Positions 1 to 45,884 of a stretch of 45,884 bases of DNA are shown piece after piece. The DNA comes from Microcaldota archaeon. Lineage in GTDB: Archaea > Micrarchaeota > Micrarchaeia > Micrarchaeales > CABMGC01. Every line of letters starts with the position of its first letter. Position 1 is the stretch's first letter. The notes under the pieces are model-generated. The model searched no databases and was not told the origin of the DNA. It saw only the letters and a list, made by a program, of their open reading frames with translations. Made by a program: the position numbers and the translations under genes. Where the stretch lies: contig JAJZKO010000001.1 of the NCBI GenBank assembly GCA_021850805.1, forward strand, positions 1 through 45,884. Reading direction: 5' to 3'.

Positions 1-3
1 ATG

Positions 4-124
4 CGCCAGGGTAGGGATTTGAACCCTAAAGCCCTTGCGGGCACCGGTTGGCCTTTTAACATCACGAGATCAGCTCTTGAGTTAAACTCAAGACCGGCGC
101 GTTACCGGATTCTGCCACCCTGGC
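4..124 (-). tRNA. tRNA-Ser(TGA) with a 37-nt intron at canonical position 37/38 (intron 50..86)
   Basis: Reverse complement GCCAGGG...CCCTGGC-G acceptor; long variable arm GCCC-GCAA-GGGC; T-arm TAGGG-TTCAAAT-CCCTA; anticodon stem CCGGT/ACCGG; removing TTTAACTCAAGAGCTGATCTCGTGATGTTAAAAGGCC gives loop CTTGAGA (anticodon TGA). Confidence 0.85.
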
Positions 125-172
125 ACTTTAGGCAGCAATAGATTTATGCTGCATGGATTTATATCTGTTATA

Positions 173-937
173 CTATGAATGAAGCTTTCTGCCGTTCAGG
201 GTTACCACAGTAAGGGCAGCTTTGCCTGATGTGAATATGCTTTCTGAAGCCAATATTTTCTCTGCTTCCCTGAGGCTCTCCTTGTTTACTGGTTTGCTCT
301 CTATGAGCCTTACATCTGAAAGATGGAGGGCACCCACTGCTATCCCAATGTCTGGTAGCACCTCTGCAATTCTTTCAGCCTGTATAAAGTAGGAGGAAGC
401 GCTTCCAGCAGACATGTCAAGCTGGAGCTGGAGGTATCTTACAGGGGATGTCCCCATTATTATGGAGAGGAAGTGCGGTTGGTTGTCGGATCTGTCGAAA
501 TGTATTTTATCAAGGTCTATTGTCCTTGATGTCAGCATGACATTGCTTATTCCCTTATTGTCCAGCATTCTCTTGAACTCATCGAACTGGACAGATGCGT
601 TTATTCTTTCCAATGATGCGGGATCCTTTCCGTTAAACTGTGATATCAGAAATTCTTTCTCAGCGTCTGATGGTATTATCGATCCCTCGAGTGCTGCCTT
701 TGCATATTTCATTGCGCCGCAGTCTGTATGCGCCGCAATCTCAAAAACCTTGTAGCCTTCTGCCATGAGTTTTTCTATTGAAGACTTAAGGCCCTTGACG
801 TTTGCGCCTGCATTCCTTAATACAGCATCATGCGGGCCCTTGTATCCATCAAGATACTCGTTGAGCCTCCGGTCCATGCACGAGATTATCACTTTTGGAG
901 GCTTGTGCGCCTCGATATTATCAGGCACATTCATCAC
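173..937 (-). CDS. beta-carbonic anhydrase-like protein
   Basis: 254 aa; SCMDRR ... AHTDCGAM resembles the beta-CA Zn-ligand motifs CxDxR and HxxC. Confidence 0.6.
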   Translation of the reverse strand: MMNVPDNIEAHKPPKVIISCMDRRLNEYLDGYKGPHDAVLRNAGANVKGLKSSIEKLMAEGYKVFEIAAHTDCGAMKYAKAALEGSIIPSDAEKEFLISQFNGKDPASLERINASVQFDEFKRMLDNKGISNVMLTSRTIDLDKIHFDRSDNQPHFLSIIMGTSPVRYLQLQLDMSAGSASSYFIQAERIAEVLPDIGIAVGALHLSDVRLIESKPVNKESLREAEKILASESIFTSGKAALTVVTLNGRKLHS

Positions 938-938
938 A

Positions 939-2243
939 TTATGGTTCCATCCTATTGATCATTCTTGGGAATGGTATTGCGTCGCGTATATGGTCAAGGT
1001 TGAGGAGCCATTTTATCACGCGCTCCATCCCCATCCCAAAGCCTGCGTGAGGAACAGACCCGTATCTGCGGAGATCCATCCACCAGGAGTAATTGTCCAT
1101 GTTGAATTTGACCCCTTTTACCTGTTCGACGTACGCTATGCGCTTCTTAAGTTCGTCATATCTCCATTCCCTCTCGCTGCCGCCGATTATTTCGCCGTGG
1201 CCCGCAGGCGCCTGCAGATCTGAGCATATTACGGTCCTCTCGTCCTTTGGATTTATAGGCATGTAAAATGGCTTTATCTCCTTTGGCCAGTTATATATGA
1301 ACATAGGCTTTTCCTCGTCCTGGGTGAGTAATTTCTCATCCTCAACCCCGAAGTCATCGCCCCATTGCTTCTTGCTTCCCTTTTCGTTTAGAAGCGATAT
1401 TGCCTTTTCATAGCTCACTTTTTTGAACGGAGGCCTTATTTTTTTTAGCCTTTCCGCATCAACGCCTACTGCCTTAAGCATATCTTCTTCCTTCAGCAGA
1501 TTCCTTGCGAGATAGGAGATAAGCTTCTCCTGCAGCTTCATGCTCTTGGAGTTGTCGTAATATATCATCTCTGGTTCAAGGTGCCAGTATTCGGCAAGGT
1601 GCTTTACAGTCCTTGACTTCTCCGCCCTGTACGAAGGCACAAATGAGTATACCTTCTCAAGAGAGAAGCACATGGCCTCTGCGTATAGCTGCGATGATTC
1701 TGTGAGATATGCCTTCTGGCCGAAGTAGTCAACCTCAAACATGTCAGCGCCTGTCTCCCCGCCTGCCTTTGTTATTAGCGGTGGGGTCACCTCGTAGAAG
1801 CCCTGCGAGTCGAGAAATCTGCGCGTATACCTGAAGAGGTATGAACGTGCCCTCATTATTGCGGTCATCCTCTGGCTCCTAAGCCATAGATGCCTCTTGT
1901 CAAGCAACAGCTCTGTACTTTGATATTCGGTAATTGGAAATGGCTCTGCGATTCCTACAACTTCCATTTTTGATGCTTTTATTTCGTATCCTGTAGGGGC
2001 ACGTTTATCCAAGTTAAGGGTCCCGCCGGCTATAACACTTGATTCTATTGTTGCCTGCTGGGCTGCACTCCATGAAGCTGCATCTACAGAGTCCTTCTTC
2101 ACTGCCACTTGAATGATGCCGGTCCTATCACGCACTACCAGAAATATTATGCCTCCACTCTCTCGCTTCCTGTGCACCCAGCCTCTGATTATTACCTGAG
2201 ATCCTTCCTTTGCCGCTTCAGATATGCTTGTATAAGATGCCAA
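939..2243 (-). CDS. asnS: asparaginyl-tRNA synthetase (class II, archaeal AsnRS-like)
   Basis: 434 aa; OB fold GWVHRKRESGGIIFLVVRD; AEKSRTVKHLAEYWHLEPE and LRRYGSVPHAGFGMGMERV motifs typical of AsnRS rather than AspRS. Confidence 0.8.
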   Translation of the reverse strand: MASYTSISEAAKEGSQVIIRGWVHRKRESGGIIFLVVRDRTGIIQVAVKKDSVDAASWSAAQQATIESSVIAGGTLNLDKRAPTGYEIKASKMEVVGIAEPFPITEYQSTELLLDKRHLWLRSQRMTAIMRARSYLFRYTRRFLDSQGFYEVTPPLITKAGGETGADMFEVDYFGQKAYLTESSQLYAEAMCFSLEKVYSFVPSYRAEKSRTVKHLAEYWHLEPEMIYYDNSKSMKLQEKLISYLARNLLKEEDMLKAVGVDAERLKKIRPPFKKVSYEKAISLLNEKGSKKQWGDDFGVEDEKLLTQDEEKPMFIYNWPKEIKPFYMPINPKDERTVICSDLQAPAGHGEIIGGSEREWRYDELKKRIAYVEQVKGVKFNMDNYSWWMDLRRYGSVPHAGFGMGMERVIKWLLNLDHIRDAIPFPRMINRMEP

Positions 2244-2408
2244 TAGACCACTTGCAAAATTAGCATATTCTTATTGGTAATTGTATTGCTTGATTTATAT
2301 TCTTTTCTTAGCACAGCGCCAACTGCGGCTCTTGCCCTTCTTCGCAGGTTTTCAAGCGTGTTTAATGCATGGCTAATGGTTATTAATACCAAAATGTAAA
2401 TCATAATT

Positions 2409-2840
2409 ATGGATGATACCGATTACAAGATACTTTTTGCAGTGAACTCAGGCATAGTCAGGTATACATCGCTTGCAAAGAAACTTGGCATACCGGTATC
2501 CACAGTACATTTCAGGATGAAGAAGCTCGAGAAGTCTAAGGTCATACGTAGGTATGTAGGCGATATAGACTGGGCTGCGTGCGGATTCCCTATAATATCA
2601 TATGTTTTCGTGAATATAGATGTTGATCTTCTTAAGAAGATGAAGAAGACGCAGGAGATGTTACTGAAGGAGCTTCTTGGATTGGCATATGTTGTGGAGG
2701 GGCATGTGATTACGGGAGAAGCGGACATACTTCTTAAGATAATATCAAGGGATACTGGGCAGCTTAAGGACATACTTCTCAACCATATAGATTCGAAGGA
2801 CGGGGTTGTTAAGACAAAGACTGCAATAGTCTTGGAGTAA
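2409..2840 (+). CDS. Lrp/AsnC family transcriptional regulator
   Basis: 143 aa; N-terminal HTH (LAKKLGIPVSTVHFRMKKLEK) plus RAM-like C-terminal domain. Confidence 0.8.
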   Translation: MDDTDYKILFAVNSGIVRYTSLAKKLGIPVSTVHFRMKKLEKSKVIRRYVGDIDWAACGFPIISYVFVNIDVDLLKKMKKTQEMLLKELLGLAYVVEGHVITGEADILLKIISRDTGQLKDILLNHIDSKDGVVKTKTAIVLE

Positions 2841-3431
2841 GTGTTCAGTATGGATAAGAACGACTGCGATCTTGCCAAGAAATATAACATGGTCTATCTT
2901 GAGATATTGATGAAGTATAAAGACTACATAGAGGAAAAGGAGGCAATATATGTATCGCAGCTGCCTGAATTCGTATCGCCAAAGGACCAGAATGTTGGTG
3001 CGGTGGTGATGGAGCTGCTTAGGTCCTTTGGCTCGTATGAGCCGTCAAAAGACCTTGCTGATGGAGCGGCAAAGGCATGGTCGTATGTGAATGAGAACAT
3101 AGACACTATTTCCATACCGCTTGATTATTGGCAGTCACCGGAAGAGACACTTAAGCATATGGCTGGTGATCTTCTTGACAAAGCAGTACTATTGTGCAGC
3201 ATGATAATAGCAATGGGAAGCACTGATGCGAAGGTGGTGATATGTATAAAGCCTGGAAAGACCAGTGCGAATGTTTATTTTGGTTGGAATGGGGGAATAA
3301 TCTCGCTGGATCTGGAGATGGGACCGAAAGCATATGCTGACAGAGATGAACTTCTCGCAGATATAGGAATAGGAGAAGAGGGGACTACTGCTTACGAATT
3401 CGATGATAAGGTTTACTCAGATCTTTCCTAG
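2841..3431 (+). CDS. transglutaminase-like fold protein, probably non-catalytic
   Basis: 196 aa; DYWQSPEETLKHMAGDLLDKAVLLCSMIIAMG resembles transglutaminase-core 'W..p.etl..gaGDCeDkA.ll..ml.a.G' but with Cys replaced. Confidence 0.5.
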   Translation: MFSMDKNDCDLAKKYNMVYLEILMKYKDYIEEKEAIYVSQLPEFVSPKDQNVGAVVMELLRSFGSYEPSKDLADGAAKAWSYVNENIDTISIPLDYWQSPEETLKHMAGDLLDKAVLLCSMIIAMGSTDAKVVICIKPGKTSANVYFGWNGGIISLDLEMGPKAYADRDELLADIGIGEEGTTAYEFDDKVYSDLS

Positions 3432-3545
3432 CTTCCTGGCTCTCTTGAGCTTGGCTCTTGCTACCCGCTTCAGTATCCGCTTTCCATTTATCTTCCTGTG
3501 CGTGCGCCCTACCCTCCTTTTCTTCTTTCCGACTGTTTTCTGCAT
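3417..3545 (-). CDS. 42-aa highly basic small protein (not in ORF track)
   Basis: Read directly: MQKTVGKKKRRVGRTHRKINGKRILKRVARAKLKRARKLGKI*; about half K/R/H; directly downstream of fen1 on the same strand. Confidence 0.6.
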   Translation of the reverse strand: MQKTVGKKKRRVGRTHRKINGKRILKRVARAKLKRARKLGKI

Positions 3546-3578
3546 TTAATCGCCATATACCTGATTGTAAGTTTCTAT

Positions 3579-4637
3579 TTACAGCCAGCTATTTATACCT
3601 TTTTGTTTTCGCGATGCACCTGCAGATGAGAGCATATCTGCTATCTTTGATACCCTGTCTTCCATAAACCCGTGCTTATCACACATGAAAGAGACCAGGC
3701 CTTCCTTGTCGACCGAGAAAGATGAGCATATCTCTGAGAACCTTGCCGCACCTATCTCCTCTACGTCAGGATTTGTAAATATGTGTTCAATCTCAATAGG
3801 ATCCGTCTCAAAGTCGTACCCGTATTTTTCCCGTACTAGTGATACCACTTCGTCCAGGCTCTTGCACGAACTTGCTATCTTAAGCGCTGTTTTTGGCCCT
3901 ACCTTGCTTACTCCCTGATTGAAATCCGTGCCTACAAGCATGCCCAGCCATATAAGCTGGTTCAGCGTTATGCCGAGCTTTCCAAGCAGTTCCTTGAGCT
4001 CTATGCGCTCTATTGAGACATCTACATAGACATTCTTCCTTGGCAGTTTTCTTCTTCCAGTAAGCGTCAGGTTTCTTATTACTATCTCGGCACCGAAAAG
4101 GAACGAATCGTAGTCCTGACTTGCGCTCGCGTCAGCGAGACCTGCCCTTGAGAGCTGTGCAGCCTGTGCCTCCCCTTCGCCTGGTGCCTGTATGAATGGC
4201 ACGCCCATTAGCCTTAGGAGCTCCTTCGAGCTTCCTATCACATACTCGTTTATTGAGGTGCTTGCCATTGCATGCATTCTCGCCTCTTCTAGCAAGCCCT
4301 CGGATTTTGACTTTTCCCATGCCTCGTGGGCCGCTCTTCTCCTGCTCATCCTCGCTTCGAGAGTCTTTCTCTTTGCTGTAGGAGGTATACCATCAAAAAC
4401 AAAAATAGGCTTTGTGCCATTTTCTATGAGCCTTGACGTCCTGTAAAGGAGGCCTGAGAGATGGCTTGTTATCCTGTTATCCTTGTCGGTAAGCGGTGTT
4501 CCGTCGGGTTGCCTTATTATCGAAAGGAACTGGTATATGGTATTGAATGCGTCTATCGCTATGGTCTTCCCGCTCAGCGCATCGATGCTTATCACAGATT
4601 TTGCTTCGGATACAAGCTTGCCTATATCGACTGCCAC
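3579..4637 (-). CDS. fen: flap endonuclease 1
   Basis: 352 aa; XPG N and I motifs (FVFDGIPP, APGEGEAQAAQL, QDYDSFLFGA); C-terminal PIP box QKGINSWL. Confidence 0.95.
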   Translation of the reverse strand: MAVDIGKLVSEAKSVISIDALSGKTIAIDAFNTIYQFLSIIRQPDGTPLTDKDNRITSHLSGLLYRTSRLIENGTKPIFVFDGIPPTAKRKTLEARMSRRRAAHEAWEKSKSEGLLEEARMHAMASTSINEYVIGSSKELLRLMGVPFIQAPGEGEAQAAQLSRAGLADASASQDYDSFLFGAEIVIRNLTLTGRRKLPRKNVYVDVSIERIELKELLGKLGITLNQLIWLGMLVGTDFNQGVSKVGPKTALKIASSCKSLDEVVSLVREKYGYDFETDPIEIEHIFTNPDVEEIGAARFSEICSSFSVDKEGLVSFMCDKHGFMEDRVSKIADMLSSAGASRKQKGINSWL

Positions 4638-4638
4638 T

Positions 4639-5103
4639 TCACTTACCCTCTTTCTTCTCTATGAAATCAGCAAGCGTAGCCTCTCTTGCTTGGGTCGTCG
4701 TAGATGCTCTCTTTACCGCAGGCTTCTTCTGGATTATCCTTATGTCCAATTCCTTCTCAAGCTTTCTTGCTATGCTGTCCGGAGGCGTAGTCTTTTCCCA
4801 TTCTATTCTTGATAGAATGCTCTCTTTTTCGTTAATCTTCTCGCCAAGCTCCTTGAGACTCATGCCCGCCGATTCGCGTGCCCTTCGTATTATGGTCCCG
4901 TATCCTTCAACTACTTCGTCCTGTTCGGAATCGCCAAAATCCCTGCGATGGGAGACTGCGTGCTGAATAGTTCCCCTCTTCTGCGCAGGCTTCCCACGAG
5001 AGCAATCTTCGCACACTGTCAGATGTGCGCCTTCCAGCTCTATCTCGTATTCATCCTTCATCTCCTTCCCGCAAATCTCGCAGTCAGACATGATACCAAC
5101 CAT
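4639..5103 (-). CDS. archaeal multiprotein bridging factor 1-like (Zn ribbon + HTH_3)
   Basis: 154 aa; CEICGKEM...CEDCSRGK Zn ribbon followed by Cro/cI HTH (RRARESAGMSLKELGEKINEKESILSRIE). Confidence 0.85.
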   Translation of the reverse strand: MVGIMSDCEICGKEMKDEYEIELEGAHLTVCEDCSRGKPAQKRGTIQHAVSHRRDFGDSEQDEVVEGYGTIIRRARESAGMSLKELGEKINEKESILSRIEWEKTTPPDSIARKLEKELDIRIIQKKPAVKRASTTTQAREATLADFIEKKEGK

Positions 5104-5132
5104 TTATTACTTTTTACCCTGTACTATTAATC

Positions 5133-6635
5133 ATGGATAAAACAAATAAAGGCGTATTGCGAAGAAGGGGAACCATCACCGCAATTACGCTGATTGTAGC
5201 TATCATAGCGATAGCATCCATTGTATCTTTGTATTTATCCAAGACAGGGGTACTTGTCGAGTGGGGAATGGCTATAATAACTCTTGCAATAGCTGGTATG
5301 GTTATATCAAAAATCAATGGATTTAACGGGTCTTTTGGCCTTTACCTGCTGGGCTCAAGGCACGGAACGGGATTCGTGGATTGGCTTGCAGGAAGAAAAG
5401 ATAATTTCTGGGAAGTAATGGCAGACTGGGGCCTTGCCGCAGGATTTGGCATTTTGGCCTACTTCCTCTTCAAAGGCAAAATAAGCAAGCGAATGATAGC
5501 AATCGGCATAGTTTCCGACTTGGTGATTCTTTACCTTGCAGTACCTGCACTTTTCTTCTCTCTTAAGTTTATAAATATCCCACAGATTTCCTCCAGGCTG
5601 GGCAGCATACCGATAAGTGCGACACCTTCCGAGTTTTTTGGCCTTGTGCTCGATTATGCTACGAGCACTTTCTCAATCCTTGGCGCAGTTTTTATTCTTA
5701 TTGGCGGATATTCCATGTTTTCCGTAGGGTTCCTTGCATTCGGTGCATTGGAGATACTTTATGGGATATCCAGCTTTATCTTCATCTCCATAACAACCGC
5801 GAAGCCAAATTATACAATATTGAATTCGCAGATACCTGGTGCGTCACCAGTCATACCGGGAATAACCATACCGCTCATATCTGGGATAATTGCGCTTGTA
5901 ATAATATTGGTTGCGCATGAATTTTCTCATGGAGTTCTTTCGAGGAGAGCCAGGGTTAAACTCAAGTCAATAGGCGTTGTCCTGTTTGGCATAATACCCA
6001 TGGGCGCATTCGTAGAGCCTGACGAGAAACAAGTCACCAAACTGCCAGCCATTAAGCAAAACAGGATATTTATAGCAGGAGTCTCTTCCAACCTCATATT
6101 ATCTGCCGTATTTCTGGTCCTCGTCATTCTTATGCTTCTATATGTGATGCCAACAGTTACAACAAACAGGATAATAGTCTCGGGGGTTATACCAAATACA
6201 CCGGCTAACGGAATAATACGCAGCGGTACAGTCATATATTCATGGGATGGCCATCCGGTTGGAAATATAACGTCACTTGAGAATGCAGCGGCAGATGATG
6301 GGCCTTTTAGCCTTGTCTCGCTCTCGACCAACCTTGGTAATTATTCAATGAGGGCAAACCAAAGCGGCAAGATAGGCGTCTACCTCTCTTCTGAAACCGT
6401 GCCCATATCCAACAGTACGGGATACGAAGCGATCTACTTTATTTACCAGCTCTTTGCGCTTTCTTTCATGCTCAATTTCTTTGTTGGTATATTCAACCTT
6501 CTCCCAGCGCCATTTTTCGACGCGTGGAGAATATACGGCATAAACGTGAAGAACAAGAACCTGATAAAGTACCTTTCGGCAATAGTTATAGTTTCCATTA
6601 TACTTAATATTCTTCCGTGGCTTTGGACTGTTTAG
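5133..6635 (+). CDS. site-2 protease family (M50) membrane metalloprotease with PDZ-like region
   Basis: 500 aa; multiple TM segments; HEFSHG zinc motif; NLLPAPFFDAWRI second motif. Confidence 0.85.
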   Translation: MDKTNKGVLRRRGTITAITLIVAIIAIASIVSLYLSKTGVLVEWGMAIITLAIAGMVISKINGFNGSFGLYLLGSRHGTGFVDWLAGRKDNFWEVMADWGLAAGFGILAYFLFKGKISKRMIAIGIVSDLVILYLAVPALFFSLKFINIPQISSRLGSIPISATPSEFFGLVLDYATSTFSILGAVFILIGGYSMFSVGFLAFGALEILYGISSFIFISITTAKPNYTILNSQIPGASPVIPGITIPLISGIIALVIILVAHEFSHGVLSRRARVKLKSIGVVLFGIIPMGAFVEPDEKQVTKLPAIKQNRIFIAGVSSNLILSAVFLVLVILMLLYVMPTVTTNRIIVSGVIPNTPANGIIRSGTVIYSWDGHPVGNITSLENAAADDGPFSLVSLSTNLGNYSMRANQSGKIGVYLSSETVPISNSTGYEAIYFIYQLFALSFMLNFFVGIFNLLPAPFFDAWRIYGINVKNKNLIKYLSAIVIVSIILNILPWLWTV

Positions 6636-6754
6636 TGTAATTTATTTGGAATCCAATATTTATGGCAGGTTAACGGTAATCAGTGTGGTCTGGCCCATTT
6701 AATATGCTAATCGTACACTAAAAAAATGCAATTTGATTTCTGAGCGGAAACGTA

Positions 6755-7549
6755 TCAGTTACTGACATACTTAGTAGACACATTTATCTGCTCAGTACCG
6801 GAACCTAAATCCTGTATCTCTAGTGTTACCCTTCCGCTAAGCACTGGGACTAGTTCTGTCTGGCCTGATTGAACAGAGGCAATCTCTGTCCCATATGGAT
6901 ACAAATATGCAGATGTGGAATTGTAGTCAAGTATGTTTGTAACATTCTTTTCGTATACATACATAAGAGTATAGTTTCCTGAGAAGTAAGTTTGGTTGTA
7001 GTACGGGTTTGCCACGTAATAAGCTTTATAGGCGCATGGCGGATAGTATACATACGTGCCTAAAGTATAGTTGTAGGCTTCCCGTGTAACCCCAACTTGC
7101 TCTGATGAAGCACTGCCTCCTTTTGACTTGGATACTAACATATTTATGATTAGATAACCGTAGCGCGGCACAGTAAAACTTACATTATGAAAGTTCTCCG
7201 TTTGCCCGTATCCACTGGTATAGTAGTATTCAAAAGTGCCATTTACAATCCGATTAAGCGTACAATTATAATAAGTTGCATTTAACAGGTATGACGAATA
7301 TGTCAGACCTTTTGATGTATTAACATCAATTGAAAGGTTGTAATATTTTTCAAATGATTCGTTGGGTGGAATCTGTTTCTTATAGTAGTTAGTCTGATTT
7401 GAGGCATTTGAAAGCTGAGCGTCAAGCTTTGAGAGACCTGAGGAAATAGAGGAGTATGAAAGATAGAAGTACATTGCAATAACTATTACTGCAATTAATG
7501 CTACAGCAAGCACAATCACAAGTAACCACTCCTGGCCATTTGACGCCAT
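6755..7549 (-). CDS. membrane-anchored extracellular protein, hypothetical
   Basis: Likely start at internal Met MASNGQEWLLVIVLAVALIAVIVIAMYFYL (N-terminal TM), then Tyr/Asn-rich extracellular part with many NxS/T sequons. Confidence 0.5.
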   Translation of the reverse strand: MASNGQEWLLVIVLAVALIAVIVIAMYFYLSYSSISSGLSKLDAQLSNASNQTNYYKKQIPPNESFEKYYNLSIDVNTSKGLTYSSYLLNATYYNCTLNRIVNGTFEYYYTSGYGQTENFHNVSFTVPRYGYLIINMLVSKSKGGSASSEQVGVTREAYNYTLGTYVYYPPCAYKAYYVANPYYNQTYFSGNYTLMYVYEKNVTNILDYNSTSAYLYPYGTEIASVQSGQTELVPVLSGRVTLEIQDLGSGTEQINVSTKYVSN

Positions 7550-7659
7550 GCAATCAGCAATATATAAAAGCCCGCATTTATAAACTTTTTTGCTAGTAAG
7601 TAAAAGATTGGAAGCTGACATTTATATTCCAACACCACGTCAGAATAAAAGCCACTACA

Positions 7660-7830
7660 TAACTTGCTGGATAGGCAGGACGGCAAAACGACGTATGGAT
7701 TGCAAGTCTTTTCAGACCTGCAACCCTGTTACTTGCCATCCCAAAGACTTCCTTAAGTCTTAAGAAAATACGTTCTGTTGTCCGTTTCTTCCTGTAATTT
7801 GGATCTTTAGGCGTCTCTGATTTTCTCCAC
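7660..7830 (-). pseudogene. C-terminal fragment of a DDE transposase (remnant)
   Basis: Reverse frame reads PKDPNYRKKRTTERIFLRLKEVFGMASNRVAGLKRLAIHTSFC..., resembling the KRTxVERvFsRLKExxGL..rVrGLk...H...C C-terminus of DDE transposases; no N-terminal part. Confidence 0.55.
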
Positions 7831-8118
7831 CTCCTTCATACCTTTCGCAACAGAGTTGAAGGTGAACAGGCTTATCGTGAGGCAATGCTTAAATATAAGA
7901 TTAAAGATTATTTGATTAAAGGAATTCGGCGCTCTTATATTGGGCGCAAGATGATCTTTCCATGGCTTTGTTTCCATGTTTGCCTGTTAGTAGGCGCCTC
8001 TTTGTGAGATTTGCAAGCCATTACTTTGATGGGCCTTTTTCAAGTAGATTGCCTGCCTTTCTGGAGATTATGGACTTAGTGCAGTATTCTTTGCCTTCAT
8101 GTTTGTAATGGTGAATTT

Positions 8119-8748
8119 ATGGCAAATACTATGAGAAATTTGCAGCAGGATAAGAACTTCTTCTCAGAGTTGCATATGAAAGTGATGAACGACGGATCTT
8201 TTATTAGCGTACCTATTGCTGCCCTGAGCATCTCAGAAAAGAAGGCGGAAGGTAGCTTCCATCTGAGGGTGCAGACTGAGAAAGGAGACCTGCAAGCAGT
8301 AGCAAAGGTGTTTGGCGGGCTGGAAGCCAGAATGGATAAAGAAGGCATTAGATTTAGAGCGTACGGCGTAGACAATTACACTGGGATTCATTACGTAAGT
8401 ATCTCTGCCTCCTGGAACGGCGGAGAGAGTAAGGCAGTGGATGCAATCATGGAGATATATAAATTCATAGAGAATACAAGGCCGGCTGATGCAGGCGGAG
8501 TATCGCAGGCGAAGCTTGCTATAGAGCAGGTAATAACGGGGCTTGATCCAGAAAGGGAAAGGCTTGGAGAGATGCATACTGCAGTAAAATTTCTTGCTGA
8601 AGCGATAGGAAGCGTCAGGGACTCTGGTGCAGGCAGGGAAGATGTAGTTAGGCTTGAGGAAGCGGCAAGGAAGTTTGTGAACGAGCTCAAAGCAGTAGAG
8701 GTAAGGATGTTATTGAGAGGAAACGACCATGGTACCCCACTTAACTAA
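8119..8748 (+). CDS. hypothetical protein
   Basis: 209 aa intact ORF with coding-like composition; no family recognised. Confidence 0.6.
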   Translation: MANTMRNLQQDKNFFSELHMKVMNDGSFISVPIAALSISEKKAEGSFHLRVQTEKGDLQAVAKVFGGLEARMDKEGIRFRAYGVDNYTGIHYVSISASWNGGESKAVDAIMEIYKFIENTRPADAGGVSQAKLAIEQVITGLDPERERLGEMHTAVKFLAEAIGSVRDSGAGREDVVRLEEAARKFVNELKAVEVRMLLRGNDHGTPLN

Positions 8749-8837
8749 CAGTGGCTCCAAATAAATAATTTATAGCTTTGCATTCTGCACCGAATCAGAA
8801 GGTGTTCTCAGGTATGCGCTTACAACTAATCCTGTCC

Positions 8838-9344
8838 TTACCATGGAACGTCCTTTATCTTTAACGAATGGGCTGCAGCATTTGTAGAGCGATGCAGCAG
8901 TCCTGTGAGTATTACTAGGAAGATTATCCCCCAGATGGATGGAAAACCACCAAATGGAAGGGCGAATAACAGTGCGAATATCAGGAATGGGTATTGGTCA
9001 AGGAGCAGTGTTCTCTCCCCGGATCTCTTTCCCTGACGCCTCTTGATGAAGCTTCCTGTGAGGTCACCTATATGCGTCCCTACACTCATTGAGATTCCTG
9101 CAAGGAATATGCCAGGTATAAAATATGAGAGCAGCAGGGCCATTACGAATCCGGAGAGAATGCCTGATAAAAGGCCGCGTATTGTCTTGTGTTTGCCAAA
9201 TATGGGCTTGCCTTGGAATTTGTGATTCATGTCTATAGGCGCGCCGCCGCCGAATATCACCGGTGCCCCGTTTGAGACATAAGCGGGAAGTATGTATATT
9301 ACAGGATATATGATTATCGCGTATAATGCATCCTCGATGCCCAT
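8838..9344 (-). CDS. carS: CDP-archaeol synthase (DUF46 / CarS)
   Basis: 168 aa; NGAPVIFGGGAPIDMNHKFQGKPIFGKHKTIRGLLSG motif and TM layout. Confidence 0.9.
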   Translation of the reverse strand: MGIEDALYAIIIYPVIYILPAYVSNGAPVIFGGGAPIDMNHKFQGKPIFGKHKTIRGLLSGILSGFVMALLLSYFIPGIFLAGISMSVGTHIGDLTGSFIKRRQGKRSGERTLLLDQYPFLIFALLFALPFGGFPSIWGIIFLVILTGLLHRSTNAAAHSLKIKDVPW

Positions 9345-9353
9345 ACATTCAGC

Positions 9354-12032
9354 TCATTTTATTTTTCCTTCGACAAAATTTGCGGAACCTCCTCCTACAA
9401 AGTCTTTCTGCCCGAGCTTTTCGCTTATGAATTCCCTAGCGTTTATTTTTGAGGCTGGAGATGATGCACATACCACATCGCCCTGCGGGTTGTACAGGAG
9501 GATTATGTCCTTGCCGCCCTGCATGGCGAGGTTGGCTATCATGCGCAGCATATCGCGGCTCATGTCAAGCTCTGCGTGCTTCGCATCGCTTTTTGCAAAC
9601 TGATCTGCCACCTGCCTTGCCAAGAGTTCCTTGTAGTGTTCTGACTTCTTGTAAAAAGACCGGCTCTCTGACTTCAGCTCCTCAACCTTATCCGCAAGTG
9701 AGAATTCGCTGGAGTTTATTGCAGATGCTGATCTCTTAAGTTCCCTGTCCTCTTTCCTAAAGTATGATAACGCCGCTGGGCCTGCTACAAACTCTATTCT
9801 GTCTATTCCGTCATGCAGCCTGTACGAGCTTGTTACCTTTATTATGCCCAGATAATTTTCTATGCCGGTTGCATGAAGCCCGCCGCACGCCTCTGCGTCT
9901 ATTAGATTTCCTTTTTTATCTTCTATGATTATTACTCTCATTCTCTTTGATGGTATTCCGTGGCCCTGATATATCTCGAAGCCGTATAGCTTCTCTGCTT
10001 CTCCCCTATCCATCTCTTCTGCCTTGACTCTTATTCCGTTGAATATCCAAGTGTTGACAAGTGATTCTATATTTTCCAGCTGTTCATCGGTAAGAGCAGA
10101 GTAGTGCGCTATGTCTATATGTGCTTTGTCAGTCTCTTTCCTTGCGCCTTCCTGCCATGCGTGATTACCGAGTACCTTCCTTGATGCGGCACTTATAAGA
10201 TGCGTTGCCGTATGATGCGCTATAAGGCGCATCCGTGCATCCTCATCCACTTTTGCTTCTACGTACATGCCTTCTGAGATAGACCATTCCTTTTTGCCCT
10301 TCTCAAGCGTATGTATTACTATTCCGTTCTGCTTCTGGACATCAACAACTTTTATGCCGCTTATCGTTCCCGTATCCGCTGCCTGGCCGCCGCCTTCAGG
10401 ATAGAATGGCGTCTGGTCTAATATTACGTACTGCTCTTTAACATATAGCACTTTGGATCTCGATTCCGTGGCAAGTTTGTAGTATAGAGGTATAGTGTGC
10501 GGCATTGATTCCGGAACATCTAATGCCGCGGTTTTTTGCCTCTCCTTTTTCACTATGTCCCCGGTTATCAGCGATTCGTAATAACTTTCTGGAAGTGATA
10601 TCTTCTTCCCTCTTGATGCGGCTGCGTTGATTATGAATTCCGGAGTTATCCCATTGCTCTGGTACATTACCTTAAGCTGGTCTATGCTTACCGTGCCGCC
10701 TTTTGAGAGTATTGCATCGATTGTCTTGCCAGCGTTCGCTTTGCTCTTTGCATATCTGTCCTCTTCGACTTTTATTATCCTTGAGAACTCCCCAGAAGAA
10801 ATGCAGGACTCAAGCTCTGGATATAGGGGCTTGAGATCTCTGGCTATTTCGCTGGCAACTTCGGTAAGGTCTATGCCTAAATCGTACTTCTCTATGAAGT
10901 CCATTGATCTTCTTAGTATTATCCTCAGATTGTAGCCGCCACCCACATTTGAAGGGAGAGAGCCGTCCGATATCCCGAAGAGTAACGTTCTTATGTGATC
11001 AAGAACCGCATAGAGCGCCTGGAGCGGCCTGATCTTCTTGGCATACTCATCTTGGGTTATGCCTGCCTTGTTCAGCAGCTCTGCCTCCTTTGTGCGCAGG
11101 TTTTTTATCTCGTCTATGTTAAGCTCCCCAGAGTATCTTGAGAATTTAGCGAAGAGCTTCTGGTCTATCTCGGCAGAGATACGGGATTCAAGCCTCTCAA
11201 CAATCTTTCCAAATACTGCGCTGTATGCATTGTCCATCCCTGTGTAGAACCACAGAAGCCTTTCCAGCCCCCAGCCAACATCCACCACTTTCCCGTCAAG
11301 TTCCCTTATGGAACCGTTTACAAGCTCAAATTCAGTAAATACGCTGTTTACTATCTCAACTCCGTTCGCAAAACTCTCAAGACACGGGCCAAACTCGGAG
11401 AAGTCCGGCATGGCCCACGCATCCTCAGTGTACACAAGATCTTCCGCCTTTACCCCGAGCACCTCCGTAAGGTACTTATAGTTAAGTTCTATGGTTCTAT
11501 CCTTCCAGTAACCCTCCTTTGGAGCATTGAACGAATGCTGCCCAGCCATCATGAACCCGGTGAAATGCCTGCCGGTTATCCCGACATTCTCTATGTCCCT
11601 GAATCGAAGGCATATCTGCGGCACTACAAGAGGATTTGCGCTGTATTCGAAAGACATCTTGCCGTTCTCTATGCGCTGGAAGTCCTGTATGCTTGCTATT
11701 GTAAAATATAGATCCTGCCTCCACCTGCTTACTACAGGATATCTTTTTATCTCCTCATGACCATTCTTCTTGAAGAAATCAGCAAAGCTCTTCCAGAACT
11801 CGACATACGTAGACTGCCTGGGAGATTCCCTGAAGAAGGAATACTCAGTATGCGCAGGGTCTTCGCATACATCCCTGTCTTTGATTGACCAGAAAGGTAT
11901 GCCGCATATCCTGCACTTGTGTCTCTTGAATCCTTTATCCTCAAAGAGCTTTACCGAATAATATTTTGAATAGTCTTTTGAAAATTTATTGCGCAGGTCT
12001 GACTTGCTGGTTATTCCAGATTCTAATGCCAT
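9354..12032 (-). CDS. alaS: alanyl-tRNA synthetase, archaeal type
   Basis: 892 aa; N-terminal CRICGIPFWSIKDRDVCEDPAHTEYSF, editing-domain HHTATHL and CGGLHATGIENIG-like motifs. Confidence 0.95.
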   Translation of the reverse strand: MALESGITSKSDLRNKFSKDYSKYYSVKLFEDKGFKRHKCRICGIPFWSIKDRDVCEDPAHTEYSFFRESPRQSTYVEFWKSFADFFKKNGHEEIKRYPVVSRWRQDLYFTIASIQDFQRIENGKMSFEYSANPLVVPQICLRFRDIENVGITGRHFTGFMMAGQHSFNAPKEGYWKDRTIELNYKYLTEVLGVKAEDLVYTEDAWAMPDFSEFGPCLESFANGVEIVNSVFTEFELVNGSIRELDGKVVDVGWGLERLLWFYTGMDNAYSAVFGKIVERLESRISAEIDQKLFAKFSRYSGELNIDEIKNLRTKEAELLNKAGITQDEYAKKIRPLQALYAVLDHIRTLLFGISDGSLPSNVGGGYNLRIILRRSMDFIEKYDLGIDLTEVASEIARDLKPLYPELESCISSGEFSRIIKVEEDRYAKSKANAGKTIDAILSKGGTVSIDQLKVMYQSNGITPEFIINAAASRGKKISLPESYYESLITGDIVKKERQKTAALDVPESMPHTIPLYYKLATESRSKVLYVKEQYVILDQTPFYPEGGGQAADTGTISGIKVVDVQKQNGIVIHTLEKGKKEWSISEGMYVEAKVDEDARMRLIAHHTATHLISAASRKVLGNHAWQEGARKETDKAHIDIAHYSALTDEQLENIESLVNTWIFNGIRVKAEEMDRGEAEKLYGFEIYQGHGIPSKRMRVIIIEDKKGNLIDAEACGGLHATGIENYLGIIKVTSSYRLHDGIDRIEFVAGPAALSYFRKEDRELKRSASAINSSEFSLADKVEELKSESRSFYKKSEHYKELLARQVADQFAKSDAKHAELDMSRDMLRMIANLAMQGGKDIILLYNPQGDVVCASSPASKINAREFISEKLGQKDFVGGGSANFVEGKIK

Positions 12033-12035
12033 AGT

Positions 12036-12929
12036 TTACACACCTCCGCCGACAGATACGCCAGCGGACCATACAGTGCACTCGTTCCTGAAAAACCTGC
12101 AGAAATTGCATTTCCATTTTTCCTCTTCTGTTACAGGGCTGGCTTCCCGCTCACCATTCCAGTAACCCATAGCGTAGGCCAGCTTTCCGTCTATGAATGA
12201 TCTGTCATAATCTATCAAAACCTCGGTTGCCTCCTTCCCGTCGCCCCTATTCATGTAGCTTATCAGTAGCCTGTCGCTGAGCCGCTGCATTGACGACGCC
12301 TCTCTGAACATTATCCTGAATATGTTAGTAAGGCCCATGAACTCTTCCTTTACCCCTATTGTGGCCAGTGTTAATGCAAATTGATCAGACATGCGTATCT
12401 TCTCTATCCCATATGAATTGCGGAAGTTATCGAACGTGTACAATCCTTCAAGTATATCGCCCAACAGTTTTCTGTACAGCATTATCTGGATCTGGTGCAG
12501 GAGTGCAGTGTACGGATTTGGAGCCTTGTTGTCCTTTACTGTTTTCCTCTCTACTATCATTGATTTGTTATCTTCTATGCGTATCTCGTCAATCTGGCCA
12601 GATATGCGGTACCCGTTGAATGAACCGTAGATTTTGAGTTCGCGGCAGATGCCTTTCTCCCTGAGCGATAGCAATGACATGTAATTCTCATATGCCTGCT
12701 TGTATAACATATCACCGTAGGTAACCGGCTCCGCGTCAAGCTTTGTGTAGACTGCTTCCTTGAGTTTCTCGTGTATTCTTGATCCTCCAACCATCTCTTT
12801 GGTCGGTTGTGAAGGTTTCAGGTAGTTCAGTTCCATCTGCTTCTCGCACCAGAATTGGCTGCATATGTCAGTAGCCGAGATGGATCGTTTATGCAGCCTG
12901 GCGAGCGCGGGTTCTATTTTTCCGTTCAT
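12036..12929 (-). CDS. Cas4/Exo5-like PD-(D/E)XK nuclease with probable Fe-S cluster
   Basis: 297 aa; ISGQIDEIR...MIVERKT (D...ExK), N-terminal Cys and C-terminal CNFCRFFRNEC. Confidence 0.7.
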   Translation of the reverse strand: MNGKIEPALARLHKRSISATDICSQFWCEKQMELNYLKPSQPTKEMVGGSRIHEKLKEAVYTKLDAEPVTYGDMLYKQAYENYMSLLSLREKGICRELKIYGSFNGYRISGQIDEIRIEDNKSMIVERKTVKDNKAPNPYTALLHQIQIMLYRKLLGDILEGLYTFDNFRNSYGIEKIRMSDQFALTLATIGVKEEFMGLTNIFRIMFREASSMQRLSDRLLISYMNRGDGKEATEVLIDYDRSFIDGKLAYAMGYWNGEREASPVTEEEKWKCNFCRFFRNECTVWSAGVSVGGGV

Positions 12930-13040
12930 TTTTATTATCCTCTGGAAAGATCAGACCGCCTACCTATCTTCATAGCAAAAGCTCAGCGATCACCAGGATC
13001 ATCATATGAACTTTTATTTGTTGGGAATATTAATAATTTT

Positions 13041-13667
13041 ATGCATATCTCGGATTATAGGCTGTTTATTTTTGATTGGGATGGTACACTGAGCACATCC
13101 ACATTCCTTGTCAGATTCTCGCGCCTCTTCAAAACCAGGTACAATGTAAGCCATGTAAGTGCCAATCTTGACAGGTATAGGATGCCTAGGAATAGGCAGA
13201 TCAGTATAGATGAGGATGTTGGAAAGCTCTATTCGCTTCTTTATGATTTTTATTCATATGCAACAATGCCAACGCTTAAGGATTGTGCAATGAAGACACT
13301 CAGGACATTGAAGAGGCGAGGTAAGGGAACTGCGATATTTACCGATGCGGCAAGATACAGGATCACCAGGGAAGCTGATGAGAATGACTCAATAAGATAT
13401 ATTGATTTTATACTCAGCGCGGGTTCAATCCATGCGTTCAAGCCACGACCAGACGGGCTTATTTTCATACAGCGCATGTTCAGAATCCCAAAGAAGTATT
13501 GCCTGTATGTAGGAGATATGGCTTCTGATATCATATCTGCAAAACTTGCAGGAATAGACTCATGCGCATTGCTGGACGGGGTAGATTCATCGCAAACGAT
13601 AGATAAGGTAAACCCGACTTTTACTTTTGATAGCCTTTGCGGATTCCTTAGAAAGCTGGAAGCGTAG
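13041..13667 (+). CDS. HAD-family hydrolase
   Basis: MHISDYRLFIFDWDGTLSTS (motif I) and YVGDMASDIISAKLAGI (motif IV); annotated ORF starts upstream but Met63 fits better. Confidence 0.8.
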   Translation: MHISDYRLFIFDWDGTLSTSTFLVRFSRLFKTRYNVSHVSANLDRYRMPRNRQISIDEDVGKLYSLLYDFYSYATMPTLKDCAMKTLRTLKRRGKGTAIFTDAARYRITREADENDSIRYIDFILSAGSIHAFKPRPDGLIFIQRMFRIPKKYCLYVGDMASDIISAKLAGIDSCALLDGVDSSQTIDKVNPTFTFDSLCGFLRKLEA

Positions 13668-13846
13668 CACATGCGCATACGTTTCGGCATGTAATGGTTA
13701 TGGACGGTTTGAGCCAGAACGCACACGCGTTGACCAGCATGTCGTTTTTGTTTACGTGCACCTTCGAGGAGATACATTTATAAATGAGGGTAGGGATAGT
13801 TAAGTGAGTAGGCACGGCATACGGGCCAGCCTACAGAGGAAATAAA

Positions 13847-14179
13847 ATGCCAAGAGATTACGGAAGAATGGATGACAGAGACAGCGGCAGGAGGGAAGGC
13901 GGAAGACATGGATTTGGTATAAAATCCAATTATTTCTTGCCCAAACCTGTCAAGGTAGGAGATGAGGTTGACGTCACAATAGAAGCGACAGCTTCTAAGG
14001 GCGACGGAATAGCCAAGAAGGACGGCTTTGTAATCTTTGTGAAAGATGCAAAGCAGGGCCAGTCAGTTAAGGTAAAAATAACTGAAGTAAGAGCCCGATT
14101 CGCCATAGGCGAATTAGTCGGAAGTGCCGAACAGCAACCGGCAGAGGAAGAGGATGTACCTGAAGGAGGAGCGGAGTAA
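13847..14179 (+). CDS. TRAM-domain RNA-binding protein
   Basis: 110 aa; VKVGDEVDVTIEATASKGDGIAKKDGFVIFVKDAKQGQSVKVKITEVRARFAIGELV. Confidence 0.9.
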   Translation: MPRDYGRMDDRDSGRREGGRHGFGIKSNYFLPKPVKVGDEVDVTIEATASKGDGIAKKDGFVIFVKDAKQGQSVKVKITEVRARFAIGELVGSAEQQPAEEEDVPEGGAE

Positions 14180-14319
14180 TATTTTATTAGTCAGACTTTC
14201 CTTGCAGTAATGCAGTTTTTGTCTTTTTATTTTTTTACTTTAACGCGCTGGGTTCTTTTGCCCAGTGCAATTTTATGGCATATTTATAAATTTTAGAGCC
14301 TTAAGCTAATTGGTTAGAT

Positions 14320-15204
14320 ATGCCTTATCTTGTCTCTGTTGGAGGTAATGCCTTAAAGGGCAGGCACGCGGAGATGTCAAAACTCGCTTTTTTTCTCAGC
14401 AGGATAATTGGCAATGGGAAAGTTGTCCTTACGCACGGCAATGGACCGCAAGTGGGAGCCATAGAATCTGCTATGCCGGAGACCAAGCTTGGCGTAGCTA
14501 CAGCAATGACGCAGGCGGAGATAGGAATTCGCCTCAAGGAAGGAGTGCTATTTGGTTTTGAGCATAATAGCGGTCGTAAGGATTTGAGGATAGATGTGCT
14601 TATAACCGAAGTATTTGTTAAGGAGACCAGGCATGACATGAAGCCCGTCAAGCCCATAGGAAGTTATTACAAGACAAGGAAGGAAGCGCTAGGCGAGCTT
14701 GGAAGCGTATCGCTCGCGAGTTATGTGAAAGGTTATCGCAGAGTTGTCCCTTCGCCTGAACCTCTTAGGCTTGCACGACCAGATTCGCTCCACGCACTTC
14801 TTGAATGCAATGATATAGTAATAGCCGGGGGAGGAGGCGGTGTGCCGGTCATTGAAACCGGCAGGGGAAGGGAGATAGCAGAATGCGTAGTCGACAAAGA
14901 TTACACATCAGCAATGATAGCGCAGGAGATTGGGAGCAGCATAATGTACATATTTACGGATGTTGATGGCGTATACGAGGGATTTGGAACAAAGAAGCAG
15001 CGGCTCATAGAGAGGATATCTGCAAAGGAAGCTAAGGATATGAAAGAAGGCGGAGAGTTGGAAATGGGCAGCATGGAACCTAAAGTGTCAGCTGCTGCAA
15101 GGTTCGCCGAAAGGACTGGAGGAATAGGCGTTATAGCCAATCTGCTCAAGCCTGAGAGCGCCCTCTCACTTTCCGGCTGCACGGTCATTTACAGCAGCAA
15201 CTGA
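14320..15204 (+). CDS. arcC: carbamate kinase
   Basis: 294 aa; VSVGGNALKG, VLTHGNGPQVG, AGGGGGVPVI, DVDGVYEGFG, GGIGVIANL. Confidence 0.85.
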   Translation: MPYLVSVGGNALKGRHAEMSKLAFFLSRIIGNGKVVLTHGNGPQVGAIESAMPETKLGVATAMTQAEIGIRLKEGVLFGFEHNSGRKDLRIDVLITEVFVKETRHDMKPVKPIGSYYKTRKEALGELGSVSLASYVKGYRRVVPSPEPLRLARPDSLHALLECNDIVIAGGGGGVPVIETGRGREIAECVVDKDYTSAMIAQEIGSSIMYIFTDVDGVYEGFGTKKQRLIERISAKEAKDMKEGGELEMGSMEPKVSAAARFAERTGGIGVIANLLKPESALSLSGCTVIYSSN

Positions 15205-16281
15205 CTTTATAGCCGCAGTTACTTCCCTTATGCCGCCTGCAGACTTTATGCAGTCTTTCTCGAACATTGCTTTTGTGGCCCTTACGCCCATTCGGCCGAG
15301 TTCCTCTATCACTAGGCTTGGTGAGACAGAGCTTATCCCTGCTGATTGCGTTATCCGTGGTATGCTATAAAAGAAGGGAACACTTAACTCCTGTAGTTTT
15401 TTGTGCAGGATAAGAGAGGCTTCCTGATATTCTTCGCTACCATATGCCTTAAGTGCCTTGTTTATCGTGATCTTATCGTCCATCGCGCCGACCCATATCG
15501 GGCCGGAGTGGAGAAGTCTGCCTCCGCAATTTGGGCAAAGTCTATCCAATATGGCAACTATGCCAGCATTTGTATAGTATGCATGGCATTTTGTGCAGTA
15601 AGATACATATCCATTAGCAGACATTGATGAGGATGCCTCCTGCGCCCCGCTGCGGAGGTAAAGAAAGACGCGCATGTAATGAATCTTGTATATTGAGAGG
15701 ATAGGGAATATGCCAAGGTTAAACTGTGAGGCCATGCGTGATATGAATGAGAGCAGTATCCGTATTCCTGCTTCATGGCAGAGTTCATTGTGCAGGGGCA
15801 CAGAATTGTAAAGCTTAACGCATGCCTTTTGATGAGCACCGCATAGTACAGCGCCGTCTGTTGCCGTTACCATAAGCATAGCGCCTTTTGAGGCTATCTT
15901 CATAAGGTCATAGATATATGGAGCTGGAGTACCGAATGGATCGAGGTCTATTATATCATACTTGTTTTCAGTTGTATTGGCAAACTCCTGTATGCTCTTG
16001 TTGATGACCATTGCGCTGGCTTTATTTGCAGCTACATTCTTTGAAGCTGAATATGAAGCCCCTGCATTTATGTCAAGCATATCTACAATAGCCCCAGCTT
16101 CCTTCTCGTATCTTATTCCTCTTATTCCTGTTGCACATGTCGAATCGAGTATCCTTGGTTTGCTTATACCTGATGCCTTTGCCATTATGACAGATATGTC
16201 GCGCAGCTCTTCCATCTTGGGATTGTAGAAGACGCCCCTTTCCTGCCTTATCCTTATGCCATGCTCTGTAAAAAAAACCAT
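15166..16281 (-). CDS. trm1: tRNA (guanine26-N2)-dimethyltransferase
   Basis: 371 aa; DSTCATGIRGIRY SAM motif, IDLDPFGTPAPY, CTKCHAYY...CPNCGG Zn motif. Confidence 0.9.
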   Translation of the reverse strand: MVFFTEHGIRIRQERGVFYNPKMEELRDISVIMAKASGISKPRILDSTCATGIRGIRYEKEAGAIVDMLDINAGASYSASKNVAANKASAMVINKSIQEFANTTENKYDIIDLDPFGTPAPYIYDLMKIASKGAMLMVTATDGAVLCGAHQKACVKLYNSVPLHNELCHEAGIRILLSFISRMASQFNLGIFPILSIYKIHYMRVFLYLRSGAQEASSSMSANGYVSYCTKCHAYYTNAGIVAILDRLCPNCGGRLLHSGPIWVGAMDDKITINKALKAYGSEEYQEASLILHKKLQELSVPFFYSIPRITQSAGISSVSPSLVIEELGRMGVRATKAMFEKDCIKSAGGIREVTAAIKSVAAVNDRAAGK

Positions 16282-16289
16282 GCAATCAG

Positions 16290-16532
16290 TTAGAATTCGC
16301 CTTTGTCATGTATGATAAGCACAGCGTCCATTAAACCGTGGGCGTAGGATATGCATGAGAAGGAGGTATAGTAATCTCTTTTGTCCATCCAGCTCTTTGA
16401 ATCGCTTGCGTACATCTTTGCGAGGTTTACAATCATGGCCTCTTTTGGTGTGAGGGCGACACCTTCAAGTTTGCTTTCACTCTCCTTAAATTTCATAAGG
16501 TCCTTGTCTATCCTTATTAGTATGTCATCCAT
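16290..16532 (-). CDS. DUF357-family protein
   Basis: 80 aa; LTPKEAMIVNLAKMYASDSKSWMDKRDYYTSFSCISYAHGLMDAVL. Confidence 0.7.
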   Translation of the reverse strand: MDDILIRIDKDLMKFKESESKLEGVALTPKEAMIVNLAKMYASDSKSWMDKRDYYTSFSCISYAHGLMDAVLIIHDKGEF

Positions 16533-16596
16533 TTGTTCAGCCAGTTATTCACTAAATTTATTTGTGTCATTGTTAAAATGCTTTGCGTATAGCTAG

Positions 16597-16673
16597 GCTT
16601 GTGGACAGAGTAGCATCGCGCCATATTGGATATCCGCAGGTTTGCTTAATGGCGCCAATCCCACTCTGCCGAA
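16597..16673 (-). ncRNA. candidate H/ACA guide sRNA
   Basis: Minus strand: GGCAGAGT-[GGGATTG]-GCGCCAT-(24 nt)-ATGGCGC-[GATGCT]-ACTCTGTCC-ACA; ACA starts 15 nt after the upper stem; TATA box (CATATAAAAAG) ~26 nt upstream of the predicted 5' end. Confidence 0.6.
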
Positions 16674-16695
16674 GCTTTCTGCAGGGATACAATAC

Positions 16696-16704
16696 TTTTT
16701 ATAT
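16696..16704. promoter_or_regulatory. TATA element (ttttatatg) placed to serve both dys (+) and the candidate H/ACA RNA (-)
   Basis: ~26 nt to ATG 16724 on + (leaderless) and ~26 nt to ~16673 on -. Confidence 0.5.
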
Positions 16705-16723
16705 GTTGTTTACAGAAGATATC

Positions 16724-17707
16724 ATGTTTATACAATACGGTGAGTTATTGGTTGATTATAGGAAATCTGAGCTGCTGAAAAGGCACGTGGAGGATTTGCA
16801 CGTTAAAAAAGGCATGAGCGTCTCGGAGCTCATCTCTGCGATGAAGAACATCGGCGGTTTCTCGGCGCAGAATATGGTTCATGGCATCGGCATAATAGAT
16901 GCAATGCTTAGGGATAGGGACTCATTCAATTTCCTCTCTTTCCCAGCAAATATAATATCAACTGGTGTAAGAGGGCTTATTGCAGATTCGGTAGGTTATT
17001 TTGACGCATTGATGACCACCGGAGGTACACTTGACCACGACCTTGCCAGAGCTCACGGAGGCAAGTACAGCGTGGGAAGTTTCGAAGCGGATGACAGCAG
17101 ATTGCATGGCATGAGCATATATCGCCTTGGCAATGTATTCATAGAGCATAAGGAATACGGGGAGGCTGTGGAGCAGCAGTTTACGGAAATAATGAATGAT
17201 ATATATTCTGGCAGGGATTACAGGGGGGAGTATAGTCCCAGCGAGCTTATATACGAATTTGGCAAGAGGATAAAGGACAGGAATTCCATACTATACCAGT
17301 CTTATAAGCACAAAGTCCCTGTATTCTGCCCTGGTATACTTGACGGGGCATTTGGAACGCAGCTTGCAATATTCTCGCAGGATCATAAATTCAAGCTCAA
17401 TCTCCTAAAGGACGAACTGCTGCTCAGCAACCTTATGTTTGACAATAAAGTAACAGGTGCACTGATGCTAGGAGGGGGAATAAGCAAGCACCATGTGATA
17501 TGGTGGAACCAGTTCAAGGGCGGACTTGATTATGCAGTATATATAACAACCGCAAGCCAGTATGATGGAAGCTTGTCAGGCGCAAGGCTCACCGAAGCAG
17601 TTTCGTGGGGCAAGGTGAAGGAGAAGGCAAAGTACGCAACAATAGACGGGGATGTGACCATAATACTACCCCTCATATTCGCACATCTTGGCTTGGTAAT
17701 GAAGTGA
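16724..17707 (+). CDS. dys: deoxyhypusine synthase
   Basis: SAQNMVHGIG, STGVRGLIAD, TTGGTLDHDLAR, GGGISKHHVIWWNQFKGGLDYAVYITTA; start chosen at ATG just downstream of TATA. Confidence 0.9.
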   Translation: MFIQYGELLVDYRKSELLKRHVEDLHVKKGMSVSELISAMKNIGGFSAQNMVHGIGIIDAMLRDRDSFNFLSFPANIISTGVRGLIADSVGYFDALMTTGGTLDHDLARAHGGKYSVGSFEADDSRLHGMSIYRLGNVFIEHKEYGEAVEQQFTEIMNDIYSGRDYRGEYSPSELIYEFGKRIKDRNSILYQSYKHKVPVFCPGILDGAFGTQLAIFSQDHKFKLNLLKDELLLSNLMFDNKVTGALMLGGGISKHHVIWWNQFKGGLDYAVYITTASQYDGSLSGARLTEAVSWGKVKEKAKYATIDGDVTIILPLIFAHLGLVMK

Positions 17708-17711
17708 GCCT

Positions 17712-17978
17712 ATGGACCTAGATGAAAGATCCAGGAAGATTCTGGAGGATGGTGCAGTAAAGATGCGCGTTTCGAGGGGCGGTATTGCACAGCAGGTAAC
17801 TTTCATCGTAAAGCGGGTGGCCTTTGGCAATATAACTTATGTGGAGCTTTTTTCCGAGAGGGTAATAGATATCTCAGAGATAAAGAGGGTGGCCGAGGAG
17901 ACTGGACTGCCTGTCGAAGCGGCAAATGCAAAAGCATTCCCTGAAGGGAAGTCTTCCGTAGATTTTAAGGATTTTTAA
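17712..17978 (+). CDS. conserved-looking small hypothetical protein
   Basis: 88 aa intact ORF 4 nt after dys, same strand. Confidence 0.55.
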   Translation: MDLDERSRKILEDGAVKMRVSRGGIAQQVTFIVKRVAFGNITYVELFSERVIDISEIKRVAEETGLPVEAANAKAFPEGKSSVDFKDF

Positions 17979-18014
17979 CTGCATAGTGTTTGATGACATA
18001 CCAGGCGCGAGTTT

Positions 18015-19346
18015 ATGGTTTCACGAAAGTTCCTCCTTTCAAAAGTCAAGGAACTGAGAAAACTGAGCGGATTTTACCTTGAGCTTAAGAAGATAAATGG
18101 GCATTATTACGTTTTCAAGTCAACAAGCATTTGGGACAGAAAGCATGGCAAGCGGGTAAAGAAGACTGAATACTTCGGCAGAATAAGCGATAGCGGGAAG
18201 TTTATCGAGGGAAAACATGCAATTGACAGCTACGGTTCAGTAGATTCGTTAGTGCCAGCGGACCATGAAGGAGGCGGGGATAGTGCTGATGACCTACGCC
18301 TGCTGCGCATGCTCAGCATGGACGCAAGAGTAGGTGTCTCAAAGATAGAGGAAACCCTGAACCTCAAGAAAACCGCAACGACTAACAGGCTAAAGAGGCT
18401 GGAGGCCAAATACGAGATACGATATATTGCTGAAGTAGATCAGGAAAAATTGGGTTACTCAGGCTACCTGATATTCCTGAAGTTCAATGCAAAGTCTATG
18501 GACATGGAGCGCGTAGGGGCAATTCTGTCTGGTGATCCGATGGTGCAATTGGCAGCCACGCTCCGCGGAGGATATGACCTAATGGTTTATTATCTTGCAG
18601 AAAACGATAGAAGAGCCAATTTAAGGCTGTATGAGCTTAGGAAGAAATTATTGCCTGAAGAGGACTGCGAATGGATGATATCGCAGTGTTTTATAGGATA
18701 CGGATTCGTTCCGCTTAGGGATGTTTTCTTCAATGAGATGAAAGGCAAGGTGTGGCACAGGAGCAAAGATAGTCCCAGGCATGAAGATGGGAGGCTTTAC
18801 TATGGGGAATATGCAACGCTTCGTGAGCTTAACGTGGACGGTGCAGCCCCATTTGCAGAGATAGATAGAAGGCACTCATTAAATGATGGTAATGCACAGT
18901 ACTCCTATTACAAACTGATGGAAAAGGGCATGATCAAAAGAATTACAATATCGGAGAATAGGTTTGCAAACGACAGGCTTGTCATTAGCCTGATGGAGAT
19001 TTTAAACACAGCTGCATTTGAGAGAAGTAGATCACAGCTGCTGAGCTTCATAATCTCTGAATCTGGAAGGGCTGTCAATACGAATGTTCTTGAGGCGGAT
19101 CTCATGAATCCTTACGGCATAATCTTGATATCGCCTATGGACAACAAGGACAGAGAGATGGAATTTATGGAAAAGCTTGGAAAGGTTGCAGGCGTGCGGA
19201 TGCGGAGGATGGAGATAAGAGAGATAATTGTAGGTTCATTCTGCTATAGGAATTTTGACAACGCAGCCTCTAACCAATATCGTATACTCAAGAGCATCTA
19301 CCAGTCCGGCGGCGGAGTTGACAAGCAGACAGCAATATTTGGATAA
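18015..19346 (+). CDS. Lrp/AsnC-like regulator with transposase-N-terminus-like leader domain and long C-terminal extension
   Basis: 443 aa; FYLELKKINGHYYVFKSTSIWDRKHGKRVKKTEYFGRIS; then HTH DDLRLLRMLSMDARVGVSKIEETLNLKKTATTNRLKRLE. Confidence 0.6.
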   Translation: MVSRKFLLSKVKELRKLSGFYLELKKINGHYYVFKSTSIWDRKHGKRVKKTEYFGRISDSGKFIEGKHAIDSYGSVDSLVPADHEGGGDSADDLRLLRMLSMDARVGVSKIEETLNLKKTATTNRLKRLEAKYEIRYIAEVDQEKLGYSGYLIFLKFNAKSMDMERVGAILSGDPMVQLAATLRGGYDLMVYYLAENDRRANLRLYELRKKLLPEEDCEWMISQCFIGYGFVPLRDVFFNEMKGKVWHRSKDSPRHEDGRLYYGEYATLRELNVDGAAPFAEIDRRHSLNDGNAQYSYYKLMEKGMIKRITISENRFANDRLVISLMEILNTAAFERSRSQLLSFIISESGRAVNTNVLEADLMNPYGIILISPMDNKDREMEFMEKLGKVAGVRMRRMEIREIIVGSFCYRNFDNAASNQYRILKSIYQSGGGVDKQTAIFG

Positions 19347-19396
19347 TATTTTATATTCAGTTGGTTATTATATCAGCATAGAATATAGGTTTTGGT

Positions 19397-19702
19397 ATGC
19401 GCCCTTACAGGAGATTTTTGGCATTGGCTTCGCTTATGGTAGCGTTGGGTGAGCTTGGCGCCACGACAACTATATTATCAAAGAATATAACAGTAACTAC
19501 GGTAAACGCCACGACAACTGTGTCTGCTTCTCTGACTTCCACGTATACGGCCAATACCAGCAGCGTCGCTATAGCGAGCTCGACGGTAATCACCACAACC
19601 CAAGCAAGCGCAATTCCCAATCTTGTACTTTACGCAGTGATTGTCATTCTGGTAATAGTGATTGTAGCACTAGTTTTGAGGAGAAGGCATAGCCAGATAT
19701 AG
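19397..19702 (+). CDS. small Thr/Ser-rich surface protein with signal peptide and C-terminal TM anchor
   Basis: 101 aa; hydrophobic N-term, TTT/TST-rich centre, LVLYAVIVILVIVIVALVLRRRH C-terminus. Confidence 0.55.
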   Translation: MRPYRRFLALASLMVALGELGATTTILSKNITVTTVNATTTVSASLTSTYTANTSSVAIASSTVITTTQASAIPNLVLYAVIVILVIVIVALVLRRRHSQI

Positions 19703-19713
19703 CGATTGAAGCC

Positions 19714-21180
19714 TCATGGAGGGAACACATAAGCAGCCAGTGAACCCTGTATAGGTGTTAATACCGGCGTTGTGCTAACCGTATATGTACCTGGATTGTC
19801 TATAATACATTCTGCTGCGAACGCGCTATCCTGTCCGGTCTCGTTTAGATACCCTAGCATCGTGCATCCAGATGGGAGTCCTGGAGTATATGCGTATGGC
19901 GGATATGAATTCTCCCATCCTGACACGCCCATCAATATAACGAAGCTTCCGGGTTGGGTAATTGGGAAATTAAGGACTAGAGAACTCCCTGAAGATGAAT
20001 TTACAGCAGTATATACTGCTGCGCTGCTTACAGGTGCATTAAGCGCGACGCTCCCTATAGACTGATACCATGGATCGTCTCCAGAAGTGTAGCAAGAGAC
20101 CGTAGGGCTCGTCTGATAACCTATGTCAGAGCAGCTGTTGCCTGCAGTATCGCAGATGCTTTGCGTGCCGCCGCTGCTTGCGACCTGTATGGTATACGTG
20201 GTGGATGATATGTACGGCGCGCCTGATGCGCATTCGGATATGTAAGAAGAGTATCCTGAAGGCATGTCCAACGTCAATGAACTTACTTGGGAACCGCCAG
20301 CATCGGATAGCTGGGAGGAGAAGCAGTATTGCGTATTTGAAAATGATACAGACTGCGTATTTCCTGGAGAGAGGGATCCGGATGACGGGGATGGGACGTA
20401 TATGTCCTGGCAGCCCGATGATACCGAAGGCGTTACTACTGCGATGCTGAATGTATGCGACGCTGTGCTTGTTCCTGTGAATTCTATGGTATTGCTTGTT
20501 GATGTTTCAGTAGAGCCATTATATGTAACCTGCCATAAAGTGCCAGATGGCAGGCCGCTTTCCACAAATACTGCATTGTATGAGAGGAGTATTGTAGAGA
20601 GAGGAGGTATTGTAGATGTAGTGAATACAGTAGTTGATGAAGAGGTGGATACCGATGTGCCTATTGCCGATGATATTATCTGCGCCCTTATGCTCCCTGT
20701 AAGCTGCGTAGAAAAATTGGTGTTCTCTTCCGTATAATTAATGTCCATGCTTCCCGAAAAATAGCTTCCGCTTGGAGCGTTGAAGGCAGAGGAACCCGAA
20801 TAGCACTGTATTACGAATGATTGGCTTGAACCTGACTTTATGAGTATAGAATTTGACTGCGACGAGAATGAAGGAGGCGCAAACGGCTCCTGGAATGATG
20901 ACTGAAGTGCAGAGGAATTTGAATTGCAACTCGCAGAATTTATTGTTATGGGATTTCCTGTGGTCTGAAGCAGCTTGAGGTAAAGCATGCCGTTGTTTGT
21001 CATGTAGTAATTCAGACATGAGAAACCGCTTGGAACTATGCATTCTGGATGCGAAGCTGTTGATGAGTTCGGGTTAAGCACCCCAAGTCCAAAAAGAGCA
21101 ACGAGAACCACTGCTATAATCAATATGGCCCACGAATATGTGGTGAGATACTCCATTGCGCTTTGGGCTTTGCGGTGCAT
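19714..21180 (-). CDS. type IV pilin-like / class III signal peptide surface protein with large C-terminal domain
   Basis: 488 aa; MHRKAQSAMEYLTTYSWAILIIAVVLVALFGLGVL pilin N-terminus; VFVESGLPSGTLWQVTYNG repeat-type domain. Confidence 0.7.
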   Translation of the reverse strand: MHRKAQSAMEYLTTYSWAILIIAVVLVALFGLGVLNPNSSTASHPECIVPSGFSCLNYYMTNNGMLYLKLLQTTGNPITINSASCNSNSSALQSSFQEPFAPPSFSSQSNSILIKSGSSQSFVIQCYSGSSAFNAPSGSYFSGSMDINYTEENTNFSTQLTGSIRAQIISSAIGTSVSTSSSTTVFTTSTIPPLSTILLSYNAVFVESGLPSGTLWQVTYNGSTETSTSNTIEFTGTSTASHTFSIAVVTPSVSSGCQDIYVPSPSSGSLSPGNTQSVSFSNTQYCFSSQLSDAGGSQVSSLTLDMPSGYSSYISECASGAPYISSTTYTIQVASSGGTQSICDTAGNSCSDIGYQTSPTVSCYTSGDDPWYQSIGSVALNAPVSSAAVYTAVNSSSGSSLVLNFPITQPGSFVILMGVSGWENSYPPYAYTPGLPSGCTMLGYLNETGQDSAFAAECIIDNPGTYTVSTTPVLTPIQGSLAAYVFPP

Positions 21181-21241
21181 TGCTACACAATCGCATATAG
21201 TTGCGCTAAAGGGTTTAAATCCTTGCGTTATTGCTTGGATT

Positions 21242-22309
21242 TCATTTTATATACTGCGAAAGGCTTCTGCTGGCATTTTTGGATAGGGAGGATACCCTTA
21301 CCCCTACTTTCCTTAACTTCTTTGATGAATCCAGCGAATGGAGCATTATCTCAAGAGCAACCTTGGATATTGTTTCCTCTGAAGAGGACCTCCTTATGGT
21401 CTTTGACCTGAATGCATCTGAAAAGTCAAAATACCTCAACTTAATTGTTACTGTAGAGAAGGATAGCCCCTGCTTCTTTATCTCATCCGCAACCTCGGAT
21501 GAAAGTTTGCGGATAGTTTCTGAGATTAGATCTATATCAGAAGTGTCAAAGTCGAATGTACGTTCCCTCCCTATTGATTTAATCTCTGTGCTTTCGGACA
21601 CCTCTTCAGGATCTATCCCGTTTGCATACTGCAGGGTTACAAGCCCGTAGCTGCCAAGCAACCTCTCTGCTGAAGAGGGGCTTATAGATGCAAACTTTCC
21701 TATAGTATCATACCCTGCTGCTTTTAGCTTCTGCTCTGTCATCTTGCCCACGCCGTATAGCTTGCCTATTGGGAGGTCTTTTAGAAAGATTTTGGCGTCT
21801 TTTTCCCATACTGTGCATATGCCTGCAGGTTTTGCCTCTTCGCATGCCATCTTTGCAAGGAGCTTGTTGTTGCTTATCCCTATTGAGCAGCTGAGCGCAG
21901 TTTTTGCCTTGATGGCAGAAGCAATCTCTCGCGCATACTGTGCAGCGCTATCCTTTGCTTTTATTATCGAGCTTACATCGAGATATGCCTCGTCTATGCT
22001 GACCTGCTCGAAATTTTCGGCATAACTTCGCAGTGTCGCCATTATCTCTGCTGATACACGCTCGTAATATGGATAATCCATCTTCATGAATACAGCATCA
22101 GGCTTAATACGATATGCATTGGAGAGCGCCATGCCGCTATGTATCCCGAATGCCCTTGCCTTGTAATTGCAAGTCATTACCACGCCCCTGCCGTTCTGCA
22201 TCTTTTCGTCGGAGCCTATTACTAGTGGTACTTCTGAAAGCGCCCTGTTCCGCGCCTCTTCGCATGCTGCAAAGAAGTAGTCCATGTCCGCAAGCATTAT
22301 TACTCGCAT
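21242..22309 (-). CDS. dinB: Y-family DNA polymerase (Dpo4/DinB)
   Basis: 355 aa; MLADMDYFFAACEEARN, YERVSAEIMATLRSYAENFEQVSIDEAYLDVS. Confidence 0.9.
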   Translation of the reverse strand: MRVIMLADMDYFFAACEEARNRALSEVPLVIGSDEKMQNGRGVVMTCNYKARAFGIHSGMALSNAYRIKPDAVFMKMDYPYYERVSAEIMATLRSYAENFEQVSIDEAYLDVSSIIKAKDSAAQYAREIASAIKAKTALSCSIGISNNKLLAKMACEEAKPAGICTVWEKDAKIFLKDLPIGKLYGVGKMTEQKLKAAGYDTIGKFASISPSSAERLLGSYGLVTLQYANGIDPEEVSESTEIKSIGRERTFDFDTSDIDLISETIRKLSSEVADEIKKQGLSFSTVTIKLRYFDFSDAFRSKTIRRSSSEETISKVALEIMLHSLDSSKKLRKVGVRVSSLSKNASRSLSQYIK

Positions 22310-22334
22310 TTTCTCATTTTGTTGGTGTGTAGTT

Positions 22335-23399
22335 TTACGATGCGCATGCCGAAGGATGTGCGTAGCATACAGAATATGATGCAGTCTGCGGTATAGCGAG
22401 GTACTTACATGCTGTGACTATTTCCGGTGTGGCTATCACATCGTAATGCTGTGCAAGATCATGCTGAAAGTTTATCGTAGTTGTTGAGTTCTGCAGGCAT
22501 GTGCCCAGCTGCGTGTTGTTTAACCCGGAATCGTTGGCTATTGATGCGAGTTCGTTTTTTGATATGTAACTGCCAGTGTATATCCTATTCAGGCTTTGCT
22601 CAAAGGAACCAAAACCAGGCTGCGCTGACGCGCATAGGATATACTCGCCTAGCTGGTCTGCGTTTTGCACACCGTAGGAATTTGCAACCTGCTGCGAGTA
22701 CTGGGTAAAGAGTATCTTTATTGACGCATTTATCCTTGAACCGAATCTGCTGCGAAGCTGCGTGAAGTTATTCAGGCTTGATATTGATCCAGGTGCATAT
22801 GGATCGACAAACCAGTAAACGCTTGTTGCGTTAGTAGAATTGCAGGCTATCGCCTCGCTGCCCAAGCGTACTACGCCGTAGCCAACTACTGTATTGTTGC
22901 CAGATAAAGCAGGCTTTGATGTTTCTATGTATGGAGTTATATTGCTCATATTTTTGTCATTGACTAAGGCTGAAAAATAATACTGCAGGTTGCTTCCTGG
23001 CTCCTTGAAAGGTACTTGCACATACCATTCTTTTGCTGAAGGAATATATGAAATGTCCATCTGGCTGGTATTAGATATGAAAGGAAGAACCGATAGGGAT
23101 GTATTGGAAGACGCATAATTTGCCAGATAATTCTCGACTGCATTCTTTACCTGGGTAGTGTTATGGACTGGGGATACGCATGTTCCATTCAGTGACCCAT
23201 AAGTGCATGTAGATGATGTATTAGATGTTATAGATGCTACAGGTTGCTCCAGATAATTGGAGACTACAAGTATTGCAGCCATTATCACCACCAGCGCTAT
23301 CAGCGCTATGTGTATATTATCAAGCCCGCCGAATTTGCCTACTGGCTTTACTAGGATTTCTGCAGCATTGCTATTCTTTTTAGTCTTTTTCACAGGCAT
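22335..23399 (-). CDS. membrane-anchored DsbA/thioredoxin-fold-like protein lacking the CxxC
   Basis: 354 aa; N-terminal TM; VYWFVDPYAPGS at the expected 'DPYCPYC' site; VIATPEIV cis-Pro-like motif retained. Confidence 0.5.
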   Translation of the reverse strand: MPVKKTKKNSNAAEILVKPVGKFGGLDNIHIALIALVVIMAAILVVSNYLEQPVASITSNTSSTCTYGSLNGTCVSPVHNTTQVKNAVENYLANYASSNTSLSVLPFISNTSQMDISYIPSAKEWYVQVPFKEPGSNLQYYFSALVNDKNMSNITPYIETSKPALSGNNTVVGYGVVRLGSEAIACNSTNATSVYWFVDPYAPGSISSLNNFTQLRSRFGSRINASIKILFTQYSQQVANSYGVQNADQLGEYILCASAQPGFGSFEQSLNRIYTGSYISKNELASIANDSGLNNTQLGTCLQNSTTTINFQHDLAQHYDVIATPEIVTACKYLAIPQTASYSVCYAHPSACAS

Positions 23400-23415
23400 T
23401 TTTATTCACCATAAC

Positions 23416-23503
23416 CGGGCCCGGCGGGATTTTCAATGAGTTTTTGAACCCGCGACCATCACCTTAGGACGGTGCCACTCTATCCAAGCTGAGCTACGGA
23501 CCC
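23416..23503 (-). tRNA. tRNA-Arg(CCT) with 13-nt T-loop intron (23430..23442)
   Basis: GGGTCCG/CGGGCCC acceptor; anticodon loop GTCCTAA; T-stem GCGGG/CCCGC with 20-nt loop TTCAAA-AACTCATTGAAAA-T; excision gives TTCAAAT. Confidence 0.9.
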
Positions 23504-23630
23504 GTGTCACTCCTTATTCTGTACATAAACATATAAAAATTCCTAGTTGAATGCTTAGAACTCTGTTGCAGCGCATTCGGCTTATTAGGAAGACCTGTCG
23601 CTGTGGCAGCGCATATGTTGCAGGTCTTTC

Positions 23631-25172
23631 TTATGCCCTCATTTGAAGTTCGTGCTTGCTTATGCCGCCACGGTTTGTAGGGCATGTCAGGCAGCGCGGA
23701 CCGCCACCTTCTGTGATTATATTTGGCATGCTGACCTCAATAACCTCTACTCCTGCGGCCATTAGCCTCTGATTTGTAATCTCATTTTCTTTTACCGCTA
23801 TTACCTTAGATTCGCTTATTGCAAGTACATTGCATCCGAGCGATTGCTGCTCTGATGGATCTGCGACAACAACTTTGTATCCGTTGTTTTTTAGGTAATC
23901 CAGAAATGCCTTTGGCAGTCGGCTAGTATCTGCAAGGACTTTCTTCATGCCTATGACAGTGAATAAGACATCAAGATGCAGCTCCTCGTGCTCCACGGCC
24001 AAAAATGTTATATGCGGAAAGGCACTGGCAAGCTCCTTGAACCCTGACATGTTAGTTCTCTGACCGATCCCTACGGCTATGACATTCGGCTGCAGGATTA
24101 CTACGTCGCCTCCCTCTATGAACGAACCATCACCTGCAAGCTTAATTACATTGCCATTATGCCGAAGCTTCTCTGCCGCATCTGTTTCGTACCTCCGGTT
24201 TTCTGGGCGCATTTTTCCTATGACTAAAGTATCGCCAATCACAAATGACGGATCCCTTGGGAACATGCCATCCCTCTCTATATCGCTGGTCCATGCGCCT
24301 GACCGCTTGACTATTACGCCGTTTGATTTGAGCGCATCCACTAAAGCAATGTGCTCCGCGCCCAGCGCGACGGTATCAACAATCTCCGCGGTTGAGCGCG
24401 AAACGTTATTGTTTTCACGTGTAGATTTCACCCGAGCAGTTATGGTTGGGGTATAGCTAACAACAGCCTCCTTAAGTTCCTGGTATTCTGACCTTACCTC
24501 TAATGGCAATGATAGGTGTGCTACAGAAGGCATTGTTCCGGAGCGCCTGAATATTATCAGCCCATCGTTGCCATTTTCTTTTATGTAGTCTATTCCGCGA
24601 TACCCTTCTTTCAGGAGGAGCTTGCATATATTGCGCAGATGCTCTGGGCTGCCGCTTAACTTTACTGCAACCTCCGGGTTATTCGGATATGATGAACTTG
24701 CTGCCAGGGTATCCTGCATTACAGGTATTTTGGATAGCAATACATTGGAAAGGTGATAGTCATGGTCGAATGCCATTGGGTTTTCGTTTATTGGCTTTAC
24801 CATTGTAAATGTTACTTGGCCGTTTTCGAGCGAGCAGTCTGCAATTGAGAATCCATCATTTACTGCCGTGCTTATAGCAATTGTATCTGCCTGCTTTATT
24901 TTTACTGATGCCTTTTCCAAACCGCTGTCCTGTGCTTTCCTTCCCAACTCCTTCAGGAATTCTTTTACGGCAATAGGATTGCAGGATTGCATTTCAAGCG
25001 GCTTTCCTTCTTCTGCAGACTTTTGCTTTCCCCATGCCCCTCCATTACCGCTGCTTGAGCGTATCTGATTGAAGCGTGCAATAATCTCTTCCTGTGTAGC
25101 AGGCTTTGACATTGATGGGTCCTTTGGGAATGCTACGCTGTTTTGACTAACTCGTAGTTCTTTGACATTCAT
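23631..25172 (-). CDS. arginine deiminase-like amidinohydrolase with extra N-terminal region
   Basis: 513 aa; FIEGGDVVILQPNVIAVGIGQRTN, ELHLDVLFT, ITEGGGPRCLTCP; N-terminal ~215 aa unlike ADI. Confidence 0.75.
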   Translation of the reverse strand: MNVKELRVSQNSVAFPKDPSMSKPATQEEIIARFNQIRSSSGNGGAWGKQKSAEEGKPLEMQSCNPIAVKEFLKELGRKAQDSGLEKASVKIKQADTIAISTAVNDGFSIADCSLENGQVTFTMVKPINENPMAFDHDYHLSNVLLSKIPVMQDTLAASSSYPNNPEVAVKLSGSPEHLRNICKLLLKEGYRGIDYIKENGNDGLIIFRRSGTMPSVAHLSLPLEVRSEYQELKEAVVSYTPTITARVKSTRENNNVSRSTAEIVDTVALGAEHIALVDALKSNGVIVKRSGAWTSDIERDGMFPRDPSFVIGDTLVIGKMRPENRRYETDAAEKLRHNGNVIKLAGDGSFIEGGDVVILQPNVIAVGIGQRTNMSGFKELASAFPHITFLAVEHEELHLDVLFTVIGMKKVLADTSRLPKAFLDYLKNNGYKVVVADPSEQQSLGCNVLAISESKVIAVKENEITNQRLMAAGVEVIEVSMPNIITEGGGPRCLTCPTNRGGISKHELQMRA

Positions 25173-25314
25173 TTTCCCACATATTATTATTAAAAAATTT
25201 CCTATTTAACGATTACTGTAACTGGCCTGTGCACGCATTTTGAGAGCATTTGGGCCGGCGCTGGCGTGATCCTCTTTTCTTTCCTCTTAAGTGCATGTAT
25301 CACAGGATTGCAGT

Positions 25315-26445
25315 TCATAAAGATGCGGACTCAATTAACGAAATTATCAGACTTTTTAAGTGGTATAATTCATGTATGCTTATACTTTCGGAATTGGAGT
25401 GCGGGTTGGCACCTCCGCTTGCCATTATCAGTATGTTTGGATATTTGCCGCATAGCACATTTGCCTCAGTAGTGGCCTTGAGCCCGTGAATCTCGAAATT
25501 CAGGCCTGCGGCTTTTGAGGCTTTGCTTGCAAGCTTTGCTATCTGGCTGCCAGCATTTACACTAAACGGCTGCTTGGGATCTTTGTCACCGTAAAACTTA
25601 AATCCGCACCCTGTTGCGTCACATGCTTCCGCCAGCGCACTTTTTATCCCGTCCAGTCGCTTGGTCATTGACTCGATGCTCCTGCCCCTCACTTCCCCCT
25701 CAATTACGACTGCGCCTGGAACAATGTTGGTGCGGGTCCCTCCGCTTATCGTACCGAAGTTCACTATGCTGCCATCAGGGTATGAGCCAAATTTCTGCTT
25801 TGTGATTAGATGCCCTGCAGCCTTGAGCGCATTCCTGCCCGTTTCTGGAGCGAAAGCAGCATGGGCGTCTTTGCCAATTATTTTTATCTTGAAGCTTGAG
25901 TGGCCTAGGGCTTCGTTCATGAATGTTCCCGGATGACCAGAACCGTCTATTACGAAGGTGTAGTCTGGTCGCGGGAATATGTTGATGCTGCTGGCGCCCA
26001 TTATGCCCTGCTCTTCGTTAACAGAGAATACGGATATAACTGTGCAGTGGTGCTCCTTTTTAATCTCCTGCATAGCATAGAGCAGAGCAGCTATAGATGC
26101 TTTATTGTCTACCCCAAGTATAGTTGTCCCGTCGCTGCGTATTCTCCCATTCTTAATGACAGGCCTTATTGGCTTTTTGCCGTCTTCGACTGTATCCATA
26201 TGTGCAACGAACATTATTGTTGGTCCTTTTCCTTCAAGCTTTGCTATGAGATTGCCCGTGTTGCCTCCTGTTTTCTTGTTGGCATTATCGAAGTGGTTAG
26301 GGACCCCGTTTTTGGAGAGATAGCTGCTTAGATGCGTAGCTATACCTAGCTCCTTTCCGCTTGGAGAACTTGTCTTAACAAGATCGCAAAAAAGCTTTTC
26401 TAGTTTTTCCCTGTGCTCTGCTCCGCTTTTATTTTTGGATGGCAT
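25315..26445 (-). CDS. M20-family metallopeptidase/deacylase (PepT-like)
   Basis: MFVAHMDTV, GVDNKASIAALLYA, NEEQGIMGA motifs; start at internal Met MPSKNKSG. Confidence 0.85.
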   Translation of the reverse strand: MPSKNKSGAEHREKLEKLFCDLVKTSSPSGKELGIATHLSSYLSKNGVPNHFDNANKKTGGNTGNLIAKLEGKGPTIMFVAHMDTVEDGKKPIRPVIKNGRIRSDGTTILGVDNKASIAALLYAMQEIKKEHHCTVISVFSVNEEQGIMGASSINIFPRPDYTFVIDGSGHPGTFMNEALGHSSFKIKIIGKDAHAAFAPETGRNALKAAGHLITKQKFGSYPDGSIVNFGTISGGTRTNIVPGAVVIEGEVRGRSIESMTKRLDGIKSALAEACDATGCGFKFYGDKDPKQPFSVNAGSQIAKLASKASKAAGLNFEIHGLKATTEANVLCGKYPNILIMASGGANPHSNSESISIHELYHLKSLIISLIESASL

Positions 26446-26450
26446 CTGCG

Positions 26451-27116
26451 TCAGTCCCGCTTTGAGCTGTTTAGAGGCCCTGCGATGTACTGGGCCTTTG
26501 TCAGCTTGTAGAAATGCCACGTTTGATCAAGTTCTTTTACGTTAACGCCAAGCGATTCGATCTCTTTTATCGATATCTCTGTGAAGCCTATCGCATTTTT
26601 AAGCAGTGCCTCGCCCATGCTTGCATCATTCTTTACTTCGACGACTACAGCGTCGGGCCACTTGGCAAATATAAGGTCGAGAACCATGTGGGTGAGAGAA
26701 CCGTTAATACCCTGCTTCCTGAAGTCTTCGTGTGTTACTACGGTACGCAACTCCAAGCATCCTGACCATGCATCTATTGCCATGTGTGCAACTGTTTTCC
26801 CTGTTTCAGGATGCTTGACTACAAATGACATTCCCTCTTTCACCCATGCCTGCAGCTCTTCTGGCAGTCCTTTCTCTATGAGAGCCCCTGTGCCATTTGC
26901 AGAGTGAACCATTTTGAGTATCGCATCGATATCGAAAGGTTCTGTAAGCATGAATTTGAATGTCTGCTTGCTCGCCTGCAGCTGGATTGATTCGCCTGGT
27001 ATAGGCCACATCGGGGCAACCACTTCCTGCCGCCTTGCGACCATTTGCAACGCTTCGTACCCGCTGCCTGCGCCAGCTAAGTTTTTAGAAATTATCTTAT
27101 TGTTCATTTTTACCAT
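26451..27116 (-). CDS. GNAT-family N-acetyltransferase
   Basis: 221 aa; LRTVVTHEDFRKQGINGSLTHMVLDL, EVKNDASMGEALLKNAIGF. Confidence 0.7.
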   Translation of the reverse strand: MVKMNNKIISKNLAGAGSGYEALQMVARRQEVVAPMWPIPGESIQLQASKQTFKFMLTEPFDIDAILKMVHSANGTGALIEKGLPEELQAWVKEGMSFVVKHPETGKTVAHMAIDAWSGCLELRTVVTHEDFRKQGINGSLTHMVLDLIFAKWPDAVVVEVKNDASMGEALLKNAIGFTEISIKEIESLGVNVKELDQTWHFYKLTKAQYIAGPLNSSKRD

Positions 27117-27190
27117 TCTGCCTTTGATTAAGTTAAGTGCGGGATTATATAAATAGTTTATGACACATTTGTTATAAAATAGGAGAAATA

Positions 27191-27206
27191 TGTATCAAAT
27201 TATACA
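27191..27206. promoter_or_regulatory. palindromic operator-like motif TGTATCA-AA-TTATACA
   Basis: 6/7 inverted-repeat match; same architecture as 29882..29897; upstream of the GNAT gene. Confidence 0.45.
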
Positions 27207-28396
27207 TTTTTCCCGTATTCGTCTGCTATCTTTTTATATGCGTCCCTGAACGGAACGCCTTTAGTTACAAGATCATACGCCCTTGACGTAGCGTATAGCT
27301 CGTCGGACATTGCCTTTGCGCAGTTTTGCCTGTTAACCCTTAGGTTCTTGAATAGCAGCGCAGCAATCTTAAGGCTGGCGCTTGTGATCTCAAAGCCCTT
27401 TATCAGAGGGGCCTTCGTTAGGGATAGGTCTGCGTTGTAGCCCGTAGGGAGATTGGCTAGGAGGGATTGCACCTGAAATTCGTAGCCGAGTATTATGTGA
27501 TACTTTGCGCGCATAAGCTCAAGGAAATCCGGGTTGCGCTTGTTGGGCATCATCGAACTTCCGGTTGTGAATTCCCTTGGAAGTTCGTAATAACCGAATT
27601 CAGGCATGGTGAATACTATCAGTTCTGCGGATATGCGGTTTAAATCCAGCATCACCTGGCTCAGGGCATGGAGTATCGTGGCTTCAAATTTTCCCCTGCT
27701 GAGCTGTGCGTAGATCGGATTTACCTGTATCCTTGAGAAACCTAGCTCTTTTGCAGTGTATTCTCTGTCAAGCTTTATCGGGCTTCCGTAACCTGCACCT
27801 GTACCGAGAGGCGACTGATTGATTAGCATTAATGTTGCCTCCAGAAGTGATATGTCATCGTTGATTGCATCTATGAATGCATCCGTCCATAATCTTACTG
27901 ATGAAGGCATTGCTTTTCTTGTGTGGGTATAGCCAGGGAGTTCTATGCTGCCGTACTTCCCCTTGAAATGAAGCATGGCGGCGGTCAGCTTTTTCGCCAG
28001 GGATATGCATGCCGTGAGGTTCTCCCTCGAGTACAGCCGGAGTGCAACTAGAACCTGGTCGTTCCTCGACCTTCCCGTATGGATTTTCTTCCCAAGCTGG
28101 CCCAGATTCTTAGTCAGATAATTCTCGATTGCCGTATGGCAGTCCTCGTCCTCCTTTGAGATCTCGAACTTTCCCTGCTCGAGGAGTTTTATTATTGTAT
28201 TTAAGGACGAACCAAGCTTGGAAGCCTCTTTCGGAGTCAGTATGCCTATTCTGGCAAGCATTTTGGCATGTGCAATGGATGCTATGCAATCATACTTTGC
28301 TATTTTAAGATCCAGCAAGTACTCTTCGCCTGCTATGTAATCCTCTATCTCACCATTTATTGAGTAGCCTTTGTACCAGAGCTTTTTCGCCTTCAT
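27200..28396 (-). CDS. argH: argininosuccinate lyase
   Basis: 398 aa; GRSRNDQVLVALRLY, GSSMMPNKRNPDFLELMRAK. Confidence 0.93.
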   Translation of the reverse strand: MKAKKLWYKGYSINGEIEDYIAGEEYLLDLKIAKYDCIASIAHAKMLARIGILTPKEASKLGSSLNTIIKLLEQGKFEISKEDEDCHTAIENYLTKNLGQLGKKIHTGRSRNDQVLVALRLYSRENLTACISLAKKLTAAMLHFKGKYGSIELPGYTHTRKAMPSSVRLWTDAFIDAINDDISLLEATLMLINQSPLGTGAGYGSPIKLDREYTAKELGFSRIQVNPIYAQLSRGKFEATILHALSQVMLDLNRISAELIVFTMPEFGYYELPREFTTGSSMMPNKRNPDFLELMRAKYHIILGYEFQVQSLLANLPTGYNADLSLTKAPLIKGFEITSASLKIAALLFKNLRVNRQNCAKAMSDELYATSRAYDLVTKGVPFRDAYKKIADEYGKNV

Positions 28397-28406
28397 CAGC
28401 TTACCT

Positions 28407-29666
<1,260 letters not shown>

Positions 29667-29881
29667 AGTTCTCATCTTGCGAAGTGTAATTTATAGGTGA
29701 CATCCTCCAACGACTAAAGATCAAAAAGTTAGATGGATACCGATACGCCATCCAGTTTTCTGCATGCATTGGAAAAGGTGTGCGCATTATTTGCCCGGGT
29801 TTCGTAATAAGATTCCCGTATAGATGACTACTTCATTATTAATAAGTTTGCCGCACCATTTAATAATAAATAGTATATATG

Positions 29882-29897
29882 TGTACCAAATGATACA
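29882..29897. promoter_or_regulatory. palindromic operator-like motif TGTACCA-AA-TGATACA
   Basis: 6/7 inverted-repeat match, immediately downstream of AT-rich TATA region (taataataaatagtatatat) and upstream of ATG 29906. Confidence 0.5.
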
Positions 29898-29905
29898 GTG
29901 AATGC

Positions 29906-30505
29906 ATGACAATATCCAATGTAGTAAGGATGTATTTGAAAAGCAAGCCCTACACGCTTGAGGCGCTGGATAGCGGGATAGTGAATTACAGCGCTCTTTC
30001 AAGGCTAATGCAGAAGCAGCTCGGGATTAAAAACTATCAGGCTATAAAAGCGGCAATACGTAGATATGCTGAGGACAGAGAAGTTCTTAGGGAGGGCATA
30101 GAGATGCGCGCCCTTGGCATACTCAGGGAAAACAGGATGGCACTCCTTGATGGAGTGAGGGTCATAATATCCACTGGTGATCTGGAGATTGAGAGCGATG
30201 CCAAAGTGAAGATGGACGACTATTACATATACCTGACAAGGAAAGACGTGCTCAAGTCCCTGGACAAGAAAGCAAGGAAAAGCCTTGTAAAAGTAAGGGA
30301 TAGCTGTTCTGCGATTATAATATATTCTGAGGAGGGAATTGAAGGCGCCTCAGGTGTTATAGCCTTCCTCGCATCACTTCTGGCAGAGCAGAATATCAAC
30401 GTAGTAGAATTCATATCCTGCTACACCGAGACGATAGTAGTAGTCAGCAAGGAAGACTCACTGAGAAGCTATTCTCTTCTTGCAGAAGTAATATCATCCC
30501 ACTAG
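29906..30505 (+). CDS. ACT-domain regulator with N-terminal HTH-like region
   Basis: 199 aa; C-terminal GASGVIAFLASLLAEQNINVVEFISCYTETIVVVSKEDSLRSYSLL resembles ACT; divergent from argG. Confidence 0.6.
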   Translation: MTISNVVRMYLKSKPYTLEALDSGIVNYSALSRLMQKQLGIKNYQAIKAAIRRYAEDREVLREGIEMRALGILRENRMALLDGVRVIISTGDLEIESDAKVKMDDYYIYLTRKDVLKSLDKKARKSLVKVRDSCSAIIIYSEEGIEGASGVIAFLASLLAEQNINVVEFISCYTETIVVVSKEDSLRSYSLLAEVISSH

Positions 30506-30523
30506 TCTCGTTCTTGCAGAATA

Positions 30524-30746
30524 CAAAAAATAAATTGCAGGACCAGATGGCCTGCACATGAGGGTCAACGCCAAGAGTTAAGCACACGGACAGCTAAGGC
30601 GAAGAGCCACTTACGCAGTCACGCCCTGTTACCATGCGCTTTCCTTCCCAGCTTTCCTGCACGCGGATCCAATTGCTTGATGACCAATGAAGCGCAGAAC
30701 CGCGCAACAGAACAATACTTTCCTTCAGGCATCCGCATCACCTTGA
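30524..30746 (-). ncRNA. unassigned structured RNA candidate (~220 nt)
   Basis: No ORF; minus-strand TATA (TATATATAAG) at ~30767-30775; 3' hairpin TGCAGG/CCTGCA followed by TTTTTT; several internal stems. Confidence 0.45.
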
Positions 30747-30920
30747 TAATCTTATTTTGGTTTTGCTTATATATACGCCTTTTATCTTCAACGTCTTATG
30801 TCTAATCGAAGCAGAAGCTGCAGTAAGCGCTGCGCCTATCATCTTCTACGTCAAGGTAGAACCAATTTATTAGGATATGCCCATAATATTCTGTTGAGGA
30901 TTTATCTGAGGCAGGATTCA

Positions 30921-31466
30921 ATGGATATAGTCTTTGTGACATCTAATAAGAATAAGGTACGCGAAGCTAGGATGATTCTTAATGGCTCGGGTATAAGGCT
31001 AAAGGTTGTTCCTGAAGAACTTGATGAGATGCAGTCGCTGGATGTGAAGGCAGTTGCCGCGGATAAGGCGCGCAGGGCTTACGATATGACAAAGATGCGG
31101 ATTATCGTGGAAGATACGGGTTTCTTCTTAGAGTGCTGGAATGGGTTCCCTGGAGCTCTTGCAAAACACATGCAGACGACCATAGGCAACAAAGGAATAG
31201 TGGCCTTGGTAAGCAAAAACAACCGGAATGCTTATTCAGAAACGGCAGTGGCGTACTGCGACGGACATACTACGAAATTATTCAGCGGCAGAGTTGCAGG
31301 GAGCATCTCTGAGGAGGCACGTGGCACAGAAGGATTTGGATGGGATTTTATATTTATCCCAAAAGGGGAGAGTAGGACTTTTGCTGAACTTGGCATGGCT
31401 GAAAAGAATAGATTATCGGCAAGAGCCGTAGCCTTCAGGAAGCTTAGGGATTATCTGACGCGATAA
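30921..31466 (+). CDS. XTP/dITP diphosphatase (Ham1/RdgB family)
   Basis: MDIVFVTSNKNKVREA, VEDTGFFLE, GFGWDFIFIP; ORF track starts 41 codons upstream (30798). Confidence 0.9.
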   Translation: MDIVFVTSNKNKVREARMILNGSGIRLKVVPEELDEMQSLDVKAVAADKARRAYDMTKMRIIVEDTGFFLECWNGFPGALAKHMQTTIGNKGIVALVSKNNRNAYSETAVAYCDGHTTKLFSGRVAGSISEEARGTEGFGWDFIFIPKGESRTFAELGMAEKNRLSARAVAFRKLRDYLTR

Positions 31467-31481
31467 TGAATTTGCATGTAT

Positions 31482-33620
31482 TCAATCCAGCTGCGCGAGT
31501 ATCCTCTTTGCAGTCTCTTTCCCGAATATCCTCTCTGCCGTTCTGCGTCCTTCTTCTGAACGCAAATCTTTTACGCTTTTTACCCCGCTATTATATAGGG
31601 CACGTGCCCTAACCCTGCCTACCTGCTCCAGGCGCACGAGATCAAGGAGCTCCTTCTTTATTCCGTAGCGCATCCTTACGCGTATCTCAAGAAGAGACAG
31701 GCTTTGAACATGTGTAAGCTTTGCGAGTTCCATGCTCGCATAGAGAAGCCAGTCCGCATTCCTTATTTTGTTGTATATTACCCCAGGGGTTGTCGAGTAA
31801 CCTGCAGCAAGCTCACGCTCTCCTGCCTCTTCAATCCAGTCATTAAGCATAAGCGCCGTTGAGAAAGGGGGCAGTGGATCGTAGTAGTATTCGTCTGAAA
31901 GATAGTATGCTGCGCCCTCCTCTGCTATTGGAGCGTACTTGACGAACTCTTCCTCCGCCTTCTCTACAGGGCGTATATAAGGCCGCATCTCCACAGTGTT
32001 GGATATCATGAATAGCACAGGTATGGTGCCATTTGCCTTTGGGAGCATATCTATGATGCATTTTGCAGATAGAGGATCTATGTATAGCTCGCTTACCCTT
32101 TCCCCTACCCTTGTAGGTGTATATGCATTTCCGCTTTTCTTTATGAAATCCCATTCAGATAGATCTTTAAGGACCATTCCAACTATCTTCTTCATTTGGA
32201 ACATATCACCATATTGTTTGCCGTAGAATGTATCTACAAGGAAACCCATTATGGACTCTTCTGTAATTAGGAACCTTGATGCTATGAATGATAGCACATG
32301 CATCCTAAGTATGGGTATTATTGCAAGATTGGATGTTATCGGATCCGGAGGCGCGGATATGTAACGCCTGTACAGCTCGTTCACCTCGTTCTTCGTCTTC
32401 GCTATGAGCAGCGCCCTGCCCTCTGTATCGTATTTAGGCCTTCCTGCCCTCCCTAGCAGCTGTATTACCTCGTTGACCCCAAGCCTTGATGACCCTTCCC
32501 CGGAGCTGTATCTGGTGGTATCTCTGACGAGCACCGTATGCGCCGGAAGGTTCACCCCCAAGCCGAGGGTGGTGGTTGAGCATATGGCTTTTATCAGGTT
32601 TGCCTTGAACGCGTCTTCGATGAGCTTCCGCTGCTCGTTCACCAGACCGCTATGGTGGAATGCCGTGCCGTTCCTTATGGTATCGGCCAGCTTCTCACAC
32701 TGCAGCGTGGGCCGGCTAAGTACTGAGAGAATCTGATCCGCTAGCTCATCAAGCCTTGCCTTGTACTCTTCCGATTTCCTCTCTCCTATTATCTTCCCAA
32801 TCTTTTCGGCGCCTGCTTCTGCGTTTCTCTTTGTACTGTAGAAGACCAGCGCCTGCTTCCCCATCCTTATGGTATCCTCTACTACCCTTATCTCAGGCAG
32901 CTGCGAGGTTCCTTCAAGTTCGCTGTCGCCCTCAGTTGAATATATGGCATTCTTGAAGATTATGCCACGTCTTATCGGAACTGGCCTGTAGTCGCTGACC
33001 ACGACTTCTGCCCTTAGCCATCGTCCAAGCTCGTCTGCGTTCCCCACGGTTGCGCTCAGGGCTATTATCTGTGCGGACTCGCAGAGCTTGGTTAATCTGG
33101 TTATCAGTATCTCAAGGGTGGGGCCGCGGTCGCTCTCGCCAAGCATATGTATCTCGTCGAATGTTATGCACCCTATCTCATCCAGCCATTCTATACCATG
33201 CCTCATCAGGCTGTCGAATTTTTCTGTTGATGCGAATATCATCTCGTAATCCTTAAGCCATGAATCGTTAGAGTCGAGATCGCCTATCGACATTGCAGCC
33301 TTTATGAAAGGATACTCTTCCTTGAACTCGGAAAACTTCTCGCTGACCAATGCACGCATTGGAGCTATGTATATTGCCTTCTTTCGCCTGTGGATTATCG
33401 ACTTTGTAGCAGCAAGCTCCGATATGAGAGTCTTTCCGCTAGCTGTTGGGGCAGCTACGAGTATATTCTTCCCCTCAAGCAGTCCGGCTCTTACCGCAGT
33501 CTCCTGAGGAGGCGTGAGCTCCCTTATCCCTCTCCTTGACATTGAGAGCATGGTCTCCTCAGGTATTTTGCCCCTGATTTCGTTGATTAGCATCCTTATT
33601 ACCACAGCAGATCCAGTCAA
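31482..33620 (-). CDS. hel308: ATP-dependent DNA helicase Hel308
   Basis: 712 aa; APTASGKTLISELA, FDEIHMLGE (DEIH box), ALSATVGN, QLLGRAGRPKYD. Confidence 0.93.
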   Translation of the reverse strand: MTGSAVVIRMLINEIRGKIPEETMLSMSRRGIRELTPPQETAVRAGLLEGKNILVAAPTASGKTLISELAATKSIIHRRKKAIYIAPMRALVSEKFSEFKEEYPFIKAAMSIGDLDSNDSWLKDYEMIFASTEKFDSLMRHGIEWLDEIGCITFDEIHMLGESDRGPTLEILITRLTKLCESAQIIALSATVGNADELGRWLRAEVVVSDYRPVPIRRGIIFKNAIYSTEGDSELEGTSQLPEIRVVEDTIRMGKQALVFYSTKRNAEAGAEKIGKIIGERKSEEYKARLDELADQILSVLSRPTLQCEKLADTIRNGTAFHHSGLVNEQRKLIEDAFKANLIKAICSTTTLGLGVNLPAHTVLVRDTTRYSSGEGSSRLGVNEVIQLLGRAGRPKYDTEGRALLIAKTKNEVNELYRRYISAPPDPITSNLAIIPILRMHVLSFIASRFLITEESIMGFLVDTFYGKQYGDMFQMKKIVGMVLKDLSEWDFIKKSGNAYTPTRVGERVSELYIDPLSAKCIIDMLPKANGTIPVLFMISNTVEMRPYIRPVEKAEEEFVKYAPIAEEGAAYYLSDEYYYDPLPPFSTALMLNDWIEEAGERELAAGYSTTPGVIYNKIRNADWLLYASMELAKLTHVQSLSLLEIRVRMRYGIKKELLDLVRLEQVGRVRARALYNSGVKSVKDLRSEEGRRTAERIFGKETAKRILAQLD

Positions 33621-33728
33621 TTTTTGTGTGGCTGCCTCGGTAATTCATTAATCATAATAAATATTTTAATAAGGCGATATACGATTGCATATTTATCGTG
33701 GGGTTTTTGACAGATATATTTAAATATC

Positions 33729-33746
33729 AATTACATTAATGTAATT
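33729..33746. promoter_or_regulatory. perfect 18-bp palindrome AATTACATTAATGTAATT
   Basis: Exact self-reverse-complement between AT-rich TATA-like atatatttaaatat and speD start. Confidence 0.5.
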
Positions 33747-33806
33747 CTGTGAAGCACATCTTTGTGCAAGTCGAACGAAAATTGATATCGTTGGATTGGA
33801 TATATA

Positions 33807-34256
33807 ATGACTAGCGTACAAAAACAACGTTCGAAAATGGCTGTAAAGAGTGCTGGGCTTCCTTCTATTAAGACTCAAAACTTACCAGTCAGCGTGAAGG
33901 AGGAAGAAAAGATTGTAGGCATCCACTTCTTTGGCAATATGTATGAGATAGATCCCGCAGTAGCCACAAACAAGGAATTCCTTGAGAAGGTAGTTCTAAA
34001 AGCGGTTGATATTGCAAAAATGCACCTTGTGGAGAGAAAGGCATGGGCATTCGGAGGGAAGAAAGGCGGCGTCTCGGTGATAGCGCTTGTTACAGAGAGC
34101 CATGTGGCACTGCATACCTGGAATGAATACAAATATGCTACGCTCGATATATACACATGCGGTTCTGACAGCGACCCTAAAGCCGCATTCGATTTTGTTG
34201 TGGAGAATCTTAAGCCCAAGAGGCACCAGATTTTCTACGCTGACAGGAGCATGTAG
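33807..34256 (+). CDS. speD: pyruvoyl-dependent S-adenosylmethionine decarboxylase family (SpeD-like; AdoMetDC or ArgDC)
   Basis: [25 protein letters not shown] processing/active-site region; N-terminal ~30-aa extension. Confidence 0.85.
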
Positions 34257-34329
34257 AATTTGCAGCTGCTTCCAGATGGCAAATAAGTAATAAATATTTA
34301 TTCAGGTAGAGACTTCTGTAGGTTTATTT

Positions 34330-34401
34330 GCCCTGGTAGCTCAGTGGTAGAGCGCTTGTTTTGTAAACAAGAAGTCGGGGGTTCGATCCCCTCTCAGGGC
34401 T
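34330..34401 (+). tRNA. tRNA-Thr(TGT), no intron
   Basis: GCCCTGG...TCAGGGC-T; CTTGT-TTTGTAA-ACAAG; GGGGG-TTCGATC-CCCTC T-arm. Confidence 0.93.
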
Positions 34402-34500
34402 TATCTATAAATGACCTATGCCTTTAGTATTCTCGGCTTCTTATCGCTGTTTTTAATAATTTAATAAAGCTGTCAGGTTAATATTGCAAGTGATGAATTT

Positions 34501-34962
34501 ATGCGCCTGTGGTCTATAAAGATGAGCTGGCTTGATTCGGTAGGCTTGGTTGCGCTTTGGCGCGAGGCGCTGCTTGCGAAAACTGTGCTCGAAAACAGCA
34601 CAACAGGTTATAGGAGTCACCCACAGTTAGTACGCTTCAGAGATTACTATGAGCCTTTGCGTGCAATAAACACTTACCTGCTCTACGTAAATGAGGAGGC
34701 AGGCAGACGTGGCTTCGCATTCAAAGCAAGTAAAATAGATGCCGCATTTGTCGACAAGAGCATAAGGATCAAGGTGTCGCAAGAGCAGCTGGACTATGAG
34801 CTTACGCTGCTGAGATATAAGCTCAAAGCTAGGTCGATTGACAAATACAAAGAGATTGCTGATTACAAGAAGGGGGAACCAAGTGACTTGTTTGTGCCAT
34901 ATGAAGGCCCTGTAGAGGCTTGGGAAAAGGCGAGACCTTACCTAATCCCAGATAAGAGATAA
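34501..34962 (+). CDS. pyrimidine dimer DNA glycosylase family (T4 endonuclease V-like)
   Basis: 153 aa; MRLWSIKMSWLDSVGLVALWREALLAKTVL...GYRSHPQLVRFR. Confidence 0.75.
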   Translation: MRLWSIKMSWLDSVGLVALWREALLAKTVLENSTTGYRSHPQLVRFRDYYEPLRAINTYLLYVNEEAGRRGFAFKASKIDAAFVDKSIRIKVSQEQLDYELTLLRYKLKARSIDKYKEIADYKKGEPSDLFVPYEGPVEAWEKARPYLIPDKR

Positions 34963-35166
34963 ATCCCTTCGGCAGTATTTGGTCTTCATTGGATTTTACG
35001 GGCTTCATATGCCTAAACATTTCAAAAAAGTTAAAAGGATGTGTGCTGATTGCTATTGGTGAACGAGAGCATACGGGGATATCGTTTGCATATGCAATTG
35101 TAACAGGCTACAATTGGGCTGCAGTATGATGCTCAATTGACGATGCTTTGGGTTTAGATGGTGTAA

Positions 35167-36456
35167 ATGAGGAATATAATATATTTAGCGGTTATTCTTT
35201 CAGTAGTTGTACAGATGGGATTTGCGTCCGGCCTTGGCGGACCAAGCCCGATACCTCCGCCGCCGAATTTTTATATAACTTCACCGGTGACTACGGTATG
35301 CAGGGGGCAGATAAATGAGATACCGATAAGCGTTACAAACAAGGCAAATGTGAGACCAGTGTATGACACAAACGTAAGCTTCATAGGCCAGAACCCTACG
35401 ATGCAGGATGTCTCAGTAGGGTTTGTCAATACGCGTGGCGTGTATCCGTATGGCAACGGGACAGTTGTATTCGGCGCCATAAACCCAAACACAACAGCTA
35501 CGCGTGATGTGCCCGTGTTTGTCTCAGGGAATGCTTCTGATTTCTTATTTTCCGAGATAGGGATAGGCTATTACTATGATTCTGATACTTATTCTGACTC
35601 TGAGATAAGGAACATTACCTTTACCACAAAGACATGTGGCACCCCGTTATCCGTGAATGTATCCCCACAGGTTCTTACTTCAGGCGTAATACAGAACATA
35701 ACAGTTAATCTCACCAACTCCGGAAGCAATGCGTTGAACAATATTTCACTTAGGATATCATTGCCTACGCAGGACGGTGCAGTCCTAAGCAAGCAGCCTG
35801 TGCAGATACCGGTTATTAATTCTGATGCCAGGATGAAGATAAATGAGGAGGTTTACGTGGCGGGGAACGAATCCGATCAGTCTGTGCCGCTGAACCTCTC
35901 CCTGATATTCTACAATGGAAGCAGGGTAAATCAGATATATGATAACTTGGCAGTACTTTCAAGCGGCCTTATTGCGATCAGCCCATCCGAATTCGCAACG
36001 TCTCCCATCAATCCTTCCCCGAATGGAATATTCTCGGTATCGTTTGTCCTTACAAACACAGGAACTGCGAGTGCGTCATCCCTTGAAGCCACTCCAATTC
36101 CGCCTCGTGGGTTCTCAAATTTCGGGACAAATACCGTGTTTGTAGGGAGTATCACGCCTGGAGGGCAGACCCCTGTAACAGTCTCGCTGTTTGCTTCGAA
36201 TTCCGTTAGACCGGGGACCTACGTGATACCGGTACGCCTTAATTACATGAATAACCTGAGACAGAATATTACAATATGGGCAAACACATCTGTAAGTGTT
36301 GCTTATAGCGCAGCTAATTATACGCAGGATGTCCATCCGCGCGCTGTTGGAGGGGGAGGCTTGTTCACCCTAGTGCTTCTTGCTCTGGTTATAATTCTTG
36401 CTGTGATGTACTATAGGCAGAGGAAAGTGCTCCGCAGCGCAAGGCGTAGCCGATGA
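35167..36456 (+). CDS. secreted, membrane-anchored protein with CARDB/NEW3-like beta-sandwich repeats (COG1361-like)
   Basis: 429 aa; signal peptide, repeated 'isvtNtGtasas.l.v.i..p' pattern, C-terminal TM + basic tail. Confidence 0.65.
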   Translation: MRNIIYLAVILSVVVQMGFASGLGGPSPIPPPPNFYITSPVTTVCRGQINEIPISVTNKANVRPVYDTNVSFIGQNPTMQDVSVGFVNTRGVYPYGNGTVVFGAINPNTTATRDVPVFVSGNASDFLFSEIGIGYYYDSDTYSDSEIRNITFTTKTCGTPLSVNVSPQVLTSGVIQNITVNLTNSGSNALNNISLRISLPTQDGAVLSKQPVQIPVINSDARMKINEEVYVAGNESDQSVPLNLSLIFYNGSRVNQIYDNLAVLSSGLIAISPSEFATSPINPSPNGIFSVSFVLTNTGTASASSLEATPIPPRGFSNFGTNTVFVGSITPGGQTPVTVSLFASNSVRPGTYVIPVRLNYMNNLRQNITIWANTSVSVAYSAANYTQDVHPRAVGGGGLFTLVLLALVIILAVMYYRQRKVLRSARRSR

Positions 36457-37736
36457 ATGCGAAGGACATCTTTTGGCTTGGCTACAACGACCTTGGAGAG
36501 AAGAAGGTCAGAACAGCTCTGACAGTGATAATGGTTATGATAGGGGTTGCCTCAATAATAGCCCTGACCTCGCTTACTGCAGGAATTGGAGCAAGCATAC
36601 AGACATCCCTCTCCGCTCTCGGACCTACATCCATAATAGTATCCTCTGTGCGCTCTTCAGGATTTACTTATTATGACACGGCTCTCCTCTCCACATTCCC
36701 CAATGTAAGCACAGTGATACCTATTCTGCAAGGCTCAGGCACAGTGGTTGCAGGAAGTGAGAATGTATCGGCAACTATAGAAGGCATATCTCCAGAGGAT
36801 CTTGGTACGCTGCTAGGTGAGAACGTGTCAATATACCAAGGCAGCATGTACCCAGATACTGCTTCGCCTGATGCCCTCTTCAGTAAGAGCTTGGCTTTTC
36901 CCGCTTCTTCAGGAGGAAAGCAGAGCATATTCACAGGAACGCCTGTTACCCTAAAATTGCAGGAAGGAAGGAACTCAGGCAGCACGCTGGTATCGGCAAG
37001 TGGCATAATAAACGTGGCGAGCTCGCCTCTCGTACCTGCTGACCTTGTAGTCATGTCCCTTCCTGCTGCACAGTTGCTTCTTCATACAGATTCATTCAAT
37101 GTTATAATGGTAAAGGCAAAGAACGAGAGCAGCGTCACACCGCTCTCTAACCTCATATCGCAAGTATACGGAGACAATGCGAGGATTTTGAATGTGCAGC
37201 AGATAGCAGCGACAGCCTCATCGATCATAGGCGCAATAACAACCCTATTTGCAATCGTCGCGGGAATATCGCTTATGGTAGCTGCGATAGGTATAATGAA
37301 TGTCATGCTTATGGCAGTAATGGAGCGCACACGCGAGATAGGGATAATGAAATCTGTTGGTTTTAAGAGCAGGGATGTTCTCTCCATATTTATCGTTCAG
37401 GCCATGCTCATAGGGCTTGTTGGTGGAATTATGGGCATAATGGTAGGTGCAGGCGTATCTTACTTGTTGGCAGGGGCGGCATCCGCGCCACATCCTGTTT
37501 CGAACAGCTCTGGAGCTGCAGGAAGTGCATCTTTCAGGAGCGGCGGAGGCTTTGGAGGAGGCAGCAGTAGTGTATCTGGTTCTCCTTCAGGGTCTTTTTC
37601 TTTTACCCCGTTGATAACCCCCACGGCCATTGCCGAGGCACTTTTCGCAGCCGTAGCGGTCAGTGTAATAGCAGGGATCTATCCAGCGTGGAGGGCCTCG
37701 CGTATGCAGCCTATAGATGCACTCCGCTCCCTATGA
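36453..37736 (+). CDS. MacB/FtsX-type ABC transporter permease
   Basis: 427 aa; NDLGEKKVRTALTVIMVMIGVASIIALTSL; C-terminal MERTREIGIMKSVGFKSRDVLSIF; 4-nt overlap with upstream gene. Confidence 0.85.
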   Translation: MNAKDIFWLGYNDLGEKKVRTALTVIMVMIGVASIIALTSLTAGIGASIQTSLSALGPTSIIVSSVRSSGFTYYDTALLSTFPNVSTVIPILQGSGTVVAGSENVSATIEGISPEDLGTLLGENVSIYQGSMYPDTASPDALFSKSLAFPASSGGKQSIFTGTPVTLKLQEGRNSGSTLVSASGIINVASSPLVPADLVVMSLPAAQLLLHTDSFNVIMVKAKNESSVTPLSNLISQVYGDNARILNVQQIAATASSIIGAITTLFAIVAGISLMVAAIGIMNVMLMAVMERTREIGIMKSVGFKSRDVLSIFIVQAMLIGLVGGIMGIMVGAGVSYLLAGAASAPHPVSNSSGAAGSASFRSGGGFGGGSSSVSGSPSGSFSFTPLITPTAIAEALFAAVAVSVIAGIYPAWRASRMQPIDALRSL

Positions 37737-37794
37737 CCAGCGCCACAAACCTAACATTTTGCCATGTTTATTAAGCTTTTAATCAGTATTTTTA

Positions 37795-38484
37795 GTGATT
37801 ATAATGCCAAAAAAAGATAATGATTTGGTCCCCGAGAGTACGGATGAACCTGTGCAGAATAAAAAAGGTTTATTTGCTGGGCGCATCGACACAAAAGCAG
37901 TAGTGATAGCCGTGGTAGCTATAGCAGTACTGGCTCTGCTTGCGATAATTATAACTGGTACTGGCAGCGGAAGAGTACAGCGAGGGAGGCCGCTCGGAGG
38001 ATCGCTGAACGGCACACCGGTTTATATGAGCCCTGCTGAAGCGCAGGTGCTTATAGGGCCTTTATCAGGATATTACACCAATGACCTATTCAATTATTCC
38101 TCTCCGGTCAATGCTACGCTGATAGAGGATATAACCCCTATCGCATCCGGCAATGTAAGCGAAGGATGGGTAAGCGTGGCGCTTGGCAGCAACGGTACAT
38201 CCAACCAGTCAGTTGAATTTATAGTGATGAAATCAGAGAATGCGTCTGGATTGTATAGCTCTATGGCTTCATCGATAGAGCAGGCTTACAATACAACAAC
38301 ACAATCAGGATCCGTAGGCGGCTTTAACTATACTTATGAGCTCTTGGAAAACAGCACAGGAACCTTCCAAGCAGTGGTAGGATGGAATGGCAACTCTACA
38401 GTACTGGTGAGCATGATCTCCAACCATGGCTACAGTGTTAATCAGAGCATGGCGGAGAGCTTTGCGTCGCAGGCTGCAGGTTAG
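37795..38484 (+). CDS. membrane-anchored extracellular hypothetical protein, sequon-rich
   Basis: 229 aa; single TM near N-term then many NxS/T motifs. Confidence 0.55.
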   Translation: MIIMPKKDNDLVPESTDEPVQNKKGLFAGRIDTKAVVIAVVAIAVLALLAIIITGTGSGRVQRGRPLGGSLNGTPVYMSPAEAQVLIGPLSGYYTNDLFNYSSPVNATLIEDITPIASGNVSEGWVSVALGSNGTSNQSVEFIVMKSENASGLYSSMASSIEQAYNTTTQSGSVGGFNYTYELLENSTGTFQAVVGWNGNSTVLVSMISNHGYSVNQSMAESFASQAAG

Positions 38485-38867
38485 CTCTTTGTGGCGAATA
38501 TGTGCTCAGGGTCGACAATGAACATCACCCTGTCGCCGTGTTCTCTGTAGTTCATGCCTATGTACTTGTGCGCAAGCTTGTCTATGTGCTCCTCTGCGCC
38601 GTCTTTCTTTACCTCTAGCACCTTTCCGCGTATGAAAACGGCATCGTATGGATCGTCGCTCTTGAATATGCTTATGGCTATGCGCGGGTCACGCTTTATG
38701 TTCCTTGTCTTGACCCTTCCCTCGGTGGTATTTATGATAACCTTATCTCCATCACGGTCAACCCAGGTTGTGGATATCTGTGGGGATCCGTCAGGCATCA
38801 GGGTAGCAACGTTTGCAAAGTTCTTTCCGTCTATAAGATCTTTCGCCTTCTGAGTCAATTCAGCCAT
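38481..38867 (-). CDS. PPOX-class flavin/F420-dependent oxidoreductase-like
   Basis: 128 aa; ANVATLMPDGSPQISTTWVDRDGDKVIINT...GRVKTRNIKRDPRIAISI. Confidence 0.8.
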   Translation of the reverse strand: MAELTQKAKDLIDGKNFANVATLMPDGSPQISTTWVDRDGDKVIINTTEGRVKTRNIKRDPRIAISIFKSDDPYDAVFIRGKVLEVKKDGAEEHIDKLAHKYIGMNYREHGDRVMFIVDPEHIFATKS

Positions 38868-38900
38868 GATATCACATGTATTTATACGCTCCTTAGGGAT

Positions 38901-39449
38901 TTATTCTTTAGCTTTATGCCCCATGTTCAGATACATGAGCCTATGCCCCATATATTTTCCATTGCGCTTTATCGCGTTCTTTAATAATCCGTATTCCCTA
39001 AAGCCCATCTTCTCATAGAGTTTTGTCGCAACCACATTGTCTTCGAATACCTCAAGTATTATCTGCTCAAATTTTCCCTTTGACTGCCTCAGCGCTTCTT
39101 CTATCAGCCTCTTTCCCGCCCCATTAGACCTGTACTCCCTGCGGACCGCTATGCCCAGCCTACCTATATGGTCTTCCTCGCTTCCGGGTCTGTTCCTTGC
39201 TATCTCACACATGCCTACGGCTTTACCATCTGCTTCTGCGACAACTACTATCCTGTTCCCATTAAGCTTCTCCTTGTACAGATCCCTGAACCAGTCGACT
39301 TCACTGCCGAGGTTTGGCGTCTCCCTGAATAATGTGATCCCCAATTCAGGGTTCTCCTTGATCTCGCCATAGTACGAGTAATATGTGTCTATAATGTCTT
39401 CGAAGTCCCCGAACCTTATATCTCTTATCACGAATTCTTTCATCTCCAT
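38901..39449 (-). CDS. GNAT-family N-acetyltransferase
   Basis: 182 aa; RLGIAVRREYRSNGAGKRLIEEAL, EVFEDNVVATKLYEKMGFREYG. Confidence 0.85.
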   Translation of the reverse strand: MEMKEFVIRDIRFGDFEDIIDTYYSYYGEIKENPELGITLFRETPNLGSEVDWFRDLYKEKLNGNRIVVVAEADGKAVGMCEIARNRPGSEEDHIGRLGIAVRREYRSNGAGKRLIEEALRQSKGKFEQIILEVFEDNVVATKLYEKMGFREYGLLKNAIKRNGKYMGHRLMYLNMGHKAKE

Positions 39450-39465
39450 CGACCTGTATGGTTTG

Positions 39466-39747
39466 CTATGCGTTGCTTTCTTTATTTCTCGACTTTCTCC
39501 GCTGCTTTGCCCTGCGCGCCTTCGTTTCGTCGTATCTCATCTTGAACTTCCCAGCGTAATAGAAGAATGCGAGAGTTATTATTATAGACAGCCATCCTGC
39601 CACTCCAAACAAGCTGCCCAGTATTGCAGATACTCCGCCTATGTAGAAGACAAAGCTATAGCTGTTCCATCCTGCCCGCACCGTCTCCACAAACTTGGAT
39701 GTTCGTGATTCTACCGCCTTCTCCACAAGGCGCTCTATTGCACCCAC
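39466..39747 (-). CDS. small membrane protein
   Basis: 93 aa; two hydrophobic segments, basic C-tail. Confidence 0.5.
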   Translation of the reverse strand: MGAIERLVEKAVESRTSKFVETVRAGWNSYSFVFYIGGVSAILGSLFGVAGWLSIIITLAFFYYAGKFKMRYDETKARRAKQRRKSRNKESNA

Positions 39748-40263
39748 TCATACACCACTCATATATGTATCCTTAAGCCTTACGTATGCCTTCCAGTTCC
39801 TAGTTATCCGTTCCCTATGCCTTGCGGTGACTTTTGCAACCGGTTTCCCGGGAATTCCCAGGACTATGTTGCCTTCTGGTATCTTCTTGCCTTCCGTGAC
39901 GACTGCACCTGCACCTATTATGCACCAGTCGCCTATCGCTGCACCCTCGAGTATTATGGATCCCATGCCTATAAGGCAGTTGTTCCCTATAATACATCCG
40001 TGGACTATCGCGTTGTGCCCTATGGATACATTGTTCCCGACTATGGTAGGGAATTCTGTGGCAGTCCCGTGAAGGACAGAGTTGTCCTGCACGCTCGTAT
40101 TCTCGCCTATCCTTATGTAATGCATGTCGCCTCTGAGCACTGCACAGTTCCATATGCTGCTATTTTTACCTATGCGCACATCCCCTATGATCTCGGCGCT
40201 TTCCTCTACATATGCTGTTCTGTCTATCTTTGGCATCTTTTTAAGATAAGGTCTTATTGCCAT
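39748..40263 (-). CDS. gamma-carbonic anhydrase-like hexapeptide-repeat protein
   Basis: 171 aa; SSIWNCAVLRGDMHYIRIGENTSVQDNSVLH ... NNVSIGHNAIVHGC. Confidence 0.88.
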   Translation of the reverse strand: MAIRPYLKKMPKIDRTAYVEESAEIIGDVRIGKNSSIWNCAVLRGDMHYIRIGENTSVQDNSVLHGTATEFPTIVGNNVSIGHNAIVHGCIIGNNCLIGMGSIILEGAAIGDWCIIGAGAVVTEGKKIPEGNIVLGIPGKPVAKVTARHRERITRNWKAYVRLKDTYMSGV

Positions 40264-40272
40264 TTTCCCATC

Positions 40273-41493
40273 TCAGCTGAAAGCCTCAAAATCTTTTCCG
40301 AGCACTTCCTCGGCAATCTTAAGCTCGAGTATCTCGTCTGTGCCTTCGTATATGCGTGAGACCCTGCTGTCGCAGAAGAGCGCGCCCACTGGTGAGAGAA
40401 GCGAGTATCCGAATCCGCCGTAGACCTGCACCGCCCTGTCTGCAGACTCGAAGGCGAGCCTTGATGCGATCTTCTTCGCCAGGGCAGTTCGCAGTTCGGC
40501 TTCCTCTATAAGAGCTTTGTTTGAGGGATCCTTTTCGTACTCAGCACGCTGCATTGCAGCCATATAAACAGGCCATCTCGCCATCTCGAGGTTTTCGCGT
40601 ATCTCCGCTATGTGGCGCTGTATGAGCTGGTGCTTCCCTATGAGCTTCCCGTGCTGCACCCTCTCCTTCGCCCTCGAGACTACCGCCTTGAGGGAGCCCT
40701 CTATTACACCGATGCATCCGGAAGCCACTCCTAAGCGGCCGTTAAGAAGGGCGGAATAGGCGACATGCATGCCCTTGCCTTCTTCGCCGATGAGGCCTGA
40801 ATCTGGAACCCTTACATCCTCAAGTTCTATCATGCCTGTATCTGATGTAAATAGGCCTATCTTCTCCCTTAGTTGCATCCTGTTTACCCCGCTTGATTTC
40901 GTATCGGTTATTATTGCGCTTATCTGCTTTGGGTTTTCCGAGTTCCTTGCGAAGATTATTATGTGATCGGCTATTGAGCCGTTGGTTATCAGGTACTTTG
41001 TGCCATTGAGGACGTATTCGGATCCCTCCTTTGTGTATGTAGTCTTCATTGCCGTTGGTTCGCTCCCCGCTTCTGGTTCTGTGAGACCGAAGGCTAGCAC
41101 TATATCGTTGTTCAATGCCTTATTCAGGTACCTTTTCTTCTGCTCCTCTGTGCCCCACTTCTGTATAGTAAGCGAGGTTAGGAATACCTGAACATTGTAG
41201 AAACTTGAGAAGCTCATCCCAAGCTGGCCAAGGCGCTCTTTTGCCAATACCGCTATGAGATGCGTGGAACCGCTGCCTCCGTATTCTTCCTTTATTGGTA
41301 TCCCAAGCAGGCCGTATTTCTTTGCGGTTTTGGGCGCGTCGAAGTTCACCTCATGTTTTACATAGTGCTCAAACTCCATCTCCGCCATCTCTTCTGCTGC
41401 CTTGTCCGCGTTCTCAAGTATTGAGAGTTCCTTCTCGGTGAACTTATGAACATGCCCGAGATCCTCTATAGATTTTGCAAATATCTCTTCCAT
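40273..41493 (-). CDS. acyl-CoA dehydrogenase (copy 1)
   Basis: 406 aa; FGLTEPEAGSEPTAM, VYGGFGYS, SRIYEGTDEI. Confidence 0.93.
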   Translation of the reverse strand: MEEIFAKSIEDLGHVHKFTEKELSILENADKAAEEMAEMEFEHYVKHEVNFDAPKTAKKYGLLGIPIKEEYGGSGSTHLIAVLAKERLGQLGMSFSSFYNVQVFLTSLTIQKWGTEEQKKRYLNKALNNDIVLAFGLTEPEAGSEPTAMKTTYTKEGSEYVLNGTKYLITNGSIADHIIIFARNSENPKQISAIITDTKSSGVNRMQLREKIGLFTSDTGMIELEDVRVPDSGLIGEEGKGMHVAYSALLNGRLGVASGCIGVIEGSLKAVVSRAKERVQHGKLIGKHQLIQRHIAEIRENLEMARWPVYMAAMQRAEYEKDPSNKALIEEAELRTALAKKIASRLAFESADRAVQVYGGFGYSLLSPVGALFCDSRVSRIYEGTDEILELKIAEEVLGKDFEAFS

Positions 41494-41496
41494 GGC

Positions 41497-41952
41497 CTAT
41501 TCCTGCTTTTTGCCCTCAAGCCTTAGCTTGGCGTTTGAGATTATCTCCTTTATCTTCTCTTCGCTGATTTTCTTTATTACGCTTTCGCTGATGCCGCTTA
41601 CGAGGCCGCTTATCTGGGCCTCTGCGCTCCACTTTATCCTTGATTTATTCTCTTCCACACTTTCAATGCCCATTGAGAGCTTTATGTTAACCGTGCTTCC
41701 TACCCCTGCGCCGCTTATCTCGTATACAAACCTGTTCCCTTCGTGCTCCGCAAGCTTTCCCGTTATCTTAAATGTGCCGCTTATCATTGCAACACCTACA
41801 CGCACATCTAGAGAAAAGGTCTTGCTATCTTTGCAGGATACGTTTGATGCATCGGGGACGCATTGTGCGATTTCGTATGGGTTGGATATGAAATTATTTA
41901 CCTCGGTTACTGGCACTGCGATATCCACATTGTCATTGAATAGTATTCTCAT
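41497..41952 (-). CDS. CoxG/SRPBCC-superfamily protein
   Basis: 151 aa; ISNPYEIAQCVPDASNV ... GTFKITGKLAEHEGNRFVYEISGAG pattern. Confidence 0.7.
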   Translation of the reverse strand: MRILFNDNVDIAVPVTEVNNFISNPYEIAQCVPDASNVSCKDSKTFSLDVRVGVAMISGTFKITGKLAEHEGNRFVYEISGAGVGSTVNIKLSMGIESVEENKSRIKWSAEAQISGLVSGISESVIKKISEEKIKEIISNAKLRLEGKKQE

Positions 41953-43175
41953 TATTCAAACGCCTCGAAGCCTTTTCCCAGGACGCCTTCTGCTATTTTC
42001 AGTTCCATTATCTCGTCTGTGCCTTCGTATATGCGTGAGACCCTGCTGTCGCAGAAGAGCGCGCCCACAGGTGCGAGAAGCGAGTATCCGAATCCGCCGT
42101 AGACCTGCACTGCCCTGTCTGCAGACTCGAAGGCGAGCCTTGATGCGATCTTCTTCGCCAGGGCCGTCCTGAGATCCATCTCCTCGGTAAACGTTCTGTC
42201 TGATGGGTTCTTGTCGTACTCGGATTTACGGAGGGCGGCAGAATATGTAGGCCATCTCGCCATCTCGAGGTTCTCGCGCATCTCCGCTATGTGGCGCTGT
42301 ATGAGCTGGTGCTTCCCTATTAGCTTCCCGTGCTGCACCCTCTCCTGCGCCCTAGAGACTGCCGCCTTGAGGGAGCCCTCTATTACGCCAATGCATCCGG
42401 AAGCTATACCAAGCCTGCCGTTTAGGAGAGCAGAATAAGCTACGTGCATGCCCTTGCCCTCTTCGCCGAGTATGTTTTCTTTCTCTGCGTGCAGATTTTC
42501 TAACCTGAGCATTGCAGTATCTGAAGTGAATAGTCCTATTTTTTCATGAAGGTTCATCTCCACGCTGAATCCGTTCTCTTTTGTCTTGACCAGGAACGCG
42601 GTTATGGATTTGCCATCCTCTTCTGACTTCGCAAATATGATTATGTGGTCGGCTATTGAGCCGTTGGTTATCAGGTACTTTGTGCCATTGAGGACGTATT
42701 CGGATCCCTCCTTTGTGTATGTAGTCTTCATTGCCGTTGGTTCGCTCCCCGCTTCTGGTTCTGTGAGACCGAAGGCTATTATGGATTTCCCATGCGCGAG
42801 AGGCTTGAGGCACGCTGATTTCTGCTCCTCTGTGCCCCACCTTGCAAGGCTTGAGGCGCCTATGAATATGTTCACATCGTAGAATGTCGGGAAGCCCAGG
42901 CCAAGCTGCCCGAACCTTTGATTGACAAGGACTGCTGAGAGGAGTCCTGAGCCGCTGCCACCGTACTCCTCGCTTATCGGAAGGCCAAATAGACCGTATT
43001 TCTCCGCAATCCGTATATAATCAGGATTCACTTCGTGGTTAAGATAATGCTGAAACTCCGAGCCTGCGAGTTCCTCAGCCGCCTGATCTGCTAGCTCTGC
43101 AGCCCTCATCTCCTTCTCCGAGAGCTTGTGTATCCTTTCTATATCTTTTAGTGCAGCGCTGAAGTTCTCTTCCAT
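41952..43175 (-). CDS. acyl-CoA dehydrogenase (copy 2)
   Basis: 407 aa; paralogue of 40273..41493 with same motifs. Confidence 0.93.
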   Translation of the reverse strand: MEENFSAALKDIERIHKLSEKEMRAAELADQAAEELAGSEFQHYLNHEVNPDYIRIAEKYGLFGLPISEEYGGSGSGLLSAVLVNQRFGQLGLGFPTFYDVNIFIGASSLARWGTEEQKSACLKPLAHGKSIIAFGLTEPEAGSEPTAMKTTYTKEGSEYVLNGTKYLITNGSIADHIIIFAKSEEDGKSITAFLVKTKENGFSVEMNLHEKIGLFTSDTAMLRLENLHAEKENILGEEGKGMHVAYSALLNGRLGIASGCIGVIEGSLKAAVSRAQERVQHGKLIGKHQLIQRHIAEMRENLEMARWPTYSAALRKSEYDKNPSDRTFTEEMDLRTALAKKIASRLAFESADRAVQVYGGFGYSLLAPVGALFCDSRVSRIYEGTDEIMELKIAEGVLGKGFEAFE

Positions 43176-43184
43176 ATATTCATC

Positions 43185-44294
43185 TCATTCCTTGCCCTTT
43201 CTTATGTTTAGACCGCTGGCTCCTGTATACCTTGAGCTTGGGCGTATCAGCTTGTTGTTTGATACCTGCTCGATGTAATGCGCTGTCCATCCGAAGCATC
43301 TCGAGGATGCGAATATGGGCAGATAGAATGCCTCGTCTATCCCAAGAAGGTACATGTATATTGCGGCGTAGAAATCGAGGTTAGCAGGTATCTTCTTCCT
43401 CTCCCACATCTCTTTTTCCATCTCTATGGCTATATCATACAGCTCCTTGCGGCCTTTGGCCTTGGAGAGCTCCAGCAGCTCCTTCTTTATGAACTGCGCT
43501 CTAGGATCCACCTTCTTGTATACCCTATGACCGAAGCCCATTACCTTCTCTTTGCGGGAGAGTTTGTACTCCATGAATTTCCTCGCGTCGTCACGGTTCT
43601 GCGCCTTGAGCATATATTCCAGCACTTCCGAATTTGCACCCCCGTGAAGCGGCCCTTTTATAGTTGCAAGAGCGGCAACTATTGCTGACCTTGGATCCGT
43701 AAGTGTAGATGCGGCAACCCTCAAGGCAAAGGTGGATGCATTGAATTCATGCTCCATGTACATCACAAGCAGCTTCTCGAAGTATCGCGCGTCTTTTTTG
43801 TCAGCTTTTCCTGTAATAAGGTAATAGAATCTTTCTGCAAGGCTTCCGTCAGGTTCCGGCAGTGTATCAGTTCCCCTCGAATATCTGAATGCATCGGATG
43901 ATATCCTTGGCATCTTTGCGGCTATCTCAAGCAGTACCTTGTCGTTCTCTTTTTCTTCGATATGCATAAAGGATACGGTAGAGCGCATGCTGTCTATTAT
44001 CTTTGGCCTTCCCGATGATATCTCCCTTAGAATGGAATCGCTCTTCTTATCAAGACTTGCTCTTTCACTTAGAAATCCTGAAAATTCCTTAAGCTCATCT
44101 TTAGATGGAAGCTTCCCGTATACGACAAGATATGCAGTCTCCTCGTATGCGAGCTTCTCGGCGAGCTCTATCGCGTGGTAGCCGCGATAGATGAGTTCTC
44201 CTTCGGCATCGGTGGAGGATATCGCAGTCGTATCTACTATAACTTTATCCAGCCCTTTTGGTACGTCTATACCTGTGTTTTCCATTCCTATCAC
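43185..44294 (-). CDS. prpC: citrate/2-methylcitrate synthase
   Basis: 369 aa; IKGPLHGGANSEVLEYM, VMGFGHRVYKKVDPRA. Confidence 0.85.
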   Translation of the reverse strand: MIGMENTGIDVPKGLDKVIVDTTAISSTDAEGELIYRGYHAIELAEKLAYEETAYLVVYGKLPSKDELKEFSGFLSERASLDKKSDSILREISSGRPKIIDSMRSTVSFMHIEEKENDKVLLEIAAKMPRISSDAFRYSRGTDTLPEPDGSLAERFYYLITGKADKKDARYFEKLLVMYMEHEFNASTFALRVAASTLTDPRSAIVAALATIKGPLHGGANSEVLEYMLKAQNRDDARKFMEYKLSRKEKVMGFGHRVYKKVDPRAQFIKKELLELSKAKGRKELYDIAIEMEKEMWERKKIPANLDFYAAIYMYLLGIDEAFYLPIFASSRCFGWTAHYIEQVSNNKLIRPSSRYTGASGLNIRKGKE

Positions 44295-45214
44295 CTCTTT
44301 GTACTAATTTTCCCTGAGCCGCCGGCCGATGCTCCGCCATAAAGCTTCCGGTCTTCAGCGGTGTAAGAATCATACCCTATGGTTCCATAGAACGAATCCC
44401 TATCCATGAGCTTGTCCAGCATGCCCTCCTGGCCGCCATGCTTAAAGATATATGAATACGTATCTTTCATCGAGAGAAGGGACGCCCGGAAAGCGGTCAG
44501 CGGAAATATTATTATCCTGTAACCCATTCTCCCAAGTTCCTGCGCGGATAGCAGAGGGCTCTTTCCAAATTCAGTCATGTTTGCAAGCAGCGGCAGGTGC
44601 GTATCTTCGTAGAACTTTTTGAATTCCATTGCGCTTGGGAGAGCCTCCGGAAATATGATGTCAGCGCCTGCCTTGATGTAGGCGTGTGCCCTGTGCACTG
44701 CCCCGCGGTGCCCCTCTATTGCGTATGAATCCGTTCTTGCTATAATCATGAAGTCTTTGTTTTTCCTTGCGGAGACGGCAGCCTCTATCTTCTTCACCAT
44801 GTCATCCTCAGGTATCACACTCTTCCCATCCAGATGCCCGCACCTCTTGGGGGCCTCCTGATCTTCTATCTGCATTGCCGATGCGCCAGAAGACTCTATC
44901 AGCCTAGTGGTTCGTATCACATTGAGTGTCTCCCCGAATCCAGTGTCGGCGTCGACTATGAGAGGAATGCTCGAGATTGAGCATATCCTTGCGGCTTCCT
45001 CAGATACCTCTGTCAGTGTTGTTAAGGAAAGATCCGGAAGACCATACCTTCCGGCTATCCCTGAACCTGAGAGATATGCGGCATTGAATCCTGCCCTCTC
45101 TGCCATTATTGCCGATATCCCATCAAATACTCCCGGAGCCATAACGTATCCTTTAGAGACCAGGCTTCTAAGCCTTCTTGGGCCTTTATTAAGATTATCC
45201 CTAAGCCTTGACAT
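44291..45214 (-). CDS. prpB: 2-methylisocitrate lyase (ICL/PEP mutase superfamily)
   Basis: 307 aa; VDADTGFGETLNV, IEDQEAPKRCGHLDGK. Confidence 0.88.
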   Translation of the reverse strand: MSRLRDNLNKGPRRLRSLVSKGYVMAPGVFDGISAIMAERAGFNAAYLSGSGIAGRYGLPDLSLTTLTEVSEEAARICSISSIPLIVDADTGFGETLNVIRTTRLIESSGASAMQIEDQEAPKRCGHLDGKSVIPEDDMVKKIEAAVSARKNKDFMIIARTDSYAIEGHRGAVHRAHAYIKAGADIIFPEALPSAMEFKKFYEDTHLPLLANMTEFGKSPLLSAQELGRMGYRIIIFPLTAFRASLLSMKDTYSYIFKHGGQEGMLDKLMDRDSFYGTIGYDSYTAEDRKLYGGASAGGSGKISTKR

Positions 45215-45872
45215 TTGATATTACCTCAACCAGATGCGAGACTTTGTGCTTGCCTATCCCTTTCCCTTCCCTGATTAGCAGATCCGTAATCTCTTCGCTG
45301 CCGGTTATTGAGATGCCCTTTTTGCGGAGGTCTTCCCACGTATATTGATCCTTGTAGTGGCCCTTTGGGAAGAGCACCTCCTTCTCGTAGTTTCCTGTTT
45401 TTGTCTTTATTGTTATTTTTACTGGCAATAGGCCGGGATACATGCGATTGTATTTCTCCGAGACCTTGAAGCTCATCTTCTTGATCAGGCTGGTTATCTT
45501 CTTGTCCGAGAGATATTTTTTGCTATATGATTTTAGGTTGGGAACGCCGTATTTCAGCACGTATGCTATTATATATGGCATGCTGTGGTCCGCCGTCTCC
45601 TTTGTCTTGGGCTTGAGCTTTTCCTGCCCTTTTACTATTATGTTATATGCGACAGAGAATGTTTCGACATGTATTGAGATTATCTCCTCGCAGTTAACCA
45701 TGGTGCGAAGGTAAAGCGCAGCATCTACGGCGCTCATTGCATGGTATTCCACAGGGTAATTCTTTATCATTGTCTTGCCTATCCGATCCTGGCTAAGCGA
45801 GGGGCTTATACTTCCTGAGACCTGTGCGAAGAATCCCATCTCGCCCTCAAATATTGGAGACGGTCCGGTCAT
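45201..45872 (-). CDS. prpD: MmgE/PrpD family (2-methylcitrate dehydratase), C-terminal part, truncated by window edge
   Basis: 223 aa; YPVEYHAMSAVDAAL, DHSMPYIIAYVL; overlaps prpB start. Confidence 0.8.
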   Translation of the reverse strand: MTGPSPIFEGEMGFFAQVSGSISPSLSQDRIGKTMIKNYPVEYHAMSAVDAALYLRTMVNCEEIISIHVETFSVAYNIIVKGQEKLKPKTKETADHSMPYIIAYVLKYGVPNLKSYSKKYLSDKKITSLIKKMSFKVSEKYNRMYPGLLPVKITIKTKTGNYEKEVLFPKGHYKDQYTWEDLRKKGISITGSEEITDLLIREGKGIGKHKVSHLVEVISNVKA

Positions 45873-45884
45873 GCCCTCTGATGC

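Follow-up and report, generated by a model that had tools for sequence, protein, structure and literature searches.

A possible orphan transcription unit for a short RNA between an ACT-domain regulator gene and a Ham1 gene in a Micrarchaeota archaeon

The small RNAs found in archaeal RNA-seq surveys include orphan intergenic and cis-antisense species that are short, poorly conserved, transcribed from a promoter of their own and ended by an oligo-T tract. The locus described here would resemble them in being intergenic, short and poorly conserved, with its own archaeal promoter and an oligo-T end, but differs in that the candidate is known from sequence motifs alone and its target is predicted. 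A second comparison is offered by short orphan mRNAs of small-protein genes, with which the locus shares a promoter, a Shine-Dalgarno sequence at 4-nt spacing from an ATG, 37 codons and a 3' hairpin, whereas the codon usage of its ORF differs from that of the genome's genes and the ORF is without a homologue. Archaeal SRP RNA (RF01857) and RNase P RNA (RF00373) are similar to the candidate in length and GC content; among the 79 genomes of the family, the first was found in 67 and the second in 70, and both lie elsewhere in the candidate's own genome, whereas the candidate is unique.

The DNA comes from a bin of 883 kb (84% complete); at the protein level, its closest relatives are MAGs of Candidatus Micrarchaeota. 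The window, meaning the whole stretch of DNA analyzed (45,884 nt), is contig C16 of this bin. Comparisons were made with the family (79 genomes) and the order (164 genomes), own genome counted in both, and all relatives were outside its own genus.

Our preferred interpretation, held tentatively at a probability of about 0.38, is that the minus strand of the gap between the two genes carries a short transcription unit that is orphan and lineage-specific. Its RNA, of about 220 nt, would run from about 30745 to about 30525. A discrete unit on this strand is plausible, since the promoter 14-mer also stands ahead of genes in relatives and an oligo-T end lies between convergent units; the product would most likely be a small RNA that lacks a conserved fold. 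The features concerned are as follows.

29906 to 30505, plus strand: convergent neighbour, a protein with a DUF7523 N-terminus and an ACT_7 domain (Pfam)
30525 to 30530, minus strand: T6, presumed archaeal oligo-T terminator (from the sequence)
30536 to 30556, minus strand: 3' hairpin of 21 nt, TGCAGGCC-ATCT-GGTCCTGCA (pair probabilities 0.71-0.96)
30525 to 30746, minus strand: putative transcript, about 220 nt, with the promoter at one end and T6 at the other
30619 to 30732, minus strand: ORF of 37 codons, MPEGKYCSVARFCASLVIKQLDPRAGKLGRKAHGNRA, a possible mini-mRNA (ATG at 30732, stop at 30619)
30766 to 30782, minus strand: promoter AAAGGCGTATATATAAG, composed of the BRE-like AAAGGCG and the TATA box TATATATAAG (from the sequence)
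30921 to 31466, plus strand: divergent neighbour, a Ham1-family NTP pyrophosphatase (Pfam Ham1p_like, 2e-46)

The sequence-only reading had described a relatively GC-rich interval between the ACT regulator and the Ham1 gene, and this was borne out. The best 200 nt of the gap 30506-30797 had a GC content of 0.55, the highest among the 14 window gaps of at least 120 nt (the others reached at most 49%). This is comparable to the known RNAs of the same genome, with 0.56 for RNase P RNA and 0.52 for SRP RNA. The real start of the Ham1 gene is at 30921; a 41-codon in-frame extension back to 30798 showed non-coding codon usage.

A promoter on the minus strand with a 5' end at about 30745 had also been proposed. 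The TATA box TATATATAAG was found at 30775-30766, and AAAGGCGTATATATAAG as a whole is a good archaeal BRE/TATA element that predicts a transcription start at about 30745. The window contains two TATATATA sites, one of which is the candidate promoter. The exact 14-mer AAAGGCGTATATAT occurs in eight copies in the 79 family genomes, whereas the same pattern reversed as a control has none. Apart from the candidate's own, seven copies remain, and three of them stand just 5' of clear protein genes (L087, L089 and L090); short ORFs or no obvious ORF were seen downstream of the remaining ones.

In several genera a palindrome-like sequence, CAATATNNATTG, follows AAAGGCGTATATAT after about 10 nt (L087, L088, L091, L093 and L094, at about 1500 in each), which may point to a separate class of promoters or to an operator. 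At one of these loci, L087:1530-1645 in genome G011 is a leader of about 100 nt ahead of an SDR dehydrogenase gene, with a long imperfect stem (GGTCGGAAAAGGGCC / GGCCCTTCTCGGCC), and is a possible leader RNA. It had no Rfam match, and a longer stretch of 165 nt folded no better than its shuffles.

At the opposite end, the hairpin TGCAGG (30556-30551) / CCTGCA (30541-30536) followed by T6 (30530-30525) was present as previously proposed, and the hairpin was well supported by its pair probabilities. Over the 45.9 kb of the window, the minus strand has nine runs of at least six T, the candidate's among them. A formal terminator scan gave no match because the stem is bulged and separated by 5 nt from T6. 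If the BRE/TATA promoter fires at about 30745, the RNA would stop at the hairpin and T6 at about 30525, and the oligo-T end would be placed between the convergent units.

Assignment to a known RNA class was examined with Rfam. At the gathering threshold, the whole window yielded two tRNAs and nothing else, and under relaxed conditions (E ≤ 10) no family overlapped the candidate transcript. RNase P, SRP, 5S, tRNA and other Rfam families were thus excluded at both thresholds. Both RNase P RNA and SRP RNA were located elsewhere in the genome: the former (RF00373) at C9:6147-6382 with 97.8 bits, the latter at C5:39232-39469 (locus L003:1501-1738), with about 238 nt and the helix-8 motif CCGGAAGG-AGCA. 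The candidate is therefore neither of them. For SRP RNA, membership was judged by the covariance model (RF01857, clan CL00003) together with the GGAAGG / AGCA helix-8 motif, and the interval gave no match.

One of the Rfam tRNA matches (40 bits) lies on the minus strand of the window at 4-124; it has a large intron-like insertion in the anticodon loop region and is missed by ARAGORN.

Rfam covers the small guide RNAs of archaea poorly, so a known class, such as H/ACA or C/D guide RNA, represented by a member too diverged for the models had to be considered. The genome's real SRP RNA itself scored far below the archaeal threshold and better with the bacterial model (24 bits against 96.5 for Archaea_SRP and 41 against 60 for Bacteria_large_SRP), and the SRP RNA of this family has probably been missed by automatic annotation. 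On the other hand, the minus strand of the candidate has no RTGATGA C box, CTGA occurs once, and the single ACA is internal, with no hairpin-ACA unit obvious by sequence. With SRP and RNase P RNA accounted for elsewhere and the relaxed Rfam search blank inside the candidate transcript, such a guide RNA is considered very improbable.

The minimum free energy of the candidate was -74.6 kcal/mol, corresponding to a z-score of -0.73 to -0.8, and 48 of 200 shuffled sequences were equally stable. Random 223-nt windows of the same contig gave a mean z of -0.2 ± 1.3. When the best sub-windows were compared with 44 background regions, those of 60 nt were unremarkable (16 of 44 regions as good) and those of 150 nt were mildly good (5 of 44). 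For the genuine RNAs of the same genome, z was -0.89 for SRP RNA and -3.4 for RNase P RNA. The SRP RNA value implies that the z of the candidate is compatible with a functional RNA, yet it gives no support for one.

Every half-stem named in the sequence-only reading was found at its position. For the proposed three-way junction, these included GCGGATGCC (30736-30728) with GGATCCGC (30670-30663) and TGAAG (30727-30723) with CTTCA (30692-30688). The closing helix of the junction, however, reached a pair probability of just 0.17-0.18, although its cost when forced was a mere 1.4 kcal/mol.

In blastn searches, no convincing homologue of the candidate was detected in the 78 other family genomes or in the order (163 genomes besides its own), nor was any match found among phages and plasmids. 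The exact 21-mer of the 3' hairpin was absent from viral contigs, and a single-sequence covariance model of the candidate 3' domain (R1) matched its own locus only. Some weak blastn matches involved the promoter, the T-run or a purine-rich stretch; they were rejected because they proved to be either other genes' promoters or short stretches, mostly inside long open frames. The same blastn procedure recovered RNase P RNA in 70 and SRP RNA in 67 of the 79 family genomes, and since these controls were so readily recovered, the complete absence of the candidate is unusual. The earlier designation as a structured RNA gene was not upheld, as the folding energy is at chance level and no homologue was found in the 163 genomes. 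Lack of conservation among relatives, which the sequence-only reading had set as grounds for refutation, is what the searches showed. Without a homologue, covariation has no alignment to work on, and a claim of a conserved family fails for now. Most likely the stretch gives a species-specific small transcript and is not a novel structured RNA with conserved relatives.

Four loci of other genera carrying the same promoter (L087, L088, L093 and L094) were inspected as relatives, since by eye they showed an AAGG start after the promoter and, in L088, TGCAGGCCATC. All four failed the shuffle test, their alignments with the candidate giving a local z of at most 1.2. Model R1 missed all of them, its best chance-level match (E = 0.05) lying elsewhere. 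In the sister genome G028, read over about 690 kb, the two genes that flank the L088 interval were both present without it.

A new, fast-evolving class of Micrarchaeota small RNAs would be a further explanation, its members sharing the BRE/TATA promoter AAAGGCGTATATAT and a long-range stem of GGATG-CCTG (5') with CAGGCCATC (3') and drifting in sequence so fast that neither blastn nor a covariance model built from one sequence would see them. In the test of such a shared-promoter family, the possible 5'-3' closing stem had a probability of 0.05, and we regard this class as a long shot.

The adjacency of the ACT and Ham1 genes was not kept in relatives, and beside either gene no equivalent RNA was found there. 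A 484-nt gap ahead of Ham1 in genome G043 (L057) was checked as an equivalent locus and proved unrelated. In one relative (L036:3594 onward), a pair of IS200/IS605-like transposase genes lies directly 3' of the gene for the ACT protein, which suggests that this spot is a rearrangement point.

The unshared adjacency, the zero conservation in searches that easily recovered true RNAs, and the chance-level folding speak for a functionless spacer, i.e., a decayed gene or a rearrangement scar whose promoter is real and still active, or was so in the past, and whose stems are those usual for 220 nt of GC-rich DNA. What such a spacer accounts for less well is a promoter, hairpin and T6 in correct order and spacing, together with a GC content above that of every other gap. 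This explanation is judged rather unlikely, although it and an orphan mini-mRNA are close rivals of the orphan transcription unit.

The description of the interval as ORF-free was inexact, and it passed over a translated mini-ORF as an alternative reading. An ORF extends on the minus strand to the stop at 30619, with 37 codons from the ATG at 30732 or 40 codons from an alternative GTG start at 30741. The predicted RNA contains ATCAAGGTGATGCGGATGCCT at its 5' end, and the Shine-Dalgarno match AGGTGAT (30743-30737), 7 bases long, stands 4 nt 5' of the ATG. We take AGGTGAT to be complementary to the tail of archaeal 16S rRNA; a search of the bin (84% complete) with a 16S 3'-end pattern gave no match. 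The transcript could then be a short mRNA for an orphan basic protein of 37 residues, with a normal promoter, a short leader, a Shine-Dalgarno sequence and a 3' hairpin terminator.

Of the 1847 ATGs of the window, 6 have a match of at least 7 nt. Two of the 6 are true gene starts; one of these, that of the gene at 43185-44285, has GAGGTGAT at the identical 4-nt spacing. The position of the ORF, opening about 13 nt downstream of the predicted transcription start, is equally in keeping with an mRNA. Its codon score of -0.17 per codon is unlike that of a gene: real genes score 0.26 ± 0.17, about 2.6 sd higher, and the value is typical of off-frame sequence (-0.23 ± 0.19); codon usage was non-coding in every frame of the core interval. 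Nor did the 78 other family genomes offer a credible homologue, as the weak matches to the small ORF either lay in other genes in a different frame or were due to chance. The frames tested had no Pfam match, and a pseudogene was rejected on the same result. By a crude estimate, the gain from the Shine-Dalgarno match (about 25-fold for) and the loss from codon usage (about 23-fold against) roughly cancel, and the mini-mRNA is considered quite unlikely.

The orphan transcription unit is favored by a promoter 14-mer common to promoters of the family, the terminal hairpin with T6, the GC content of 0.55, the non-coding codon usage, the blank Pfam result in the frames tested and the lack of plus-strand oligo-T from the ACT stop to 30746. 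Against a small RNA as its product stand the lack of any relative in family or order, the chance-level folding, and a strong Shine-Dalgarno sequence with an ORF at the predicted 5' end, which suggests an mRNA.

On the plus strand, no T5 run occurs for more than 250 nt past the ACT gene, so that ACT mRNA ends would overlap the candidate RNA and be fully complementary to it. Pairing with the overlapping ACT mRNA end would be the likeliest action of the small RNA, a proposal derived from geometry only. The simplest mechanism may be a cis-antisense effect on the mRNA of the ACT-domain regulator or mere transcriptional isolation of the two genes.

If transcribed, the locus would add an orphan small RNA, or a mini-mRNA, to those of the DPANN archaea, whose transcripts have been little mapped. 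In our search, literature joining Micrarchaeota with non-coding-RNA transcriptomics was limited to incidental mentions.

Farther along the window, at 40273-45214 on the minus strand, genes for citrate synthase, a protein of the PEP mutase/isocitrate lyase family and two acyl-CoA dehydrogenases were found, with a CoxG-like protein between them. The cluster resembles methylcitrate or short acyl-CoA metabolism, which is unexpected in a reduced DPANN genome.
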